A stretch of DNA of 64,000 nucleotides, taken from contig JAHBXN010000001.1 of NCBI GenBank assembly GCA_019636475.1, positions 186,001 through 250,000 on the forward strand, in the 5' to 3' direction. This stretch comes from Phycisphaerae bacterium (GTDB lineage Bacteria; Planctomycetota; Phycisphaerae; UBA1845; UTPLA1). Made by a program: the position numbers and the translations under genes. Shown here piece after piece: positions 1 to 64,000 of the stretch (positions are counted from its first letter, which is position 1; each line of letters starts with the position of its first letter). A model generated the notes under the pieces. The model was not told where the DNA came from and ran no database searches. It saw nothing but the letters and a program-made list of their open reading frames with translations.

Positions 1-693
1 TTGCACCGCGACGGCCGCACTCCGGTTTCCCTCCACGAATCGGCGTTCACCGAGAAGCAAGCGAGCGCCGGCGATCTCCGGAAACTGCCAAGCCGACGGC
101 AGACGAGCAGTCACATCGGCCAGCTTTTCGTCGAGTGTCCGATTGGGAACACGCACGATGCGCGCGATATCGTAGAGACAGTCCAGTTCCTTGATCCGCT
201 CCGCCAGTCGCGCTTGCGCACGACGATTGGTGATTGCCAATCCGAGCATGCTGACGACGAACTCAAAATAGCCCACTGCGTCGGCGGAAAAGTGATCCTT
301 CGACTTCGACAATAATACAAGCTGTCCGATGCAGTGTTCGCCGTCGTTGATCGGCAGAGTGATATGCGAGCGATAAGCCGGGGATATCGGGGCCGACGAG
401 CCCGCTGTCTTGCGGCCGCCGGGTTTCAAGATTTGAAACGAGGTGCGACCAAGCGGCGCTTCGCCTTGCGCGGTGGATGCCGACGCATTGTCACCCCGAT
501 CGGCCTCCCACGAATACGCGATTTCGTCATCCCGGGATTCGATTTGAAGGGCATCACAGTCTGACAATCCGAGGAGAATTCCGGAGCATGCGCGAAGGAA
601 TTCGACTCGAGCCAGTCCACGGCCCGCCAGCGCGACAAGCCTTTGCGACTCCGCCAAGACGTTGGCGAGTTCTCGCTGCGGGTTCTGTTTCAT
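1..693 (-). CDS. GAF-domain sensor protein, partial (C-terminus beyond left edge)
   Basis: An open minus-strand frame runs from an ATG at 693 off the left edge without a stop (231 codons visible). The first ~150 residues fit a GAF-type ligand-binding fold, including the stretch GEHCIGQLVLLSKSKDHFSA, which resembles the last GAF strands and their loop. A helical linker follows (ITNRRAQARLAERIKELDCLY), then the start of a second sensory region with the WQFPEIAGARLLLGERRF pattern. That pattern is typical of the segment before the kinase core in GAF/PocR-type histidine kinases. The output domain is not in the window, so kinase, cyclase and other outputs all remain possible. It lies 106 bp downstream of the citrate synthase gene on the same strand and may be co-transcribed. 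The ribosome binding site is weak, so the start is uncertain; the frame stays open upstream. Confidence 0.7.
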   Translation of the reverse strand, partial: MKQNPQRELANVLAESQRLVALAGRGLARVEFLRACSGILLGLSDCDALQIESRDDEIAYSWEADRGDNASASTAQGEAPLGRTSFQILKPGGRKTAGSSAPISPAYRSHITLPINDGEHCIGQLVLLSKSKDHFSADAVGYFEFVVSMLGLAITNRRAQARLAERIKELDCLYDIARIVRVPNRTLDEKLADVTARLPSAWQFPEIAGARLLLGERRFVEGNRSAAVAVQ

Positions 694-799
694 CGGATTC
701 ACCACGTCATCCACTGCACGCGAGCGCGACAACCCATGCGAGAAGCGGTTCAATCGCGCGGCCCGCCGATTGTATCTTGCCGCGGCGGCGAAGGACCGT

Positions 800-1948
800 T
801 CAGCGTTTCGAGATAGGCGGCACCTCGCGGGGCGGAACACCGATGTACTCGCTGCCGGGCCGAATGATCCGGTTGTTCTCCTGTTGCTCCATGATGTGTG
901 CGCACCATCCGGTGACGCGTGAGCAGACGAAGATCGGCGTATAGAGCGATATCGGAATACCCATTTGATAATAAGCATGGGCTGCGGGATAGTCCGTATT
1001 CGGATGGATGTTCTTCCGCTCCAGCATGAGTTTCTGCAACTTGTCGGCAATCTCGATCCAGTGCCCCTGCCCGGTCTCTTTCGAGAGTTGCAAGGACCAC
1101 TCTCGAAGAATGCCCGCGCGGTGATCTCCGTGCTTATACACGCGATGCCCAAACCCCATGATGAGACGCTTGTTACTCGGATTGGCCTTGTTATGCGCCT
1201 CCAGGTCGTTAAACCACTTTTCCACATTGTCCGCGCTGCCGATGCTGAGAAACTGATGCATCGCGGCTTCGTTGGCACCGCCATGCAGCGGCCCCTTCAG
1301 AGCGCCGATCGCGCCGCTGACGGCCGAGTGCATGTCAGCCAGCGTGCTGGCGATGGTCCTCGCCGTGAAGGTACTGGCGTTGAATTCGTGCTCCGCATAT
1401 AGCACGAGCGTGCCGTCCATGACGCGGCCGGCGAGCTCGCTCGGTGGCTTGCCCGTCATCATGGCGAGGAGGTTGTGACCGTGCGGACGATTCGGATCGG
1501 GCTGGATTTCAGGCAGGTCTCCGATGCGTCGGCACCAGTAGCCTGTGGCATGTGCCAATTGACCGATCAGCCGCTCGCTTTTTCGAAGATTTGCGGCATG
1601 GGAATTATCCTGCGCTTCGGGATCGTAATGCCCAAGGAGCGACACCACTGACCGCAAAACATCCATGGGCGGAGTGCTCCCGGGCATGGCGTCAATCGCC
1701 TGAATAACCTGCTTCGGTAGCGACATCGAGGACTGAATGCGCTGACGGAAAGACTTGAGCTGGTCGGCGTTCGGCAATTCTCCGTGAAGCAACAGGTATG
1801 CAGTCTCATCGAAGGTTGCGTGAGCAGCCAGATCCGCGATTTCGTATCCACGATAGCGGAGGCTTGTCTGTGTCACCTCGCCGACAGCAGTCTGACCCGC
1901 GACAATACCCGCGAGTCCCGCTTCGAATTTCGATTTCTGTTCACTCAT
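800..1948 (-). CDS. prpC: Citrate synthase / 2-methylcitrate synthase
   Basis: This 382-residue type II citrate synthase-family enzyme condenses acetyl-CoA or propionyl-CoA with oxaloacetate in the cytoplasm. The catalytic residues are visible: His222 in PLHGGANEA, His268 in GFGHRVYK and Asp319 in NTDYPAAHAYY. The length matches the short bacterial citrate/methylcitrate synthase group. I chose ATG 1948 because AAGGTGAG lies just upstream; an in-frame ATG at 1966 is less well spaced. The gene directly follows a methylisocitrate lyase gene (96 bp gap), which favours a methylcitrate-cycle role (PrpC). However, prpD is absent here and many such enzymes accept both substrates, so ordinary citrate synthase is a real alternative. 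Confidence 0.9.
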   Translation of the reverse strand: MSEQKSKFEAGLAGIVAGQTAVGEVTQTSLRYRGYEIADLAAHATFDETAYLLLHGELPNADQLKSFRQRIQSSMSLPKQVIQAIDAMPGSTPPMDVLRSVVSLLGHYDPEAQDNSHAANLRKSERLIGQLAHATGYWCRRIGDLPEIQPDPNRPHGHNLLAMMTGKPPSELAGRVMDGTLVLYAEHEFNASTFTARTIASTLADMHSAVSGAIGALKGPLHGGANEAAMHQFLSIGSADNVEKWFNDLEAHNKANPSNKRLIMGFGHRVYKHGDHRAGILREWSLQLSKETGQGHWIEIADKLQKLMLERKNIHPNTDYPAAHAYYQMGIPISLYTPIFVCSRVTGWCAHIMEQQENNRIIRPGSEYIGVPPREVPPISKR

Positions 1949-2044
1949 GGCACTTCTCACCTTCATGCGGCCTGCAGCGATTGCGCAGACAGGTTGATCG
2001 ACATTTCACCACGCCCGGGACGGGGGGCCGACGACGCCGAATCC

Positions 2045-2908
2045 TCATTTCATTGCGGCGGAGTCGATCGCGTTTAGTCCGTCGTAGTCAAGCAGATCGT
2101 ACAGCTCAGCCCGGGTCTGCATCCGATCAATCCAGGCGGATTGGTCGCCGCAGCGGCGCAAATCGGCCAACATCTCCACAATAGCCTTGAATGCCACCCG
2201 CAGCGCCGTTTGCGGGTAGATGACCATCCGATAGCCCATATCACGAAGTTTCGCAAGCGGCAGGATCGGCGTCTTCCCGAATTCCGTCATGTTCGCGAGC
2301 AGCGGCGCTTTGACGCAGTCCGCGAAGCGAGCCAGTTCTTCCGCATTCTGCATGGCCTCGGGAAAGATCGCATCGGCACCTGCATCGAGATAACGCTTGG
2401 CACGGTCCACCGCGTCATCGAACGAAGTGACGCCTCGTGCGTCGGTCCGAGCGATGATCAGAAAATCCGAGTCGGATCTCGCCGCCACCGCTGCACGGAG
2501 CTTGCTGACCATTGCGTCGCCGGAGATCAGCTCTTTGCCGTCAAGATGGCCACAGCGTTTGGGCAGAACCTGATCCTCGAGATGGATTCCGGCCACGCCG
2601 GCGACCTCCATTTCGCTCACGGTCCGAGCCGCGTTCATCGCTTCGCCGAACCCGGTATCACCATCGACTATGACCGGCACGTCGACTGCCGCGCATATAC
2701 CCCGGGCGTGGCTTACCGCCTCGGACAGGGTGACGAGGCCAACGTCCGGCAAGCCGTAAACCGCGTTCGAAAGCCCGGCCCCGGAGACGTAAACTGCCTC
2801 AAATCCGGCTCTTTCGATCGCCCGAGCCGTGAGCGCGTTGAATGCACCCGGCATCTGCACGATGCCGGTTTGAATCAGTTCCCGAAGTCGTCGCCTCTGT
2901 GTTTTCAT
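2045..2908 (-). CDS. prpB: Methylisocitrate lyase
   Basis: This 287-residue member of the isocitrate lyase/PEP mutase superfamily is expected to cleave 2-methylisocitrate to pyruvate and succinate at the end of the methylcitrate cycle. The Mg-binding motif DGDTGFG is at about residues 82-88. The catalytic loop EDQVLPKRCGH is at about 111-121, with the general-acid Cys119 in a KRCGH signature typical of PrpB. The short TIM-barrel length also fits PrpB rather than AceA. The ATG at 2908 is chosen because the protein family begins here; the longer open frame to 3025 adds an unrelated-looking tail. It is first in a likely prpB-prpC-sensor transcript. Related family members (oxaloacetate decarboxylase, PEP mutase) are less likely given the neighbour. 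Confidence 0.9.
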   Translation of the reverse strand: MKTQRRRLRELIQTGIVQMPGAFNALTARAIERAGFEAVYVSGAGLSNAVYGLPDVGLVTLSEAVSHARGICAAVDVPVIVDGDTGFGEAMNAARTVSEMEVAGVAGIHLEDQVLPKRCGHLDGKELISGDAMVSKLRAAVAARSDSDFLIIARTDARGVTSFDDAVDRAKRYLDAGADAIFPEAMQNAEELARFADCVKAPLLANMTEFGKTPILPLAKLRDMGYRMVIYPQTALRVAFKAIVEMLADLRRCGDQSAWIDRMQTRAELYDLLDYDGLNAIDSAAMK

Positions 2909-3229
2909 GATTAAGCGATTATTGCGACAAACCGAAATCGGGGCAAACGGAGCGCATGCCGGGCTGACAGTACTCCAATAGAACTTTTCTTGGAAGACAA
3001 TAGCGGCTGGGAGCCCGGAAGGCACAGATTGCTGAGCGCCAAGGCACTTTCGATGGTTTCAAGATCGATTACCAGGTCTTCACACTGATGCGATGATGTG
3101 GAGATGGCGTGCCGCCTTTTCCGCACCTCTCCCTGCCCGGAAATGAACCGCCCGTTGCGCTGATCGTCCGTTCCGACTGTTCTGAGCAGGGGTACCGGGG
3201 GCGGCAGCCCCAGCATGGGCAGCTGTGCG
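2909..3229. other. Intergenic region upstream of prpB
   Basis: This 321-bp stretch lies between the prpB start and the end of the DUF1801 gene, both on the minus strand. It should hold the prpB promoter, but I could not pick out a convincing -35/-10 pair, an operator palindrome or a terminator. Open frames crossing it lack ribosome binding sites and overlap the DUF1801 gene out of frame, so I call no gene here. Confidence 0.5.
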
Positions 3230-3769
3230 TCAGGAGGAGTTCTTTCTCCGACCTTTCTTCGCCGATGCCAAGCGAAGGACAACCGACCCTCGGCCCTCGG
3301 GCGCGAACGGCACTCGGTGGCGAGCGATGGCCTCCTCGATGAAACTCGCAATCGGCGGTCGACCGAGCGCGGCCGCGCTCTCCACGGAAATGAAGCGGGT
3401 TTGGCGGCCCGTTCCCTGCAAGAGTTTCTCGGGGTCCAGGAGTTCCTTGCCGCGATTGAAGTAGAGCCTCACACCCTCCGCGCTCCCTCGAATGGCGAGC
3501 ACTCCTTCATATCCCCGCTCGCTGGGTGAGTAGCTGATGACGAAACAGTCGCGGTACTCGTACACCACTTCGTGCGCGGTTGGCAGACGGCCCTGCAGCG
3601 AGCGCCGCATGCCGGCGACAAGCCGGAGATGCTCTGGCGAGAACAACTCGATCAGGCGGCGGATTTCGGCCTCAGCCGAACGCGGCCCCCCCGCGGATTG
3701 CGCTCCGCTCTCTGCGTCGGTGTTGACCTTCGGCTTTGGGCGGCGTGACGATGCCTTCTTTGCGCTCAT
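3230..3769 (-). CDS. DUF1801-family protein (YdhG-like)
   Basis: This 179-residue cytoplasmic protein has a basic, Ser/Ala-rich N-terminal tail (about residues 1-30) followed by a DUF1801/YdhG-like domain. Visible family features are the RRLIELFSPEHLRLV helix, VVYEYRDCFVISYSPSERGY, VRLYFNRGKELLDPEKLLQG and a C-terminal helix, IASFIEEAIARHRVPF. The biochemical function of the family is not established. The start follows a strong AAGGAGATAAC site. The gene is 54 bp downstream of the AHSA1-like gene on the same strand, so it is probably the third gene of the arsR-AHSA1-DUF1801 unit. Small DUF1801 and SRPBCC proteins are often found together in such operons. The tail ending in KKGRRKNSS is basic and probably disordered. 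Confidence 0.8.
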   Translation of the reverse strand: MSAKKASSRRPKPKVNTDAESGAQSAGGPRSAEAEIRRLIELFSPEHLRLVAGMRRSLQGRLPTAHEVVYEYRDCFVISYSPSERGYEGVLAIRGSAEGVRLYFNRGKELLDPEKLLQGTGRQTRFISVESAAALGRPPIASFIEEAIARHRVPFAPEGRGSVVLRLASAKKGRRKNSS

Positions 3770-3823
3770 GTTATCTCCTTGGGATGAACCGGTCGATCTT
3801 CACACACCGGCCCGCCGCCCGCT

Positions 3824-4315
3824 TTACGCGGTCTGCGCGAGCATCGCGTCGAGCTGATGGAAACACGCTTCCATGCCTTCGGACGCGCCCGATGCGGCCG
3901 CGCCGTCGCGGGCCTCCTTCGAGGCGTACACCTGGGTGATCCGCATTGTGGTGACGCCGCCCTTCTCGGTGAACTCGTGCGTCTCCACCTGCGACCCCAC
4001 CGGCTGCCCCGATCCGAGCAGCATTATCTCGGTATGGACCATACGCTCATGCACCGTGACCTCAGTGAAGACGCCCAGCAGCATCATCGCCGGGTCGGCC
4101 TCCGGGCTCTTGGAGACCACCCGCAGCGTCCCCGCCACGCGGGCCTCGCACTCGAGCGCGGAGAGCGTCCAGCCCGGGGGCTGGAGCATCCATCGGCGCA
4201 TCTTGTCCGGGTTGGTCATCGCCTCCCACACGAGCTTGCGCGGGGCATTGAACGAGCGAGTCATGACGATGGTGGTGTCGGTGGGGGTGGTGACTTTCAA
4301 TCCTGCGGTGCTCAT
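3824..4315 (-). CDS. AHSA1/SRPBCC (START-like) domain protein
   Basis: This 163-residue cytoplasmic protein of the SRPBCC/AHSA1 superfamily has a hydrophobic-cavity helix-grip fold. Landmarks are the N-terminal VMTRSFNAPRKLVWEAMTNP (the classic 'RxFdAPRexVweA' opening), the MRRWMLQPPGW segment, VHERMVHTEI and the C-terminal long helix GMEACFHQLDAMLAQ. The ligand is unknown. Translation is likely coupled to the ArsR gene, because the ATG at 4315 overlaps the ArsR stop in an ATGA arrangement, with AAGGA 8 nt upstream. A longer in-frame start exists at 4354 but would overlap ArsR by 43 nt. The ArsR-AHSA1 pair is a common self-regulated module; what it responds to is not known. Confidence 0.9.
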   Translation of the reverse strand: MSTAGLKVTTPTDTTIVMTRSFNAPRKLVWEAMTNPDKMRRWMLQPPGWTLSALECEARVAGTLRVVSKSPEADPAMMLLGVFTEVTVHERMVHTEIMLLGSGQPVGSQVETHEFTEKGGVTTMRITQVYASKEARDGAAASGASEGMEACFHQLDAMLAQTA

Positions 4316-4569
4316 ACATGGTTCCTTTGTCGCAGCGCGGCGGGTAGACGGCACAGGCGCTCCCGCCCGACCACTCGGCGACGCACGAGATTGGCCCCTT
4401 CCAGCACGCGCACTTGCTTGGTCGCCGCGGGGAACGTCATCTTCAGGAGCGCGGCGAGCTCGCTAAGGTTCCGCTCTCCGCCGGAGGGTTGCCGGACAAT
4501 CGGCCGCCGGGCGGGGTGGGTCAGAGCGTGGAAGACGCGATCGAACCTGGGAGATCGATTAATTACCAT
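4312..4569 (-). CDS. Short ArsR-family transcriptional regulator
   Basis: This 85-residue winged helix-turn-helix protein of the ArsR/SmtB type is of the kind paired with AHSA1 genes. The fold is recognisable: FDRVFHALTHPARRPIV opens helix 1-2, LSELAALLKMTFPAATKQV is the helix-turn-helix, and VLEGANLVRRRVVGRERLCR is the wing. It stops straight after the wing. Relatives usually continue for another 20-30 residues with a dimerising helix, so this copy is truncated or unusually short. No metal-binding cysteine pair is visible. The ATG at 4569 sits inside a perfect palindrome and only 8 nt beyond a -10 box, suggesting a leaderless message. An upstream in-frame start at 4617 would put the -10 box inside the gene and is disfavoured. 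Confidence 0.75.
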   Translation of the reverse strand: MVINRSPRFDRVFHALTHPARRPIVRQPSGGERNLSELAALLKMTFPAATKQVRVLEGANLVRRRVVGRERLCRLPAALRQRNHV

Positions 4570-4591
4570 GTGGTTTAGTATACCACATGGT
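4565..4591. promoter_or_regulatory. Perfect inverted repeat, probable ArsR operator
   Basis: ACCATGTGGT (4565-4574) and ACCACATGGT (4582-4591) form a perfect 10-bp inverted repeat with a 7-bp spacer. It covers the -10 box and the ArsR start codon. The size and position fit a dimeric ArsR repressor that blocks its own promoter; direct binding is inferred. Confidence 0.65.
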
Positions 4592-4604
4592 TTAACGATG
4601 TCGA
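4577..4604 (-). promoter_or_regulatory. Sigma-70-type promoter of the arsR unit
   Basis: On the minus strand, TCGACA (4604-4599) and TATACT (4582-4577) are separated by 16 bp; each is one mismatch from consensus. A start site about 7 nt after the -10 box would fall at or next to the ArsR ATG at 4569, leaving no room for a ribosome binding site. Confidence 0.6.
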
Positions 4605-5012
4605 GCCCGCCGCTCACGGTCCCGCCATCGGTCCTGCGGACAGCTTAGCAACGCCTCGGGCTACGACAGTGGCAGTCGTGACGATGGACGACAGCCCATT
4701 TTCGTCGCTGGTGTTGATCCAGCGGAACATCGGGATCGCCAGCTTGTCGCCGTCGAGCGGACAGCGCGATGGTTCAAACCTACTCGTCGCGCTTGGGCTG
4801 CGAGGACACAGATTGAACTGCAACATTAACACCGATGGCCCCGGCACTTGCCGAGACCATCAAGCCATCTGAATCGACCTCGCTGGATTTGGCCCGCATG
4901 GAGCAACAATGCGAAGCGCTGTCGGCGGAGGCGATCTCCACGAAGGCTCCTTGTTTATGGACACACGGTATCCAGAATTAGGCAATTTCTCGATGGCAAA
5001 CAGCCTTTTCAT
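4592..5012. other. Intergenic region with no supported gene
   Basis: Between the arsR promoter and the promoter of the small membrane protein there are two overlapping open frames of 67-77 codons on opposite strands (about 4614-4872). Neither has a ribosome binding site or a domain I recognise, so neither is called. They could be a decayed gene. Confidence 0.4.
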
Positions 5013-5042
5013 TCGACATTATCGAAACTTAGGCCCTATAAT
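5013..5042 (+). promoter_or_regulatory. Sigma-70-type promoter of the small membrane protein gene
   Basis: TCGACA (5013-5018) and a consensus TATAAT (5037-5042) are 18 bp apart. Two short palindromes overlap them: TTCGA/TCGAA at 5012-5026 over the -35 box, and CCCTA/TAGGG at 5034-5047 over the -10 box. Both could be operator half-sites. The resulting leader to the ATG at 5168 would be about 120 nt. Confidence 0.6.
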
Positions 5043-5167
5043 TAGGGGAATTGATTAGCGGTAAATGGCGATTCGGCTCCGATAAATAATGTATGGGGTA
5101 GTTTGGCGGCGACGGTAGTCAGCCGCCTCAATCGAGACCTTTCAGGCCCTACGGCGGAGGTTTATCG

Positions 5168-5320
5168 ATGTTCGAACGACCGCCCGAGACCGTCGAAAGC
5201 AGCGAACGCATCATCCGCTGGATCGATGGATTGCCGGATGCCCGGCTCGCGCTCTACATGCTGCTCTTGGCGATCACAATCGCTCTATCCATCTACTTCC
5301 TGGATTCAAGGTTCTTCTGA
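5168..5320 (+). CDS. Small single-pass membrane protein (50 aa)
   Basis: ATG 5168 is preceded by GGCGGAGG with a 7-nt gap, an excellent ribosome binding site, and by a near-consensus promoter at 5013-5042. The 50-residue product has a charged N-terminal half (MFERPPETVESSERIIRW) and a single hydrophobic helix at about residues 28-45 (ALYMLLLAITIALSIYFL), then a short tail ending DSRFF. It is likely an inner-membrane protein with the N-terminus in the cytoplasm. I do not recognise the family. It ends exactly where the convergent cysteine desulfurase gene ends (stops at 5318-5320 and 5321-5323), so the two genes abut tail to tail. Any functional link to its neighbours is unknown. Confidence 0.65.
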   Translation: MFERPPETVESSERIIRWIDGLPDARLALYMLLLAITIALSIYFLDSRFF

Positions 5321-6463
5321 TCAAGCTGGGCCCATCGACGCCAGCATCTGAACCACTTCGCGTACGATCGTGACAGCCTCGTCGATCTCGGATTCGCTCG
5401 TGTATCGTGAGAGGCTGAAGCGGATCGCCCCTTTCGCTGTATCAGGATCAATGTTCATCGCCTGCAACACATGTGAGGGCTCCAGCGCCCCGCTGCTGCA
5501 TGCTGATCCGCTGGACGCGCAGAGCCCTCGCTGGCTCAGGCCGATCAGGATCGCCTCCGCCTCAATTCCGGGGAAAGCGATGCTGGTCGTATTGCAGACG
5601 CGCGGGGATGCCGACGCAATGACACATGCGGATGAAAGACATGTCCGAACGCCGTGCTCCAGCCGATCGCGGAGCGCGCGAACGCGAGGTGTGTCGAGAT
5701 CCAATCGCTGCTTCGCAAGGCCCGCCGCCACGCCAAATCCGACAATGCCCGCGACGTTCTCCGTTCCGGGGCGCAGATCGCGCTCCTGGTGGCCTCCGAC
5801 GAATTGAGATCGGATTCGCGTTCCCGGCGCGACGTACAACGCTCCGACACCCTTGGGCCCGTGAATCTTGTGAGCTGAAAGCGCCAGACTGGCAACGGGC
5901 AGCGTCCTGACATCGAGCAAAAGGCGACCCGCCGCCTGTACCGCGTCCACATGGAGCGGCACACCTCGCCAGGATGTGATCGCGAAAATCTCATCAAGCG
6001 GAAACTGCACGCCGGTCTCATTATTCACGGCCATTGCCATCACGATTGCCGTCTCGTCATCCAGCGCGTTTGAAAGCATTTCAAGGTCCAGCCGGCCGTC
6101 GCGATCGACGGGGACAAATGTGACGCGATGGCCGCGTCCGGCGAGACGGATGCAGAGGTCTCGAACAGCGACGTGCTCCACCGCGGTGGTGACGAGATGC
6201 TTGCGCGATGGATATGCATCAAGCGCGCCGAGGATGCCGAGATTGTCGGCTTCGGTGCCGCCGCTCGTAAAAACGATATCGCGCGACCGCGCGCCGATCA
6301 GTGACGCGACCTGAGCACGTGCGTCTTCGACCGCGTGGCGAGCCGTCTGGCCCGCGATGTGCAGGCTGGACGGATTTCCGAACTGCTCATGGAGAAACGG
6401 CAGCATCGCCCGTACGACCTCTTCGGCCGGCTTCGTGGTGGCGTTGTTGTCGAGATAGATCAT
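5321..6463 (-). CDS. Cysteine desulfurase (NifS/IscS family)
   Basis: This 380-residue PLP enzyme converts cysteine to alanine and a protein-bound persulfide for Fe-S clusters, tRNA thiolation or cofactor sulfuration. Visible features are MIYLDNNATT at the N-terminus, the PLP contact region FTSGGTEADN, His96 in TTAVEHVAV, the Schiff-base Lys199 in LSAHKIHGPKG, and RPGTENV. The catalytic Cys322 lies in a short active-site loop, GSACSSG. The loop length suits an IscS/NifS (class I) type enzyme. It lies 48 bp downstream of moaA on the same strand, suggesting a shared transcript and perhaps sulfur delivery for molybdopterin synthesis. No iscU or nifU is adjacent. A NifS-like or IscS-like specific role cannot be decided. 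Confidence 0.93.
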   Translation of the reverse strand: MIYLDNNATTKPAEEVVRAMLPFLHEQFGNPSSLHIAGQTARHAVEDARAQVASLIGARSRDIVFTSGGTEADNLGILGALDAYPSRKHLVTTAVEHVAVRDLCIRLAGRGHRVTFVPVDRDGRLDLEMLSNALDDETAIVMAMAVNNETGVQFPLDEIFAITSWRGVPLHVDAVQAAGRLLLDVRTLPVASLALSAHKIHGPKGVGALYVAPGTRIRSQFVGGHQERDLRPGTENVAGIVGFGVAAGLAKQRLDLDTPRVRALRDRLEHGVRTCLSSACVIASASPRVCNTTSIAFPGIEAEAILIGLSQRGLCASSGSACSSGALEPSHVLQAMNIDPDTAKGAIRFSLSRYTSESEIDEAVTIVREVVQMLASMGPA

Positions 6464-6511
6464 CGAATGTGCGAGTCGTGTGGCATGGCAGACACAGCGA
6501 AGCCCGCTCCG

Positions 6512-7597
6512 CTAGCCGCCGAGCTGGGACATCTGTCGATTGCCGAAGTATGAATGCACTTCCGGTTTGTATGCGACGCACCGAATGAAAGCATGGTGCA
6601 GGGCGCGCTGTGCCCCGGATTCAGTGTGACCCGGCAGGGCGCTGTCGTTCGCGTCGGCGCGGTCTCGCAGAATCGGACGAAGTTCCACTTCGCCGCCATC
6701 AAAAAGACAGCTTCGCAACTGGCCCTCGGCCGTGAGGCGCAGACGATTGCACGTGGAGCAGAACGGCTTCGACATGGCACTAATGAATCCGATTCGGCCG
6801 CGTGCACCGCGAATCTGATGGACTACGGCGGGGCCGTGGCCGGTGTCTTTCGTGACGCCGGACAATTTGGAGTGAACGGCCTCGATCCTCTGGCGAATCT
6901 CGCACTCGCTGATGAATCGGTGTTCATACTCGCCGCCGAGCGCGGTGCGACCCAGCGGCATGTACTCAATAAACCGCACTGTCAGCGGCCGGTCGAACGT
7001 CAGCGCGGCGAAATCCGCGAGTTCATCGTCATTGATGCCACGCATAACGACACAGTTAATCTTCGGATGGTGAAAACCGGCTTCAACGGCTGCTTCAATG
7101 CCGCGCAGAACCGCTTCGATGCGAGCTCCGCGGGTGATCTTGCTGAAGCGATCAGGACGCAGCGTATCAAGACTGACGGTGATCCGGTCGAGACCATTGT
7201 CCCGGAGTTGCCCGGCAAATACACCGAGCAGCGCGCCGTTGGTTGTCATGGAAAGTTCGGGCGCACCGGGCAGCGCCTTGAGCATGCCGATCAGTCTTGC
7301 CAGATCGTAGCGGACGAGGGGTTCACCCCCGGTAAGCTTGAACGCGTTAATCCCATGACGCTGGGCGGCTCGGGCGACGGCGACGATTTCCTCGAACTTC
7401 AGAATCTCTTCGCGCGGAACCCAATCAAGCTTGTGCTCCGGCATGCAATATACACAGCGGAAATTGCAGCGGTCCGTCACGCTGATGCGAAGCGTCTTTA
7501 CAGCCGCGATGTCGCGCGGTCCCGTCGCCGCCGGATCTCCCCCGCGCATTGCAATCCGTTCGTTCGGAATGACGTCAAGAGCAACCATCTTCGGCAT
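6512..7597 (-). CDS. moaA: GTP 3',8-cyclase MoaA (molybdenum cofactor synthesis)
   Basis: This 361-residue radical SAM enzyme performs the first step of molybdopterin synthesis, rearranging GTP to 3',8-cyclo-GTP. The N-terminal cluster motif CNFRCVYC (Cys44, 48, 51 from the ATG at 7597) binds the SAM-cleaving 4Fe-4S cluster. The C-terminal motif CSTCNRLRLTAEGQLRSC binds the second, substrate-binding cluster. Other family features are KLTGGEPLVR, MTTNGALL, MRGINDDE and the C-terminal Gly-Gly. The ATG at 7597 is chosen; the frame opens with a TTG at 7609. No clear ribosome binding site is present. Cysteine desulfurase follows 48 bp downstream. Other moa genes are not in the window. Confidence 0.95.
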   Translation of the reverse strand: MPKMVALDVIPNERIAMRGGDPAATGPRDIAAVKTLRISVTDRCNFRCVYCMPEHKLDWVPREEILKFEEIVAVARAAQRHGINAFKLTGGEPLVRYDLARLIGMLKALPGAPELSMTTNGALLGVFAGQLRDNGLDRITVSLDTLRPDRFSKITRGARIEAVLRGIEAAVEAGFHHPKINCVVMRGINDDELADFAALTFDRPLTVRFIEYMPLGRTALGGEYEHRFISECEIRQRIEAVHSKLSGVTKDTGHGPAVVHQIRGARGRIGFISAMSKPFCSTCNRLRLTAEGQLRSCLFDGGEVELRPILRDRADANDSALPGHTESGAQRALHHAFIRCVAYKPEVHSYFGNRQMSQLGG

Positions 7598-7832
7598 TGT
7601 ATCGTACAAACGGTGTTCGTCGCGGAGAATTTGATCCGGTCAGTGACCCGGCCCGCGATTCGAATGTGCGATGCGTCAGATTGACCTGCCGCGCGCTCGG
7701 GCCGAGAATACACGGGCAATCAGTTTCGGGCGGCCGTCCTCGCGTGGCAGCAGTACGGACAGGCAATGCGCTCGGAATTTGGCCGTCCCCCTCAAGGCCG
7801 CGAGACGCTTGCCAGGCTCGAGAGCCGCCACC

Positions 7833-8516
7833 ATGGATGGAACTTTTTCGCATTCCGAGCGTCCAAACTCATTGACGGACGCAATCGGCGGTGCAGCCCG
7901 GCCCCCGGGCGGGGTGGACCCCGGCATCGACGCGGATGCTTCGCTCCTCGCAGCGTGCCGGCGCGGTGAAGCCGCTGCTTATGGCGAACTGGTGCGGCGC
8001 TACCAGGACCGAGTCTTCAATCTCTGCTTTCGGATGTGCGGAAGCCGCGAGGACGCGGAGGACCACACCCAGGAGGCCTTCGTGCGGGCGATGCAATCGC
8101 TCGATCGGTTCGCGGAGCGTTCACGGTTCTATACCTGGGTGTTTCGAATCGCGGTCAATCTGGTGATCAGCGATCGGCGCAAATCGGGACGTCGCACGAT
8201 GTACTCGCTCGAATCAAGACCGGACGAATCCGAAGACGGCCACGGCCGCGATTCGCGTCGTGCGAACGTTAAGTCAGGTGTTTCGCAACCGCACGATCAG
8301 ATGGTTGCCGCCGAACAGCGGGAGGCCGTTTCCTCGGCGCTGATGAAAATTGACGAGGAGCACCGAACGGTGCTGGTGCTTCGGGACATGGAAGGACTGA
8401 ATTATGAAGAAATCGCGGATGTACTGGACATCCCGACGGGAACAGTAAAGTCGCGAATTCATCGCGCAAGACAGGCGATTCGCGACTTGCTCGCACCGCT
8501 GATTCAGGCGGAATGA
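7833..8516 (+). CDS. ECF-type RNA polymerase sigma factor (RpoE-like)
   Basis: This 227-residue ECF sigma factor redirects RNA polymerase to a small regulon. Region 2 runs from about residue 45 (YQDRVFNLCFRMCGSREDAE, then FYTWVFRIAVNLVISDRRK). An acidic, Arg-rich linker separates it from region 4 (KIDEEHRTVLVLRDMEGLNY, then PTGTVKSRIHRARQAIRDLL), which reads the -35 element. The ATG at 7833 is chosen over an earlier in-frame start at 7671, because the longer version adds a tail unlike the family. The next gene, 12 bp downstream, is a membrane anti-sigma factor, so the pair probably forms an envelope-stress switch. The inducing signal is not evident. Confidence 0.92.
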   Translation: MDGTFSHSERPNSLTDAIGGAARPPGGVDPGIDADASLLAACRRGEAAAYGELVRRYQDRVFNLCFRMCGSREDAEDHTQEAFVRAMQSLDRFAERSRFYTWVFRIAVNLVISDRRKSGRRTMYSLESRPDESEDGHGRDSRRANVKSGVSQPHDQMVAAEQREAVSSALMKIDEEHRTVLVLRDMEGLNYEEIADVLDIPTGTVKSRIHRARQAIRDLLAPLIQAE

Positions 8517-8528
8517 CGGATCGGTGAC

Positions 8529-10424
8529 ATGGCACTCGATGCGAAGAAACTGGAGCAACTCAGCGCCTATCTCGATGGCGAATTGACGCCAACAGAGCGC
8601 GCCGAGGTCGAGCGCCTCATCGAGCAAGACGCCGACGCGCGAGTGTATCTCAGCGAGTTGCGACGTGTCTCACGATGGATCGGCGACCTGCCGCGCCTCC
8701 GCGGACCCGAGCCGATGACGGGCGCCATCCTCGAACGCCTCGAACGCCTCGAACGCGAATCGCTCCTGGGAGAAGCCGCATCACCATCGGTGCTTCGATT
8801 CGGACGATACTCCCGCATGTTGGGAATCGCAGCGAGCGTGCTGATTGTCTGCACAGTCGGGTGGTTTTCGCTGCCGCAATTTCAGTCCGTAAACAAGTCT
8901 TCAAGATCCGACTTGAAGGTCGACCGAAGCACACTTGCGGAAAAAACGGAGCCGCGCGGTCCGTCCGCCGAATCCAGCCGGCAAAGTAGTCTGCCCTCCC
9001 CTGCTGCCCAATCCGAGAGGCTGGCCGTGCAGCAACCTCGCACGACAAGGGGGGATTCGGATGGGCGAGGGTGGGAAGAATCGCAGGATCGGGCCATTTC
9101 GGAGAACGGCGATGCCGGCTCACATGTCGCGATCGCGACCGGCAACAGCAAGCAAAAAGTCGAACGGGACCAAAGCGAACAAAAAGACTCCGCCACTGCG
9201 GCGGAACAGCCCGCCGCCGATTACCCACTCAGTGCGAAAGAGCCGGCGCCCTCCGCGAACACGATCACGAGCCTTGCGTACTCGCCGGCAACCGCCCTGG
9301 CAATTGACCTGCCCACGATTGATTCGAAACTGGCGAACAATCAGGTGTCGCTCCACGAAGTTCAGGCGGCTCCGGTGCAATCATTCCAGAACCGACTCGA
9401 CATCGAGGTCGACGATGCCGCGACGGTCACGCGACTTGCATCGCTGATCGAAAGCAACATGGGCAGGTATCAAGTCGAGAATCTGGAAGATGCCGCGAAG
9501 AACGAAGTCATCCGGAACGACCAGTCCTTCTGGCTCGCGCGTCCCGTGACGACGTCAGACCGTGAATCGCAGTTCGAGAAGCAAATACCGCACGCTCTGA
9601 ACGACGCCGAAGATGCAGTGAAACCCGGCGCTACGGCGCGTGGCGATCAAATCTCTCCCCCAGACTCAGACGAAAAGCCCAGCCAAAACAAAGACGCACG
9701 CGCCGCCGCCGGTCGCGCGCCAGACTACGAGTTAAACGAATCCAAAGATGCGCCGGAAGGCTACAGCCGCTCCAATGCAAATCGAAATGACGCATCCGTC
9801 ACTCGCTCCGCTGACGATGAAGCAGAATCCCCGGCTGATGGGCAGGTTTTCGTCATCAACGTGCCAAGGGAACAGGCTGCCCCGTTGATCCGATCAATTC
9901 AGACGCTGGTGGAACAATGCGATTCGATCGCAGTCTGGGTGGCAAACAGTGAACCCGTGACGGCCGATCGACCGGCGGAAGAAGCAGTGCGGCGGCTGGT
10001 CTCACCGGCTCTGTTCGACCGATCGGACGAGCAACGAACGGGCCGGGTTTCGGATGCGCCGGCCGGCGAAACCACTGAAGAGGGCGCGATCGGCGCCACA
10101 CCGCGCAGAGGCCAACCGATTGCCACCTCGAGGCCGTCAGACTCTGGGAATTCGCCATCTCCCCTCGAAGTGTTTGGAGGCGCGCCGACCACGCCGGAGG
10201 CGAATCCGCAATTCGTCACTTTGGCAATTTCGCTCAGGACCAATCCTCGATTGCGATCTCAGAACGCGCGGCCCGATCGGGCACCGGCTGAGAATCCGCC
10301 ACCTGCGGCCGCGGCTGCGAGAGCCGCCTCGCAACCTGCCGAGCCCGAGCCCGAGTCCGGGCTGGCCCCGGCGACAAAACAGACCGCCGATCAACCAACG
10401 TCGCGGGGCGCCACCCGTGACTAA
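8529..10424 (+). CDS. Membrane anti-sigma factor with very long disordered extracytoplasmic region
   Basis: This 631-residue protein is encoded 12 bp after the ECF sigma gene. The N-terminal domain (about residues 8-50: LSAYLDGELTPTERAEVERL) matches the anti-sigma domain that clamps ECF factors, but it lacks the His/Cys zinc ligands of the ZAS type. A transmembrane helix lies at about 96-115 (RMLGIAASVLIVCTVGWFSL). The remaining ~510 residues, expected outside the cytoplasm, are low-complexity and rich in Ser, Ala, Glu, Asp, Pro and Arg. They contain one more ordered-looking stretch around FVINVPREQAAPLIRSIQTL, which resembles C-terminal segments of planctomycete anti-sigma factors. Most anti-sigma factors are 150-300 residues. 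Release of the sigma factor by proteolysis is inferred. Confidence 0.8.
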   Translation: MALDAKKLEQLSAYLDGELTPTERAEVERLIEQDADARVYLSELRRVSRWIGDLPRLRGPEPMTGAILERLERLERESLLGEAASPSVLRFGRYSRMLGIAASVLIVCTVGWFSLPQFQSVNKSSRSDLKVDRSTLAEKTEPRGPSAESSRQSSLPSPAAQSERLAVQQPRTTRGDSDGRGWEESQDRAISENGDAGSHVAIATGNSKQKVERDQSEQKDSATAAEQPAADYPLSAKEPAPSANTITSLAYSPATALAIDLPTIDSKLANNQVSLHEVQAAPVQSFQNRLDIEVDDAATVTRLASLIESNMGRYQVENLEDAAKNEVIRNDQSFWLARPVTTSDRESQFEKQIPHALNDAEDAVKPGATARGDQISPPDSDEKPSQNKDARAAAGRAPDYELNESKDAPEGYSRSNANRNDASVTRSADDEAESPADGQVFVINVPREQAAPLIRSIQTLVEQCDSIAVWVANSEPVTADRPAEEAVRRLVSPALFDRSDEQRTGRVSDAPAGETTEEGAIGATPRRGQPIATSRPSDSGNSPSPLEVFGGAPTTPEANPQFVTLAISLRTNPRLRSQNARPDRAPAENPPPAAAAARAASQPAEPEPESGLAPATKQTADQPTSRGATRD

Positions 10425-11640
10425 CGCCGGCGACGACAAGTCGAAACCCGGCCAGCCGCCACGCGGTCGTCGAAAGGTGCGCGTCGATTTCCGCAAAAAC
10501 CAGTCGAAAACCGCCCGGGACAAACGGCAATGGACGCGAAACTACCACAAAGGCGATGTCGACCAGGAAGCAACCGCCTCGGTCGAGAACGTGCGCGCGA
10601 AAGGCGATCTGTCACGCAAACGAACGATCATTGTGGACGAGGCGGAGGCGGCACGACTTCGCCGTGGCACCGTGGTTCGCGTGCGCGGATTAATCGTCGA
10701 GGTGGACGACGGCGAGACGACGTGGGCATGCACGGTTCGCCAGGTACTGAGGAAACTGCTTAAAGGTGAGCGGCATGCCGTCACGGTCGGCGACCGCGTC
10801 GGATTCACACCGGTTCGCGTTGGAGGCGGGCAGTCGATCGCGATCAGCGATGATCGCTCACTTCAGGAAGGCGTCATCGACGAGGTCGAGCCGCGCCGCA
10901 CAACCCTACTGCGCCACTACGAGCGCAAGCTGCAAGCCATCGCCGCGAACGTAGATAATGTGCTGATCGTCGTTGCCGCGGCCGAACCGACACTGCGCAT
11001 CCATCTGGTCGATCGCTACATCGTCGCAGTCCACCAGGGCGATATGCGGCCCGTGATCTGTATCAACAAGGGCGATCTCGACGTGAGCGGCGAGGCGGCG
11101 GAGGCCGTTGAACGATATCGAGCGATTGGTTACCAGGCGGTGCTGACATCAGTGCCGGATCAGCAGGGAATCGAGGCGCTTCGGGCGATTCTTCGCGATC
11201 AAACAAGTGTGCTAGTCGGACCCAGCGGCGTCGGAAAAAGCTCACTCCTGAACGCACTTGATCCAGCCTTGCAACTGAAGGTCGGCAGCCTGAGCGATCT
11301 GGCTCGCGGCCGGCACACGACAACAACCGCCGCGCTCGTCCGCTGGGCGTTCGGTGGATATGTTGTCGATACGCCGGGCATGCGGCAGTTCGATATCGCC
11401 GAGATCGACTCCGACGAGTTGGAAGCATATTTCATTGAGTTTCGGGGCTTCATCGGCGGCTGCCGATTTCCGGATTGCTCGCATCTCGAGGAAACGGGCT
11501 GCGCCATTCGTGCCGCCATGGAGCGGGGAGAAATTTTCCCCGAGCGGTACGATAGCTACGTCCGCATGTTGGAAGAATGCCGCGAGAAGGAACGCAACCG
11601 ATACGGTAGAAATACCCGAAAACCGGTTGACGAACTTTAG
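10417..11640 (+). CDS. rsgA: Ribosome small-subunit biogenesis GTPase RsgA
   Basis: This 407-residue circularly permuted GTPase checks late maturation of the 30S subunit. The order G4-G1-G3 is visible: NKGD at 217-220, GPSGVGKSS at 268-276 and DTPG at 318-321. An N-terminal OB fold (about 80-160) precedes it, and a zinc site follows with Cys349, Cys354, His356 and Cys362 in CRFPDCSHLEETGC. The switch segment GRHTTTTAAL is also present. The first ~70 residues are basic and extended, longer than in most RsgA. A GTG start at 10417 overlaps the anti-sigma stop by 8 nt, suggesting translational coupling. The frame is open further upstream, but that part lies inside the anti-sigma gene. Confidence 0.93.
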   Translation: MTNAGDDKSKPGQPPRGRRKVRVDFRKNQSKTARDKRQWTRNYHKGDVDQEATASVENVRAKGDLSRKRTIIVDEAEAARLRRGTVVRVRGLIVEVDDGETTWACTVRQVLRKLLKGERHAVTVGDRVGFTPVRVGGGQSIAISDDRSLQEGVIDEVEPRRTTLLRHYERKLQAIAANVDNVLIVVAAAEPTLRIHLVDRYIVAVHQGDMRPVICINKGDLDVSGEAAEAVERYRAIGYQAVLTSVPDQQGIEALRAILRDQTSVLVGPSGVGKSSLLNALDPALQLKVGSLSDLARGRHTTTTAALVRWAFGGYVVDTPGMRQFDIAEIDSDELEAYFIEFRGFIGGCRFPDCSHLEETGCAIRAAMERGEIFPERYDSYVRMLEECREKERNRYGRNTRKPVDEL

Positions 11641-11642
11641 GA

Positions 11643-13898
11643 ATGCCCCGACCCGTGCCAGAGTCCCATTCGCGTCAGAATATCGCACAATCCATGATGG
11701 GCATTCGCCGACGCCTTGCGGCGGCAACGCTGGCGGCGCTCGCGTTCACACTCGCCATCATCGCGTTCCTTTCGCCGCTGGGGCTGATCGCCGTCTTGCT
11801 GGATGGAACACTGGCCTTGTTCCTCATGACGGCGGCCACGGGATTCGGCTTTGCGTGCTCCGCGATCGCGCGATGGAAATTCGACACGAGACGGTGGCGG
11901 CTCTTCGTCGCTGCCACAATCGGGCTGGGGATCACATCACTGCTGATGCTCGGACTCGGTGCCGCGGGCATGATGAACCGCGCAGCATGGATCGGGATCG
12001 AGTCGATCGGCTGTGTCCTTGCAATATGGCTGGGCCGCTCGCTCTTCAAACACGGCGACGTTGCGCCGGAGGATCCTTCCGAACAGCGGGCGTTGTTGGT
12101 GAAGGTGACGGCGGTCCTGTCTTTGCTCGCTCCATTCGCTGCGTTCGCGTGCCTGTCCGCGACGATGCCGCCCGGGATGCTCTGGCCGGCGGAAGGCGGC
12201 GGATATGACGCGCTCGAGTATCACCTCGGTGCGCCGCGAGATTTTATCGACGCAGGCCGCATCGACTACCTCCCACACAACATCTATTCGAACTTTCCAT
12301 TTAACGTCGAAATGCTGTACCTGCTCATCATGATCCTGCGCAATGACATGCCTGCGGCGGCGCTGTCCTGCCAGATGGTGCATTGCCTGCTGGGAATGCT
12401 GTTTGTCTTCGGATGCTGGGTCGTGGCGCGAGACTTCGGTCGTTCCGCGGGCGCGGCGGCCGCAGTGCTCGCCGGAACGACGCCGTTTCTGGTTTACCTG
12501 AGTGGGCTGGCCTACGTGGAACACGGCCTGCTGGTGTTTTCGATCGCGGCTTTGGGCGCGGCGATCCGTGCCTCGCGGGATGACACTAGGGCTGCATCTG
12601 ATTCGTCGATCATCGCGGGCTTGTGCGCCGGACTGGCATGTGGGTGCAAGTACACCGGCATCCTCTCGACGGCTGTTCCGCTCTTCGTTTCATTCGTGGT
12701 CCTTCGATGGATCAGTCGAGACGGAACAGCCAGCTTTTCCGCGGCTTCTCGACCCGCTGTCCGATCGGCTCCTTCGCCGGCGCTCTTCGTGGTTGGTTTG
12801 ATCGCCGCCTTTTCCCCGTGGCTCATCAAGAATGTCGCGCTGGTCGGCAATCCGATTTTCCCATTGGGCTACGGCGTATTCGGCGCGAACGACGGCGTCT
12901 GGACGGACGAACTTGCGCAGCAATGGGAACGGGGGCATCAACCGCCTCCGGAAGAACGCACTCCGGTTCGGCGCGCAGCAAGATTTCTGGAGCGGGTGCC
13001 CGCATCCCGATATTTCGGTCCGGTGATTGCAATGGGCGCGGCAGGTGTGACAGCTCTGTTGTTCCTTCGCCGAAGTAAACAGACCGGATTGACGGTGCAA
13101 GAGCCGCGGCGCCGGCCTTTGCGCACCGCGGCAATGGCGCATTGCGGAAGCATGCTCCTGATTGGCGCGACGGCGTGGTGCGCACTAACGCATCTGGTCG
13201 ATCGATTTGCCATTGTACTCATAGCGCCTTGCACGCTTTTCGCCGCTCTCGCGTGGGCCGATGTCCGATCGCGAATGGGTAAGACGGGGGCGATGCTGGG
13301 GACGATCGCCGCAGTCTCGATCTTCGCGTGGAATTTCCAATCGGTGATCGCGTTATTCACAACGGGACGAGCCGATGGCCGCGGCACACCGATCAATTAT
13401 CTCGCGGCGGACTTATTTGGCCGGGCCGGATTGTTCACTGAGGTCGATTCGCCGGTCGCGCCGTCGCATCTCAAGCGAGTCAATCGGGAGCTTCGCGATG
13501 GACACCGCGTGCTCGTCGTCGCGGATGCCCGCCGGTTCTGGTACGAGCGCGGTGTCTCTTATTGCGTCGTGTTCAATCGCAATGAATTCGCCGAGTCAGC
13601 GGAAAAAATGAGTCCAATCGAGTTGATCAGCTGGCTTCGGGCACGCGGCTTCGAGTACGTTTATGTCGACTGGGGCGAGATGAAGCGGTTGCGCAGCACC
13701 TATGGTTTCTGGCCCTCGATTGATTTGGCGCTGTTCGACCGGCTCGTTTCCGCGGGATTGAAACCGATAGAGGGTTTCTCAACGGAAGCGGGCGCCGCGC
13801 CATATGGGTCACTTTTCCAGGTGCCTCGACGAAGCCCCCAAGACGCGGAAACTCCGGACGCAAACTACAATGGACTTCTTAACCCCCTCATCCGATGA
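11643..13898 (+). CDS. Polytopic membrane protein, GT-C glycosyltransferase-like
   Basis: This 751-residue integral membrane protein has about 12-14 hydrophobic helices and a C-terminal soluble part of roughly 150 residues. The layout resembles GT-C (PMT/ArnT-like, family 39/DUF2029-type) glycosyltransferases, which use lipid-linked sugars. An acidic first loop (WPAEGGGYDALEYHLGAPRD, near residue 185) has the Asp/Glu residues expected of the catalytic loop. The soluble end contains VLVVADARRFWYERGVSYCV, similar to segments in planctomycete membrane proteins of this type. The ATG lies 2 nt after the rsgA stop; ATGs at 11694 or 11697 could be the true start. It overlaps the next gene by 29 nt. 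The donor and acceptor are unknown. Confidence 0.7.
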   Translation: MPRPVPESHSRQNIAQSMMGIRRRLAAATLAALAFTLAIIAFLSPLGLIAVLLDGTLALFLMTAATGFGFACSAIARWKFDTRRWRLFVAATIGLGITSLLMLGLGAAGMMNRAAWIGIESIGCVLAIWLGRSLFKHGDVAPEDPSEQRALLVKVTAVLSLLAPFAAFACLSATMPPGMLWPAEGGGYDALEYHLGAPRDFIDAGRIDYLPHNIYSNFPFNVEMLYLLIMILRNDMPAAALSCQMVHCLLGMLFVFGCWVVARDFGRSAGAAAAVLAGTTPFLVYLSGLAYVEHGLLVFSIAALGAAIRASRDDTRAASDSSIIAGLCAGLACGCKYTGILSTAVPLFVSFVVLRWISRDGTASFSAASRPAVRSAPSPALFVVGLIAAFSPWLIKNVALVGNPIFPLGYGVFGANDGVWTDELAQQWERGHQPPPEERTPVRRAARFLERVPASRYFGPVIAMGAAGVTALLFLRRSKQTGLTVQEPRRRPLRTAAMAHCGSMLLIGATAWCALTHLVDRFAIVLIAPCTLFAALAWADVRSRMGKTGAMLGTIAAVSIFAWNFQSVIALFTTGRADGRGTPINYLAADLFGRAGLFTEVDSPVAPSHLKRVNRELRDGHRVLVVADARRFWYERGVSYCVVFNRNEFAESAEKMSPIELISWLRARGFEYVYVDWGEMKRLRSTYGFWPSIDLALFDRLVSAGLKPIEGFSTEAGAAPYGSLFQVPRRSPQDAETPDANYNGLLNPLIR

Positions 13899-14451
13899 AG
13901 CCTCGCTGCCGACGATCAAGCTCCGAGTCGATCGCACGAGAGTGCTGGCCGGACTGATCTGGCGAGGCGCCTCCGCGGCGTGCATCATCGGACTCCTGGC
14001 CGTCTGGGACGTTCGATGGCGCCTACTGTGGCAGAACGACTTCTCGCAGTTCTTCGCGAGAGCAACGATCTTCCTATTCGGCGCGGCCGTCGCACTGACG
14101 CTCGCGCTCGCGGCGTTGAAACGACTCCTGCTTTGTCTTTGGAACGCGGATCTGAGCATCACGCTTTCGCCGGATGGGCTGCGAATGCACCTGGGTCCGT
14201 ACGGGCAATTTGAATTCGACATCGCCGGACTGCGTTTCGAAACTGATAGAGAGATCGATGAAGAGACCTTCGATCTCCTGCCGGACGATTCGTTCACGCC
14301 GCGGATCGAGTCCGTCAGCGACGGGCGCGAATTAGCCGAAGCGATCGGACAATTTACCGGTGTGGATGCCGAACAACTCGCGGGTCTGCTCAGGCCGTAC
14401 ATTCGGCAGGCGATTCGGAGAAAACGTCCTGCCAACCAAAGAGATAGTTGA
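13870..14451 (+). CDS. Membrane protein of unknown function (two helices, PH-like soluble part)
   Basis: This 193-residue protein has two predicted transmembrane helices, around ASAACIIGLLAVWDV and ATIFLFGAAVALTLALAALK, and a cytoplasmic-looking C-terminal region. That region has short beta-strand patterns (LSITLSPDGLRMHLGPYGQF) reminiscent of PH-like membrane proteins. I do not recognise the family. It starts inside the end of the preceding glycosyltransferase-like gene (29-nt overlap) and is the last gene of the sigma/anti-sigma/rsgA operon; the next gene is convergent. The ATG at 13870 is chosen because the upstream ATG at 13804 would extend the overlap to 95 nt. Confidence 0.65.
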   Translation: MDFLTPSSDEASLPTIKLRVDRTRVLAGLIWRGASAACIIGLLAVWDVRWRLLWQNDFSQFFARATIFLFGAAVALTLALAALKRLLLCLWNADLSITLSPDGLRMHLGPYGQFEFDIAGLRFETDREIDEETFDLLPDDSFTPRIESVSDGRELAEAIGQFTGVDAEQLAGLLRPYIRQAIRRKRPANQRDS

Positions 14452-14462
14452 TGTGAAATTCT

Positions 14463-15047
14463 TCAAGACGGCTGAGTCACGGCGGGCGGCTTCGAGCCAC
14501 GCCGGATGATGGTCGCGTTGAATGTGGCTTCTCCGTTCAGCACACTGGGACCGGCCGCGGGGAACCCGAGTCGAAACTTGTAGAATTCACCGGTGATTTT
14601 CCCACGCACCTGGCCTTCATCGAAATCCGTTATCGCCAATGTCGCCAGTTTGGGTTGATAGGCGAACGACTTCGAGAAAAACCCGTTGCCACCAAGGTCC
14701 AGTGACGAGCCAGAGGAAAAATCGATCGGCGAATCCTTCATCTCACTCAGTGGCTTCGTGCGCTCCTGACTGTAGAAAAGCACCCTCGCATCATCGGGTC
14801 CCGGTTGCGCCGAAGTGAGTGTGACATAGGTCCAGTTCGGGGCGACTGCGTCGGTCTCCAGAACAAACACAAGATTCGGGGCGACAATCTCAATGTCGGC
14901 GTTGAACTTGGCGAAGCGCGTGACATCGAGCGGAATCTCCGGCTCCGGCGCACGCGGTTTCTCCGGCGGCACTTGCGGGTCTTCCTTGCAGCCGCAAACG
15001 AGGAGCAAGGCGGAAACCAACACACTGATTTGGCGAACGCGACACAT
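14463..15047 (-). CDS. Predicted lipoprotein of unknown function
   Basis: This 194-residue protein starts with a lipoprotein signal (MCRVRQISVLVSALLLVCGC), with Cys20 as the likely lipidation site. A Pro/Glu-rich linker follows (PQVPPEKPRAPEPEIPLD). The rest looks beta-rich (IEIVAPNLVFVLETDAVAPN, FRLGFPAAGPSVLNGEATFN). I do not recognise a family. An earlier in-frame start at 15110 would add a hydrophilic leader before the signal peptide and overlap the ferritin gene by 4 nt, so the ATG at 15047 is preferred. It follows the ferritin gene on the same strand (59-bp gap) and could be co-transcribed with it. Confidence 0.7.
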   Translation of the reverse strand: MCRVRQISVLVSALLLVCGCKEDPQVPPEKPRAPEPEIPLDVTRFAKFNADIEIVAPNLVFVLETDAVAPNWTYVTLTSAQPGPDDARVLFYSQERTKPLSEMKDSPIDFSSGSSLDLGGNGFFSKSFAYQPKLATLAITDFDEGQVRGKITGEFYKFRLGFPAAGPSVLNGEATFNATIIRRGSKPPAVTQPS

Positions 15048-15106
15048 TCCCTGATTCCGCCCCCGTCCTCCATGAATCCAGACGCGACCTGCAAGCGGCG
15101 ACCACT

Positions 15107-15628
15107 TCAATCCCCGCCCGAATCCTCGCCGGGCACGCCTTCTTCGGGCTTGATCGACAAAATGCGGTGCTCGACGAGGAACAGATTCTGGTCGCCAGCC
15201 AACTTCATCATCTGAAGCAGGTCATTCATCGACTTCTCTTCCTCCACCTGCTCATCCACAAACCACTTCAGAAAACTCTGAGTGGCGTGATCCTTCTCGG
15301 AAAACGCCAGGTCGACAAGATCATTGATCTGCGCGGTGACCGTGCGCTCACTCTCCAAGGCCGCTTCGACCATCGACTTCGCGCCGGGATACTTCGACTT
15401 CGGCTTCTCGACGGTCTCCAGCACGACCGATCCACCAACATCCTGAATGTAATCCGCGATCCGAAGAGCATGACCGCGCTCTTCGTCGGACTGCTGTCGA
15501 AAACGCTTGCCAAAAATCAGCAAGCCCATGTCGCTGAATTGATAGGACATCGCCAGATACTTGAACGAAGCGTTCATCTCGTTGGCGATCTGACGATTCA
15601 GCGCGGAGTTCATTTTCTTTGAAATCAT
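15107..15628 (-). CDS. ftnA: Ferritin (FtnA type)
   Basis: This 173-residue non-haem ferritin forms an iron-storage cage. All ferroxidase-centre residues line up with E. coli FtnA numbering: Glu17, Glu50, His53, Glu94, Gln127 and Glu130. Typical segments are NEMNASFKYLAMSYQF, SDEERGHALRIADYI and FVDEQVEEEKSMNDLL. The C-terminal tail GVPGEDSGGD is acidic and probably disordered. The start at 15628 is preceded by AAGGGA with good spacing; the open frame upstream has no family similarity. Regulation by Fur is common for ferritins, but no clear Fur box is visible in the 5' region. Confidence 0.93.
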   Translation of the reverse strand: MISKKMNSALNRQIANEMNASFKYLAMSYQFSDMGLLIFGKRFRQQSDEERGHALRIADYIQDVGGSVVLETVEKPKSKYPGAKSMVEAALESERTVTAQINDLVDLAFSEKDHATQSFLKWFVDEQVEEEKSMNDLLQMMKLAGDQNLFLVEHRILSIKPEEGVPGEDSGGD

Positions 15629-16243
15629 CGGTATCCCTTGGTGAGAAGTTCGCGGGCGCGAATTCCAACAGACTGCGTCAGCGGCTCCCGATTCGACTCG
15701 AGGCAGAACGACACGCTGCCGCCCGACTCGGCACAACAACCTGATTACATCTTAGCGCGCCGATCCGCATCGACGCAAATCGGCCGATGCCTGATGCAGA
15801 GCGTCCCGGTGAGCATCGAGCGCGACACCTCCGTCGCCAGCCACGCGTCATCCAGTAGACCGAAACAACATGACGCGTCACGAGCCCGTTCCAATTCGAG
15901 AAGTTGCCGCAGCCGCCTGGGCCAATCGATTGTTGCATATCATTTGCAAAACAGACCGGAGCGAATCACTGCTCACCCCGAAACGATAATTCGCCGGAAA
16001 TCTCAAACGAGGCCCACCGTGTGTTTCAAATTGCCACTTTTTCAGCTTCTGGCAGGTCAACCTGGCAGGCGCTTCTCGGACCCCGAATTCGACAGAACCC
16101 TAAGTAGCTTAAAATACGAGAGTTAGAGATCGACCTCGCAAGGCCTTCCATTGGCACACAAATTGAAACATGTCAAGTCGAGCCCGTCGCGGCGGTCGCG
16201 ACAGGGTATCGCCAGCAGGGGCATCCTAAGGAGGTCCAGAATC
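15629..16243. other. Divergent intergenic region between ferritin and Hsp20 genes
   Basis: This 615-bp stretch has no supported gene. It should carry the ferritin promoter to the left and the Hsp20 promoter(s) to the right. On the plus strand there is TCGACA (16089-16094) with TAAAAT (16110-16115) at a short 15-bp spacing. Closer to the gene, TTGAAA (16163-16168) is followed 14 bp later by CCCGTC (16183-16188), loosely like a heat-shock sigma-32 promoter. Both are weak candidates. No CIRCE element or tRNA is seen. Confidence 0.4.
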
Positions 16244-16684
16244 ATGTTGCTCCGACGAATTTCTCCCATGGCGAATTTCGGCCAATTCGGCCGCGACATG
16301 GAACGACTGCTTAACGGTTTCCTGCCTGAGGTCGACATCGCAGCGAATCGATCCCGCGCCTTTCCTCCTCTGAACGTCTGGGAAGAGGGTGACGAGTATT
16401 TCATCGAAGCCGAAGTTCCGGGGCTCTCGATGGATCATCTCGACTTGGAAGTGCTGGGCAATGAGGTGATCATCAAGGGCCATCGGCAAGCGCCGCCACA
16501 TGAGAACGTGACCATCCATCGACAAGAGCGCGGCGACGGCGAGTTCAGCCGCATGTTGACTTTGCCGGTCGAGATCGATGCGAATCGAGTCGAGGCGACG
16601 CTGCGAAATGGCGTGCTCCTGGTGAAGCTCCCCAAGGCCGAAACTGCCAAGGCCCGCAAGATCCAGGTCAAAGCAATCGAGTAA
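16244..16684 (+). CDS. Small heat-shock protein Hsp20 (first of three)
   Basis: This 146-residue alpha-crystallin-domain chaperone holds unfolding proteins for refolding by ATP-dependent chaperones. The domain spans about residues 37-140, with FPPLNVWEEGDEYFIEAEVP at its start, the conserved RNGVLLVKLPK near its end and a C-terminal I-x-V (KIQVKAIE) that can dock neighbouring subunits. The N-terminal arm includes FGRDMERLLNGFLPE, typical of Hsp20. A strong AAGGAGG lies 9 nt before the ATG at 16244, deciding against the earlier in-frame start at 16151. Two more Hsp20 genes follow, after gaps of 60 and 141 bp. Confidence 0.93.
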   Translation: MLLRRISPMANFGQFGRDMERLLNGFLPEVDIAANRSRAFPPLNVWEEGDEYFIEAEVPGLSMDHLDLEVLGNEVIIKGHRQAPPHENVTIHRQERGDGEFSRMLTLPVEIDANRVEATLRNGVLLVKLPKAETAKARKIQVKAIE

Positions 16685-16744
16685 CGGAGACAGGAGATTC
16701 AGGGCGGCAGCTGCACGCAAATTGGACACGGGAGGTATATGACC

Positions 16745-17149
16745 ATGGTTGCAAAAGAGATTGAAGCAAAGAAGGATGCAAACAAGAAGACCCAGTGCAC
16801 CGAGCCTAGCGTGGTGCGGCGGTATTCGCCGGCAGTCGACATTTTCGAAGAGCCTGATGCGATGGTGCTGGTCGCAGATGTGCCCGGAGCGACTCCCGAC
16901 GGCGTGGATATCCAGTTCGAACGTGGCAATCTGACGATTGAAGCGGCCGTCCGGCCTCGGCGCGAAGACGCCAGGACGCGCTACCTGCTTCGCGAATATG
17001 GTGTCGGCAACTATCGACGGACCTTTGAAGTGAATGAACAGGTCGATGTGAGCAAGATCACCGCCAAGCTGGAGAACGGCGTGCTGACAATCACCATGCC
17101 GAAGGCAGAGGCCGTTCGACCGAAAAAGATCGCGGTCAAGGGAATGTAA
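16745..17149 (+). CDS. Small heat-shock protein Hsp20 (second of three)
   Basis: This 134-residue Hsp20 has a short, Lys-rich N-terminal arm (VAKEIEAKKDANKKTQ) and an alpha-crystallin domain from about residue 25 to 125. Markers are SPAVDIFEEPDAMVLVADVP, YRRTFEVNEQVDVSKITAKL and ENGVLTITMPKAEA, then a C-terminal K-I-A-V tail. The gap after GGAGG (16731-16735) fits the ATG at 16745 better (9 nt) than the one at 16739 (3 nt). It is clearly diverged from its two neighbours, so this is an old family expansion rather than a recent duplication. It likely shares an mRNA with the first Hsp20 gene. Confidence 0.92.
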   Translation: MVAKEIEAKKDANKKTQCTEPSVVRRYSPAVDIFEEPDAMVLVADVPGATPDGVDIQFERGNLTIEAAVRPRREDARTRYLLREYGVGNYRRTFEVNEQVDVSKITAKLENGVLTITMPKAEAVRPKKIAVKGM

Positions 17150-17290
17150 ACCAGACCTTGAGCGAACGTCGCCGCTCGGCGAATTGCATCGTCGCCAGGG
17201 TGACAACATTGGACAGCTTCATTACGCCGGGAAGGTGGTCAGGGTGGGCAATACCGTCATGCCCGATCAACTGGAATGGAGGCTTTTGAC

Positions 17291-17779
17291 ATGAATCTGA
17301 TTCCATGGAAAACCAAGCGAGAAGAACGTGGCCTGTCGCGTCCCGAGTTTTCGCTCGCGCGGCTGCGAAGCGAGATGGACAACTTGTTTGATCGAATGAT
17401 CCGCGACCCGTTTGGCGCGGCGTTCGGAGACGAGACGGGTACCGAATTGTCATGGGGTCCTCAGATCGATCTTGCCGAGTCGGAAAAGGACGTCACCGTC
17501 ACCGCCGAACTTCCGGGCGTCGATCCGAAGGACGTTGAGATCAAGGTGACGGATAACGTGCTTACGATCAGCGGCGAAAAACGCCACGAGCGCGAAGAGA
17601 AGAAGCGAGACTACCACTACATCGAACGACAGCACGGTGCGTTCCATCGAAGCGTGGCCTTGCCCAGCAGCGTCGATTCGGAAAAAGTCGACGCCACCTT
17701 CAAAAACGGTGTCCTGACGATCACGCTCTCGAAGCGCCCTGACGCGCAAGCCCGGCGCATCACGATCAAACAGGGATAA
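17291..17779 (+). CDS. Small heat-shock protein Hsp20 (third of three)
   Basis: This 162-residue Hsp20 is the most canonical of the three. The N-terminal arm has LARLRSEMDNLFDRMIRDPF. The alpha-crystallin domain spans about residues 55-155 (PQIDLAESEKDVTVTAELPG, GAFHRSVALPSSVDSEKVDA, FKNGVLTITLSK), and a classical I-x-I motif ends the protein (RRITIKQG). The ATG at 17291 is 8 nt after GGAGG (17278-17282); the in-frame ATG at 17276 precedes that site and is rejected. The 141-bp gap from the second Hsp20 gene is long enough for its own promoter. Confidence 0.94.
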   Translation: MNLIPWKTKREERGLSRPEFSLARLRSEMDNLFDRMIRDPFGAAFGDETGTELSWGPQIDLAESEKDVTVTAELPGVDPKDVEIKVTDNVLTISGEKRHEREEKKRDYHYIERQHGAFHRSVALPSSVDSEKVDATFKNGVLTITLSKRPDAQARRITIKQG

Positions 17780-17969
17780 TCCGCCGCGCCGGCCGGGCTG
17801 AAAGCGCCTGTAAACTCGCAACGGCGTCCATCGCGCGATGCGGGAATTGCGCCCGCCTCTCGCGCGATCGGCGCCGATCGTCGGGTTCATCAGCTCATGC
17901 CGGCCTTCCGGAAGTTGCCAAGCCAGAGGGCGTCCGTTCAAATGCACCCTCGAACGGAGCCTGTATCCC

Positions 17970-19307
17970 ATGCTATTCGATTCCTCGCGACCATATACCT
18001 TTGATCGCGTCGTGCGGATGGTCCTCACGACGCTGGTTGCGCTGGGATTGTTTCTACTGCTGCGATATTTGTCGGACGTGCTCGTCCCGTTCGCGGTCGC
18101 CGCGGCGCTGGCCTATTTTCTGAATCCGCTCGTCACGGAACTCGAAAAACGAACGAAATCCCGCGCGTTTGCCGTAGGCTACACGTTTGCAGGCATCTTC
18201 ATCGTTGGTATGGCGATGATCGTCATCGCCGTGCCGATGGTGGCACACCAGTTCAGCCGATTCGACCACGATATTCGCAAGCTCAGGGCTGATCTTACGT
18301 CCGCACTCATGCCGTCGCCCGCGCCAAATCTGCGTGCGAGCAGGGCGCAGAATCAACCGGTTTCCGTCACATCCGAGGCGACCAGTCAACCAACGTCCCA
18401 GTCAACAACCGTCGCGGTAAAGTCCACGCTCGGCCTGCAAGAGCTGTGGGAAGGCTGGGCGGATTATCTGAATGATGCTGAATCGCAGCCGCGCTCCGTT
18501 CGCCTGGAGCGCCTACTGGCTCATGTCGAGGGCACGCCGGTCGGCACCGTGTTGGCCGATGCAATGGAGTTCGTGAAGACGACGGAATTTCGCTCGCTGG
18601 TCTTGGACCTCGCCAGCCGACTGGCCGTCGGCGGCATCACGGTAATCAACGTGTTCGTGGAGTTGTTGCTTGGCGCGACGGTGATCGTTGTCATTCTGCT
18701 GTATCTGCTTTTCATGCTGCTGGATTTTCCGACTTACCTGGCAACGTGGAAGTCCTTTCTGCCACCTGACTTTCGCTCGGACGTCATCGAATTCTTTCGG
18801 GAATTCGAAGCGGTGCTTCGTCGCTATTTTCGCGGGCAGTTCGTGATCGCAGCGATCTCGGGGGTGCTCTATGCCGTCGCCTTTTCGATGATCAATCTGC
18901 CGATGGCCGTGCCGTTCGGACTGATCATCGGGCTGCTGACGATGGTTCCGTACCTGCCGATGATCGCCCTGATTCCCGGGGCGATGCTGGCGGTCATGCG
19001 ATCGCTTGGCGGGGACAGCAGCCTGATCTCTTCGTTCATGTGGCTGGGCATCGCATTTGCCGGTGTGCAGATCATTCAGGAAGGTTTGATCGCGCCGCGC
19101 GTGATGGGTAAGGCAACCGGTCTGAGTCCGGTTGCGATCATTCTCGGATTGCTGATCTGTTCCAAACTGCTCGGCTTTCTCGGTCTGATACTCGCCATTC
19201 CAATTACATGCCTCGCAATCACCTATTATCGCAAGTTCGTCCTCCGACACGTTGACGTGGCAGCGGCGGCGACCGACGATGCAGAGAGCAGCACCGGCGC
19301 GGCCTGA
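17970..19307 (+). CDS. AI-2E (PerM/UPF0118) family membrane transporter
   Basis: This 445-residue inner-membrane protein has about 8 transmembrane helices, in the AI-2E/PerM family, whose members export autoinducer-2, act in Na+/H+ exchange or have unknown cargo. The first helix pair (VLTTLVALGLFLLLRYLS, FAVAAALAYFLNPLV) and the C-terminal block (VPFGLIIGLLTMVPYLPMIA to LLICSKLLGFLGLILAIPIT) are characteristic. A polar loop of about 100 residues after the third helix contains a Thr/Ser/Gln-rich stretch and is longer than usual. The ATG at 17970 is chosen; the open frame extends upstream to 17838 without family similarity. The cargo cannot be predicted. Confidence 0.85.
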   Translation: MLFDSSRPYTFDRVVRMVLTTLVALGLFLLLRYLSDVLVPFAVAAALAYFLNPLVTELEKRTKSRAFAVGYTFAGIFIVGMAMIVIAVPMVAHQFSRFDHDIRKLRADLTSALMPSPAPNLRASRAQNQPVSVTSEATSQPTSQSTTVAVKSTLGLQELWEGWADYLNDAESQPRSVRLERLLAHVEGTPVGTVLADAMEFVKTTEFRSLVLDLASRLAVGGITVINVFVELLLGATVIVVILLYLLFMLLDFPTYLATWKSFLPPDFRSDVIEFFREFEAVLRRYFRGQFVIAAISGVLYAVAFSMINLPMAVPFGLIIGLLTMVPYLPMIALIPGAMLAVMRSLGGDSSLISSFMWLGIAFAGVQIIQEGLIAPRVMGKATGLSPVAIILGLLICSKLLGFLGLILAIPITCLAITYYRKFVLRHVDVAAAATDDAESSTGAA

Positions 19308-19354
19308 TCGCTTGATCCGCCCCGGTTTCGTTCCAACAAAAGGAGGCGCTTCGC

Positions 19355-20848
19355 ATGTCAGACCATGGTCGAAAACAAGTCGCCGCGCTGGAGCCGCAGG
19401 TCGTCTGGAGTATCTTTGCCGAGATGACGGCCATACCGCGCCCATCCAAGCAGGAGGACAAGATTCGCGAACATGTGAAGCAGTTCGCCACACGTCATGG
19501 CCTTGCAGTGAAACAGGAGCCGATTGGGAACCTTGTCATCTCGGCGCCCGCGACGCCCGGCCGCGAGGCGGCGGCGCTGACGGTTCTGCAGGCGCATCTC
19601 GACATGGTGTGCGAGAAGAACCGCGACACAAAGTTTGACTGGGAACAGGACCCACTCCCGGTAAAGGTCGACACGGACAAAAAAACCGGCAAGGCAATCG
19701 TCGTTTCCGAGGGTACCACCCTCGGCGCGGACAACGGCATCGGCGTCGCGATGGCACTGGCAGTCGCGGCATCGAAGGACGTGTCGCACGGACCACTGGA
19801 AATCCTTCTGACAATCGACGAAGAAGCGGGCATGAGCGGAGCCAAAGCGCTCACCCCAGAGTCGTTCAGGGGGCGGCGATTGATCAACCTCGACTCCGAG
19901 GAGGACGACGCCCTCTATATCGGCTGCGCCGGAGGATGTGACACGAATCTGACATGGAAGTTCGCGGCCAGCCCGGCAGAGTCTTCGTCCGAAGTGTGCC
20001 GATTGGTGGTGGAGGGACTTCGCGGCGGGCACTCCGGCTGCGACATTCACGAAGGTCGGGCCAACGCGATCCGCCTGTTGGCTCGGACGCTCACCGGAAC
20101 AAACATCGCCGGAATCCGCCTCGGTGAAGTCGTCGGCGGCAGCAAGCGTAATGCCATTCCGCGTGAAGCTCATGCCCTGGTCTCGGGGGCAACAGGCTTG
20201 CGCAAAGCGCTCGAAGAGGCCGCGAAGATTGTCCGGGACGAGTGCGCGGCCGAATCGTTCGAGCCAGACATCAGGATTTGTGTCGAACACGTGCCGCGCG
20301 GCGATGCGGGCGACTTTGTCCCGGCGAACGATTCACGACGTCTGCTTCAGGCAATCGTAGCACTTCCGTCAGGCGTGATTGCCATGCATCCGCGCGTACC
20401 GGGGCTGGTGCAGACTTCAAATAACATCTCCACGATCGAATTCCGCTCCGGAGAAAAGGAAGCGAGCTACATTGTCGGATTGCTCTCTCGAAGCTCGTCC
20501 GACTCGATGCTCGAATTCACGAAGTGCCAGCTTGCGTCAATCGGCAGACTCTCAGGGGCGGAAATCACCAACGCCAATCAGTACCCCGGCTGGGAACCGA
20601 ACCCCGATTCGCCACTGCTCGCCACCTGCAAGCGGATTTACGAACACTTGTTTCAGACGCCACCAAAGGTGTCCGCGATTCATGCGGGATTGGAAACCGG
20701 AATCATCGGCAAGCTCGTCGGCAATGTGGACATGGTGTCGCTCGGGCCGACGATTCAAGGCGCACACAGCCCCGAAGAACGTGTTTTCATCGAGTCAGTC
20801 GGGAAGTCCTGGAAACTGCTGACGGCCATTTTGAAAGAACTGAACTGA
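19355..20848 (+). CDS. pepD: Aminoacyl-histidine dipeptidase (peptidase D, M20C)
   Basis: This 497-residue cytoplasmic di-zinc dipeptidase of family M20C hydrolyses Xaa-His and many other dipeptides. The metal and catalytic residues are visible: His81 and Asp83 (QAHLDMVCEKN), Asp126 (LGADNGIGVA), the general base Glu156 with Glu157 (TIDEEAGMSGA), Asp180 (LINLDSEE) and the late His in IQGAHSPEERV. The lid-domain segment GLRGGHSGCDIHEGRANA is also typical. The length is normal for PepD. An AAAGGAGG site lies about 9 nt before the ATG at 19355. It follows the transporter gene after 47 bp and may be co-transcribed. Confidence 0.94.
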   Translation: MSDHGRKQVAALEPQVVWSIFAEMTAIPRPSKQEDKIREHVKQFATRHGLAVKQEPIGNLVISAPATPGREAAALTVLQAHLDMVCEKNRDTKFDWEQDPLPVKVDTDKKTGKAIVVSEGTTLGADNGIGVAMALAVAASKDVSHGPLEILLTIDEEAGMSGAKALTPESFRGRRLINLDSEEDDALYIGCAGGCDTNLTWKFAASPAESSSEVCRLVVEGLRGGHSGCDIHEGRANAIRLLARTLTGTNIAGIRLGEVVGGSKRNAIPREAHALVSGATGLRKALEEAAKIVRDECAAESFEPDIRICVEHVPRGDAGDFVPANDSRRLLQAIVALPSGVIAMHPRVPGLVQTSNNISTIEFRSGEKEASYIVGLLSRSSSDSMLEFTKCQLASIGRLSGAEITNANQYPGWEPNPDSPLLATCKRIYEHLFQTPPKVSAIHAGLETGIIGKLVGNVDMVSLGPTIQGAHSPEERVFIESVGKSWKLLTAILKELN

Positions 20849-20895
20849 ACTGAACTACCGACGCGACGCCTGACTATCACAAACCCGGCGTTCAG

Positions 20896-21990
20896 TCACT
20901 CCTCATCGGTCGGCCGGTCCGAGTCTCGCGGAGCCTGGCCTCTTGGCCCGCGCCAACGGGGCTCATCGTCGTGTCGGGATCGATCGTTGTCGCCCGCGCG
21001 GTCTCCCGGCTCGCGCCGATCGCCACGAATTCGAGGGCCGCGACCATCGGGCCGGAAGAACGGATCGTCGGCGCCTTCCTTGATAATCTGCTGTAGGCGA
21101 TGCGCCGAGACCTCCTCGATTCGGCTGCGTTCGGTTTGCAGTTCAATTCGCTGGCGTTCGAGCTGCTCCGACAACATGCGAAGCCGCGCCTCTCGACGCT
21201 CAAGTCGAATGTCAATCTGACGTCGAACGCGTTCGGCCATCGCCTGTTCCAGTTCAGCGCGCCTCGGGGACGACTCGTCCAGCGATTGATACTCCATGCT
21301 GAGCTTTCGCAACTGAAGCTCAAGGCGAATGTCCTCGAGCACCGTCGCCGCAAGCGCCGGATCGTGCTCTCGAAGAATGACGTACTCGCGAAGAGGTGGA
21401 TAGAACTTACCCATCGCCCGATCGAATCGTTCGGGATGACGTTCTCGCCATTCCGACATTCGCCGGAAGAATTCGGGCATTTCCTCGCGGATGATCGACT
21501 CCAGCGCTTCCTTCACATCCGGTGGCAGCGGCGGTGCAAAGCGTTCACGCATGCCGTCGGGCCCCATCGGTCCCGGCCTTGGCGGCCTGCCTCCGTCCTC
21601 GTCCGAATCCGGATGAGGTGGCCGCATCCACCGCCGCTCGCGCATGTCACGATCGCCCTCGCCCCCCTGCCCCCGGTCCATCTCTCGACCGTCACGTGAG
21701 CCTCTGCCCCGCCTCGGCTGGTCAGCCGAGCCGTCATCGCTCGACCCCGCGTCGCGCCGCGGCCTGCGCGGCCGATCAACGGCCGGCCCGCCAAGCGGCG
21801 GACGGTCGGCATTGCCGTCGTGCTGTTCGACCTTCCTGCCGTCGGGCTGTGTGGTCGCATTGTCGGCTTTCGGTGGGTCGTCGGCCGAAACAACTCGCAT
21901 CGAGCCGGATGCCAAAAGCAGAAACATCACACCGAAAAGCGCCAAGCAAACGAAACCCTTGCGAATTCGGACGCAACTGTACTCCGTCAT
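20896..21990 (-). CDS. Secreted/anchored Arg-Asp-rich coiled-coil protein in an ECF operon
   Basis: This 364-residue protein has an N-terminal signal or anchor (CLALFGVMFLLLASGSMRVV, about residues 15-34). A ~120-residue disordered stretch rich in Arg, Asp, Gly and Pro follows, then a helical region from about residue 155 to 325. That helical part has segments such as PPDVKEALESIIREEMPEFF and LRMLSEQLERQRIELQTERS and looks like a coiled coil. It ends in another Arg/Asp-rich tail. The gene overlaps the anti-sigma gene (ATGA, 21987-21990), so it is the third member of the sigma/anti-sigma unit. It resembles helical periplasmic proteins (Spy/CpxP, CnrX type) only in general layout. The function is unknown. 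Confidence 0.65.
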   Translation of the reverse strand: MTEYSCVRIRKGFVCLALFGVMFLLLASGSMRVVSADDPPKADNATTQPDGRKVEQHDGNADRPPLGGPAVDRPRRPRRDAGSSDDGSADQPRRGRGSRDGREMDRGQGGEGDRDMRERRWMRPPHPDSDEDGGRPPRPGPMGPDGMRERFAPPLPPDVKEALESIIREEMPEFFRRMSEWRERHPERFDRAMGKFYPPLREYVILREHDPALAATVLEDIRLELQLRKLSMEYQSLDESSPRRAELEQAMAERVRRQIDIRLERREARLRMLSEQLERQRIELQTERSRIEEVSAHRLQQIIKEGADDPFFRPDGRGPRIRGDRREPGDRAGDNDRSRHDDEPRWRGPRGQAPRDSDRPTDEE

Positions 21991-22523
21991 GAAATCTCTC
22001 CAGATCGCTTCGATCGCGCTGTCGAATCAAGCATCGCGCCGGTCCGATCGGTCGCACCGTCCGATTCCGGCCAATCCCCGAACGCTTCCTCGAAAGCGCG
22101 GTAGAACGACACGTCATCGATCGCCCACGCATCGGTTCCGGCCAGCTCCTCCAGATCGGACAGCCGATCCCCCGACGCCGACAACACCTTCACCAAGGCG
22201 CCCATCTCGGCTTCAATCGCCGCATCCCGGTCGGCAAGCAGAATCGCATCATCCGTTGATGGCGAGAAGGCAGATGAGAAATAGGCCACGCCGACGCAGA
22301 TCGCCAGCACTGCCGCCGCCGCCATCGAACCGTGCCACGGCCGGAGCCGGTTAAGCCACGCGGATTCGAGACGCCGCGACGCATCGGCTGCGGCAAGCTC
22401 GGAGCGGACCGCGCGTTTCACCTCTTCAAGCCGGTGACTGAAAGACAGGGGGACTTCGAATCGGGAGAGCCATGCTTCCGACTCATCAATCTCCATCAGC
22501 AATTTGCGGTCTGACTCATTCAT
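21987..22523 (-). CDS. Membrane anti-sigma factor of the second ECF system
   Basis: This 178-residue protein is encoded 7 bp after the sigma factor gene. The cytoplasmic N-terminal part (about residues 1-60, with WLSRFEVPLSFSHRLEEVKRA and AAADASRRLESAWLNRLRPW) is helical and could clamp the sigma factor. A transmembrane helix follows at about 66-85 (SMAAAAVLAICVGVAYFSSA). The ~90-residue outer part is acidic and ends with WAIDDVSFYRAFEEAFGDWP. No zinc-binding His/Cys motif is present. The assignment as anti-sigma factor rests on position, topology and size rather than a clear family signature. The stop overlaps the next start, implying translational coupling. Confidence 0.65.
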   Translation of the reverse strand: MNESDRKLLMEIDESEAWLSRFEVPLSFSHRLEEVKRAVRSELAAADASRRLESAWLNRLRPWHGSMAAAAVLAICVGVAYFSSAFSPSTDDAILLADRDAAIEAEMGALVKVLSASGDRLSDLEELAGTDAWAIDDVSFYRAFEEAFGDWPESDGATDRTGAMLDSTARSKRSGEIS

Positions 22524-22530
22524 GGTAGTG

Positions 22531-23187
22531 TCAACCTCCGGACATCGCCTTCCTGCCCGCTGCCGCTCGTCGGCTTCTCCCCTCGTCGGTGAGCCATTCG
22601 CGCAACCGGGCGAGCCCGCGATGAGATCGCGCCAGCGCCGTCCCGAGGGGAATGCCCGTCACTTCGGAGATTTCCTTAAATGACAACTGCGAAAAATGGC
22701 GGAGCATGACAACCTCACGCTCTGCTTCCGGCATCTCCTGGAGGGCTGCGTTCAATGCGTCCATTTCCTCCTGATGTACCAGCCGGGCATCCACGTCTTC
22801 GACGGCGCTCTCCAACTCGCTCAGCCGCGCTGCTCCTCCCAGACTCTGATCCGGCGTTCTGGAAGCCGAGTCGCCCTCGCCGGCATGGTTCCGCAATCGC
22901 CTGGTTCGGCGAATACGATCCCGGGCCAGATTCGCCGCGATTCGAAACAGCCAGGGCTCAAACCTGCCGTCGTGCCGATACGCCGGGAGCATTCTTACCA
23001 CCCGCAGGAATACCTCCTGAACCAGATCCTCGGAGTCCTGCCGCGAACCGGTCATCCGGTAGAGGAATCCGGCAACGCGCGAACCAAAGCAGTCAATAAG
23101 GCGATCAAACGCGGCAGCCTCCCCGCGTTGTGCGCCTCGAATGACTTCCGACAAGGCTGCGTCGTCCATTCGCTCCTCGATTGGCAT
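22531..23187 (-). CDS. ECF-type RNA polymerase sigma factor (second system)
   Basis: This 218-residue ECF sigma factor has region 2 at about residues 25-95 (FGSRVAGFLYRMTGSRQDSE, DLVQEVFLRVVRMLPAYRHD, FEPWLFRIAANLARDRIRR). A linker rich in Ser/Asp/Glu follows, then region 4 (QEMPEAEREVVMLRHFSQLS, GIPLGTALARSHRGLARLRE). The R-x-H-R-G-L-x-R-L-R ending is typical of ECF -35 recognition helices. The start is either the ATG at 23187 or the one at 23169, which has GAGG 5 nt upstream; the difference is six residues. The gene begins an operon with the anti-sigma and coiled-coil genes. Confidence 0.9.
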   Translation of the reverse strand: MPIEERMDDAALSEVIRGAQRGEAAAFDRLIDCFGSRVAGFLYRMTGSRQDSEDLVQEVFLRVVRMLPAYRHDGRFEPWLFRIAANLARDRIRRTRRLRNHAGEGDSASRTPDQSLGGAARLSELESAVEDVDARLVHQEEMDALNAALQEMPEAEREVVMLRHFSQLSFKEISEVTGIPLGTALARSHRGLARLREWLTDEGRSRRAAAGRKAMSGG

Positions 23188-23376
23188 AACGCACGATCCG
23201 GCTTGAAATTGCAGCCAGGCACATTTCGCTGTGCGGCGGCCCCTCGGCTCCCGGGATCCGATTTCAGGCTTCAGAACCCGCCATGCTATCGGACGCCCCG
23301 ATACGTCCCGTTTCCGAAGCGCCGTCAGATGGCCGCCACTGGTACCGGGGCCGGCAATTCCCACCGCGAAATGCCC

Positions 23377-23405
23377 TTGATGGCACGACCATTATCCCCT
23401 ATATT
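23377..23405 (+). promoter_or_regulatory. Sigma-70-type promoter of rpmB
   Basis: TTGATG (23377-23382) and TATATT (23400-23405) are separated by an ideal 17 bp. The predicted start near 23412 leaves a leader of about 40 nt with a GAGGTG ribosome binding site before the ATG at 23451. Confidence 0.65.
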
Positions 23406-23450
23406 CGCCCGACTTGGAACTGTTTTGCCGTTCAATGATCGAGGTGTCTC

Positions 23451-23717
23451 ATGCCACGCGTGTGTTACTTCACCGGAAAGAAAACCAAAGCCGGCCGACA
23501 ATATGCCCACCGCGGTAAGGCCAAGTACCTGGGTGGCGTCGGCACCAAGGTAACCGGCAAGACCCACCGCACTTTCAAGCCGAATATCCAGAAGGTTCGC
23601 GCTCTGATTGATGGTCGGATTGTACGCCTGAAGGTCTCCGCCAAGGCAATTCGAATGGGCTTGATCGTCAAGCCGCCGAAGCGCACGTGGAAGCCCGAGG
23701 CAACCGCCGAAGCCTGA
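23451..23717 (+). CDS. rpmB: 50S ribosomal protein L28 (bL28)
   Basis: This 88-residue basic protein is a structural part of the large ribosomal subunit. The family opening MPRVCYFTGKKTKAGRQYAH and the TFKPNIQKVRALIDGRIVR segment are diagnostic. The Cys4 and the CYFTGKK region replace the usual four-cysteine zinc-type pattern, so this is a zinc-independent form. It has its own promoter (23377-23405) and terminator (23761-23795), so it is a monocistronic unit. The length is slightly above the typical 62-78 residues because of a Glu/Ala/Lys C-terminal tail. Confidence 0.95.
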   Translation: MPRVCYFTGKKTKAGRQYAHRGKAKYLGGVGTKVTGKTHRTFKPNIQKVRALIDGRIVRLKVSAKAIRMGLIVKPPKRTWKPEATAEA

Positions 23718-23760
23718 TTCCCGCCCGGCTTTACGCGCATACAAATCGATGATAATACAC

Positions 23761-23795
23761 GACGATGTCGAGCGAATCGGCATCGTCTTTTTTTT
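23761..23795 (+). terminator. Intrinsic terminator after rpmB
   Basis: GACGATG (23761-23767) pairs perfectly with CATCGTC (23781-23787) around a 13-nt loop, and eight Ts follow (23788-23795). It ends the rpmB message 15 nt before the gatC start codon, so gatC needs readthrough or another promoter. Confidence 0.8.
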
Positions 23796-23809
23796 GGGAA
23801 CGCTGTCTC

Positions 23810-24115
23810 ATGGAGACCGGAATCGACGAATCACAGGTGCGGCACATCGCCCATCTGGCGCGCCTGAAGCTCTCCGACGAGGAGATCACGCGGTACGGCG
23901 CACAGTTGTCAGCCATCGTGGGCTACATCGAAAAGCTCAACGAAGTGCCAACCGACGGCGTCGAACCGACGGCGCATCCCCTGCCCGTTTGTGACGTGCT
24001 CCGCGACGACGCGCCTCGGCCGTCGCTCGGCGCGGAACTCGCCCTGGCCAATGCCCCCGATTCCGCACCACCCTACTTCAAAGTGCCGAAGGTGTTGGAT
24101 CACATGGACGCATAG
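23810..24115 (+). CDS. gatC: Asp-tRNA(Asn)/Glu-tRNA(Gln) amidotransferase subunit C
   Basis: This 101-residue subunit wraps around and stabilises GatA in the GatCAB transamidosome, which makes Gln-tRNA(Gln) and/or Asn-tRNA(Asn). Family features are QVRHIAHLARLKLSDEEITR, the linking VEPTAHPLPVCDVLRDDAPR and the C-terminal YFKVPKVLDHM. The ATG at 23810 is preceded by GGGAA; an in-frame start at 23765 falls inside the rpmB terminator and is rejected. GatA follows after 9 bp. GatB is not in the window and is presumably elsewhere. Confidence 0.93.
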   Translation: METGIDESQVRHIAHLARLKLSDEEITRYGAQLSAIVGYIEKLNEVPTDGVEPTAHPLPVCDVLRDDAPRPSLGAELALANAPDSAPPYFKVPKVLDHMDA

Positions 24116-24124
24116 CGATTCGGA

Positions 24125-25528
24125 ATGGGCATCATTTTTGAAAAAACTCAGGCCGCGCTGTCCAACATCCGCTCACTCGATCCGCGGATTCGAGCCGTGA
24201 TCTCAGTGCTCGACGATTCCGCACTTTCGAGAGCCAGATCACTTGATGCACAATCCTCACGGCAAGCGCTCCACGGCGCGCTCGTCGCCGTGAAGGATAA
24301 TATCTGCACGAAGATAGGAGCCACGACGTGCGCGTCGCACATCCTGCAAAATTACCAATCCCCTTTTGACGCCCACGTCGTCGAACGGCTGCACGCCGCC
24401 GGGGCCGTCATTGTCGCGAAAACCAATCTGGACGAATTCGCGATGGGCAGTTCAACGGAGAACAGCGCCTACTTTCCGACTCGCAATCCATGGAACCTGG
24501 ATTGCGTTCCCGGCGGATCGTCGGGCGGATCAATTGCGGCTGTGGCGGCCAGATTAACGCCCTACGCTCTGGGCAGCGAAACGGGCGGCTCAATCCGCCA
24601 GCCGGCATCGTTCTGCGGCGTGTGTGGGCTCAAGCCGTCGTACGGCCGCGTTTCGCGATACGGACTGGTCGCCTTCGCAAGCAGCCTCGATCAAATCGGA
24701 CCGGTCGCGACCGATGTTCGCGGGCTTGCCGAATTGCTCGGGGTGATCGCCGGACGCGACGAACGCGATTCGACCAGCGTGGATGCCCCGGTGCCTGACT
24801 ATGCCGCAATGCTCGACGAATCTCCGGGCCGGGTCCGGATCGGCATCGCCGCCGAGTACTTCGGCGATGGGCTCCACCCGGAGACTCGCGCACGCGTGGA
24901 AGCGGCCATTGACACCTACCGAAAGCTGGGCGCGGAGATCTGCGAAATCCACCTCCCGCACGCACCGTACACCATCGCCTGCTATTACCTGGTTTGCACG
25001 GCAGAAGCGTCGAGCAATCTGGCCCGTTTCGACGGCGTCCGCTACGGGCATCGAACAGCCCATCCGAAAGACTACTTCGACGTGTATAGCGCGAGCCGCG
25101 CGGAAGGGTTCGGTTCCGAAGTCAAACGTCGGATCATGCTCGGCACATTTGCACTGTCCAGCGGTTACTACGACGCGTACTACCTCAAGGCACTGAAAGT
25201 CCGCACGCTCATCAAGCAGGACTTTGAAAACGCCTTCAACCACTGCGATGTGATTTTGTCGCCCACGACGCCGACGCCGGCATTCCGACTCGGCGAGAAA
25301 CGGGACAATCCGCTCGAAATGTACCTCGCCGACATCTACAACTGCGCGGCCAATCTGGCCGGTATCCCCGCTGTCAGCATCCCGTGCGGTTTCACCAGCG
25401 AGCAAATGCCGGTCGGCATGCAGTTGATGGCGCCGCATTTTGCTGAAGGCCGCCTGCTTCAGATTGCAAACTGGTATCAGACTGTCACGAGCCATCACCT
25501 GGCCAAGCCGCCAATTTGTGCGGATTGA
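24125..25528 (+). CDS. gatA: Glutamyl-tRNA(Gln) amidotransferase subunit A
   Basis: This 467-residue amidase-signature subunit releases ammonia from glutamine for transamidation of mischarged Glu-tRNA(Gln) or Asp-tRNA(Asn). The Ser-cisSer-Lys triad is complete: Lys57 (VAVKDNI), Ser132 (GGSSGGS) and the nucleophile Ser156 (SETGGSIRQPASF). Other hallmarks are TNLDEFAMGSSTENSAY and CGLKPSYGRVSRYGLVAFAS. The length is slightly below the usual 480-490. It is 9 bp downstream of gatC and 156 bp upstream of the BatD-like gene, so the latter may be a separate unit. Confidence 0.95.
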   Translation: MGIIFEKTQAALSNIRSLDPRIRAVISVLDDSALSRARSLDAQSSRQALHGALVAVKDNICTKIGATTCASHILQNYQSPFDAHVVERLHAAGAVIVAKTNLDEFAMGSSTENSAYFPTRNPWNLDCVPGGSSGGSIAAVAARLTPYALGSETGGSIRQPASFCGVCGLKPSYGRVSRYGLVAFASSLDQIGPVATDVRGLAELLGVIAGRDERDSTSVDAPVPDYAAMLDESPGRVRIGIAAEYFGDGLHPETRARVEAAIDTYRKLGAEICEIHLPHAPYTIACYYLVCTAEASSNLARFDGVRYGHRTAHPKDYFDVYSASRAEGFGSEVKRRIMLGTFALSSGYYDAYYLKALKVRTLIKQDFENAFNHCDVILSPTTPTPAFRLGEKRDNPLEMYLADIYNCAANLAGIPAVSIPCGFTSEQMPVGMQLMAPHFAEGRLLQIANWYQTVTSHHLAKPPICAD

Positions 25529-25684
25529 TGCGATCGTACGGACCGACGCATCGGAGTTTCTGACAGGATTGGGACGCCGAACTCGTCCAACTGTCAAAGG
25601 CGATTGACGGATCACCCTGCCGATCCCCATCGCGCGAATTGTCGCTCGATGCGATCAACAGGAGTAACAGGCACCACCGCACAC

Positions 25685-26854
25685 ATGGCACTTGGTCCTT
25701 CCATTACCCGAACTGGCCATCGGCGCGAAGCACACCGCGATCAGCCCGGATTCGCGATCGAGCATCAGCACACGTCACGCCATCGACTGCGGCGATCACT
25801 GTCAGCGGGCATCGTCAGCAGCCTGCTGCTGTCCATCACGGCCACCGGCTGTCACGACTCACGGCCCGCCGCCCAGTCCCAGCCTTCCTCACAGCCTGCC
25901 GCCCGGCCGATCTCGCAAACCGCCCGCAACGGTCCGCTCACGGTAACTACGAGCGTCGATCGGGACCGCGTGGCGATCGGCGATCCCGTCGTCTTCAAGC
26001 TCGACGTCATGGCGGAGCAAGGCGTGAGGGTGGCCATTCCGAAAATCGAGGGACTCCTCGGCGATTTCAAAGTCACGGGATCCTCGGATTCCCAGCCTGA
26101 CTGCGAAGCGCTTCACAACTGCGCCGAGTGGCGATTTGAATTGATCTGCGCGATCCCTGGCAACATGTCGATTCCTGCGTTGCAGTTTTCGTTTGAGGAT
26201 CCGCGTCCGAAGGCCGACGGCTCCACCGAAATATATCGCGATCAACTGACCACCGATCCGATTGCCATCGCGGTAGAAGGACATCTGGCGGATCTGAAGG
26301 GCCCGATGAAAGTGCCCGTACCATTCGACTACCGACTGCTCTGGTGGGCGTCGGGGACGCTGGCCGCGGTAGCGCTTCTTGCATGGACAGTCCGATGGAT
26401 CGCACGAAAATGGCCTGCACGCACGTCCGAATCCGTCAAGGCGCCTCCGATTCCGGCGCACGTCTGGGCGCTGAGAGAACTCGATGGCCTCACCGCCGAA
26501 AATCTGATCGGCCGCGGGATGTTTCAGGAGTACTACTACCGCGTGAATGGTCTGGTCCGTCAGTACATCGAGCGACGCTTCGGAGTCAATGTTGGTGAAC
26601 AGACGAGCGAGGAGTTTATTCGCAGCATGCGCGATGCCCTACCGCTGACGGAAGAGCTCAGGTCCGGACTCAACCGGTTCATCGCAGCATGCGACCCGGT
26701 CAAGTACGCACGACAGATACCCGCGGAAGATGAAATCGAATGGGTCGGACGGACGGCTCGGCAGTTCATTGAGCAGACGGCCGAAAGCGAGACATCCCCC
26801 GCATCGGGTGCATCACTCGAGCCGGTCGCCACGAAGGCGGAGGCTCCCGCATGA
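25685..26854 (+). CDS. BatD/DUF4381-like membrane protein next to BatA
   Basis: This protein of about 389 residues has an N-terminal hydrophobic signal ending in a lipobox-like LLSITATGC (near residue 57). A beta-sandwich region follows (VDRDRVAIGDPVVFKLDVMA to IAVEGHLADLK), then a transmembrane helix (WWASGTLAAVALLAWTVRWI, around 225). The cytoplasmic domain carries AHVWALRELDGLTAENLIGR and FQEYYYRVNGLVRQYIERRF. This layout matches the BatD/DUF4381-type proteins encoded beside BatA-like VWA proteins in aerotolerance-type operons. The start is uncertain: ATG 25685 gives a long hydrophilic lead before the signal, and the frame is open back to 25604. The stop overlaps the BatA start (ATGA at 26851-26854). 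Confidence 0.75.
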   Translation: MALGPSITRTGHRREAHRDQPGFAIEHQHTSRHRLRRSLSAGIVSSLLLSITATGCHDSRPAAQSQPSSQPAARPISQTARNGPLTVTTSVDRDRVAIGDPVVFKLDVMAEQGVRVAIPKIEGLLGDFKVTGSSDSQPDCEALHNCAEWRFELICAIPGNMSIPALQFSFEDPRPKADGSTEIYRDQLTTDPIAIAVEGHLADLKGPMKVPVPFDYRLLWWASGTLAAVALLAWTVRWIARKWPARTSESVKAPPIPAHVWALRELDGLTAENLIGRGMFQEYYYRVNGLVRQYIERRFGVNVGEQTSEEFIRSMRDALPLTEELRSGLNRFIAACDPVKYARQIPAEDEIEWVGRTARQFIEQTAESETSPASGASLEPVATKAEAPA

Positions 26855-27942
26855 TTCTGGACCAGGTCTTCGTCCATCCCTGGGCGCTGCTGATTGCCGT
26901 CGTCCTCGTGCCGTGGGTTTGGAGGGCGTGGCGGAATCCGCGGCGCCGGGCCACCATCCGCTTCTCGTCGGTCGAGCCGCTCGCGCAGCTCGGAAGCCGA
27001 AGCTGGAGCGTGCGAGCGCGCGTGATCGTGCCGATTCTGCGCTCCATCGCAATCATCATGCTCGTCGTCGCCGTCGCCCGACCGCGAAAGGCAGACGAAA
27101 TGACCCGCATCAAAACGGAGGGGGTGGCGCTCGAACTCGTCATCGATCGCTCCGGAAGCATGGACGAGCCCGATTTTCGCGACAGGAACGGTCGGCCGCA
27201 AACTCGGCTGCAAGTCGTGAAAGACGTGGTCCAGGCATTTATCAAAGGCGATGGCGACAAACTGCCTGGTCGGCCGGACGATCTCATCGGGCTGACAGTC
27301 TTCGCACGATATCCCGACACGGTCTGCCCGCTGACCTGGGACCACGAACACATCGTTCGGTCACTGCGAGAGGTCCGGCCCGCCGTAACGCGCGAAGAAG
27401 GCGGAACGGCCATCGGCGATGCACTACTGCTGGGCGTGGAACGAATTCGTAACATCGCCCGACGCATGAGCAAAAAGGATGACTTCAAGCTCACGAGCCG
27501 TGCCGTCATTCTATTGACCGACGGCGAGCAGAACGCCGGTCGGCACGGACCCGAGGAGGCCGCGAAAGCCGCCGCCGCGCTCGGAATCAAGATATACACC
27601 ATCGGAGTCGTGCCGCCACCGGAACAGGTCCGATTCGGCCGCGCGCTGATCGCACAGCAGTCGGCGGGTATCGGGGAGGAACTGCTGAAATTCGTGGCCG
27701 ATACGACGAACGCCCGTTACTTTCGTGCCACGGATGCGACATCGTTGGAGGGGATTTACGCGGAGATCGATAGGCTGGAGCGCAGCGAGGTCGACGAAAA
27801 ACGATATTACCTTTACGAGGAGTTGGCCTACCGCTGGATCGACCTGGGCGGCCTTCGGTTTCCCCCACCGCTGCTGGTCGCATTGATCGCATTGGGACTC
27901 GAGCAACTGCTGGTGTCAACACGATTCCGACGCATTCCCTGA
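26851..27942 (+). CDS. BatA-like VWA-domain membrane protein
   Basis: This 363-residue protein has an N-terminal hydrophobic segment (WALLIAVVLVPWVW), a second one near residue 60 (IVPILRSIAIIMLVVAVARP), a von Willebrand factor A domain and a C-terminal helix (LLVALIALGLEQLLVSTRFR). The MIDAS metal site is intact: D-R-S-G-S in VIDRSGSMDEPDF, the Thr in EEGGTAIGDAL and the Asp in LLTDGEQNAG. BatA proteins work with MoxR ATPases, usually encoded with a DUF58 protein. Here only the BatD-like gene is adjacent, translationally coupled upstream. The substrate or client is not known. Confidence 0.88.
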   Translation: MILDQVFVHPWALLIAVVLVPWVWRAWRNPRRRATIRFSSVEPLAQLGSRSWSVRARVIVPILRSIAIIMLVVAVARPRKADEMTRIKTEGVALELVIDRSGSMDEPDFRDRNGRPQTRLQVVKDVVQAFIKGDGDKLPGRPDDLIGLTVFARYPDTVCPLTWDHEHIVRSLREVRPAVTREEGGTAIGDALLLGVERIRNIARRMSKKDDFKLTSRAVILLTDGEQNAGRHGPEEAAKAAAALGIKIYTIGVVPPPEQVRFGRALIAQQSAGIGEELLKFVADTTNARYFRATDATSLEGIYAEIDRLERSEVDEKRYYLYEELAYRWIDLGGLRFPPPLLVALIALGLEQLLVSTRFRRIP

Positions 27943-28464
27943 CTATTCGCGGACCGGCATCGCGGGGCACTCTCTTGTGACGAATTGGGACCCGTTTTCG
28001 GTTGCACGATCTGCCTTCGTATCTTACCTATTTTCTAACCGCAGTGATCAAGCACCGGCAACCGGCAATACGTTCCTCGCACAAACAGTCGCCATCGGAG
28101 ACGATTTGAGCTCCACATGATCGACTTGCACCACGATCGGCATGATCCGCCGATGCACTGGGGGCGACTGTGAATTTTAGTGAACGAAGCGCCTCGCGGA
28201 AGGCGACCTTCAATTTTCTGTGGCCGGACAGTTGGGCGGGCAATAGGGTATGGGTGCGGCGAGTCAGGATGCTCCCGCGCAAGCCTGCACACACCAACAA
28301 AAATTTCTGACAGCCTGGCATTGAATCCTGGTGGACGCGGAATCGCGTAGAACTCTGATGTCGCCTTGCAACACATTCGCCCGGATTTCCGCGCGAATCA
28401 TGAGCCGGTGTGCACCGTCGCGGGTTCGCGGCACCGGGGCCGGGCACGTTCGAGGGATGGGACC
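27943..28464. other. Intergenic region upstream of the DUF1800 gene
   Basis: This 522-bp stretch has no supported gene on either strand; open frames here lack ribosome binding sites or known domains. No strong terminator follows the batA stop. It should carry the promoter of the DUF1800/DUF1501 unit, but I could not identify a convincing pair of elements. Confidence 0.4.
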
Positions 28465-29961
28465 ATGTCACGAAAAACAAAGGTCAGTTTGCACTTTCTT
28501 GCGGCCGTACTGTGTGTTGGCTCCGTCGGATGCGATCCAAACGGGGAAAATCCGATCGACATCCCCGGCCTGGATACGTCACTTGATACGTATACAGGCG
28601 AATTCACTTCTGACAACGCTTACCGCCTGCTACGGCGAGCTGCCTTCGGTGCAACGCCCGGCCAGGTGGAGCAGGCGGTCGCCGACGGCCTGGAGAAGAC
28701 GGTCGACAAGCTGTTGACGATTGTTCCCGAGACCAATCAGTTTCGGAATTTCGCGGCCACCTACGAAGACAACATTCCCAAGCGCTGGATGGTCTTCCTG
28801 ATGCAGGGCAACAATCCGCTTCGGGAACGACTGGCCCTTTTCTGGCATGACCGATTCGCCACGTCGCGCCGCGTCCTGTCGGACCGCGACCGCAATTTGG
28901 CGGTCACACACTGGCTGATGCTGCGAAGTAACGCTCTTGGCAACTACCGGGAGTTTCTCAAACAGTTGACGCTGGATCCGCTGATGCTCATCTGGCTCGA
29001 CGGAGCCAATAGCCCGAAGGCCAAACCAAATGAGAATTACACCCGTGAGTTCTGGGAGTTGTTCACCCTCGGCCGCGACGTCCTCTATACCGAAGACGAC
29101 ATCCGCGAAGGCGCTCGGGCATTCACCGGCATCACGCTACTTCGGCAGAATGGAGAAGACGCTCGACCGATCTTCGACCTCAACAACCACGACGAGACGC
29201 TGAAGAACATTTTCCCCAGTCGCACCTCGGGGCCGGCCAACTACGACTACATCAGCCTGACCGATCTGACGCTGGCGCAGCCCGAGGCGGCGCGGTATGT
29301 CGCGCGAAATCTGTTCCGTCTGTTCATTCACGATCATCCAACCGATGCACAGGTCAACCGCCTCGCGGATGTGTTCCGCGAAGCGAATTGGGAGATTGCC
29401 CCGCTCGTGCGAAGAATCCTGACGTCCAGGGCCTTCTTCTCCGATGACGCACGCGGTAACCAGGTGACCTCTCCGGTCGAGCACTTCGTCGGCGTTGCCA
29501 GGACGCTCGACATGAGGATGTACTCAGAGGACTCCCAGGGCTACATCCTCGATCGCGTCGTAAACGATCTGGCCGGCGCGGGACTCGACATGTTAAATCC
29601 CGAAGGCGTGAACGGCTGGGACGAAGACCTCGGATGGATGCAGGATCAGTGGATCATCTCAAGGGTGCGCGCACTCGGACGCACCATGGAATACGGACCC
29701 GATCGCACACCCGAACTGCCCTACCACCTCCTGCCTCCGCGCAGTCGATGGTCCGAGCGAGAAGTCCGCAAAGACATGGTCCGCATGATAGCCGACGTGT
29801 TTCACCTGCATCTGACGACCGATGAAGAAGACATCTACGTGGAAGTTCTCGACCAGAACGGGCACCTGGCTTTCCACCTCGAGAATCCTGACTATCAGCC
29901 ACGCCATGTCCAGGAATTGATCCGCCTCATGGCAATGCACGAAGACGTGATCGGCCGGTAA
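28465..29961 (+). CDS. DUF1800-family lipoprotein
   Basis: This 498-residue protein starts with a lipoprotein signal (LHFLAAVLCVGSVGC, Cys24 as the likely lipid site). The DUF1800 domain covers almost all the rest. Markers are YRLLRRAAFGATPGQVEQAV, LRERLALFWHDRFATSRRVL, LTLDPLMLIWLDGANSPKAK, NENYTREFWELFTLGRD and YTEDDIREGARAFTGI. The function of DUF1800 is not established; it is nearly always encoded with a DUF1501 protein and thought to act in the cell envelope. The DUF1501 gene follows 68 bp downstream. The ATG at 28465 has a GGGA-type site upstream; the open frame extends to 28366 without family similarity. Confidence 0.88.
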   Translation: MSRKTKVSLHFLAAVLCVGSVGCDPNGENPIDIPGLDTSLDTYTGEFTSDNAYRLLRRAAFGATPGQVEQAVADGLEKTVDKLLTIVPETNQFRNFAATYEDNIPKRWMVFLMQGNNPLRERLALFWHDRFATSRRVLSDRDRNLAVTHWLMLRSNALGNYREFLKQLTLDPLMLIWLDGANSPKAKPNENYTREFWELFTLGRDVLYTEDDIREGARAFTGITLLRQNGEDARPIFDLNNHDETLKNIFPSRTSGPANYDYISLTDLTLAQPEAARYVARNLFRLFIHDHPTDAQVNRLADVFREANWEIAPLVRRILTSRAFFSDDARGNQVTSPVEHFVGVARTLDMRMYSEDSQGYILDRVVNDLAGAGLDMLNPEGVNGWDEDLGWMQDQWIISRVRALGRTMEYGPDRTPELPYHLLPPRSRWSEREVRKDMVRMIADVFHLHLTTDEEDIYVEVLDQNGHLAFHLENPDYQPRHVQELIRLMAMHEDVIGR

Positions 29962-30029
29962 TTCTCACCAACAAAGGTATTGTAGCGCCCATGGAATTCA
30001 TCGGGCCGACCTGAAGCGAGGAGATCGCG

Positions 30030-31241
30030 ATGAACGGTTGCGACGAATGCAAGAAGTTGACGCTCAGTCGAAGAGGTTTTCTGCGTCGAAGCCTCGGTGG
30101 CGCTGGCGCGCTGGCCATCGGAAACGGTCTGTTGAATTCGGTTGCGGCCACATACGCCCAATCGATGGCCGGCACCGGAAATCTGCTCGTGCTTTGTGAA
30201 CTCTCGGGCGGACTGGATTCACTGAGCATGCTCGCGCCCTACCGAAACGGCACCTACATCAGCAAACGCCCCGACCTGGCGCTGACGGCCGATGAGGTGG
30301 TCCCGCTCGGCGATAATGCGGACTACGGCATCAACAAACAGTTCCAGTTTCTCGCCGATCTGTACGCTCAAGGGCAGGTCGCATTCGTGCAGCAGTGCGC
30401 ATATCCGAACGCGAACGGATCGCACTTCGAAAGCCAGGAAATCTATCGATACGGAGTCCGCAATCTCGGCTCGGGAACCGGAACGAGCGCATCGTGGTAT
30501 GAAAGACTCCGAAAGCTGTATTTCAACGAGCCGTTCGGAGTTCTGGACTCCGCCGAAATCGGGAATCCGTCGAACTACGGCTATCCTGACAACACGTATC
30601 GCCGCGCGGCAGCCGACGCATTCGCTCGATTGGCACGCGCGAAGTCAGGAAGCAATCCGATTCAGCAGGGCATCATCGACACATACGCCAGAATCGATCA
30701 GCGCGGAGCGGACCTTCGCGCGCGCACTGAGGGTTTTCAATCCACCGGCCCGGCGCGGGGCGAATTTTTCCGCGCCGCACAGTATGCGTCGGCAGACCTC
30801 GGAACCCAGATCGTGAAAGTTCGATATGACGGATTCGACACCCACGGTTCACAGCGAGAGGCCAATGCGACACTCTTCCCGCGAGTGAACAACCACTTCG
30901 CGCAGTTCGTCGCCGATATGCAGACCGCGGGTCTCTGGGACCGAACCTGCGTTGCTTTCTACAGCGAATTCGGTCGCCGCAACGAACAAAACGGGAGCCC
31001 CGGGACGGATCATGGTTATGCCGGCCACATGGTGCTCGTCGGACCGGGAGTCAACGGCGGTCTTCACGGCCAGAATGTGACGACATCGGATCTCTCAAAG
31101 GACTCCTTGCCCTACTACGTTGACTTCCGAGCGGTCTTCGGTCAGGCGATCAACGATTGGCTCGGATTCGATCCCAAGCCGATATTTGAAATCGAGGGCG
31201 AGACATTCGACACACAAGTCGGCTCTTCCCTCTTCCGTTGA
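30030..31241 (+). CDS. DUF1501-family protein with Tat signal
   Basis: This 403-residue protein starts with a twin-arginine signal (SRRGFLRRSLGGAGALAIGN), so it is probably exported folded. The DUF1501 domain follows, with LVLCELSGGLDSLSMLAPYR, VAFVQQCAYPNANGSHFESQ, YDGFDTHGSQREANATLFPR, FYSEFGRRNEQNGSPGTDHG and the C-terminal YVDFRAVFGQAINDWLG. This fold is related to alkaline-phosphatase-like and arylsulfatase-like enzymes, and the His/Asp motifs could bind metal. The biological role is unknown. It is paired with the DUF1800 gene just upstream, and with a sugar dehydrogenase gene 78 bp downstream that may belong to the same transcript. Confidence 0.9.
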   Translation: MNGCDECKKLTLSRRGFLRRSLGGAGALAIGNGLLNSVAATYAQSMAGTGNLLVLCELSGGLDSLSMLAPYRNGTYISKRPDLALTADEVVPLGDNADYGINKQFQFLADLYAQGQVAFVQQCAYPNANGSHFESQEIYRYGVRNLGSGTGTSASWYERLRKLYFNEPFGVLDSAEIGNPSNYGYPDNTYRRAAADAFARLARAKSGSNPIQQGIIDTYARIDQRGADLRARTEGFQSTGPARGEFFRAAQYASADLGTQIVKVRYDGFDTHGSQREANATLFPRVNNHFAQFVADMQTAGLWDRTCVAFYSEFGRRNEQNGSPGTDHGYAGHMVLVGPGVNGGLHGQNVTTSDLSKDSLPYYVDFRAVFGQAINDWLGFDPKPIFEIEGETFDTQVGSSLFR

Positions 31242-31319
31242 ATCACTCAGACAGGCTCGCCGCCGTTCGGCCTGCGCCCGCGCCGGCCGCTCAACACGCG
31301 GCGCGCGGAGTTGCCGATA

Positions 31320-32663
31320 ATGCGATCGAATTCCATCAAAACGACGACAACCATCGTACTCACGCACGCTCTGACGCTTGTGTCGATCGCACCCCGTGCT
31401 CACGCGGCGGACCCCGTCGATCCCGCATTTCGGATTGAAAAGTATCTGGACGAATTGACTGAGCCCACGGCGATCGAGTTCGATGCACAAGGCCGCCTCT
31501 TCATTGCTGAAAAGTCCGGGCGCGTGCGGATCGCTCTGCACGGCGTCATTCGCAACAAACCGGTGATTGAGTTGCCGGTGCACACGTTTTTTGAGTGCGG
31601 CCTCACCGGGCTTGCACTGCATCCCGACTATCCAAACACGCCATACCTCTATGTCTTCGCGACCACATCATTCGAGGAGCAACAGATTCTGCGTTATCGA
31701 ATTGTCAATGGAACCGGCGTCGAACAGACCATTATCCGGCGAAACATACCGACTGGCGGAACCATTCATAACGGCGGATGCCTGCGCTTCGGACCCGATG
31801 GGATGCTCTACTTCTCCGTCGGCGACAATGGCACGGCGTCTAATGCGCAGGCGGACAACACCTTGGCCGGAAAAGTCTGCCGCATCACGCCCGAAGGCGA
31901 AATCCCCTCTGACAATCCCTTTACCACCGCCAGTGGCGCTGCCAGCGCCGTCTATGCGATGGGATTTCGCAACCCGTTTCGATTCTGCTTCTCCGAGGAC
32001 GGCCGGCTTTTTCTCTCGGATGTCGGGTCTTCCGGGATGGAGCGGCGCGAGGAGATCAATCTCGTTCGCGCCGGCCGAAACTATGGATGGCCCAACAAGG
32101 AGGGCGCCGCGTCCGATACAGCCGGTGACGGCTTCGAACCGCCGATCTTCGACTACGCCGACTTGGGACAGTGCATCACGGGAATCGTGTCATATCGCGG
32201 CAGTCATTTCCCCGAGCCCTATCGTGGAAATCTGTTTCAGCTCGACTACACCCTGAGCCGGATCTTCCGCGTGACGTTAAACGGCGACCAGGTCGCGGAG
32301 CACAGCCTCTTTGCACAGGCGGAAGGCTCCATCGTCGACATTACCGAAGGGCCAGATGGACGGCTCTACTACACGGAACTCACGACCGGCGTAATAAAGC
32401 GCATCGGCTATTCGCCGGATGAGACGACCGAGCCGGGCGCCGGCCTCGACGAAAACGACTGGGGCGGCGATCCCGCCGGCGAAGATCCCTGCGATAACTC
32501 AGCCGAGCCTTCGAACTGCGCAAACGACAACGGCGGTGCCGGCCCGATCGGTGGTGATCTCCTCGCCATGCTGTGCGGTTCAGGCGCCGCGCTCGCCGGC
32601 ATTGTCCCGCTGGCGCTATTGTGCATGCGAAGTGCGATGCCGCACAGGCGTCGCCGCCAATAG
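31320..32663 (+). CDS. PQQ-dependent sugar dehydrogenase-like protein with C-terminal anchor
   Basis: This 447-residue secreted protein has a signal peptide (TIVLTHALTLVSIAPRAHAA) and a six-bladed propeller of the glucose/sorbosone dehydrogenase family. Blade motifs include FDAQGRLFIAEKSGRVRIAL, VYAMGFRNPFRFCFSEDG, SVGDNG and AGRNYGWPNKEG. In the family, soluble PQQ glucose dehydrogenases oxidise aldose sugars. After residue ~375 comes an acidic Asp/Glu/Asn/Cys linker, then a hydrophobic helix (MLCGSGAALAGIVPLALLCM) and a basic ending (PHRRRRQ). That ending looks like a C-terminal membrane or sorting signal. GGAG lies 10 nt before the ATG at 31320. Many family members lack proven PQQ use. Confidence 0.85.
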   Translation: MRSNSIKTTTTIVLTHALTLVSIAPRAHAADPVDPAFRIEKYLDELTEPTAIEFDAQGRLFIAEKSGRVRIALHGVIRNKPVIELPVHTFFECGLTGLALHPDYPNTPYLYVFATTSFEEQQILRYRIVNGTGVEQTIIRRNIPTGGTIHNGGCLRFGPDGMLYFSVGDNGTASNAQADNTLAGKVCRITPEGEIPSDNPFTTASGAASAVYAMGFRNPFRFCFSEDGRLFLSDVGSSGMERREEINLVRAGRNYGWPNKEGAASDTAGDGFEPPIFDYADLGQCITGIVSYRGSHFPEPYRGNLFQLDYTLSRIFRVTLNGDQVAEHSLFAQAEGSIVDITEGPDGRLYYTELTTGVIKRIGYSPDETTEPGAGLDENDWGGDPAGEDPCDNSAEPSNCANDNGGAGPIGGDLLAMLCGSGAALAGIVPLALLCMRSAMPHRRRRQ

Positions 32664-32732
32664 GCATGCGACCAGCCTTCGCGGTGCGCATCGCGGATTC
32701 GCGCCGTCCGCAGCGTGCAATGGCGCAGCCGT

Positions 32733-33041
32733 TTACATGTCTTCGTAAAGCTCCGCCCAGCCCTCGTCAAAGGGATTCGGCATGAGCATATGTGCCACAA
32801 TCCCGGCACCACCGGTTTCTTCCGTATGGTATCGCACGATCACGACTGTACCCGGAACAACATGATCGGCGACGCCCTGCGGCAGTTCCGCCAGTATGAT
32901 GCCGCCGAAAGTTCGTCCGGAATATCTGATCGTCAGACTGTCATCATGACGGATCACGTCGGTGATGACATGGCGCTGATAGCCTGGCGGTATGACGTCC
33001 GGTTCATGCGGCTGCATCGCCCTGCTTCGACCTCCGCTCAT
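32733..33041 (-). CDS. Small protein of unknown function after the PQQ-propeller gene
   Basis: This 102-residue cytoplasmic-looking protein starts at an ATG that overlaps the stop of the upstream propeller gene (ATGA, 33038-33041), so translation is probably coupled. The sequence has beta-like patterns (HVITDVIRHDDSLTIRYSGR, GTVVIVRYHTEETGGAGIVA) and an acidic end (NPFDEGWAELYEDM). There is no signal peptide, transmembrane helix or motif that I recognise. It could be a small beta-barrel or an OB-like domain. The gene converges with the sugar dehydrogenase gene, 69 bp away. Confidence 0.55.
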   Translation of the reverse strand: MSGGRSRAMQPHEPDVIPPGYQRHVITDVIRHDDSLTIRYSGRTFGGIILAELPQGVADHVVPGTVVIVRYHTEETGGAGIVAHMLMPNPFDEGWAELYEDM

Positions 33042-34483
33042 TTCGATTCGGCGATGCAGTACAGATGCGATCGGCCGCGAAGATAGATCGCATTTCCGAC
33101 CAGCACCGGCGATGCATCGAATCCATCGTCCAGCGTATTGGTCGCCAGCACCTCAAACGACGGCCCATCCTTGAGGACAACGGTCGTGCCGTTTCGTCCC
33201 GCGATATAGATCTTCCCGTCGGCCGCCGCAAACGAGGCGTAGATGCTGTCCGGTCCGGTCAGGCGCACTTTGTCATACACCGGCTTGCCCGTCTTGCCGT
33301 CCAGACAGGTCAGGATGGGGCGATTGTTCTCGACGAAGTAGAGGCGATTATTGTAGATGACGCCCGTCGGAACATAGGGAGTGTCCTGGTCATATCGCCA
33401 GATAATGGCATCCTTATCAGTGATGTCGCCCTTGGCAGAGGCATACCGGATGGCAATCGCCGCCGCGCCGCGGAATCCGCTGATCGCATACAGCAGATCG
33501 CCGGATACAAGCGGTGTCGGAATTGTGTTCTGCGTCATGCCCGTGCAGCGCCAGACTTCGTCGCCGGTCTCGAGATCATACGATCTGACATGGTTGGTTG
33601 AGCATGCGACGACCTGCGCCCGCCCCTTCACCTCCACCACGACAGGCGTGCACCAGGATGTCGGCTCATCGCGCTCCTTGCGCCAGCGTTCCTTTCCGTC
33701 CTTCTTGTTCAAAGCGACGATGAAATCCTCCCCCTCATGATCCCATACGACGACAACAGTGTCTCCATGCAGCACGGGCGAACTGCCTTCGCCGAACTGA
33801 TTCCGGGTTTTCATGTGGCCGAATTGCTTCTCCCATTTCACGTTGCCGTCCATGTCGAGGCAGTAAAGCCCGCGCGATCCGAAATACGCATAGATATGCC
33901 TGCCATCGGTCACCGGCGAATTGGATGCCTGCGTCGCATCCGTATGTCCGGACTCGTGCGGTCGTTCCTCGCGCACCGTCTTCGTCCAGATCGTTTTACC
34001 CGTATGTCGATCGAGCGCAATCACCTGGAACTCGAACAGGTGCTTGGGAGCCTCGCCGCCGCCGAACCCGCGACCGCCGCCCGGTCGAAGCCGCCCCCCG
34101 CGACCGCCTCGCCCTTCCCTGGGCTGAGACAATGTCAAACCGGATGATTCATCGATTGTTGACTCCAGCGAATTCGAGCCGCCGTTGCCCGCATCCGCTT
34201 CCTTCTGCTCGCGATTCGTTTCGACGGCGGTCTGAATGTAGATGCGATCGCCCCAGACGATCGGCGTCGCGTGTCCTTTGCCGGGAATCTCCACCTTCCA
34301 GCGGATATTCCTGTCCTTGCCCCACTCCGAGGGCGGCTTGGCTTTCGGTGCAACGCCATTGCCGAGCGGGCCGCGCCACGCCGGCCAATTCGCTTCAGAC
34401 TCCGACTTCGAATCCGCGATCAGCGGATGCGCAAGCAACAACATCACGACTACCGAGATGACGGCACGACCGATCTTCATCAT
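33038..34483 (-). CDS. Secreted PQQ-binding-like beta-propeller protein
   Basis: This 481-residue protein has an N-terminal signal peptide (AVISVVVMLLLAHPLIADS) and an eight-bladed PQQ-like propeller. Typical starts are WPAWRGPLGNGVAPKAKPPS and WKVEIPGKGHATPIVWGD. Repeated strands include IALDRHTGKTIWTKTVREER, YFGSRGLYCLDMDGNVKWEK, FIVALNKKDGKERWRKER and YDLETGDEVWRCTGMTQN, the usual 'D-x-x-T-G-x-x-x-W' docking motifs. A Gly/Arg-rich loop (about residues 100-140) is odd and not part of the fold. Such proteins in Planctomycetes may be scaffold-like rather than enzymatic; no catalytic residues are obvious. The ATG at 34483 (or 34480) is chosen for its signal peptide; the frame is open further upstream without similarity. 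Confidence 0.85.
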   Translation of the reverse strand: MMKIGRAVISVVVMLLLAHPLIADSKSESEANWPAWRGPLGNGVAPKAKPPSEWGKDRNIRWKVEIPGKGHATPIVWGDRIYIQTAVETNREQKEADAGNGGSNSLESTIDESSGLTLSQPREGRGGRGGRLRPGGGRGFGGGEAPKHLFEFQVIALDRHTGKTIWTKTVREERPHESGHTDATQASNSPVTDGRHIYAYFGSRGLYCLDMDGNVKWEKQFGHMKTRNQFGEGSSPVLHGDTVVVVWDHEGEDFIVALNKKDGKERWRKERDEPTSWCTPVVVEVKGRAQVVACSTNHVRSYDLETGDEVWRCTGMTQNTIPTPLVSGDLLYAISGFRGAAAIAIRYASAKGDITDKDAIIWRYDQDTPYVPTGVIYNNRLYFVENNRPILTCLDGKTGKPVYDKVRLTGPDSIYASFAAADGKIYIAGRNGTTVVLKDGPSFEVLATNTLDDGFDASPVLVGNAIYLRGRSHLYCIAESK

Positions 34484-34691
34484 GGTTCCACTCCATTCGT
34501 CGCGCGAAGTCCACGCGCTCGGGTCAAATGTTCCGGCCGGATATGATAGACGAATTCGCCGTCTTTTTGTTGCCGAATCCGGGAAACAGCCGGCAAATGG
34601 CCGACGTCCCCGACTAGTGGGGGCAAATGCCGCCTCACCGCCCGCCGCCACGTGACTTGTGAAACTCTGTACGGCACGCGAAAATAATTCG

Positions 34692-36155
34692 ATGATCATC
34701 AACGAATCCATCATCGAGCGGGCCGCCTCGCTTTGTCGAAAACGCGGCATCATCATTCCCACCTTCGCTCAAATGCAAGACCCCGGGCGAATTCCCGAGC
34801 ATATCAAGAAGCGCCTCCGCGATGTCGGACTCTGGGATGTGGATCCGGTCAACCTTTTCCGCATCTCATGGAAAAACGAGCCGGTCGAAAGCGGCGGACT
34901 CTTTAATGACGGCAACTGGATCGAATTCCCCCGCGCTCTCACCGGGGTCGATGCCCGCATAGTCGGAATCGTTGGCAAGTGGTTTCCCACCGGCGCACAC
35001 AAGGTCGGAGCCGCATTCGGTTGCATCGTCCCGCGGCTCGTGACAGGCCAGTTCGATCCAACTTCACAGAAAGCGGTTTGGCCCAGCACTGGGAACTACT
35101 GCCGGGGTGGCGCATTTGACTGCGCGCTGCTCGGTTGTCATGCCGTCGGCATCCTGCCTGAGGAAATGAGCCGGGAACGATTCGACTGGCTCCGCAATAT
35201 CGGCGCCGAAGTCATTGCCACGCCCGGATGCGAATCCAACGTGAAGGAAATCTACGACAAGTGCTGGGAAATACGCCGTACCCGACCCGATTGCGTCATC
35301 TTCAACCAGTTTGAGGAATTCGGAAACGCCATCTGGCACTACCACGTCACCGGCGCCATCGTCGAGGAGATATTTCAGAGGTTACAGGCCGATACGCGCG
35401 ACTCCAGGCCGCTGAGACTCGCCGCATGGATCTCCGCGACGGGTAGCGCCGGAACCATCGCGGCGGGTGACAGAATCAAGGCACATCACGCAAACACGCG
35501 AATCGTCGCCTGCGAAGCCCTCCAATGCCCCACGCTGCTGCAATGCGGCTTCGGCGGGCATCGCATCGAAGGAATTGGCGACAAACACATCCCATGGATT
35601 CATAACGTTCGCAATACCGATGTGGTCGCCGCAATCGACGACGAGCAGTGCATCGCCCTGATGCGCCTGTTCAACGAAGAGGCCGGCCAGCAGTTCCTGA
35701 TCGAGGAGGGTGTCCCCCCGCAACTCGTCGCCAGGCTCCCGGATTGCGGCATCTCCGGCATCTGCAATCTCGTCACGGCGATGAAGACGGCCCGCGCGTT
35801 TGACCTCGACAGCCGGGACGTCATATTCATGCCCCTGACCGATTCAATGGAGCTTTATGCCAGTCGGCTCGATGAATGCCGAAAATCACGCGGCCCATAC
35901 AGCGCGATGCAGGCGGCACGCGATTTCGAACGCCGACTGCTCGGAACGACGACCGACCACATGCGTGAATTGACCTACGTCGATCGCAAGGCTCTTCACA
36001 ACTTCAAATACTTCACCTGGGTCGAACAGCAGCAGCGCGACGTCGAAGAACTGCGGCGTCTGTGGGATCCCGATTTCTGGACGGAAACCTGGTCGCAGGT
36101 CGGCGATTGGGATCGCATGATCGAATCATTCAATGGGCGAGTTGCAGCCGCTTGA
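34692..36155 (+). CDS. PLP-dependent enzyme of the tryptophan-synthase-beta/cysteine-synthase fold
   Basis: This 487-residue fold-type II PLP enzyme has the Schiff-base Lys104 in GKWFPTGAHKVGAAFG. The PLP-phosphate and substrate region includes WPSTGNYCRGGAFDCALLGC, and a later Gly-rich loop is WISATGSAGTIAAGDRIK. Fold-type II enzymes act in beta-replacement or elimination of Ser, Cys or related amino acids. The protein is longer than O-acetylserine sulfhydrylase (~310 residues), with extra N-terminal and C-terminal parts. The exact reaction is not clear; cysteine synthase-like and diaminopropionate ammonia-lyase-like roles are both possible. The ATG at 34692 is preferred over 34659. It is divergent from the propeller gene. 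Confidence 0.78.
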   Translation: MIINESIIERAASLCRKRGIIIPTFAQMQDPGRIPEHIKKRLRDVGLWDVDPVNLFRISWKNEPVESGGLFNDGNWIEFPRALTGVDARIVGIVGKWFPTGAHKVGAAFGCIVPRLVTGQFDPTSQKAVWPSTGNYCRGGAFDCALLGCHAVGILPEEMSRERFDWLRNIGAEVIATPGCESNVKEIYDKCWEIRRTRPDCVIFNQFEEFGNAIWHYHVTGAIVEEIFQRLQADTRDSRPLRLAAWISATGSAGTIAAGDRIKAHHANTRIVACEALQCPTLLQCGFGGHRIEGIGDKHIPWIHNVRNTDVVAAIDDEQCIALMRLFNEEAGQQFLIEEGVPPQLVARLPDCGISGICNLVTAMKTARAFDLDSRDVIFMPLTDSMELYASRLDECRKSRGPYSAMQAARDFERRLLGTTTDHMRELTYVDRKALHNFKYFTWVEQQQRDVEELRRLWDPDFWTETWSQVGDWDRMIESFNGRVAAA

Positions 36156-36285
36156 TCGATTCAATCCGCGGGACCCGCGCCGGGGCATAGGCTGCCGGCT
36201 GGGCGCGGCCGCCAAGCATCAGTTGCACCCGGCCTCGAAGCCGCTATCCTCTTCTGCGTCACGCTGATTTCTCTTGAGAGGTACC

Positions 36286-36477
36286 ATGCAAGTACGATTC
36301 ACCTGTCCCGCCTGCAACAAGTCGCATGTCCTCGACATGCCGGAAACCACCGTCCATCTGACCTGTTCCCAGACAGGCAAACACATGGAGCTCCGGCTCG
36401 TCGGCGGTGGTGAAGTCAAGGCCAGAATCATTGACGAGGAGGGCGACGAAAACTCGCCCGAGCGGAGCGAAGACTAG
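36286..36477 (+). CDS. Small zinc-ribbon-like protein (63 aa)
   Basis: The ATG at 36286 is preceded by GAGAGG with good spacing. The 63-residue product opens with VRFTCPACNKSHVLDMPE, a CxxC knuckle (Cys7, Cys10). A further Cys at about residue 27 (VHLTCSQTGKHMEL) and a nearby His could complete a zinc site. The end is acidic (EEGDENSPERSED). It is probably a cytoplasmic zinc-ribbon protein with no clear partner. The neighbours, a PLP enzyme upstream and a convergent lipoprotein gene, give no hint of function. Confidence 0.65.
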   Translation: MQVRFTCPACNKSHVLDMPETTVHLTCSQTGKHMELRLVGGGEVKARIIDEEGDENSPERSED

Positions 36478-36494
36478 CGGCGGTCGCGGTGGCT

Positions 36495-37499
36495 CTACTT
36501 CCGCTTCCGTGATGCCCTGAGAATGGCCGATGACCGCTGAATGATCTGCGATCGCGGATACAGGTGCGTATAGGCGTTGAGCAGGTCATCGTACGCCTCG
36601 TTCGCGTCGGTCGTCGCGCCTTCTTGACGGAAAGTATCCGCCCGCCACCATTCGACCGTCATCGCCTCGATCGAATCGGCCTTCGCGAATCGAATCGCCT
36701 TCATGTAGTAAGCACGAGCACCCGGATAGTCATATCGATAATCCGCCGCCACCTTTCCCGCAAAGATCGCCGCCGCCCATCGCAGCTCCACGGGCGACGA
36801 CGTTCCATCGACGACTTCGGCAAATTGCCGTTCGCACACCTCGATCAAGGTCCGATCAACCAGCGCGCCCTGCTCGATCAACGCCACAAGGCTAACAATT
36901 CCTTCGCGCCACGGGTCCGACGTTCCGCCCGGATCCGAGGACACATCCAACCGATTCGCGAACGCCAGGGCCCGCTGAAACTCGTCCGGCTGTTCAAACA
37001 GAAGATATATCTCCTCGGAACTGCCCGACCGGCCCATCGAAACATAAAGCATCTCGAGCAACGCACCGGCCGTGCGCGGATTCACATGCTTGAATGAGAC
37101 GCTCGCCTCATTTCGATCGACTTCACCTGCCCTCGAACCGTCGGCAATCAGATAGAGATGATAAAAAGGACGAAGCCCGCGAGCGCCTGCTGCCTGTCGT
37201 TGGTCGTTCGACGCATCGCCGATGCGGTCGCTCCCGGCCGATTCGCCTTCAATCGGCTGAGCGCGATCTCCCGAGGCCGCGCCGTCTCGACCCGCAACCA
37301 CTTCTTCCCCGTCGCGTTCGGCATCCGGCGTCGACTTCTGCGCGGTGCCGCTTGGACGAACGACGCGGCGGTCGCGCCGCCAGTACGAAGTATCCCAGTT
37401 GGCTTCGATGGAATCGCACGCCGTCGTACTCATCGCCAGCAGGGATCCGAACACGATCAGTGTCCGCGCTGTTGCTCTGTGCCATCGCATTGTCATCAT
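36495..37499 (-). CDS. Predicted lipoprotein with TPR-like helices
   Basis: This protein of about 334 residues has a lipoprotein signal (TLIVFGSLLAMSTTAC) with the likely lipidated Cys at about residue 28. An acidic, Arg/Asp/Gly-rich disordered stretch follows (to about residue 110). The C-terminal two thirds are helical (YHLYLIADGSRAGEVDRNEA, AAIFAGKVAADYRYDYPGAR, TFRQEGATTDANEAYDDLLN) and have the look of TPR-like repeats, as in outer-membrane assembly lipoproteins. The start could be 37499, 37496 or 37490; the signal peptide is intact in each. It converges with the zinc-ribbon gene. The role is unknown. Confidence 0.65.
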   Translation of the reverse strand: MMTMRWHRATARTLIVFGSLLAMSTTACDSIEANWDTSYWRRDRRVVRPSGTAQKSTPDAERDGEEVVAGRDGAASGDRAQPIEGESAGSDRIGDASNDQRQAAGARGLRPFYHLYLIADGSRAGEVDRNEASVSFKHVNPRTAGALLEMLYVSMGRSGSSEEIYLLFEQPDEFQRALAFANRLDVSSDPGGTSDPWREGIVSLVALIEQGALVDRTLIEVCERQFAEVVDGTSSPVELRWAAAIFAGKVAADYRYDYPGARAYYMKAIRFAKADSIEAMTVEWWRADTFRQEGATTDANEAYDDLLNAYTHLYPRSQIIQRSSAILRASRKRK

Positions 37500-38121
37500 C
37501 AGAACCTCTGCGGCACCCCTCACGTCTCGGCGTTCACCAGGGGGCGCGAAATGCGGACGGACGCCGAACGCATGATTCTCTTCCAAACTGCTTCGCGACG
37601 CGAACTCGACCGACCCGTCGGCGACTGTGAAAAGCCGTTCGGCTCAGGATCGATTCATCCGAGCCACGAGTCCGACTCGCCGGGTCAGGGCGGGTCGGAA
37701 CGCGCCAGCCTGTCGCGAGAATAGCCGATGGACACGCCGGCGCAGACAATTATCGGACCCGATTTCCTGAACCGAATTCCCAGCGCGCCCAGGATTTAAC
37801 ACCCTTTCTTGCAATTTTGATCGGATCATCATGAACGACCCATAACGTCCGAGATGCGAAACATAACATTATTGCAAGCATAAGGATATCCGTAGACTCC
37901 GGTTGCCGGCGTCCTCAAATACCACAGGTCATTTTTTGCGCTTCGCTCTCGCCTTGTCGCCAAAAACGGAATAACATGAATGTTCGACCATCTGGGGGAC
38001 TGGCGAAAACCTCGCGGGAATAGGCTCGGTACTTCAGAAAAATCGAACGGACTTTGATGGCCGGACAACCGCCGGCTCCCACTCGATGCGCCCGATGAAA
38101 AACCTGGTTGGGGAGGAAGGC
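37500..38121. other. Divergent intergenic region
   Basis: This 622-bp stretch lies between the lipoprotein gene (minus) and the isochorismatase-like gene (plus). It is AT-richer in the middle (about 37800-37910), with AACATTATTGCAAGCATAAGG, and has a GGATATCC palindrome and a CCGG-ttg-CCGG repeat. No gene, terminator or RNA is convincingly present. Both promoters are expected here. Confidence 0.4.
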
Positions 38122-39009
38122 ATGACTCATTCGAATCGCCGCTCGGTGTTCGAACGCGTGATCCTGGATCTGAACACCCAGTGCGACTTCTTGTTGCCTG
38201 GCGGGGCCCTGCCGGTGGCCAATCGCGCCGATGTGCTGCCGCGCGTCCGGCAACTCATGAACTGGGCCCGACTGTCAAAGATTCCCGTTATTTCCAGCCT
38301 CGAGGCCCATCGCCCCGGTGAATCATTCAGAAACCTGCCACCACACTGCCTGGACCACACGCTCGGCCAGAAGAAGCTGCCGTTCACGCTCATGCCAAAT
38401 CGCATGCTGATCATGGGCGATAATACCGCCGATGTCCCCATGCAGCCGTTCACACGATTCCAGCAGTTGATCTTCACCAAGCGAAACGCCGATTTTCTCG
38501 CCAATCCAAAGGCCGACCGGCTCATCAACACCATCGAACCCGAATACTGGATTATCTTCGGAATCACCGCGACGCACTGTGTCAAACATGTGACACTCGG
38601 ACTGCTTGCCCGACACCACAAGGTTGTTGTCGTCCGGGATGCCTGCGGATATTGGTCGGCCGTCGACGGCGAACATGCCTTTAGACAGATGGAAGCCAAA
38701 GGCGCCATTCTCGCCACCACCGGCGAACTGACCGACGGCTCGGTCGCCGAAGCCATTCGAGCGCACAAGCTTCAGGTCGATGCCGAGGAAGAGTCGGATG
38801 CAAACGAAGCCGGACTCGAATCGAATCCCGGTAAAACCACCGCCGGAGCAAACGGCCGCCGCAATGGAGCGAAAAGCGGCGTACCCAAGTCAGGCGCCGG
38901 CAGACAGTCGGACCTTCACCCCGAAGATGTGGCGGACTTCGTTCCCCAGCATCTCGTGCGCAGGCGAGCGCGTGCGGCCGGTCGAAAACCCGGTCGCGGT
39001 CTTGCCTGA
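38122..39009 (+). CDS. Isochorismatase-like cysteine hydrolase
   Basis: This 295-residue cytoplasmic enzyme of the isochorismatase-like hydrolase superfamily has the catalytic triad Asp16 (ILDLNTQCDF), Lys120 (FTKRNADF) and Cys153 (GITATHCVKHVTLGLL). These enzymes hydrolyse amides or enol ethers (nicotinamidase, carbamoylases, isochorismatase), so the substrate is not fixed by sequence alone. After residue ~205 comes a ~90-residue tail rich in Ala, Gly, Lys and Arg, ending in VRRRARAAGRKPGRGLA. It is probably disordered and could bind nucleic acid or protein; it is not part of the family fold. A strong GGGGAGGAAGG lies before the ATG at 38122. A ferredoxin gene follows 108 bp downstream. Confidence 0.85.
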   Translation: MTHSNRRSVFERVILDLNTQCDFLLPGGALPVANRADVLPRVRQLMNWARLSKIPVISSLEAHRPGESFRNLPPHCLDHTLGQKKLPFTLMPNRMLIMGDNTADVPMQPFTRFQQLIFTKRNADFLANPKADRLINTIEPEYWIIFGITATHCVKHVTLGLLARHHKVVVVRDACGYWSAVDGEHAFRQMEAKGAILATTGELTDGSVAEAIRAHKLQVDAEEESDANEAGLESNPGKTTAGANGRRNGAKSGVPKSGAGRQSDLHPEDVADFVPQHLVRRRARAAGRKPGRGLA

Positions 39010-39117
39010 TCTTCGCCGAGGTACTATCCTCTCTAGGCTGCGTGAGGCCCGTGCGAACGTCCGTCGAGGCGGTCGACTTGGGACATTCCGCCGGTTAGGA
39101 ACAGCGCGAATCGAAGC

Positions 39118-39414
39118 ATGGCAAAGAAGCTGCCCAAACAACTCGCGATTCTGGATGAAGACCTGTGTACCGGGTGTGATGCCTGCGTAACAGTGTGTCC
39201 CGTCGATTGCATCGACAAGATCAGAGACCCCAAACACCCCGGCTACGCGATGGGCATCTGTACCATCGATTTGCAGGTCTGCATCGGCTGCAAACTTTGC
39301 GCGCAGGTCTGTCCCTGGAACGTCATCACAATGGTTCCGACTGACCAGGTCATGGCCCAGGAAAAGTTCCACGCTCTGGTAACCGACGATCAACTCGCCG
39401 CACTCTCGAAGTAA
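39118..39414 (+). CDS. Ferredoxin with two 4Fe-4S clusters
   Basis: This 98-residue cytoplasmic electron carrier has two cluster motifs: CTGCDACVTVCPVDC at about residues 17-31, and CIGCKLCAQVCPWN at about 55-68. An insert between them holds IRDPKHPGYAMGICTIDLQV. The protein has the general layout of bacterial 2[4Fe-4S] ferredoxins that serve radical SAM or oxidoreductase enzymes. A short helical tail ends it. A specific partner is not evident from the neighbours (isochorismatase-like hydrolase, CstA), and the sequence does not define a redox partner. Confidence 0.88.
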   Translation: MAKKLPKQLAILDEDLCTGCDACVTVCPVDCIDKIRDPKHPGYAMGICTIDLQVCIGCKLCAQVCPWNVITMVPTDQVMAQEKFHALVTDDQLAALSK

Positions 39415-39585
39415 CGCCCGGGGCCCTACCGAACGCTCCGCATCTCAGGAAAAGGCGATTCCGCCTGACCCGATCCCATCATGGGCTTCTCCAGCGTCCG
39501 CACAGGCATTCGCTTCCATCCAGCGCATGAAGAGGCGATAATCGACCCGTCGACGATTCACTTTCTGCGTACGGATCGGTTCGCA

Positions 39586-41676
39586 ATGGCCACATTTTCC
39601 ATCGCCCTCGGCAGCCTCGTCCTGTACATCGTCGCCTACCACACCTACGGACGCTGGCTCGCGCGGAAACTGTTCAAACTCGATCCCAACGCACCCGTCC
39701 CGAGCCAGACCATCAACGATGGACGCGACTACGTTCCCACGCCAAAGCAGATCCTGTTTGGCCACCATTTCACCAGCATCGCCGGAACCGGACCGATCGT
39801 CGGACCGGCACTCGCGGTGATCTGGGGCTGGCTTCCCGCGCTGCTGTGGGTCATCTTCGGAAGCATCTTCATGGGTGCGGTGCATGACTTGGCCACCCTC
39901 GTCGTCTCGATCCGCAACCGCGGCCAGACTGTCGGGGAAATCGCCGGACGGCTCATCAATCCGCGCGTGAAAGCACTCTTCCTGATTATTCTGTTTCTCG
40001 CGCTCATGATCGTGCTCGCAATCTTCGGCCTCGTCATTGCGAACATCTTCGACATGTACCCTGCCAGCGTTCTGTCCGTCTGGATTGCAATGCCGCTCGC
40101 AATGCTTATCGGATGGTGCGTCTATCGCAAGGGCGTCAAACCGACCGCCCCGGCTCTCATTTCCCTGGCCGTGATGATTGGTGCCATTGTTCTGGCATCC
40201 GAATCTGATGCCTTCGCATTTCGGATGCCCGGGTTCACAATTGACGGATTCAGGATTGACCCGGTCATCACATGGACGGCCGCGCTCCTGGTCTACTGCT
40301 ATTTCGCGAGCACGCTGCCTGTCTGGCTGCTGCTGCAACCACGCGACTACGTCAATGCGTACCTTCTCGTTGTCGGCTTGGCCATGATCGTCCTGGGCAT
40401 CGGTGGCGCCACTTTTCTGCACGAGGGAGGCGCACCAATCGTCGCGCCGGCTGTCCAGGCGGATGTGCCCGGCGCGCCGCCCATGTTCCCGTTTCTGTTT
40501 GTGACGATCGCCTGCGGCGCGATCAGCGGTTTCCATTGCCTCGTATCGAGCGGAACAAGCAGCAAGCAGATCGCCTGCGAAACGGATGCCCAGTTTGTCG
40601 GCTACGGCTCAATGCTCACCGAGGGATTCCTGGCCGTGCTGGTGATCCTCGCCTGTTGTGCGGGACTCGGACTCGGTTCCACGACGATCGCCCGCAACCT
40701 CACCGGCTCCAGCATTCGCACGGAAAGCGAATATGAGTTCGGCACATTCGAAGACCCGAACGGCACGCCGACCCGCCTCGCCGTCACACAAAACGGCGGT
40801 AACAGCCGTCTCTACACAACCCGACCCGAAGGCGCGTCGGCCGCCACGCCACGCGAGGCGGACGCCAGAATCCCGCTCATGAACGGGTCGGTGGTATTCC
40901 ATCAATCGCAGCCCGCGGCCACCTTCCAGGGTTACCCCGCGTTTCGCGAGCGCTATCGTTCGTGGACACACTCCGGAGGCCTCGCCAGGACCGTCTCGGC
41001 ATTCGTCGATGGCGCTGGAAACTTCGTCACGACCATCGGCGTCCCGCGCCCCGTCGCTGTCGGCCTCATGGCGGTGCTCGTGGCTTCTTTCGCGGCAACC
41101 ACACTCGACACAGCCACACGCCTTCAGCGATACGTGATTCAGGAGCTCGCCGCAACCTGTCACATCAGAGTATTTGCCGGACCGAAGGGTGCCACGCTCA
41201 TGGCAGTCGCGTCCGCCGCGCTGCTGGCCGCCCTGCCGCCCCCGGGCCAGACATGGCAGAGTGGCATGGGCAAGGGCGGTATGACGCTCTGGCCCATATT
41301 CGGGGCGGTCAACCAACTCCTCGCCGGCCTCGCCTTCACGGTGATCGTTTTCTATCTGGCCCGCCGCCGCATGAAGCTCTGGTTCATCCTGCTGCCCGGC
41401 GCTGCCATGCTCATCATCCCCATGACCGCCATGTGGTATCAGATGTTCAATACCGCCGATGGCTGGTGGCCGATGAGGCAGTTTCATCTCATTGCCGCAG
41501 GTGCCATCATCATGGCTCTCCAGATATGGATGATCGTCGAGGCCCTGCGGATGATCCCCCACGTGCACGGCGTGCTCGAACAGGAACCGCTCGGAATGTC
41601 CCGTGCCCTCGAGCCGGTCGAAGCGGACAACTTCCCCGCACGATCTTATCAGTCGCTTCGACAGGATGGCGCATAA
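39586..41676 (+). CDS. cstA: Carbon starvation protein CstA (peptide/pyruvate transporter)
   Basis: This 696-residue inner-membrane protein has about 15-17 transmembrane helices. CstA-family members take up peptides or pyruvate under carbon limitation. The N-terminal block has the family hallmarks: YTPTKK-like YVPTPKQILFGHHFTSIAG, TGPIVGPALAVIWGWLPALL and FMGAVHDLATLVVSIRNRGQ. Later comes GFHCLVSSGTSSKQIACETD. A ~110-residue soluble stretch (about residues 390-480) is hydrophilic and is the probable periplasmic insert. The ATG at 39586 is chosen for the membrane N-terminus; an earlier in-frame start at 39481 adds 35 residues of unclear value. No CRP-type site is evident. Confidence 0.92.
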   Translation: MATFSIALGSLVLYIVAYHTYGRWLARKLFKLDPNAPVPSQTINDGRDYVPTPKQILFGHHFTSIAGTGPIVGPALAVIWGWLPALLWVIFGSIFMGAVHDLATLVVSIRNRGQTVGEIAGRLINPRVKALFLIILFLALMIVLAIFGLVIANIFDMYPASVLSVWIAMPLAMLIGWCVYRKGVKPTAPALISLAVMIGAIVLASESDAFAFRMPGFTIDGFRIDPVITWTAALLVYCYFASTLPVWLLLQPRDYVNAYLLVVGLAMIVLGIGGATFLHEGGAPIVAPAVQADVPGAPPMFPFLFVTIACGAISGFHCLVSSGTSSKQIACETDAQFVGYGSMLTEGFLAVLVILACCAGLGLGSTTIARNLTGSSIRTESEYEFGTFEDPNGTPTRLAVTQNGGNSRLYTTRPEGASAATPREADARIPLMNGSVVFHQSQPAATFQGYPAFRERYRSWTHSGGLARTVSAFVDGAGNFVTTIGVPRPVAVGLMAVLVASFAATTLDTATRLQRYVIQELAATCHIRVFAGPKGATLMAVASAALLAALPPPGQTWQSGMGKGGMTLWPIFGAVNQLLAGLAFTVIVFYLARRRMKLWFILLPGAAMLIIPMTAMWYQMFNTADGWWPMRQFHLIAAGAIIMALQIWMIVEALRMIPHVHGVLEQEPLGMSRALEPVEADNFPARSYQSLRQDGA

Positions 41677-41734
41677 CCGCAATGTGGTTCAACCAAACTG
41701 GACGTGCGATGGGCTGCGACTCGCCGCGCCTCTC

Positions 41735-42526
41735 CTAGCTTCCGATTGCCCCATGAAGAAATTCACCGCAGATCCGGGCAAACTGCTCCGGCTTTTCCAC
41801 GGGCGACATATGTCCGCAATCCGGGATCAGCTTGATCTGCGAACCCGCGATGCCCGCGTGCATGGTCCGCGCGGTCGCCGGTGGCGTGATCGCATCCTCC
41901 TCGCCGACCAGCACGAGTGCCGGTACGCGAATCTCAGGCAGCGTGTTGGTCGAATCAGCCCGCGCCGACATCGCCCTCAGTGCCGCCGCCACGCCCATCG
42001 GCTTGGTCGCGAGCATGATCGCACGCCACTGCTCCACCAACGCCTTCGACGCGCTCTTCGCGAAGAGCTTTGGCGTCATGGCATCCACGACAACGCCGCT
42101 GCCTTCGCGCAGTACCTTTTCAGCCGTCTCCAGGCGAGCCTTCGCGGCCTCCGGCGTGTCGGCCTCCGCTCGCGTGTCCGCGAGCACCATCGCACGCACA
42201 CGGTCCCGATTCCTTCGGAAGAACTCAAACGCGATATAGCCCCCCATCGACAAGCCCACCAACGCCACCGGTTCCTTCGACCCGAGACCGTCCAGCAGGC
42301 CCGACAGATCATCCGCATACGTCTCCATCGATGCGTCGGCTGTCGCTTCAGATTGTCCCATCCCGCGCAAGTCCGGTGCGATAACCCAATGCCGCTTCGC
42401 CAGCGGCGAGATCACCGATTGCCATAGCGCGCTCGACAGCGGAAATCCATGCACCAGCAGCACCGGAGTGCCTCGACCGTGATGCTCAAATGACAGTTCG
42501 ACCCCATTCACCTTCATTCGTTCCAT
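41735..42526 (-). CDS. Alpha/beta hydrolase
   Basis: This 263-residue cytoplasmic enzyme has the alpha/beta-hydrolase fold. The oxyanion region is VLLVHGFPLSSALW, the nucleophile Ser93 is in GLSMGGYIAF, the acid is the Asp in VLVGEEDAITPPA and the base is the His in DCGHMSPVEKPEQF. The family includes pimeloyl-ACP esterase, 3-oxoadipate enol-lactonase and many esterases; this one is closest in layout to the enol-lactonase/haloperoxidase-like group. No substrate can be assigned. It is convergent with cstA and divergent from the thioredoxin lipoprotein gene. Confidence 0.88.
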   Translation of the reverse strand: MERMKVNGVELSFEHHGRGTPVLLVHGFPLSSALWQSVISPLAKRHWVIAPDLRGMGQSEATADASMETYADDLSGLLDGLGSKEPVALVGLSMGGYIAFEFFRRNRDRVRAMVLADTRAEADTPEAAKARLETAEKVLREGSGVVVDAMTPKLFAKSASKALVEQWRAIMLATKPMGVAAALRAMSARADSTNTLPEIRVPALVLVGEEDAITPPATARTMHAGIAGSQIKLIPDCGHMSPVEKPEQFARICGEFLHGAIGS

Positions 42527-42633
42527 CTAAGCACTCCTGTTCAACGCGTCCGCTTCCCGACCACGTCCCCATCTCGCAGGCAATCTAACCGAGCTGTCGA
42601 TACAATACCCATGCAATCCCGGAGGCACATGAC

Positions 42634-43131
42634 ATGCAAATCAGATTATTGGCAACACGGGCGCTCGCCGCAGGCATGATCGCGGCCGTAATTGGCTGCG
42701 ATTCGTCATCAAACAGCAAGCCGGCAGACCCCAAAACGACCACCACGGCCCCTCAAAGCGCCGCAAAACCCACGCGCATTGAGTGGGTCAAAGACCTGGA
42801 TACCGCCAAGACGCTCGCAAAACAGTCCGGCAAGCTCATTATGATCGACGTTTTCACGACCTGGTGCGGTCCATGTAAGATGCTTGATCAGCGCACTTTT
42901 CCCGATCCCCGCGTCATTGCCGCAGCAGGCCGTGTCGTGCCGCTTAAGTCCAACGGCGAATTGGAAGGACGCTCCCTCGTCTCGAATTACTCCATCCGCG
43001 GGTATCCGGCGATACTTTTTGTTGATGCGAATGGGAAGCTGCACGGAATGGTCATGGGTTACCAGCCGCCGGACGTTCTGGCGCCGCAGATCACAAAATT
43101 CGCCGACGATTTTGCCCGCAGCAGGAGCTGA
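42634..43131 (+). CDS. Thioredoxin-fold lipoprotein
   Basis: This 165-residue lipoprotein has the lipobox LAAGMIAAVIGC (Cys22), a Ser/Asn/Thr/Pro linker, and a thioredoxin-like domain from about residue 48. The active site is WCGPC (Cys78, Cys81) within IDVFTTWCGPCKMLDQRTF. The domain keeps the cis-Pro region (GYPAILFVDANGKLHG). It is probably a membrane-attached periplasmic disulfide reductase or cytochrome c maturation-type protein. The sequence resembles thioredoxin_7-type proteins (HxxW-like DUF255/DsbD-C terminus). The partner is unknown. It is separated from the structured RNA region by about 130 bp. Confidence 0.87.
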   Translation: MQIRLLATRALAAGMIAAVIGCDSSSNSKPADPKTTTTAPQSAAKPTRIEWVKDLDTAKTLAKQSGKLIMIDVFTTWCGPCKMLDQRTFPDPRVIAAAGRVVPLKSNGELEGRSLVSNYSIRGYPAILFVDANGKLHGMVMGYQPPDVLAPQITKFADDFARSRS

Positions 43132-43264
43132 TTCGAGGAGCGAGCGACGGCATAAATCTCGTCTCAATAAATAGTTATGGAATCAGGTCGATCCTGCCCG
43201 GGCTTGCCTCAAAAAATCCGCAGTATTCGGAATATCTGATTGACTTTTCCGGTTTTTACAAAAT

Positions 43265-43414
43265 GGACGGGCTTTCTGCCGTCCCAGCGATGCAAATCGC
43301 GCCATGAGGCGCACAAAAACAGCGATGAGAAGCGTGTTTTCCAGTGGGTGATTGTCGGCTCGCCCACCCGCTGGTGTGGCCCACTCGGTGGTCGGATCGA
43401 GTGGGCTTTTTTTT
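43265..43414 (+). ncRNA. Candidate structured RNA ending in an intrinsic terminator
   Basis: Five successive hairpins are seen in 150 nt. They are GGACGG/CCGTCC (43265-43284), GCGAT-GCAA-ATCGC with a GNRA tetraloop (43287-43300), GCGCC-ATGA-GGCGC (43299-43312), AAAACA/TGTTTT (43316-43340) and a 10-bp stem at 43341-43374. A perfect 9-bp terminator hairpin then closes the element (43379-43414). AGTGGG at 43343-43348 could instead pair with CCCACT at 43380-43385, breaking the terminator, so an attenuator or riboswitch is possible as well as a free sRNA. No convincing promoter is seen; TTGACT at 43240 lacks a good -10. I recognise no known RNA family. Confidence 0.45.
43379..43414 (+). terminator. 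Strong intrinsic terminator
   Basis: GCCCACTCG (43379-43387) pairs perfectly with CGAGTGGGC (43398-43406) across a 10-nt loop, followed by eight Ts (43407-43414). It lies 248 nt after the thioredoxin gene and 150 nt before the next gene start, so it may serve the structured RNA, the thioredoxin message or an attenuated leader of the downstream gene. Confidence 0.85.
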
Positions 43415-43563
43415 GCGCCCACGTCCCCGAAGTCCACCATTTGCGCTCAAATTCGCCATCGTTTGCGGGGATCCGGTGCCTGACAACCTCGCCAATCTTC
43501 CGCTAACATAGACCCCACGCAGAGTTACGATCCGCAATCAGATTTCACAGGACGCTCCGCAAA

Positions 43564-46128
43564 ATGCAAAAATCCACTGCGGCCCCCGCAGCCCAATCCG
43601 TCGGAATTTCTCTCGAGTGGATTTCGCTGAACGCCACCGTTTTTGTCTCCAGCGCCGCGATCATGATGATCGAACTGGTCGCCGGGCGCATCATCGGCCG
43701 CCACCTCGGCGCATCGGTCTACACCTGGACTTCGGTCATCGGGATCGTCCTCGCCGGAATCGCCGTCGGGAACTACATCGGCGGACTGATCGCGGACCGC
43801 CATTCCTCGCACCGGACGCTTGCCCTGCTCTTTGTCTGCGGCTCGATCATGTCCGGGCTGATTGCCGTGTTCGATCATTTCGCCGAGGGCTTCAGCCCGC
43901 TCTGGACGTTTTCGTGGCCCATGCGCGTCGCCTCGCACGTCGCCATCGTCTTTTTCATCCCCACGGCGTTTCTGGGAACCATCAGCCCGGTCATCGCAAA
44001 AATGGCGCTGGACCTGGGACGCGAGCGTGGCCGCACCATCGGCGATATTTACGCCTGCGGCGTGGTCGGGAGCATCGTCGGCACTTTCATTGCGGGGTAC
44101 TTCCTCATCGGCCTCATCGGCACGCTCGGCGTCGTCTGGGCCGTCGCCGTCATCCTCGCGTTGATGGCGGCACTTTACGATCGACGAAATCCCGTGGTCT
44201 GGGTCTGGACGCCGGCCACCCTCCTGCTGACGGTCTGTGCCACATCCAACGCCGCGTGGGCGGTTTCGGCCGGTGAAGCCCTGCTCATCCGACTGCCCCG
44301 ATCCGAGAACGTCATTTACCAGACAGAGAGCAATTACTCCTATATCGAGATCGTCCAGTTTTCAAAGGAACCGGACATCCGCGGCATGCACCTCGACACG
44401 CTGCTCCACAGCCAGAAGCAGATGGACCGCATCGACGACTTCCGATACGCCTACGAGAAGGTCTATCTCGCCATCACCCGTCGACTGCGTCCCGACGCCC
44501 GGCGCATCGACAGCCTCACCATCGGCGGCGGCGGATATGTCTATCCCCAGTTCATGAACCAGACCTGGCCCGACAGCCGGACCGACGTCGTCGAAATCGA
44601 CCCCGCCGTGACCGAAGCCGCCATGGCCGCATTCGGCCTGCCGCGCGACACCACCATCAACTACTTCCACGAGGACGGCCGCGTCTTCGTCGATCGTCTT
44701 GCCGGCAGGATTAGCGGCAGCGCGATGACCGCGCCATATGACTTCATCTACTGCGACGCGGTCAACGATTACAGCGTGCCGCACCAGCTCACCACGCGCG
44801 AGTTCATGACCCACGCCCGGAGCCTGCTCAAGCCCGACGGCGCATACCTCATGAACATGATCGATCTCTACAACAGCGGCCTTCTGCTGGGAGCCATCAT
44901 CTCGACCATGCAGGACGTCTTCCCCCATGTGAACGTCTTCGTCGAACAGCAGCCGCTCACGCTGGACGACGGCAGGCCCAACGAGCAGATCCGTGCCACA
45001 CGCATGACATTCATCGTCGCCGGAACCAACCAGCCCTTTGACGTCAACAACCTCGGGCCGCTCTACCGCGCCGACTGCGCAATCTTCCCGCTGAGCCAGG
45101 CCGAGAAAGAAGCCGTGCGCGAGCGATCCGGCTATGTCGTCCTGACCGACGGCTACGCCCCCGTTGAAAACCTCCTCGCCCCGGTCGTCCGCGATTCGGC
45201 GCTCGCCAAGGCCGTCGAAGAGTGGAACCAACTGGCCAAGGCCGAAGTGCTCGCCAAGCGATATGCCCGCGGCGTCGAGATCCTGCAGAAGGCACTCGGA
45301 AAATTTCCCGACCCGGTCTATCAACTGCCCCTGGCGGAGACTCTCGGAAACACCTACGAGCTCATGGGGCGCTACGCCGACGCCGCGACCCAGTTCGAAA
45401 AAGTGCTGAAGCTCAATGCACTCAACCAGCGGGCCCACGCCGGCCTCGTCACCTGCTACACCGAATTGAAACAGCCCGAGAAGGCCGCCGAGATTTTCGC
45501 CGACCTCGTTGAGATCGTGCCCAACGACGCCTCGCTGCGATTCAGCTTCGGAGGCCTCCTGCTTTCGATCGGGCAATACAACGAATCGATCGCGCAGTTC
45601 GCCGAGGTCGTCGCGATCGATCCGCACAACTGCGCCGCATACAACAACATGGGCGTCGCCCTGATGCGGCTCAACAATCCGCGATCCGCGGTCAAGGCGT
45701 TCCGCCTCGCGCTCCGGTGCGACCCCGCGAGCGCCGATGCCCGGCGCAATCTTGATTCCCTCATCAAAAACGACAGCGTCCAGCGCGAGGCCGAACTCGC
45801 CGCCGCGCTTCAGGCCGCCCAGCGGCAGCCCGATCTGCCCGGCGCCACGAAAGACGTCGCAAACGCCTACTATGCACTGCACTATTTCGAGGAAGCGCTG
45901 GCGGCGTACGATCGGGTGATCGCCGCGCAGCCTGATGACGCGGATGCCCAGTTCAAACGGGCAAACTGCCTGCTCGAACTCCAGCGCCTCGACGAAGCCA
46001 AAGCGGGTTACCGCCGCGTGCTGGAAATCCAGCCCGGCCACCCCGAGGCCGCCATGTACATCCAGCGAATTGACGAATTTCAATCCCGGAACCCGGCCTC
46101 TTCGACCCCGGCGTCCCATCCGGAATAG
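43564..46128 (+). CDS. Fused membrane/spermidine-synthase-like/TPR protein
   Basis: This 854-residue protein has three parts. The first ~220 residues hold about 7 transmembrane helices (WISLNATVFVSSAAIMMIEL, TWTSVIGIVLAGIAVGNYIG, FFIPTAFLGTISPVIAKMAL), as in 'fused MFS/spermidine synthase' proteins. A methyltransferase-like spermidine-synthase domain follows (about 230-500), with LTIGGGGYVYPQFMNQ, TDVVEIDPAVTEAAM and NYFHEDGRVFVDRLA. The C-terminal ~310 residues are TPR repeats (about 7). The usual catalytic D-A-F of spermidine synthase is replaced by DAVND, so polyamine synthesis is doubtful. The substrate of the transferase-like domain is unknown. The start has no strong ribosome binding site. 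Confidence 0.75.
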   Translation: MQKSTAAPAAQSVGISLEWISLNATVFVSSAAIMMIELVAGRIIGRHLGASVYTWTSVIGIVLAGIAVGNYIGGLIADRHSSHRTLALLFVCGSIMSGLIAVFDHFAEGFSPLWTFSWPMRVASHVAIVFFIPTAFLGTISPVIAKMALDLGRERGRTIGDIYACGVVGSIVGTFIAGYFLIGLIGTLGVVWAVAVILALMAALYDRRNPVVWVWTPATLLLTVCATSNAAWAVSAGEALLIRLPRSENVIYQTESNYSYIEIVQFSKEPDIRGMHLDTLLHSQKQMDRIDDFRYAYEKVYLAITRRLRPDARRIDSLTIGGGGYVYPQFMNQTWPDSRTDVVEIDPAVTEAAMAAFGLPRDTTINYFHEDGRVFVDRLAGRISGSAMTAPYDFIYCDAVNDYSVPHQLTTREFMTHARSLLKPDGAYLMNMIDLYNSGLLLGAIISTMQDVFPHVNVFVEQQPLTLDDGRPNEQIRATRMTFIVAGTNQPFDVNNLGPLYRADCAIFPLSQAEKEAVRERSGYVVLTDGYAPVENLLAPVVRDSALAKAVEEWNQLAKAEVLAKRYARGVEILQKALGKFPDPVYQLPLAETLGNTYELMGRYADAATQFEKVLKLNALNQRAHAGLVTCYTELKQPEKAAEIFADLVEIVPNDASLRFSFGGLLLSIGQYNESIAQFAEVVAIDPHNCAAYNNMGVALMRLNNPRSAVKAFRLALRCDPASADARRNLDSLIKNDSVQREAELAAALQAAQRQPDLPGATKDVANAYYALHYFEEALAAYDRVIAAQPDDADAQFKRANCLLELQRLDEAKAGYRRVLEIQPGHPEAAMYIQRIDEFQSRNPASSTPASHPE

Positions 46129-46167
46129 ACGCCGCGGCGACGACATGCCCTCCCGCGTCGCCGGCGA

Positions 46168-47256
46168 CTAGAGCGCGCTGAGCCGCCCTTGCAACTCCAG
46201 CCACAGCCCGTCGAGTTCCTCATCCAGTTCCGCCAGCTTCCGGCTGAATTCCGACCGCGAAGTCAGCCTTTCCAGCGCCAGATAGTCCGACGCCCGTGGC
46301 CGCCGGGTCGCATCCGCACGCGCCAGAATCTCATCCAGCAGAGCGGCAATGACCGCGCGCTGCGATTCGGTCACACCCGGTCGCGACGCCGCCTCGCGCG
46401 CCATCCGGCGCGCCCCCCGAACCCAATCATCCTCGGCCGGATCAATCAGCGGAGCAGGCGCCGCCGCCGGCACCGGGCCGCGCAGCTTCGCCAATGTGGC
46501 CGCATCGTTGATCGCCTTCACGATCGGCTTCTTGCGAACCGCCGGCCGCCGGAATACACCCTCCCCGATCACGCGCTCGCAGGTCGGCGCAACCACCGTC
46601 TCCGGCACGACCAAGGTGTCACCCGGACGAATTGACTCGCTCTTGAACATTCCACGCTCGATCGCGACACTCAGCGGGATCGGCCGGCCGGACTCGTCTC
46701 GAATGGCCATCGCACTCTCGCGGGCCGACGCCAACTCCTTCAGGAAGCGTTCGCGACCCACCTGGTAGTCCTGGTCCTTGTATCGCAAGGCCGTTGCCCG
46801 TGAATTCAACTCGCTGAAGCGCGACCGGCTCTCGGCGAAGTCCCGTTTCGGCAAAATTGATTCGGCCAGCGCCATGAAGGCCCGCTCGCTCACCGGCGAG
46901 TTCTCGTCGAACTCCAGCAGCTTGCGCTGCGATTCCTCGGGGGTATCGTCCAGTGAGATCGACTGGGCGAAGCGGGTCAGATGATCGCGGTAGCCGCGCC
47001 AGGCGTCGTAATAGATGTGCAGGAAGGCGTCCATCTCATCCGAGCCGATGCCATAGGCCACGATCAGGTGGTCGCGGTTTTCGACGATCGACTTCCAGTG
47101 CTCCTCCAGCCAGTGTTCACCGACGTCCTGCAACTCCGGGGGAAGTTCATCCGCGCGGATCGCGGCCTTCATCGACAGAAGCCCGAGCAATGCCGCCGAC
47201 AGGATGCCTCCCAATCGGCAGCGTCCGAACCCTCCGCATCGTTTCTTCGAGGTCAT
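46168..47256 (-). CDS. Secreted protein of unknown function
   Basis: This protein of about 362 residues has a signal peptide (LGGILSAALLGLLSMKAAIR, near residue 16-35). The mature part is mostly helical with many acidic and basic residues (WLEEHWKSIVENRDHLIVAY, SPVSERAFMALAESILPKRD). The final ~60 residues look like a coiled coil (LDEILARADATRRPRAS, FSRKLAELDEELDGLWLELQ). I do not recognise a family. The ATG at 47256 is preferred for a compact signal peptide; the frame is open from 47292. It lies downstream of the PEP-CTERM gene's terminator, so it is probably a separate unit. Confidence 0.6.
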   Translation of the reverse strand: MTSKKRCGGFGRCRLGGILSAALLGLLSMKAAIRADELPPELQDVGEHWLEEHWKSIVENRDHLIVAYGIGSDEMDAFLHIYYDAWRGYRDHLTRFAQSISLDDTPEESQRKLLEFDENSPVSERAFMALAESILPKRDFAESRSRFSELNSRATALRYKDQDYQVGRERFLKELASARESAMAIRDESGRPIPLSVAIERGMFKSESIRPGDTLVVPETVVAPTCERVIGEGVFRRPAVRKKPIVKAINDAATLAKLRGPVPAAAPAPLIDPAEDDWVRGARRMAREAASRPGVTESQRAVIAALLDEILARADATRRPRASDYLALERLTSRSEFSRKLAELDEELDGLWLELQGRLSAL

Positions 47257-47310
47257 GGGATTAAGAATATCGGGGAAGTCGAGGGTTGTCATGGTCCGTG
47301 CGAGGGAGCG

Positions 47311-47354
47311 GGAAAAGAAAAGGCCACCCGCCCGGCGTGCCGAACGAGTGGCCT
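47311..47354 (-). terminator. Intrinsic terminator of the PEP-CTERM gene
   Basis: On the minus strand, AGGCCACTCG (47354-47345) pairs with CGGGTGGCCT (47330-47321) over 10 bp with one G-U, around a 14-nt loop. TTTCTTTTCC follows (47320-47311). It lies 46 nt after the PEP-CTERM stop codon. Confidence 0.75.
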
Positions 47355-47399
47355 AATCAGTTTTGCATCAGCCATTCGATCTTACGATCGAAGGATGAA

Positions 47400-48074
47400 T
47401 TACTTGCGGCGTCGGATCAGGGCGATCGCACCGAAAGCGAGCAGGGCCATGGTGGCCGGCTCGGGAACGTTGCGAACGACGATGACCGGGAGTTGGCCCC
47501 AAGTGCCGCCCGGGTTTCCGTCGTAGCCGTTGATGCCGTACGACAGGCCGTTCGGACCAACGGTGCCGTACCAAGCGAAACCAGAGTTTTCGCCGTAGTA
47601 CATGTTGGCTCCGCCGTAGTCACCGGTGACGTTGACGATGTTGCCGAGGGCCTCGCCGAGGAGGTTCAGGTTGAAGTTATAGACATGACCCGCGCTGCCA
47701 CCCGGAACTGCCAGAGTCGACTGACCAGCAGTCAGTGAAGAACCGGCAGGACCAGTACCAGTGACGACGTTATAACCAGATCCAAGGAACACGCCGTTCG
47801 AGAACGTGCCGGGAGCGCTCGAGTTCAGAGCGATCGCCCAGCCAGCCATGCCGGCGTTGTAGGTGTTCGTGAAGCGAAAGCCGATGGTCAAAGCGACATC
47901 GCCCTGCTTCTCGATGACCAGCGCCTGGCCGGGGCCGGACGACACGACCTGGACCGAGCCAGCGCCCGGGCCGCTCGCGCCTTCGAGCGTGAACCAAGCG
48001 GCGTCAGCCGCCCTGGCGACTGATGCGCTGCCGATGAGGGCGAGCGCCGCAACCAACAAACCAAGTTTCTTCAT
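47400..48074 (-). CDS. PEP-CTERM sorted surface protein
   Basis: This 224-residue protein has a cleavable signal peptide (LLVAALALIGSASVARA) and a C-terminal exosortase sorting signal at about residues 203-224. The signal begins VPEPATMALLAFGA, a PEP motif followed by a hydrophobic stretch, and ends in RRRK. The mature part is Gly/Ser/Thr-rich and beta-like (GQALVIEKQGDVALTIGFRF, GEALGNIVNVTGDYGGANMY). PEP-CTERM proteins are processed by exosortase XrtA, which is not in this window. A strong AAGAAGGAG site lies before the ATG. It is 151 bp downstream of the dockerin-like gene and could be part of its transcript. Confidence 0.88.
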   Translation of the reverse strand: MKKLGLLVAALALIGSASVARAADAAWFTLEGASGPGAGSVQVVSSGPGQALVIEKQGDVALTIGFRFTNTYNAGMAGWAIALNSSAPGTFSNGVFLGSGYNVVTGTGPAGSSLTAGQSTLAVPGGSAGHVYNFNLNLLGEALGNIVNVTGDYGGANMYYGENSGFAWYGTVGPNGLSYGINGYDGNPGGTWGQLPVIVVRNVPEPATMALLAFGAIALIRRRK

Positions 48075-48224
48075 GATCTTTCTCCTTCTTGCCTCTCTTG
48101 TTCCCCTCCGTCCACAAACAACTCGGGGGATAAACCTATTCGCCTTTTTTCTTCCCCATGCTTACACCAGCGTGAGGATCATTTCAGAAAAACTGACCGT
48201 CAAGCTACCGCGTGATCAACTCAA

Positions 48225-49436
48225 TCACGGGCAGTTGGCGGGAACCGTACAATCAGCGGCGTTGGCCAGCAACGCATTGAAGAACGCAATATCGCCGTTC
48301 TCAACGCCACCAGCATTATTCAATTCACCAAGCCATGTTTCCCGAATCCGATTCGCGAGGCCCAAACCGACCGCTGCATTGAATCCGGCGATATCGCCGT
48401 TCTCAATTGCGCCATTGTTGTTGTAGTCGCCCTTGGCCTGAATGACGATGACGGCGTCGGCCTGGGCCGAGGTGGAGCCGATCGTGAGACCATTGCCACT
48501 GCTGGCTTCCGGGGCGGTGCCGGTGGTGTAGACCACGCCGACGGTGCCGGGGGTGCCGGTGACCGTGGTGACATGGCCGAAGTCCGGAACCTCAGGCGAG
48601 GGGCCTGTGGCCGGATAGACGCGGGTCACAAGCAGGTTGTTGACCTTGTCCTTCACCGTGTAGACGCCGTTGCCTTCGCCCGGGATGTTGCCGAACGCAA
48701 CGTTCTTCTTCCAGACGCCGGCCGTCAGGTTGATCTGGCCGATCTGGTAGAGGTTTGCCGAGGGGACGAGGCCGCCGGCCGCATTGTAGACCGGGGTGCC
48801 GCCGCCGCCGTCAGCGACGGGGACCTTGACGGCCTTGGTGCTGATGGCGAAGCTGTCGCTCTCGCCGACGCCCGGGGGGGTGACCGTCAGGTTGTTGCCA
48901 TTCCAGAGCGAGCCATTGGCCGAGGCCGTGACCTGCTCGAGGCGGTTGCCGGCGCCGGCGGTTCCGCCCTTGACGATGTCCACATCGAGGCCGAGGGCGG
49001 CGATGACTTCCGTCGCGGCGGCGCGCTGCGTGACAAAGGCATACTTGTAGAGCGTCTGCTTGCTGCTATCGACCGCCGTCACCACGCCGGCCTTGTTCTT
49101 TGAACCGATCCAGTGGAAGCCGAGGTTGACCGTCGGCTGGAACAGCGGGTTGACCGGCTGTCGCGGGTTGATGTAGAGGTACGATCCATCGCCGACGCCG
49201 CCGTTATTGCCGCGGTTGATCTGGGCCTGAATCAGCGTGGTGCCGGTCTTGCCGCCGACGACCTGCGCCGCGGTGCCGTTGGTGTACGGCGAGGCCGGGG
49301 CGACGATGCTGGCCGCCGTGGAGCGGGCATCGTAGAAGATCGACAGGCCGGTGTTGGCCGACGGACCCTGGGCCCGAGCCGTCTGTGCCGCAAGGGCGAC
49401 GGCGAGACCCGCACAAATGTATCCAAACTTCTTCAT
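48225..49436 (-). CDS. Secreted dockerin-like protein
   Basis: This 403-residue protein starts with a signal peptide (GYICAGLAVALAAQTARA). The bulk is Gly/Thr/Asn-rich and beta-like. The last ~65 residues carry two dockerin-type calcium loops, GDYNNNGAIENGDIAGFNAA and NNAGGVENGDIAFFNALLAN. Dockerins normally bind cohesins; Planctomycetes use many such domains in unknown surface assemblies. The end is DCTVPANCP. A GGAGGAAGGAG site lies 8 nt before the ATG. It is followed 150 bp later by the PEP-CTERM gene and preceded by a 925-bp region without genes, which is unusually long for this chromosome. Confidence 0.78.
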   Translation of the reverse strand: MKKFGYICAGLAVALAAQTARAQGPSANTGLSIFYDARSTAASIVAPASPYTNGTAAQVVGGKTGTTLIQAQINRGNNGGVGDGSYLYINPRQPVNPLFQPTVNLGFHWIGSKNKAGVVTAVDSSKQTLYKYAFVTQRAAATEVIAALGLDVDIVKGGTAGAGNRLEQVTASANGSLWNGNNLTVTPPGVGESDSFAISTKAVKVPVADGGGGTPVYNAAGGLVPSANLYQIGQINLTAGVWKKNVAFGNIPGEGNGVYTVKDKVNNLLVTRVYPATGPSPEVPDFGHVTTVTGTPGTVGVVYTTGTAPEASSGNGLTIGSTSAQADAVIVIQAKGDYNNNGAIENGDIAGFNAAVGLGLANRIRETWLGELNNAGGVENGDIAFFNALLANAADCTVPANCP

Positions 49437-50361
49437 TGAGGTAGCTCCTTCCTCCAGAGACGACTTGAGGCCTCGTGGAGAATTCCAAACTTTCGTGCGA
49501 AACCGAGATATCCGATTCGCGTTTTGGAACCCTAGCCTTACCGGGGCTTCAGGCTACCAGCCTATACAGGCTGAATTTACTTCGAGGCGGCGAAGCACAC
49601 CCCCACCACTCGAAGCCACGCCGGGACACACCCGTGACACCGACGTCGGATCTGGAGACCGCCGCGAGCCAGAATGCCGGAAACACCCTGAACCACGATC
49701 GATCGCCGCCGGCTATTCCGCATTCAGCCGAGCCATCGCAACCCGAAGCAACTTCCGACAAACGCCGCTCGATCTCTTGCATGTCGAGAAACGCCGCCGT
49801 GCGTTGAACGCCGACTCTCTTGCAGGGCCGTGTTCACCGCCGAGGCCGCTTCGTCCGCCGCGAACCCTGGCAAGGACGAAAGCATCAAGCCGCATGGGGC
49901 ATTGTTTGAAACGCAGGAGATGACTGCATCTCCGCTCGAACGATGACACCCAACTCGGGGTTCCCTGGAAAGGAACCCGCGACCTGACATTGATCTTACC
50001 AGAGTTGGGAACGGCATTTCAAGGGGTTGGGCCATTGGCGATCAAATACCCGTGATCGCGTTAAGTATTTTCTAATACGTAGGTTACGCAGTATTAGCGG
50101 TGGTCTCATACAATCTTTTTACCCCGGAGCGGTGACATTTTTTCAGGTTAATACCCTATGGGGCTTTTTCTCGGGCGGCTCGCCGGGGAGTGCGTCCGAG
50201 GCAGTTGCAAGTCCATTCAAGACTTAACTTTGGCAAAGTTTCCCGTGGATGAATGAGATCGCGGCTGCGTCCCGTAATCTTCCGCGTGATGATGTTGCGC
50301 GAGACTGGGCGTGCGTCTTCACAATTCGGACAAGCCGCGTTGTTTGCTCGGGCGCTTCGCA
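49437..50361. other. Long intergenic region upstream of the dockerin-like gene
   Basis: This 925-bp stretch has no supported gene; open frames lack ribosome binding sites. It holds two notable inverted repeats: CAGCCT-atac-AGGCTG at 49558-49573, about 120 nt upstream of the dockerin-like start, and CTAATAC/GTATTAG with a 12-nt gap at 50072-50097. Around 50050-50130 it is AT-richer. It probably holds a long 5' leader or several promoters of the dockerin-like gene, and the end of pdxB. No tRNA or terminator is evident. Confidence 0.45.
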
Positions 50362-51483
50362 TCAGGCGTGCGCGATTCCGAGTGCATCGAGCGCGGCGGC
50401 CGTGCCGGGCGGGAGTGTGTCATGATGCACGACGTGCACTGACGACCACTCACGGCGCGCGGCATATCGCGCGCGGATCGCATCGAAGTCTCGCGTGAGT
50501 GTGCCGCTTGCCGCGGCGGTGCGTACCGAATCGTCAATCGCCTCGAGCGGGCAGATGCGGGCGAGGACATCGGCGGCGGTTGAATCCGCGAGTGCCTCTA
50601 TGGTGACACTTGGCGTTTTTTCCGGGAATTCAGGCGGGTTTGGGTGGCGGCCGCTCCATGTCGCCAGTTGCCGGGCCACGAGTCGCGTTGCCTGCCGCCT
50701 GGCCTCGACGGTGTAGCCGGCGAGATGCGGCGTGGCGAAGGAGGCGAGTTCGACGAGGCGTGCATCAATCGCCGGCTCGTTTCGCCAGACGTCGAGCACG
50801 GCGCGTGCGCGGGCTTCGCGGAGCGCGGAGTAGAGTGCGGCGTCGTCGAGAATTTCGCCGCGTGACGCATTGATGATCGTCGCGCCGGGCTTCAATGCGC
50901 GAATGCGCGACGCGCTGAGCAGATCGCGCGTGGGATGTGGGCCGTGCCCGGTGAGCGGCACGTGGAGCGTCACGACATCGCACGCGGGCAGCAGGGCTTC
51001 GAGCGTGATTGAATCGGACATCATGCCGGCGTCGGCCAGAGGCGGGTCGTTTTTCAATGTGCGAATCCCGAGCCGCGCGAGGAGGCGTTCGACCTTTGAG
51101 CCGATCCGGCCGCAGCCGACGATTCCGATGGTTTGCCCGCGCGGGTCCACGCGGCGGCGGCGGGCATCGAGGAAAATCGCGGTGAGGACGTATTCGGCGA
51201 CGGCCTGGGCGTTGCATCCGGCGGCATCGGCGAACCGGATGTTTCGCGATTGGAGGTATTCGAGATCGACGTGGTCTGTTCCGGAGGTGGCCGAGCCGAC
51301 GAACCGGACGTGGGCGCCTTCGAGCAGTCTGGCGTCGACGCGGGTGACGCTTCGGACGATGAGGGCGTCGGCGTTGCGGAGGTCCGAAGCGGTGAGCGAT
51401 CGGCCGGATGCGAGCGCGAGGTCTCCCAGAGGGCCGAATAATTCGGCAGCACCTGGAATGGCGTCATCCGCGACGATCCGCAT
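50362..51483 (-). CDS. pdxB: Erythronate-4-phosphate dehydrogenase PdxB
   Basis: This 373-residue NAD-dependent D-2-hydroxyacid dehydrogenase oxidises 4-phosphoerythronate in the DXP-dependent pyridoxal phosphate route. PdxB hallmarks are MRIVADDAIPGAAELFGPLG, ALIVRSVTRVDARLLEGAHV, GSATSGTDHVDLEYL and GCNAQAVAEYVLTA. The NAD-binding G-x-G-x-x-G is GIVGCGRIGSKVERLLARLG. The catalytic Arg is in NASRGEILDD, the Glu in VWRNEPAID and the His in ATPHLAGYTVEA. The C-terminal ~95 residues match the PdxB dimerisation domain rather than SerA's ACT domain. The start lies close to the stop of the small protein gene upstream. Confidence 0.92.
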   Translation of the reverse strand: MRIVADDAIPGAAELFGPLGDLALASGRSLTASDLRNADALIVRSVTRVDARLLEGAHVRFVGSATSGTDHVDLEYLQSRNIRFADAAGCNAQAVAEYVLTAIFLDARRRRVDPRGQTIGIVGCGRIGSKVERLLARLGIRTLKNDPPLADAGMMSDSITLEALLPACDVVTLHVPLTGHGPHPTRDLLSASRIRALKPGATIINASRGEILDDAALYSALREARARAVLDVWRNEPAIDARLVELASFATPHLAGYTVEARRQATRLVARQLATWSGRHPNPPEFPEKTPSVTIEALADSTAADVLARICPLEAIDDSVRTAAASGTLTRDFDAIRARYAARREWSSVHVVHHDTLPPGTAAALDALGIAHA

Positions 51484-51534
51484 GGCGGGTCATTGTACCG
51501 GAAGGGACCGTCAAGGCCGACCCGGGGTGAGCGA

Positions 51535-51714
51535 TCAGGCGGGCAGCAGCGGACTGAATATCTGGCGGAGCACGTCGAAGACGTTTGTAAGGAATGGAGT
51601 CGTCACGGCTGGGAAAACCACGCCGAGTACGACATTCCAGAAAAGGTCCCACAACGCGAAACCGAGATCGATGAAAGCCAACTGAAACTGGTTCGGTGTG
51701 GTGGTCGGGTCCAT
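51535..51714 (-). CDS. Small hydrophobic protein (59 aa)
   Basis: The ATG at 51714 follows AGGAGT with a 6-nt gap, a good ribosome binding site. The 59-residue product is hydrophobic: a short polar N-terminus (MDPTTTPNQFQ), then LAFIDLGFALWDLFWNVVLG and VVFPAVTTPFLTNVFDVLRQ, ending IFSPLLPA. This could be one or two membrane helices or an amphipathic helix pair. I do not recognise the family. It lies 51 nt upstream of pdxB on the same strand and 236 bp from the divergent mqnA gene. Its high Phe/Leu/Val content, good start and compact length make a real gene likely. Confidence 0.55.
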   Translation of the reverse strand: MDPTTTPNQFQLAFIDLGFALWDLFWNVVLGVVFPAVTTPFLTNVFDVLRQIFSPLLPA

Positions 51715-51950
51715 CTGTCACTCCTGTCGGGGAGACGGCCGGAAAACGGACGTCATCCGGTCTCGTCGAGGCTGCGAGCCGGTATATATTGATACTATCG
51801 ACCTGGCCGGCGATTGCATCCTCTTGGGGGCGGTTTTCAATCCTTGTGAAAGAAGCGGCACGGCGGAAGTGCAAATTGGCCCGTTGCACGCGGTTCCTTA
51901 TAATTTCGCGTCAGCCGGCGGCACGTTTGACCGTCGGCGGAACACACGAC

Positions 51951-52751
51951 ATGAACCTTGAATCCCGACCCGCCAGCGTTCCGACGACCCAGACCCACAC
52001 TCTCGGCGTTGTTTCGTATCTGAATTCCCGACCGCTGCATGACGGCCTTGGGTCCGTCCCGGGCATTCGGCTTCGGCCCGCGGTACCGGCGGAGTTGATT
52101 GCGATGCTCGATGGCGGGGAGTGTGAGGTTGCACTGCTGCCCGTGGTGGATTACTGGCGCAACCGCGATCGGCTGGTGCGGGTGTCGGACGGTTGCATCG
52201 CAAGTGACGGGGAAACGATGACGGTGCGGGTGTTTTCGAAGCGACCGGCGGAGACGGTGACGCGCCTGCATGTGGATTGTGATTCGCACACGTCGATTGT
52301 CCTGGCGCAGGTGCTCTGGCGCGAAATATATGGCCAGACGCTGGAGATTTCGCCGTGGGACCGGCACAATCCGGGCAGCCTTGATGACGTGGATGCACTG
52401 CTGCTGATCGGTGACAAAGTCGTGACAGGCCAGCCGCTGGGATTCGGATTCGAGGTGGACCTAGGCTCGGCGTGGAAGTACGCGACGGGCCTGCCCTTTG
52501 TGTTCGCGGCGTGGTTCGGCCGCCGCGGCGCGGAGAATGCGGCGCTCTCCGCCCTTCTGTCGGCCGCGCGCGACCGCGGTGAGGCGGATGCGGAGCGGAT
52601 CGCCCGGCAGTGGGGCCCGGTTCATGGTTGGCCGGTCGAGACGGCGGTGCAATACCTCACGCGATCCCTGAAATTCCGAATCACCGAGGCGATGCAGGAT
52701 GGAATGGACCGCTTCTTCGCGTTGGCGGTTCGATACGGGCTATTGCCATGA
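51951..52751 (+). CDS. mqnA: Chorismate dehydratase MqnA
   Basis: This 266-residue enzyme converts chorismate to 3-enolpyruvylbenzoate, the first step of the futalosine route to menaquinone. Family features are VVSYLNSRPLHDGLGSVPGI, VPAELIAMLDGGECEVALLP, the Ser/Thr-rich substrate region DSHTSIVLAQVLWREIYG and DALLLIGDKVV. The ATG at 51951 is chosen, with GGCGGA upstream; the frame is open far upstream without similarity. The stop overlaps the mqnC start (ATGA, 52748-52751), so translation is coupled. Confidence 0.92.
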   Translation: MNLESRPASVPTTQTHTLGVVSYLNSRPLHDGLGSVPGIRLRPAVPAELIAMLDGGECEVALLPVVDYWRNRDRLVRVSDGCIASDGETMTVRVFSKRPAETVTRLHVDCDSHTSIVLAQVLWREIYGQTLEISPWDRHNPGSLDDVDALLLIGDKVVTGQPLGFGFEVDLGSAWKYATGLPFVFAAWFGRRGAENAALSALLSAARDRGEADAERIARQWGPVHGWPVETAVQYLTRSLKFRITEAMQDGMDRFFALAVRYGLLP

Positions 52752-53995
52752 CCGCGACAGACTCCGGCATCGTGGCGTCATCGGCCGCTCGGCTTTCGAC
52801 CGACGATCTGCGCGCGATGTACTTCGACTGTTCGATTCATGAACTGGGACGCCGGGCGTTTGAGCTGACGGAGCGTCTGCACCCGGAGGACTATCGCACC
52901 TATGTCGTCGATCGCAATATCAACTACGCGAACTGGTGTACGGCTCGCTGCATTTTCTGCAATTTCAAGGCGGATCCGCCGGAGATGAAAAGCGGCCGGA
53001 CGGACCTGCCGGAAGGCTACACCCTGAGCTATGAGCAAATCGGCGAAAAGATCAGCGAATTGGAGGCGATCGGCGGCACGCAGATACTCATGCAGGGCGG
53101 ACTGGTTCCGAGCGAGGGCTCGACCGGCCTTTCGTTTGACTGGTACCTGGGCCTGATGCGGTATATCAAGTCGAACTTCCCGCGAATACACATCCACGCA
53201 TTCAGCCCGCCTGAGATTTTCGCGTTTCACCGGATTTTCGGAATGACGATTCGCGACGTGCTGGCGCGCCTTCAGGAAGCGGGACTCGACAGCGTTCCGG
53301 GCGGCGGAGGTGAAATCCTTGCTGATCGCGTGCGAGACCGGATCGGCAAAGGCAAGACGCTGACACAGGAATGGCTCGAAGTGATGCGGCAGTGTCATAT
53401 ACTCGGCATGAAGACGAGCTGCACCATGATGTTCGGGCATATCGAAACAGTCGACGAACGGATCGAGCATCTGCGCCTGCTCCGCGATTTGCAGGATGAA
53501 TCGCTTGCCCGCGACAATGGGGGCGGATTCAGCGCGTACATCTGCTGGACGTTCCAACCCGACAACACGCCGCTAGGCCGGATGAAGCGCCTGCCGCTGA
53601 ACCGGACCGATCCGCCTTCGCCTCCAGGCGCCGAGGCGGACGCGCCGCACTCCCACGACCGATTCGCGGGCGTGCGAAGCTCCCGGCCGCTGAATGACGG
53701 GCGTCATCTGCTGCTCGCGGACGCGCATGAATACCTGACGATGCTTTCACTCTCGCGGTTGTTTCTGGATAACATTCCGAACATCCAGTCCAGTTGGGTG
53801 ACCATGGGCCCGAAGATCGGCCAACTCGCGCTATTTCACGGCGCGAATGACATGGGCAGTGTGATGATGGAAGAAAACGTCGTCAGTGCGGCCGGCACGA
53901 CCTATCGGCTGGACGAAGAAATGATTCGCCGCCTGATCCACGATGCCGGTTGGCAGGCACGCAAGCGCAATCACTACTATCAGGTCGTGGACTGA
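52748..53995 (+). CDS. mqnC: Cyclic dehypoxanthinyl futalosine synthase MqnC
   Basis: This 415-residue radical SAM enzyme closes the ring of dehypoxanthine futalosine in the futalosine menaquinone pathway. The 4Fe-4S motif is Cys64, Cys68, Cys71 (CTARCIFCNF). Other MqnC marks are GGTQILMQGGLVP, AGLDSVPGGGGEILADRVR, TSCTMMFGHIETVDERIEHL, FSAYICWTFQPDNTPLG, SWVTMGPKIGQLALFHGAND and MMEENVVSAAG. These favour MqnC over the related MqnE. An insert of about 45 residues (280-325), rich in Pro, Ala, His and Arg, is not typical of the family (usual length 360-380). It forms an operon with mqnA. MqnB and MqnE are not in the window. Confidence 0.93.
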   Translation: MTATDSGIVASSAARLSTDDLRAMYFDCSIHELGRRAFELTERLHPEDYRTYVVDRNINYANWCTARCIFCNFKADPPEMKSGRTDLPEGYTLSYEQIGEKISELEAIGGTQILMQGGLVPSEGSTGLSFDWYLGLMRYIKSNFPRIHIHAFSPPEIFAFHRIFGMTIRDVLARLQEAGLDSVPGGGGEILADRVRDRIGKGKTLTQEWLEVMRQCHILGMKTSCTMMFGHIETVDERIEHLRLLRDLQDESLARDNGGGFSAYICWTFQPDNTPLGRMKRLPLNRTDPPSPPGAEADAPHSHDRFAGVRSSRPLNDGRHLLLADAHEYLTMLSLSRLFLDNIPNIQSSWVTMGPKIGQLALFHGANDMGSVMMEENVVSAAGTTYRLDEEMIRRLIHDAGWQARKRNHYYQVVD

Positions 53996-54014
53996 TTCTG
54001 AAGGACCCTATCAT

Positions 54015-56138
54015 CTAATTCACGGCGGCCTGCACAAACAGCGCGATATCCGCGCCGTCAACACGGCCGCTTGCATCCAGGTCGGACCGCCAGAGATGAA
54101 TTGGCGTCGCGCCGATTCCGATGAGCGCCTCAGCGAACAGCTCCACATCCACGATGTCGATATCACCGTCTCCGTCGATGTCATCGGCCATTTTCTGAAC
54201 AACCTGCGAAACCGACCGATACACACCAAAGCCGGCGACCGCCGCATAGAGATGACCATCCGGTCCGACGCAAATGGCCTGGCAGGCGCGGACCGGAATG
54301 CCGCTGTTGACCTGGATCCAGGACGTTCCACCATCGTTTGAGAACTGAATCCCGTTGTCGCGGGTGCCCACATAAATATCGTCGTTGGGGAGGATGCAAA
54401 TGGTGTAGCCGTAGTTGCCGGGAAACGCGTTCAGTGGTTGCAGACCATCCCCATTCGCGAGCGACTTATACACGCCTTTGATATTGCCGTCGTTTCCAAC
54501 AAAGACATGGCCGGCGGAGTTTACAGCGATCGAGAACTGCTGAGACTGACTGAGTCCGAGATTGGACCAAGTGCCGCTGCCTGCGTTGTAGCGCCACACG
54601 CCCTGGCCTTCCGTGCCGAAGAAAAGATCTCCCCCGGAGACCCGAGTCAGACAGTACGCTGGAATGTTCTGCGGAGGACCCAGACGTGACCAAAGATCGC
54701 CGCGATTCGCCGACTGTGAGACACCGCCGGGGTTCCATGCGGACGTGCAAAGCACCTGTACGCCACCGGGAAATGCAAACGCACTGACCATTGCGGCCGC
54801 AATTCCGTTATCAAGCGAGACCCAGGTCTCTCCTCCATCTTCGGACCGCCATGGGTGGCCATCCGGGACACCGTTCGTGATGTTGTAGTTGCCGGCGAAA
54901 ATCTCACCCGCGGGACTTTCGGCGATCGCGAAGATATTTCGTCGCGGAAGTCGCGGTCCTGTCCACAGCCCATCGAAGATCGTCGAGCGGTAGATGCCGT
55001 TGCCCGGCGTTCCCGCAAGGATGCGACCCTCGCTGGTCACGAGCAGTCGAATGACAGAAAGCCCGTGCAGCCCGTTATTCACAGGCTCCCAGGATTGGGC
55101 ATCGTCAACCGAACGAAAGACGCCGGCGTCAAACGAACCGGCGTAGACCCTGCCCGTGCCATCGGCGAGAAGCGTTCGAGCGGCGGTTCCGGTGAAGCCG
55201 TCCGACACTGAAACCCAGTCGGTTCCGCCGTTCGTGGACTTGAAGATGCCGGCGCTGGTTCCCGCGAGCAGGAACGAACCGGTATCGAGCAGGGTCCAGC
55301 AAATTGATCCGGTGAACGGCCCGACGACCGGCTGCCAGGATGCCGCGTGGTCGATCGAGGAGAAGAATCCCGTGTCCGTAGCGGCAAACAATTCATCGGT
55401 CGTCAGCGACTGCGTCAAACCGTTGACACGCAGGTTGGACATTCCGTTCGAGGACGATGTCCACGATTGCCCGGCAAGCTTCTTGAACACGCCGCCGGTC
55501 TGCGTTCCGACGAGCAGGTAGTCGTTTCGCGCAATCAATGCCCGCGTATCAAGACTGGTCAGACCGTCATTCACCGCCGTCCATGAATTGCCGGCTGCGC
55601 TGAAAGCCCATACTCCGAGTGTGTCGGTCGCGGTGAAGATCGCATCAGAGGGCGAGACCGCCAGTGATCGGATGCGAAGTTCGCCCAATCCGTTGTTTAA
55701 TCGCGACCAACCGGCCCCGCCATCAACGGACCGCATGATGCCGCCGGACTCCAGGCCGACAAAGACATGGCCCAGAGAGTTCGTGGCTATCGCCCGAACG
55801 CGCGTGGTGATTGGCGGGGCGAGTGTAAAGAAATCCGCGCTGATGTATGTCCACGAATCGCCGTGATCAATCGATTTGAAAACGCTCCCGGCATTCTGGT
55901 TATATCCATTCTGAAAGCCGGTACCGGCGAAGATCGCACCGGACATCGGATCGCGCGCCAGACAGTTGACTGAACCGCCCGTCGGACCGCCGAGAGACTG
56001 CCAGAAGTCATCCGCCCTCAGCCGCGGCGTGATCGCTTGGAGCAGCACAACGGCCAGAACGCACAGCCGGACACGATCAAGGCCGTCGGACCACCAAGGG
56101 AGCAAGCTTGAAGCGTGCTTCACGATTCCCGACCCCAT
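54015..56138 (-). CDS. Secreted propeller protein with C-terminal dockerin
   Basis: This protein of about 707 residues has an N-terminal hydrophobic signal (RVRLCVLAVVLLQAITPRLR). It is followed by about ten repeats of a sialidase/BNR-like beta-propeller (SVFKSIDHGDSWTYISADFF, GIMRSVDGGAGWSRLNNGL, GIFKSTNGGTDWVSVSDGFT, WRSEDGGETWVSLDNGIA). Each has the S-x-D-x-G-x-x-W Asp box. The C-terminus holds a dockerin-type pair of calcium loops (DDIDGDGDIDIVDVELFAEA, SDLDASGRVDGADIALFVQA). It is probably a surface protein that binds or positions other components. No catalytic sialidase residues are clear. It ends 19 bp from the mqnC stop. The start is uncertain: ATG 56138 or TTG 56150. Confidence 0.78.
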   Translation of the reverse strand: MGSGIVKHASSLLPWWSDGLDRVRLCVLAVVLLQAITPRLRADDFWQSLGGPTGGSVNCLARDPMSGAIFAGTGFQNGYNQNAGSVFKSIDHGDSWTYISADFFTLAPPITTRVRAIATNSLGHVFVGLESGGIMRSVDGGAGWSRLNNGLGELRIRSLAVSPSDAIFTATDTLGVWAFSAAGNSWTAVNDGLTSLDTRALIARNDYLLVGTQTGGVFKKLAGQSWTSSSNGMSNLRVNGLTQSLTTDELFAATDTGFFSSIDHAASWQPVVGPFTGSICWTLLDTGSFLLAGTSAGIFKSTNGGTDWVSVSDGFTGTAARTLLADGTGRVYAGSFDAGVFRSVDDAQSWEPVNNGLHGLSVIRLLVTSEGRILAGTPGNGIYRSTIFDGLWTGPRLPRRNIFAIAESPAGEIFAGNYNITNGVPDGHPWRSEDGGETWVSLDNGIAAAMVSAFAFPGGVQVLCTSAWNPGGVSQSANRGDLWSRLGPPQNIPAYCLTRVSGGDLFFGTEGQGVWRYNAGSGTWSNLGLSQSQQFSIAVNSAGHVFVGNDGNIKGVYKSLANGDGLQPLNAFPGNYGYTICILPNDDIYVGTRDNGIQFSNDGGTSWIQVNSGIPVRACQAICVGPDGHLYAAVAGFGVYRSVSQVVQKMADDIDGDGDIDIVDVELFAEALIGIGATPIHLWRSDLDASGRVDGADIALFVQAAVN

Positions 56139-56365
56139 GCGGATTAACAACTTGACGGCGCGGTAAATGAACTGGAATCCGGAATCAACCGAGGCGCCGC
56201 TTTCGCGCGATCAGCTTTAATGAGCCTTCTTCGCGTTGTGATATCCTATCGGGCCACCCAGTGTCCGGATGAAATTGTGGCGATGCGGACCGGCTGCGAG
56301 CATTTATCGGCTACAAGTGATGATCGGCCGGGCGTCGATGGCCACTTCAAATCGAGCCGACGTCT

Positions 56366-57169
56366 TCACACCGCTCGGTTCGCGGCCCTGACGAAATCCT
56401 TCACGCGGGTCAAATCCAGGCCGGCCGTGGTTCGACCGCCCTTCTTCAAGGCCGTGCCGACGATCACGCCGCTGGCGATGGACAAATACTCTCGAACAGA
56501 CGCGGCGGTGACACCTGATCCGATCCAAACCGGTCGATCCGGCACCGCCTCCACCACTTTGCGAACCTTCTTCATATCCGCCGGCGAGCCGGTCGCGACG
56601 CCGCTGACAATCAGCGCATCGGCACCGCCTCGGTAGGCCGTTTCTTCGGCGGCCAGTGCCACGTCGGGCTGGCTGATCGGCTGGGCGTGCTTCACGTGGA
56701 CATCGGCTGCGATGAACACATGAGGCGCGGTTGCGGCGCGCCGGGCGAGCAGCTCAGCCGCCCGTCCCGTGATGAATCCCTGATCCGTTGCATAAACTCC
56801 GGAGAGCACGTTGACGCGAATAAATGCCGCATTTGTTGCACTTGCGACGGCGAGTCCCGAGAGTCCGTCGTTGCGAAGCATGTTGACGCCGATCGGAACC
56901 TTCACGCCGCGAACGACGTGATCCACAACAACGCTCATTGCGGCCACCGATTCGGCGGGAACGCGATCGGCGTGAAACGGCGCATCGCCAAAATTCTCGA
57001 CGATTATGGCATCGAATCCTGCATCGACCAACTGCCGGGCCTCAGCAACGGCGCGGCTGATGATTCGATTGATCGGCAACGCGGCGCGGGCGGATCCAGG
57101 GAGCGCCGGCAGATGGACCATGCCGATTAGCCGAAGCCGCGCGGGCCGACCGATTGTTTGTCGTCTCAT
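56366..57169 (-). CDS. BtpA/SgcQ-family TIM-barrel protein
   Basis: This 267-residue cytoplasmic protein belongs to the BtpA family, whose members include the photosystem I assembly factor BtpA and SgcQ of unknown function. Features are LRLIGMVHLPALPGSARAAL, AGFDAIIVENFGDAPFHADR, VVVDHVVRGVKVPIGVNMLR, GVYATDQGFITGRAAELLAR, DVHVKHAQPI and PVWIGSGVTAASVREYLSIA. The barrel resembles phosphate-binding aldolases. This organism shows no sign of photosynthesis here, so a metabolic role is more likely, but the reaction is unknown. It is 122 bp downstream of the SNase-like gene on the same strand. Confidence 0.85.
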   Translation of the reverse strand: MRRQTIGRPARLRLIGMVHLPALPGSARAALPINRIISRAVAEARQLVDAGFDAIIVENFGDAPFHADRVPAESVAAMSVVVDHVVRGVKVPIGVNMLRNDGLSGLAVASATNAAFIRVNVLSGVYATDQGFITGRAAELLARRAATAPHVFIAADVHVKHAQPISQPDVALAAEETAYRGGADALIVSGVATGSPADMKKVRKVVEAVPDRPVWIGSGVTAASVREYLSIASGVIVGTALKKGGRTTAGLDLTRVKDFVRAANRAV

Positions 57170-57291
57170 TTATGCACCATTGTCAACTCGGCCATCGCTG
57201 CGATCACGCTTTCTAAATGACACCGCACTGCGACCCCGCAGGGACGCTCTCGCCGATCCGATTCGATGCGATGATCGCAAGGCAACCGGAC

Positions 57292-58251
57292 CTACTTCCT
57301 GCTCCGAAATTCGCTGCACGGCACAAGGCGGCGTGCCCGGGCCTCGCTGAGCGTCAGTGGCATGACATTCGCCAGTATTTTTGAATGACCACAATTTGCC
57401 GGATGATAGCAATGCGCGTGCCGCCCGGTGACCACGGATTCTCCACCGGCATCCAATCCCTCCCCGCGCACCCACACACCGCGGCCGCCCCGCCATGCGT
57501 CTTCCTCGAATCGAAGATATTCATCCTGTCTTTCGAAGGGCGCTGCGCGGTCCACCCAGGCATAGCCTTGAAAGATCAACTCGCCGCCCAGGTCCCTGCC
57601 ATCGGGCTCCGGCGTTGCGTAAATGCAAAGACGTCCGTGCTCATCGCGAGCATCCGGTCGACAAGCTCCGCCCTCGATGGTCAGCCGAATCGTTCGACCA
57701 CGTGTCTGCTCGATGAGAAAGCGAACCGAGTCCTTCTCGCCCGGCTGACCGCGATCGGGACACACGACGCCAACCAGCGTCGCATGCTCGCCGTTATCCA
57801 GCACCAATGTGCCGCCGGGCAGCACGCTCGTCACCCGAGCGACTTCGGCTGTCAGTTCGCTTCCGGCGATCCGAACGGGCGGCCCTGATGTTGGCGGCGC
57901 ATCGTGGTCTTCGCGCCCCGCGCCTCCGGCCGCGCTGTCGTCACCGCCGCCCTTGACGCCGCCTGACTTCTTCGGCGAATCGGATTTCCCGGCAGGCTGG
58001 CGGTCGAGCGTCTCGCATCGCTTGCAGATTCGGCGGCCGGCGTTTTTTGCATCCTGCTCGGCCTGAAATGTCACACGATTGTCACCTTGTATTTTCCGGG
58101 CTGATGCGCACTCGTTGGGCTGTGTGTGGTAGACCTTGCCGCGTTTGGTCCCGAAGACCTCGCGGACGAGCGCGGCAGCCGGCGCCACAATCAGCAGGAC
58201 GATGCCAAGTGCCAGAACCGCACGGCCGAATCCGAGCCTTCGCAAGCTCAT
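57292..58251 (-). CDS. Staphylococcal-nuclease-like protein with two Cys/His end modules
   Basis: This 319-residue protein has an N-terminal hydrophobic segment (AVLALGIVLLIVAPAAALV), then a small Cys/His module (VYHTQPNECASARKIQGDNR to ICKRC). A disordered Gly/Ser/Asp-rich linker follows, then an SNase-like OB fold (AEVARVTSVLPGGTLVLDNG to LIFQGYAWVDRAAPFERQDE). A second similar Cys/His module ends the protein (HAHCYHPANCGHSKILANVM to ARRLVPCSEF). The modules resemble the Ada-type zinc segment found in many SNase proteins. The first catalytic Arg of SNase seems missing (ATLVGVVCPD in place of R-x-x-G-I-D-x-P-E), so nuclease activity is doubtful. The ATG at 58251 has AAGGAG 7 nt upstream. It is upstream of the BtpA-like gene. 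Confidence 0.72.
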   Translation of the reverse strand: MSLRRLGFGRAVLALGIVLLIVAPAAALVREVFGTKRGKVYHTQPNECASARKIQGDNRVTFQAEQDAKNAGRRICKRCETLDRQPAGKSDSPKKSGGVKGGGDDSAAGGAGREDHDAPPTSGPPVRIAGSELTAEVARVTSVLPGGTLVLDNGEHATLVGVVCPDRGQPGEKDSVRFLIEQTRGRTIRLTIEGGACRPDARDEHGRLCIYATPEPDGRDLGGELIFQGYAWVDRAAPFERQDEYLRFEEDAWRGGRGVWVRGEGLDAGGESVVTGRHAHCYHPANCGHSKILANVMPLTLSEARARRLVPCSEFRSRK

Positions 58252-58434
58252 GCGCGAACTCCTTCTGAATGCCACACGCCCGACACATGGAGTCAGCCTG
58301 TCCCAAATGACCGGCCGACGACACTGAACCCCGGCTATTCTATTGAATAGGCGCCAATGATGGAAAGGGATGCGCCGGCTTGATCGGGGCGGGCGAGAGG
58401 GGCGGCTGACGATTCAGCGTAGCGAGTCGCCCGG

Positions 58435-58764
58435 CTATGCGCCGGCCTTGCGAAAGACCGCGACGATATCCTCGACGGGTACGACAAAGAGCTGATTATC
58501 ACCTTCGAAATCGACGGGGATCATGTGCTTCGGGTTGAACAGGACTTTGTCATATTGCTTGATCGGGAAATCCTCATCGGCCTCAACCTGCGCCGAAACG
58601 GCAACGATTCTGCCGGTGATCGTGGGAATCTCGATGTTGTCCGGCAGTTGAATGCCGCCCTTGGTGCGCTTCTTGTCGGCGTCCTTGCGAACAAGCACGC
58701 GCTTGCCGATCGGTTCGACCGTTTCGAGTTTCGAACGACTCGCCTGTGAATCGCCGCCCGGCAT
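58435..58764 (-). CDS. groES: Co-chaperonin GroES
   Basis: This 109-residue GroES-family protein caps the GroEL chamber. Features are VEPIGKRVLVRKDADKKRTK (the N-terminal strand and start of the mobile loop), GGIQLPDNIEIP (mobile loop), GRIVAVSAQVEADEDFPIKQ, YDKVLFNPKHMIPVDFEGDN and FVVPVEDIVAVFRK. The N-terminus is about 10-15 residues longer than usual. A GGAG lies 9 nt before the ATG at 58764. No groEL is next to it, unlike the common groESL operon; the neighbours are a lipoprotein and an SNase-like gene. This could be a second, diverged GroES copy. Confidence 0.88.
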   Translation of the reverse strand: MPGGDSQASRSKLETVEPIGKRVLVRKDADKKRTKGGIQLPDNIEIPTITGRIVAVSAQVEADEDFPIKQYDKVLFNPKHMIPVDFEGDNQLFVVPVEDIVAVFRKAGA

Positions 58765-58876
58765 TTGACGTTGCTCCAAAAGTCTCCGCCGCACAGACGC
58801 CGTCCGCGGCGACGACACCTGATCGCCTCGATCGTGACGGCTCATGGCCTCGCAAGGCCGGACGACGAATGCGAAT

Positions 58877-59221
58877 TCACTTTACACGGATCATGGTGTG
58901 CACGTGGCCATCGAATATGACGCGAAGCTGATCGCCATCCACCTTCGCATCGTATTCGCGAATCGCGCCACCGGCATCCAGCTTCAGCTTACCACTGCGA
59001 TATTCGAAACGGCCGGAGCGAGTTCGCGACACACCCTCTTCAAACGCAGCCATGGCCGTGAACGTCCCATCATCGCAAAATGAAGCATTCTCGATCGGAC
59101 AGGCAAATTCAACCGCGCCGTCCGATGTCCATGTCCCGGTCAGCGGCGATGCACACCCAGTCACGGCCGCCAGAATTCCGAGCGACATCACAGTCGATCT
59201 GAGTTTGGTTTCAATTTTCAT
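58877..59221 (-). CDS. Small predicted lipoprotein
   Basis: This 114-residue protein has a lipoprotein signal (LRSTVMSLGILAAVTGC) with the likely lipidated Cys at about 23. The remainder is a small beta-rich domain (LTGTWTSDGAVEFACPIENA, SRTRSGRFEYRSGKLKLDAG, DQLRVIFDGHVHTMIRVK) of the kind seen in lipocalin-like or DUF4488-like short lipoproteins. I cannot assign a function. The ATG at 59221 is preferred, since the open frame to 59347 adds a hydrophilic lead before the signal. It is 112 bp upstream of groES on the same strand. Confidence 0.65.
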   Translation of the reverse strand: MKIETKLRSTVMSLGILAAVTGCASPLTGTWTSDGAVEFACPIENASFCDDGTFTAMAAFEEGVSRTRSGRFEYRSGKLKLDAGGAIREYDAKVDGDQLRVIFDGHVHTMIRVK

Positions 59222-59365
59222 GCTAATCGATCCTTCAAATTTCGGCCGAGGTACCGGATCGAAATCTGAACCCACCTCGACGGTCCGCGCTGTTGCGGCG
59301 ACCGCACGGGGAGTAATACGCACCTGCGACCTGATCCTGTTCGACATTTGCCGTTTCGAATGATA

Positions 59366-60991
59366 TCAGAAGTCGGCCGCCGGCGGTATCGGATTCAATT
59401 CGGGAGGCTCGCCTAACTCATTTGTCGCTACGACCGCGGTTCGCCGCGAGAGCTTGGACACCTCGCCAACCGCCCTCTTGGATTCGCCGAACAAGAGGCC
59501 CGGGCGAACAAACAACGCGATCGCAATCAACGCGCAAACCGCCAGCGAGAATTGCAGGGCGTGGCAGCGCATCGGAGTCAGTGCCGCCGTGGCCTTTCTC
59601 AGATAGCAACTTGCGAGTATTCGCAGGTAATACGCCGCGGCGACGGCTGCGTTCAATGCGAGAAGCACAACCAGCACGTACATGCCGGTTTGCCGTGCAG
59701 CTGACGCGCCCGACACGACCTCGCCTCCGGCTGACAGTGCGGCCGAAATGATATAGAGCTTGCCAATGAACCCGCCGGTGAGTGGGAATCCCATCAATCC
59801 AAGCACGCACAATGAGAGCGCGAGCGCGGCCCACGGATGCTTGCGAGCGATCCCGGCCAGGTCATCCGTTGTTTCGGCCGATTCATCCGGATCGTCGACG
59901 CCCGGCTTGCGAAAATACGAGAGAGCAGTGAAACAGCCGAGATTCATGATGCCATAGACGGTCATATAGAACAGCAATGCGGCCAATCCATCGCGAAGCG
60001 GACCGCGCTCCGGCGAGGCGAGCGCCGGCCCGGCCACGATCGCCACGAGCATATAACCGGAATGAGCGACGCCGGAGTAAGCCAACATCCGCTTCACGTT
60101 ATGCTGCATCAGCGCGAGCGTGTTGCCGACCGTCATCGTCACGGCTGCCATCGCCCAGAGCAGCCAGTAGATCTCATCGCCAAACCGCCAACCCGTGAGG
60201 GTCAGGAGCTGAATCAGCGCGAGAAATCCCGCGAACTTCGGCACGAAACCGAGCAAACCCGTCACCGGCGAAGCGGCGCCCTGGTACACATCCGCTACAT
60301 AGAAATGCAGTGGAAAGGCCGCGATCTTAAAAGCCATCCCGGCCAGGGAGAGCAACAGCCCCACCAGAATCAGCGGATCGTGCAACGCGCCCGGGGCGGA
60401 AAGGCTCGCGGAGATCGAGCCCGTCGAACCAAACATCGTCATCGTTCCGGCGTAACCATACAGAAAACTGAAGCCGTAGAGCATGATCGCGGCGGCAAAG
60501 GCGCCCAGAAAGAAGTATTTGCCGGCCGCCTCCTGGGCGCGAATGTCGCGACGCGAAAGGCCGATCAAGATGTACGTCGGCACGCTGACCAGTTCCAGCG
60601 CAAGAAAAAACAGGACGAGGTGATTAGCGACGGCCACCAGTGAGATGCCTGCGAGAGAGAAGAGAATCAGTGAGAAGTACTCGCCGCGCTCCGCTTCATC
60701 CGGGACATGCCGATTCACAAGAACGATAAGCGCGCCAATGGACAGCGTGATGAGCCGCGCATACCAGACGAGCGGCCCCTGATGAAGTGAAGTCACTCCA
60801 GCCGCTTCAATCGGCGCATCGACCAGCCGCCCTGCCAGCCAGAGCGCGACGGCAATGGTCAACAAAGCCAGCAATGCAGCACGACCACTCGCGGCGCGCG
60901 ACAACCCCGCGAGCAGAACAAGCGTCGCGCCAAGAATCAGCACGGCCTCGGGCATGAGTATTTCCATCAGCGGGTGCATGGCAAGCATCAT
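59366..60991 (-). CDS. nuoN: NADH-quinone oxidoreductase subunit N
   Basis: This 541-residue membrane subunit of complex I belongs to the antiporter-like family and has about 14 transmembrane helices. Features are EYFSLILFSLAGISLVAVAN, LELVSVPTYILIGLSRRDIR, AGKYFFLGAFAAAIMLYGFS, FKIAAFPLHFYVADVYQGAA (with the key Lys), NTLALMQHNVKRMLAYSGVA and FPLTGGFIGKLYIISAALSA. The ATG overlaps the nuoM stop (60988-60991), consistent with a nuoLMN operon. A C-terminal tail of ~30 residues is Pro/Glu-rich. It pumps protons with NuoL and NuoM while the complex reduces quinone, here probably menaquinone. Confidence 0.93.
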   Translation of the reverse strand: MMLAMHPLMEILMPEAVLILGATLVLLAGLSRAASGRAALLALLTIAVALWLAGRLVDAPIEAAGVTSLHQGPLVWYARLITLSIGALIVLVNRHVPDEAERGEYFSLILFSLAGISLVAVANHLVLFFLALELVSVPTYILIGLSRRDIRAQEAAGKYFFLGAFAAAIMLYGFSFLYGYAGTMTMFGSTGSISASLSAPGALHDPLILVGLLLSLAGMAFKIAAFPLHFYVADVYQGAASPVTGLLGFVPKFAGFLALIQLLTLTGWRFGDEIYWLLWAMAAVTMTVGNTLALMQHNVKRMLAYSGVAHSGYMLVAIVAGPALASPERGPLRDGLAALLFYMTVYGIMNLGCFTALSYFRKPGVDDPDESAETTDDLAGIARKHPWAALALSLCVLGLMGFPLTGGFIGKLYIISAALSAGGEVVSGASAARQTGMYVLVVLLALNAAVAAAYYLRILASCYLRKATAALTPMRCHALQFSLAVCALIAIALFVRPGLLFGESKRAVGEVSKLSRRTAVVATNELGEPPELNPIPPAADF

Positions 60992-62805
60992 CGCCCCCCC
61001 GGATCTGCCGGCAAAACCGACGCCGATTCGATTGCAACGACACGTGGCACGATGCTCCCCGAATCAGACGCCGCCTTCGGGCCAGCCTCTCCCGACGCCA
61101 CGCCGATCGAGCCCGACTCCGCTCGGGGCTCAGCCGATGCGCTTCCGCCGATGTCGGCGGACACGACCCGGCTCGACCAGTCCGGTGGAAGCACCCTGTT
61201 GAGCACGGCGTAATCCAGTGAAGGGACCATCATGTCGGTCAGTGATTTCGGATAAACGCCAATTACAATGCACGCAATCGCAATTGGCGTGAGAATGCCG
61301 ATCTCGCGGCGCGTCAGATCCGGCGTGAGACCGGTCGACGTATCCGGCCCGCCATGAGGCTCTTTCAGCGGACCGAAAAGCACGCGGCGAACCATGTGCA
61401 GCATGTAGATCGCGCCGAGCAGAATCCCTGATGCGGCCGGCACGGCGAACCAAACGCCCAGCGGGCCCGGACCATCGGGCTTCGGATCCGCTGACGTGAA
61501 CACACCCAGCAGCACGAGAAACTCGCTGACGAATCCGTTCAGACCCGGCAGGCCGATGCTCGACATCGTGAAGACAATCAGAAAAAACGTCATGATCGGC
61601 ATCTTCCGTGCGAGCCCCCCCATCTCGGACATTTCGCGCGTGTGATACCGCTCGTAAATCATGCCGACGATGAGGAACAACGCGCCGGTCGACAGGCCGT
61701 GATTGACCATGTAAAGCAGCGATCCCGTGAGGCCCGCGGTCTTGAGACAGAACATCCCGAGCAGACAGAATCCGAGATGCGACACGGACGAATAAGCGAC
61801 GAGCTTTTTTACGTCGCTTTGAACCCACGCAGCCAGCGCGCCATAGATGATTCCGATGACCGCCAGCGTGCCGACATACGGCGCCAGTTCGATCGACGCG
61901 GCCGGGAGCATCGGCAAACTCAATCGCAGGAAGCCATAGGTGCCGAGCTTCAACAGGACGGCTGCCAGCATGACGGAACCGGCAGTTGGCGCCTCGACGT
62001 GAGCGAGCGGCAACCATGTATGAAACGGGAAGAGCGGCACCTTGATCGCGAACCCGGCGAAAAATGCAATAAACAGCCAGAATTGCTCGCGATCGGTCAG
62101 ATGCGGCGCGAGTTGGTACAGCACATCGAGATCGAATGTCAGCGCCGTCGGAAGCCCGGTATCCCCGGCAATCCATGCCGCCTTCCAGCCCAGATAGAGC
62201 ACGCCGGCGAACGTCAGGAGGCTTCCGGCCAGCGTGTAAATAAAGAACATGTTGGCGGCCTTGGCGCGTTCCTTGCCGCCCCAGATGCCGATCAGGAAAA
62301 ACAGCGGGATCAGTGTGAACTCGAAAAAGACGTAGAAAAGCAGCAGATCCCGGGCGCAGAACACTCCGAGCATTGCGCCGTGCAACAGCAGCATCAATGC
62401 GTAATACTCACGCTGCCGCGTCTGAATGCCCGTAAAGCTGGACCAGATTGCCAGCGGCGTCAGCATGGCCGTCAACAGCAGCAGCGGCATCGAGACGCCA
62501 TCAACACCCAGCTTGTATTGAATTCGGATCGCCGAGTCGCCGGCTGCCTCGCCCCCCATGATCCAGTCCGACTGCTCGACGAGACAGTAGCCGCCGGTAC
62601 GCCACATCGATGATTGATCGAGGAATGCCGCCAGGGCAATCGCCGCGACGATGAGCGTCGCGATTGAGATGCCCAGCGCGAATCGGCGTGTCGCGACCGC
62701 ATCCCAGGCCGATCGTGAAAAAATCACGACTGAGCCGATGATCGGCAGGAGGATGAGCACCGTCAGCAGATGCCGCCCCATGAAATTGTTCAAAATCGAT
62801 TCCAT
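60988..62805 (-). CDS. nuoM: NADH-quinone oxidoreductase subunit M
   Basis: This 605-residue antiporter-like subunit of complex I has about 14 transmembrane helices. Landmarks are IQYKLGVDGVSMPLLLLTAM, LLLFYVFFEFTLIPLFFLIG (with the conserved Glu), FAIKVPLFPFHTWLPLAHVE (with the key Lys), APTAGSVMLAAVLLKLGTYG, SDVKKLVAYSSVSHLGF and PGLNGFVSEFLVLLGVF. The last ~65 residues (SSRVVSADIGGSASAEPRAE onward) are an unusual Ala/Ser/Gly/Glu-rich extension not found in most NuoM. The gene lies 60 bp downstream of nuoL and its stop overlaps the nuoN start. Confidence 0.94.
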   Translation of the reverse strand: MESILNNFMGRHLLTVLILLPIIGSVVIFSRSAWDAVATRRFALGISIATLIVAAIALAAFLDQSSMWRTGGYCLVEQSDWIMGGEAAGDSAIRIQYKLGVDGVSMPLLLLTAMLTPLAIWSSFTGIQTRQREYYALMLLLHGAMLGVFCARDLLLFYVFFEFTLIPLFFLIGIWGGKERAKAANMFFIYTLAGSLLTFAGVLYLGWKAAWIAGDTGLPTALTFDLDVLYQLAPHLTDREQFWLFIAFFAGFAIKVPLFPFHTWLPLAHVEAPTAGSVMLAAVLLKLGTYGFLRLSLPMLPAASIELAPYVGTLAVIGIIYGALAAWVQSDVKKLVAYSSVSHLGFCLLGMFCLKTAGLTGSLLYMVNHGLSTGALFLIVGMIYERYHTREMSEMGGLARKMPIMTFFLIVFTMSSIGLPGLNGFVSEFLVLLGVFTSADPKPDGPGPLGVWFAVPAASGILLGAIYMLHMVRRVLFGPLKEPHGGPDTSTGLTPDLTRREIGILTPIAIACIVIGVYPKSLTDMMVPSLDYAVLNRVLPPDWSSRVVSADIGGSASAEPRAESGSIGVASGEAGPKAASDSGSIVPRVVAIESASVLPADPGGR

Positions 62806-62865
62806 TGCGTTGCGAGTTTCAAGTTACGGGTTTCGTGATCCGTTTCCGTTGAGGCGACCGAAGTC

Positions 62866-64000
62866 TCACGCGCTCGAAAGCACCCACCAGAGAATCGCGA
62901 CCAGTCCCAGCATCATGCCCAGCGCATAGCCCTGCATGGCTCCCTGCTGCCAACCGCGAAGCAGGAATCCGATCGCGCGGGGCAACGCCGCAATGATCCA
63001 GAGCAGTGTGTTGATGACAAATCGGTCGCACGCATAGCACAGGTCGCCGATCCGCCGCAGCGTTCGAACAAAGGCATAGTCGTACAATTCATCCACGTAG
63101 TACTTGTGATAAAACAACTGATAGATCGATCCGCTTGCCAGTGCGATGGCCAGCGGGATACCCGGTCTTCGCGTGTAGAAATACCAGGCATTGAAGATGC
63201 CGTATGCCGCGATACCGGCCGAAAGCCACATCAGCCAATGGCCGCCCGCATGGGCCGCCGAGCCGGATGCCGCGTGTGCGTCACCGCCCGCATGCGAGAG
63301 AATCGGCGCTGCCGCCACGGTCATTTCGTGGTGCTTCGCATCGGCGAACACCGGCTCGAGGAAATGGTGGAACGCCCCGTGCGGTTCGAACATGCCCAGG
63401 AAACGACCCTCGCCGGGCCCGACGCTCACGCCGACATATCCGGCGAAAACCGCCCCGATCGCGAGCACCACCAGCGGCACGGCCATCCAGAAACCCGATT
63501 CGTGTGCGTGTTCCACGCCCCGCGGCAGTCGCACTTCATTGTGAAAGGCCATATAGATCATGCGGAACGTGTAGAACGCCGTCAGCAATGCGGTCAATAG
63601 TCCGATCCAGCCCAGCCAGGGCGTCGAACTGGACAGTGCGGCATGAATGATTTCGTCCTTGCTCCAGAAAGCCGCAAGCAGCGGGACGCCCGCAAGCGCC
63701 GCCCCGGATATCAGGAATGTGAAATACGTCACCGGCATGCCGCGACGCAGGCCGGAGAAACGTCGTATATCAATCTCCCCGGCCATCGCATGCATCACGC
63801 TGCCCGCGCCGAGAAACAGGCAAGCCTTGAAGAATGCGTGGGTGTAAAGGTGGAATACGGCCGAATCAAAAGCGCCGACGCCGAGAGCCAGGAACATGTA
63901 GCCCAACTGGCTCAGCGTGGAGTAGGCGAGGATGCGCTTCATATCGAACTGCGTCAGCGCAATGGTGGCGGCAAAGATCGCCGTCGCCGCGCCGATGCCG
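62866..64000 (-). CDS. nuoL: NADH-quinone oxidoreductase subunit L, partial (N-terminus beyond right edge)
   Basis: The frame is open to the right edge, and the visible ~378 residues are the C-terminal part of NuoL. The conserved LTQFDMKRILAYSTLSQLGY is at the edge, then YTHAFFKACLFLGAGSVMHA, DIRRFSGLRRGMPVTYFTFL, LAGVPLLAAFWSKDEIIHAA and AFYTFRMIYMAFHNEVRLPR. Further on, a His-rich periplasmic-side insert holds AHESGFWMAVPLVVLAIGAV and segments with His/Ala repeats. The long horizontal helix and final transmembrane helix are expected near the C-terminus (IYQLFYHKYYVDELYDYAFV, MMLGLVAILWWVLSSA). The order nuoL-nuoM-nuoN continues an operon presumably starting upstream of the window. Confidence 0.93.
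   Translation of the reverse strand, partial: GIGAATAIFAATIALTQFDMKRILAYSTLSQLGYMFLALGVGAFDSAVFHLYTHAFFKACLFLGAGSVMHAMAGEIDIRRFSGLRRGMPVTYFTFLISGAALAGVPLLAAFWSKDEIIHAALSSSTPWLGWIGLLTALLTAFYTFRMIYMAFHNEVRLPRGVEHAHESGFWMAVPLVVLAIGAVFAGYVGVSVGPGEGRFLGMFEPHGAFHHFLEPVFADAKHHEMTVAAAPILSHAGGDAHAASGSAAHAGGHWLMWLSAGIAAYGIFNAWYFYTRRPGIPLAIALASGSIYQLFYHKYYVDELYDYAFVRTLRRIGDLCYACDRFVINTLLWIIAALPRAIGFLLRGWQQGAMQGYALGMMLGLVAILWWVLSSA

Follow-up and report, generated by a model that had tools for sequence, protein, structure and literature searches.

Between a thioredoxin lipoprotein gene and a gene for a large protein with TPR repeats, the genome of a Phycisphaerae bacterium (assembly GCA_019636475.1) carries what we read, at a probability of about 0.77, as a small RNA gene standing on its own. 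The gene would form the noncoding arm of an ECF sigma response resembling those of SigH/SigR, and its product would act in trans via its loop. Sequence comparison showed the last two hairpins to be a conserved RNA under selection for structure and loop, and showed that its type of promoter also stands ahead of an ECF sigma/anti-sigma operon, both here and in related genomes. All coordinates refer to the window, i.e. the whole stretch of 64,000 nucleotides analyzed (contig JAHBXN010000001.1, positions 186,001 to 250,000 of the forward strand), and are collected in Table 1.

Table 1. Elements of the predicted small RNA gene in the window
Feature	Position	Strand	Basis or remark
-35 element GGAATA of the predicted ECF-sigma promoter	43229-43234	+	
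-10 element GTT, 17 nt beyond GGAATA	43252-43254	+	
Predicted small RNA, about 153 nt	43262-43414	+	5' end predicted from promoter (43260-43265), 3' end predicted from terminator
Variable 5' domain of the RNA (four hairpins)	43265-43340	+	sequence not conserved
Hairpin GGACGG/CCGTCC	43265-43284	+	sequence reading
Hairpin GCGAT-GCAA-ATCGC (GNRA loop)	43287-43300	+	sequence reading
Hairpin GCGCC/GGCGC	43299-43312	+	two bases in common with the GCGAT-GCAA-ATCGC hairpin
Hairpin AAAACA/TGTTTT	about 43316-43340	+	sequence reading
Conserved hairpin H1	43341-43374 (arms 43341-43350 and 43365-43374)	+	covariation
Near-invariant H1 loop TCGGCTCGCC	43355-43364	+	candidate seed or binding site, 45/48 identical
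Conserved hairpin H2 with T8, intrinsic terminator	43378-43414	+	terminator scan, covariation
H2 loop GGTCGGA	43390-43396	+	
T-run of 8 T after H2	43407-43414	+	

Structure and distribution of the RNA

A preliminary description had listed consecutive hairpins at 43240-43414, one with a GCAA tetraloop, and a final stem followed by eight Ts. Reading of the sequence found the hairpins there, tetraloop included, and the final stem corresponds to H2, which spans 43378-43407 and runs into the eight Ts. The region 43240-43420 on the plus strand was more stable than all of 200 shuffled sequences (fold z −3.28), and for the predicted transcript the z value was −3.78 with none of 200 shuffles equally stable. 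The minus strand also folded well (z −2.70, one of 200 shuffles equally stable), as expected for a region rich in inverted repeats. The strand is therefore not fixed by structure alone; the T-run, the promoter and the conservation fix it. Between 42500 and 44500 four terminator-like sites were found against a shuffle average of 2.1, with H2 being the longest.

A DNA-level search of 61 genomes of the order (17 from the bacterium's own family, f1, and 44 others) detected the element in 14 genomes, all of them in the own family, and gave no match in the 44 order genomes outside it. At this level conservation was confined to about 43333-43421, that is to the last two hairpins; the four 5' hairpins upstream of H1 had no sequence conservation in relatives. 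Covariance models were then built from the 14 family members (A1/R1) and subsequently from 40 members (A3/R2). With R2, 55 of 114 genomes of the order matched at E <= 0.001, and in 47 of the 114 the score was at least 45.9 bits, with one such place per genome. These 47 sequences, all inspected by eye, come from 40 genera in total and are distributed over the families f1 (14), f4 (21), f8 (9) and f5, f6 and f7 (one each). Together with one genome of another order, G323, which like them has a single strong place, they make up the set of 48 members used below, counted after removal of the duplicate rows L126 and L170, which represent the same place as L081. Within the order this selection was independent of the loop, although all members used to build the models carry it.

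The class sample gave matches in 68 of 397 genomes, and outside the order only that of G323 was convincing (56 bits, exact loop); G313 (41.9 bits) and G235 (40.7 bits) were not. In the phylum sample, which overlaps with the order and class samples as these do with each other, 51 of 392 genomes matched at E <= 0.001. None but the own genome exceeded 32.4 bits, and the loop was present in none of the four phylum-sample matches inspected. A pattern scan of named genomes returned 47 loci. Eighteen scored at least 68.8 bits, all with planctomycete names (12 Phycisphaerae or Phycisphaerales) and some from genomes already counted in the model search. The next score was 19.6 bits (L097), and the remaining 29 loci had either this score or no model match at E <= 0.001, as was the case for all four viral pattern matches. 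Model matches lacking the loop were regarded as ordinary terminators and discarded (L041, L042, L059, L061-L064, L070, L072, L132-L134, L136, L159, L161 and L163-L169), including the one in G235 (L059/L161) despite its 40.7 bits with R2. The G313 match (L160) and L162 were left out of all counts. L162 (G008:C1:269497-269591) is possibly a second, diverged copy in G008, with 34.9 bits, the loop CGGGCTCGCC, a different stem and a terminator; its GGAAT-N17-GTT seemingly lies within the end of the preceding coding sequence.

In the alignment of 40 members 93.9% of the cells were paired. Changes on both sides were seen in 20 of 25 pairs, compared to an average of 16.6 in shuffled alignments, 4 of 500 of which were as high. 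The covariation score was 0.724 versus 0.262 for the shuffles and 0.07 to 0.17 for slid pairings, in an alignment which, being fitted to the model, leans towards the modelled structure. For H1, both-side changes occurred in all 12 pairs and 94.2% of the cells were paired (40 sequences); for H2 the corresponding values were 8 of 11 pairs and 96.1%. Two further model pairs inside the loop showed no changes on both sides and are unsupported. The structured RNA proposed in the preliminary description is thus borne out in relatives by the covariance model, with compensatory changes in every pair of H1.

The loop TCGGCTCGCC was identical in 45 of 48 members, the exceptions being CCGGCTCGCC, CTGGCTCGCC and CCGGCCCGCC, and its core GGCTCGCC was present in 47; the terminator-loop word GGTCGGA was found in 25 of 48. 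Upstream of the loop, the segment from −100 to −20 had a mean fold z of −0.96, and segments farther upstream gave −0.08 and 0.05 (50 rows each, two duplicates included). Many f4 members (e.g. L049, L052, L065 and L153) have an extra CTCCAC(N)GTGGAG hairpin at the predicted 5' end.

Rfam 15 gave no match in the window at the gathering threshold, and at 20 related loci it returned one tRNA-Sec and one tRNA, neither at the element. The best Rfam resemblance was to SorY (RF02651), which likewise has hairpins ending in a T-run; its 15.7 bits are far under the gathering score of 111. At a permissive threshold SorY and a betaproteobacterial toxic sRNA appeared with E values of 0.98 and 3.5, which we took as chance. 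The earlier view of a structured RNA that ends at about 43414 and belongs to no known family accordingly stands, on the covariation, the empty Rfam result and a promoter for a start at about 43262. No description of the RNA was found among the best matches in the open-licence literature on sRNAs, noncoding RNA, transcriptomes, Hfq or ECF sigma promoters of Phycisphaerae or Planctomycetes. The RNA is a new family; the ECF-dependent sRNA as a kind is already known.

Promoter and sigma factor operon

A scan for sigma-70 promoters found none at the RNA's 5' end, and other upstream motifs were therefore looked for. The most enriched hexamer 75 to 140 nt upstream of the loop was GGAATA, present in 28 of 48 members, whereas the best hexamer in four control regions reached 12 members at most. 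When the 28 sequences were aligned on GGAATA, a GTT that had not been selected for appeared after exactly 17 nt (G 0.93, T 0.89, T 0.96). Between −170 and −35 of the loop, GGAAT-N17-19-GTT was found in 32 of 48 members, against a shuffled mean of 0.46 (maximum 2), and a control region had it in 0 of 48. These counts are inflated because the members are related, yet the surrounding columns are hardly conserved. The strict motif is missing in 16 of the 48. In a passage of PMC2375139 the SigR motif of Streptomyces is given as GGAAT-N18-GTT, and in one of PMC10012870 the corynebacterial SigH motif as GGAAT-N18-19-GTT, with some examples written GGAATA-N17-GTT. Judged by its sequence, the motif upstream of the RNA is an ECF-sigma promoter. 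Its position at 43229-43254 predicts a start at about 43262, just 5' of the first hairpin, and hence the length of about 153 nt. Exact GGAATA-N17-GTT occurs at 13 sites in the own genome compared to 11 for a reversed control, so that no large regulon is visible. An intergenic site, L228 (G000:C3:224043-224068), lies upstream of a protein gene whose product we take to hold an FHA-like domain; it is a possible further member of the regulon. About 10 to 18 nt upstream of GGAATA the sRNA promoters have an A/T tract of up to 89% A/T (window 43211-43217), which may be an UP-like element. At the matching positions of the sigma operon promoters this tract is weaker (up to 73%).

Sigma70 region 2 matched 30 times in the own genome. 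Among the genes concerned, the ECF gene L240 (G000:C6 near 321.6 kb) is immediately preceded by GGAATA-N18-GTT. The product of the gene that follows it shows an HxxxCxxC motif, a weak match to anti-sigma families and a hydrophobic segment that is probably membrane-spanning. Of the 114 genomes of the order, 51 yielded a homologue of this anti-sigma factor, and the 30 loci listed were examined for the promoter. In the 160 nt searched upstream of the sigma gene, GGAAT-N17-19-GTT was present at 22 of the 30, compared to a shuffled mean of 0.4 (maximum 3); the corresponding 160 nt had it at 0 of the 29 other sigma genes of the own genome. With a looser motif and search range the sigma loci rose to 24 of 30, two of these sites being at −309, and in a wider upstream stretch two of the 29 other own-genome sigma genes (L237 and L260) also had GGAAT-N17-19-GTT. 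The window itself contains two more Sigma70 region 2 genes, at 7989-8195 (plus strand) and 22897-23100 (minus strand), neither with such a promoter.

The clear co-occurrence table comes from the own family only: 14 genomes had both the RNA and the anti-sigma factor, two had neither and one, 75% complete, had the anti-sigma factor only (Fisher p 0.022). Order-wide the co-occurrence was not clean. In f8, many genomes with the sigma pair lack the RNA, and in f4 few of the RNA-bearing genomes gave an anti-sigma match, though many f4 RNAs have the promoter; fast divergence of the anti-sigma factor may explain this scarcity.

The promoter GGAAT-N18-19-GTT, as given in the sources above, links the planctomycete pair to the redox-stress ECF systems SigR/RsrA of Streptomyces and SigH/RshA of Mycobacterium and Corynebacterium. 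SigH is also the best solved match of the sigma factor (80.8 bits), virtually tied with SigE (80.6), and the anti-sigma factor shares the HxxxCxxC motif and a weak RsrA match. Both proteins nevertheless stay under the family cut-offs: the sigma factor scored 108.6 of 251.55 bits with TIGR02947 (SigR/SigH equivalog) and the anti-sigma factor 22.5 of 62.5 bits with TIGR03988 (RsrA). PRK12533 scored higher than TIGR02947 (123.8 of 248 bits); it and SigH_actino were the leading NCBIfam models for the sigma factor, both under cut-off. The hydrophobic, probably membrane-spanning segment of the anti-sigma factor is a further difference from these systems. A narrow search of the open-licence literature found no SigR-dependent sRNA in Streptomyces.

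As in ECF-sigma-dependent sRNAs, an ECF-type promoter was found at the predicted start of the RNA, in common with the sigma factor's operon, and H2 with its eight Ts forms an intrinsic terminator at the end. The RNA resembles MicA, RybB and MicL of enterobacteria and FoxI and FoxJ of Fusobacterium in its shortness, in having the promoter type of the ECF sigma's own gene and in its conserved candidate seed. MicA, RybB and MicL are described as sigmaE-dependent in a passage of PMC8103513, which gives the E. coli sigmaE −35 element as GGAACTT, whereas the planctomycete promoter is of the SigH/SigR type GGAAT-GTT; common −10 and −35 motifs of foxI, foxJ and rpoE are reported in a passage of PMC11005410. 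Unlike those sRNAs, the planctomycete RNA comes from another phylum and matches no Rfam family. Few sRNA families are annotated beyond the well-studied phyla, and a survey (PMC9029176) puts the number of distinct annotated sRNAs in the Planctomycetes-Verrucomicrobia-Chlamydiae group as a whole at 8. If our reading is true, Planctomycetota also possess an RNA arm of ECF stress responses, here with a promoter of the SigH/SigR type. Since comparison alone yields the RNA, its promoter, a probable sigma and anti-sigma factor and a candidate active site, a stress circuit becomes testable in a hardly studied class.

The loop and its possible partners

Apparent stress-type sigma control, combined with a loop that barely changes, suggests that the RNA probably regulates other genes rather than the adjacent one. 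In the proposed circuit, stress would release the (probably membrane-bound) anti-sigma factor and leave the ECF sigma free to transcribe its own operon and the small RNA. Transcription of the RNA would end at the T-run, and the exposed loop UCGGCUCGCC would then act in trans. Pairing with mRNAs is its most likely mode by analogy with the sigmaE-dependent sRNAs of other phyla, base pairing being how RNAs of this kind usually work.

For mRNA targets, exact GGGCGAGCCGA was searched in the own genome and found at 14 sites, one being the RNA itself. Thirteen sites of the own genome and 7 of the 13 in G011 were inspected, and 19 of them lay inside ORFs; at one GGGCGAGCCGA site, L203, an ORF starts 18 nt on. 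Over 17 genomes, counting the RNAs themselves, the loop complement occurred at 303 sites and the reversed control at 102, an excess that we tentatively put down to codon usage because the inspected sites are nearly all in coding sequence. For GGGCGAGCCG with an ATG no more than 14 nt beyond it, 38 loci among the matches listed were inspected. At L309 this ATG opens an ORF of 186 codons; at the remaining loci it was never the first start of an ORF of at least 60 codons. Apart from L203 and L309, no perfect loop complement just before an ORF start was thus found among the sites inspected.

Seven-mer complements to the loop were more frequent in the sigma operon than for permuted decamers (40 versus 15, P 0.014) and, less clearly, in the whole sigma loci (114 versus 64, P 0.056), with one recurrent site being a conserved coding motif. 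Near the sigma start, a 7-nt complement was present in 7 of 18 RNA-bearing genomes versus 0 of 12 others, and was not seen in the own genome; permutation gave P values of 0.002, 0.008 and 0.02 for three windows in a region chosen post hoc. Two of the seven genomes are near-identical congeners and two of the sites lie in a similar coding stretch. Since the region was picked after the positions had been seen, and in view of the related genomes and the coding stretch, we treat the sigma-start complement as a lead only.

Few start-proximal perfect complements, together with a near-invariant loop on stems that change freely, would also suit an ECF-controlled RNA that binds a protein, as a sponge or scaffold, or the ribosome via its loop instead of pairing with mRNAs. 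UCGGCUC is presumably also present in 23S rRNA close to the peptidyl transferase center; chance alone should give a 7-nt match at some place in rRNA. Conserved seeds are, however, usual for base-pairing sRNAs too, and we know of no protein partner. Binding of this kind is unlikely, while keeping an appreciable minority chance. We are somewhat more doubtful of a wider version of the pairing model, in which the RNA would serve a whole order of Planctomycetota as the noncoding arm of a SigH/SigR-like response to redox or envelope stress. It would feed back on its own sigma mRNA by loop pairing at the sigma start in part of the genomes, and the loop would act on other targets that hold it nearly fixed across about forty genera.

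Neighboring genes and coding potential

The readings that tie the element to an adjacent gene fare worse than the free-standing sRNA gene. It could be a mere terminator or a processed piece of the 3' UTR of the upstream thioredoxin lipoprotein mRNA, whose gene runs in the same direction and ends at 43131; functional sRNAs can arise from processed 3' ends. This is very unlikely in view of three observations: the ECF promoter stands between the thioredoxin gene and the RNA; a thioredoxin neighbor was found in no family relative (ORFs of at least 90 aa within about 3.5 kb); and in 9 of 22 genomes examined from other families, several of them with short flanks, a divergent radical SAM gene lies upstream instead. 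The latter gene, with an NPD.ACNFDC-like motif, adjoins the RNA at L045, L046, L047, L049, L050, L055, L056, L058 and L341, and in the own family a radical SAM gene adjoins it at L021 and L023. This adjacency is probably the ancestral neighborhood. Against NCBIfam the radical SAM neighbor gave weak matches only, the best being to the viperin family (22.6 bits, cut-off 180).

Still less probable is the earlier suggestion, made on the basis of two exclusive folds, that the element serves the gene downstream (start 43564) as an attenuator or riboswitch leader. In the window AGTGGG of the 5' arm of H1 is indeed complementary to CCCACT of the 5' arm of H2, and the terminator lies ahead of a co-directional gene. 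The same alternative pairing was, however, found in only 2 of 48 members, those of the window and L028. In no member does the longest Watson-Crick match between the 5'-arm regions of H1 and H2 exceed 6 bases, its range being 3 to 6. Nor is a downstream partner conserved: among 14 family loci (ORFs of at least 90 aa, about 3.5 kb) no neighbor family was common to more than three, and in 5 of 13 relatives (L016, L018, L022, L024 and L026) the next long ORF, as called mechanically, runs on the other strand. A leader is not supported by these observations. Small shared sets of neighbors do exist, e.g. in G001 with G015 and in G002 with G013. The downstream gene itself (43564-46128), previously called a membrane fusion protein, was not recognized as a classical one; it encodes a large protein for which Pfam gave C-terminal TPR repeats and a sub-threshold N-terminal MFS_1 match (30.6 of 33.4 bits).

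A small-protein or dual-function mRNA is the least credible reading, since the ORFs overlapping the region (88 codons on the plus strand, 85 and 93 on the minus strand) face stems that vary through paired changes and a one-base difference among close homologues just before the loop (TTG-TCGG versus TTGTTCGG), which shifts the frame.

Other neighbors of the RNA were noted at single loci or in small groups. L017, L020 and L025 (in G007, G006 and G016) have a gene in common upstream of the RNA, which we take to be prepilin-like from its FTLIELLV start. In G003 the RNA has a selenocysteine tRNA gene (L034 1310-1403, minus strand) at a distance of about 100 nt. In the window, the minus-strand ORF at 47400-48074 has a VPEPATMALLAFGAIALIRRRK tail, presumably PEP-CTERM-like.
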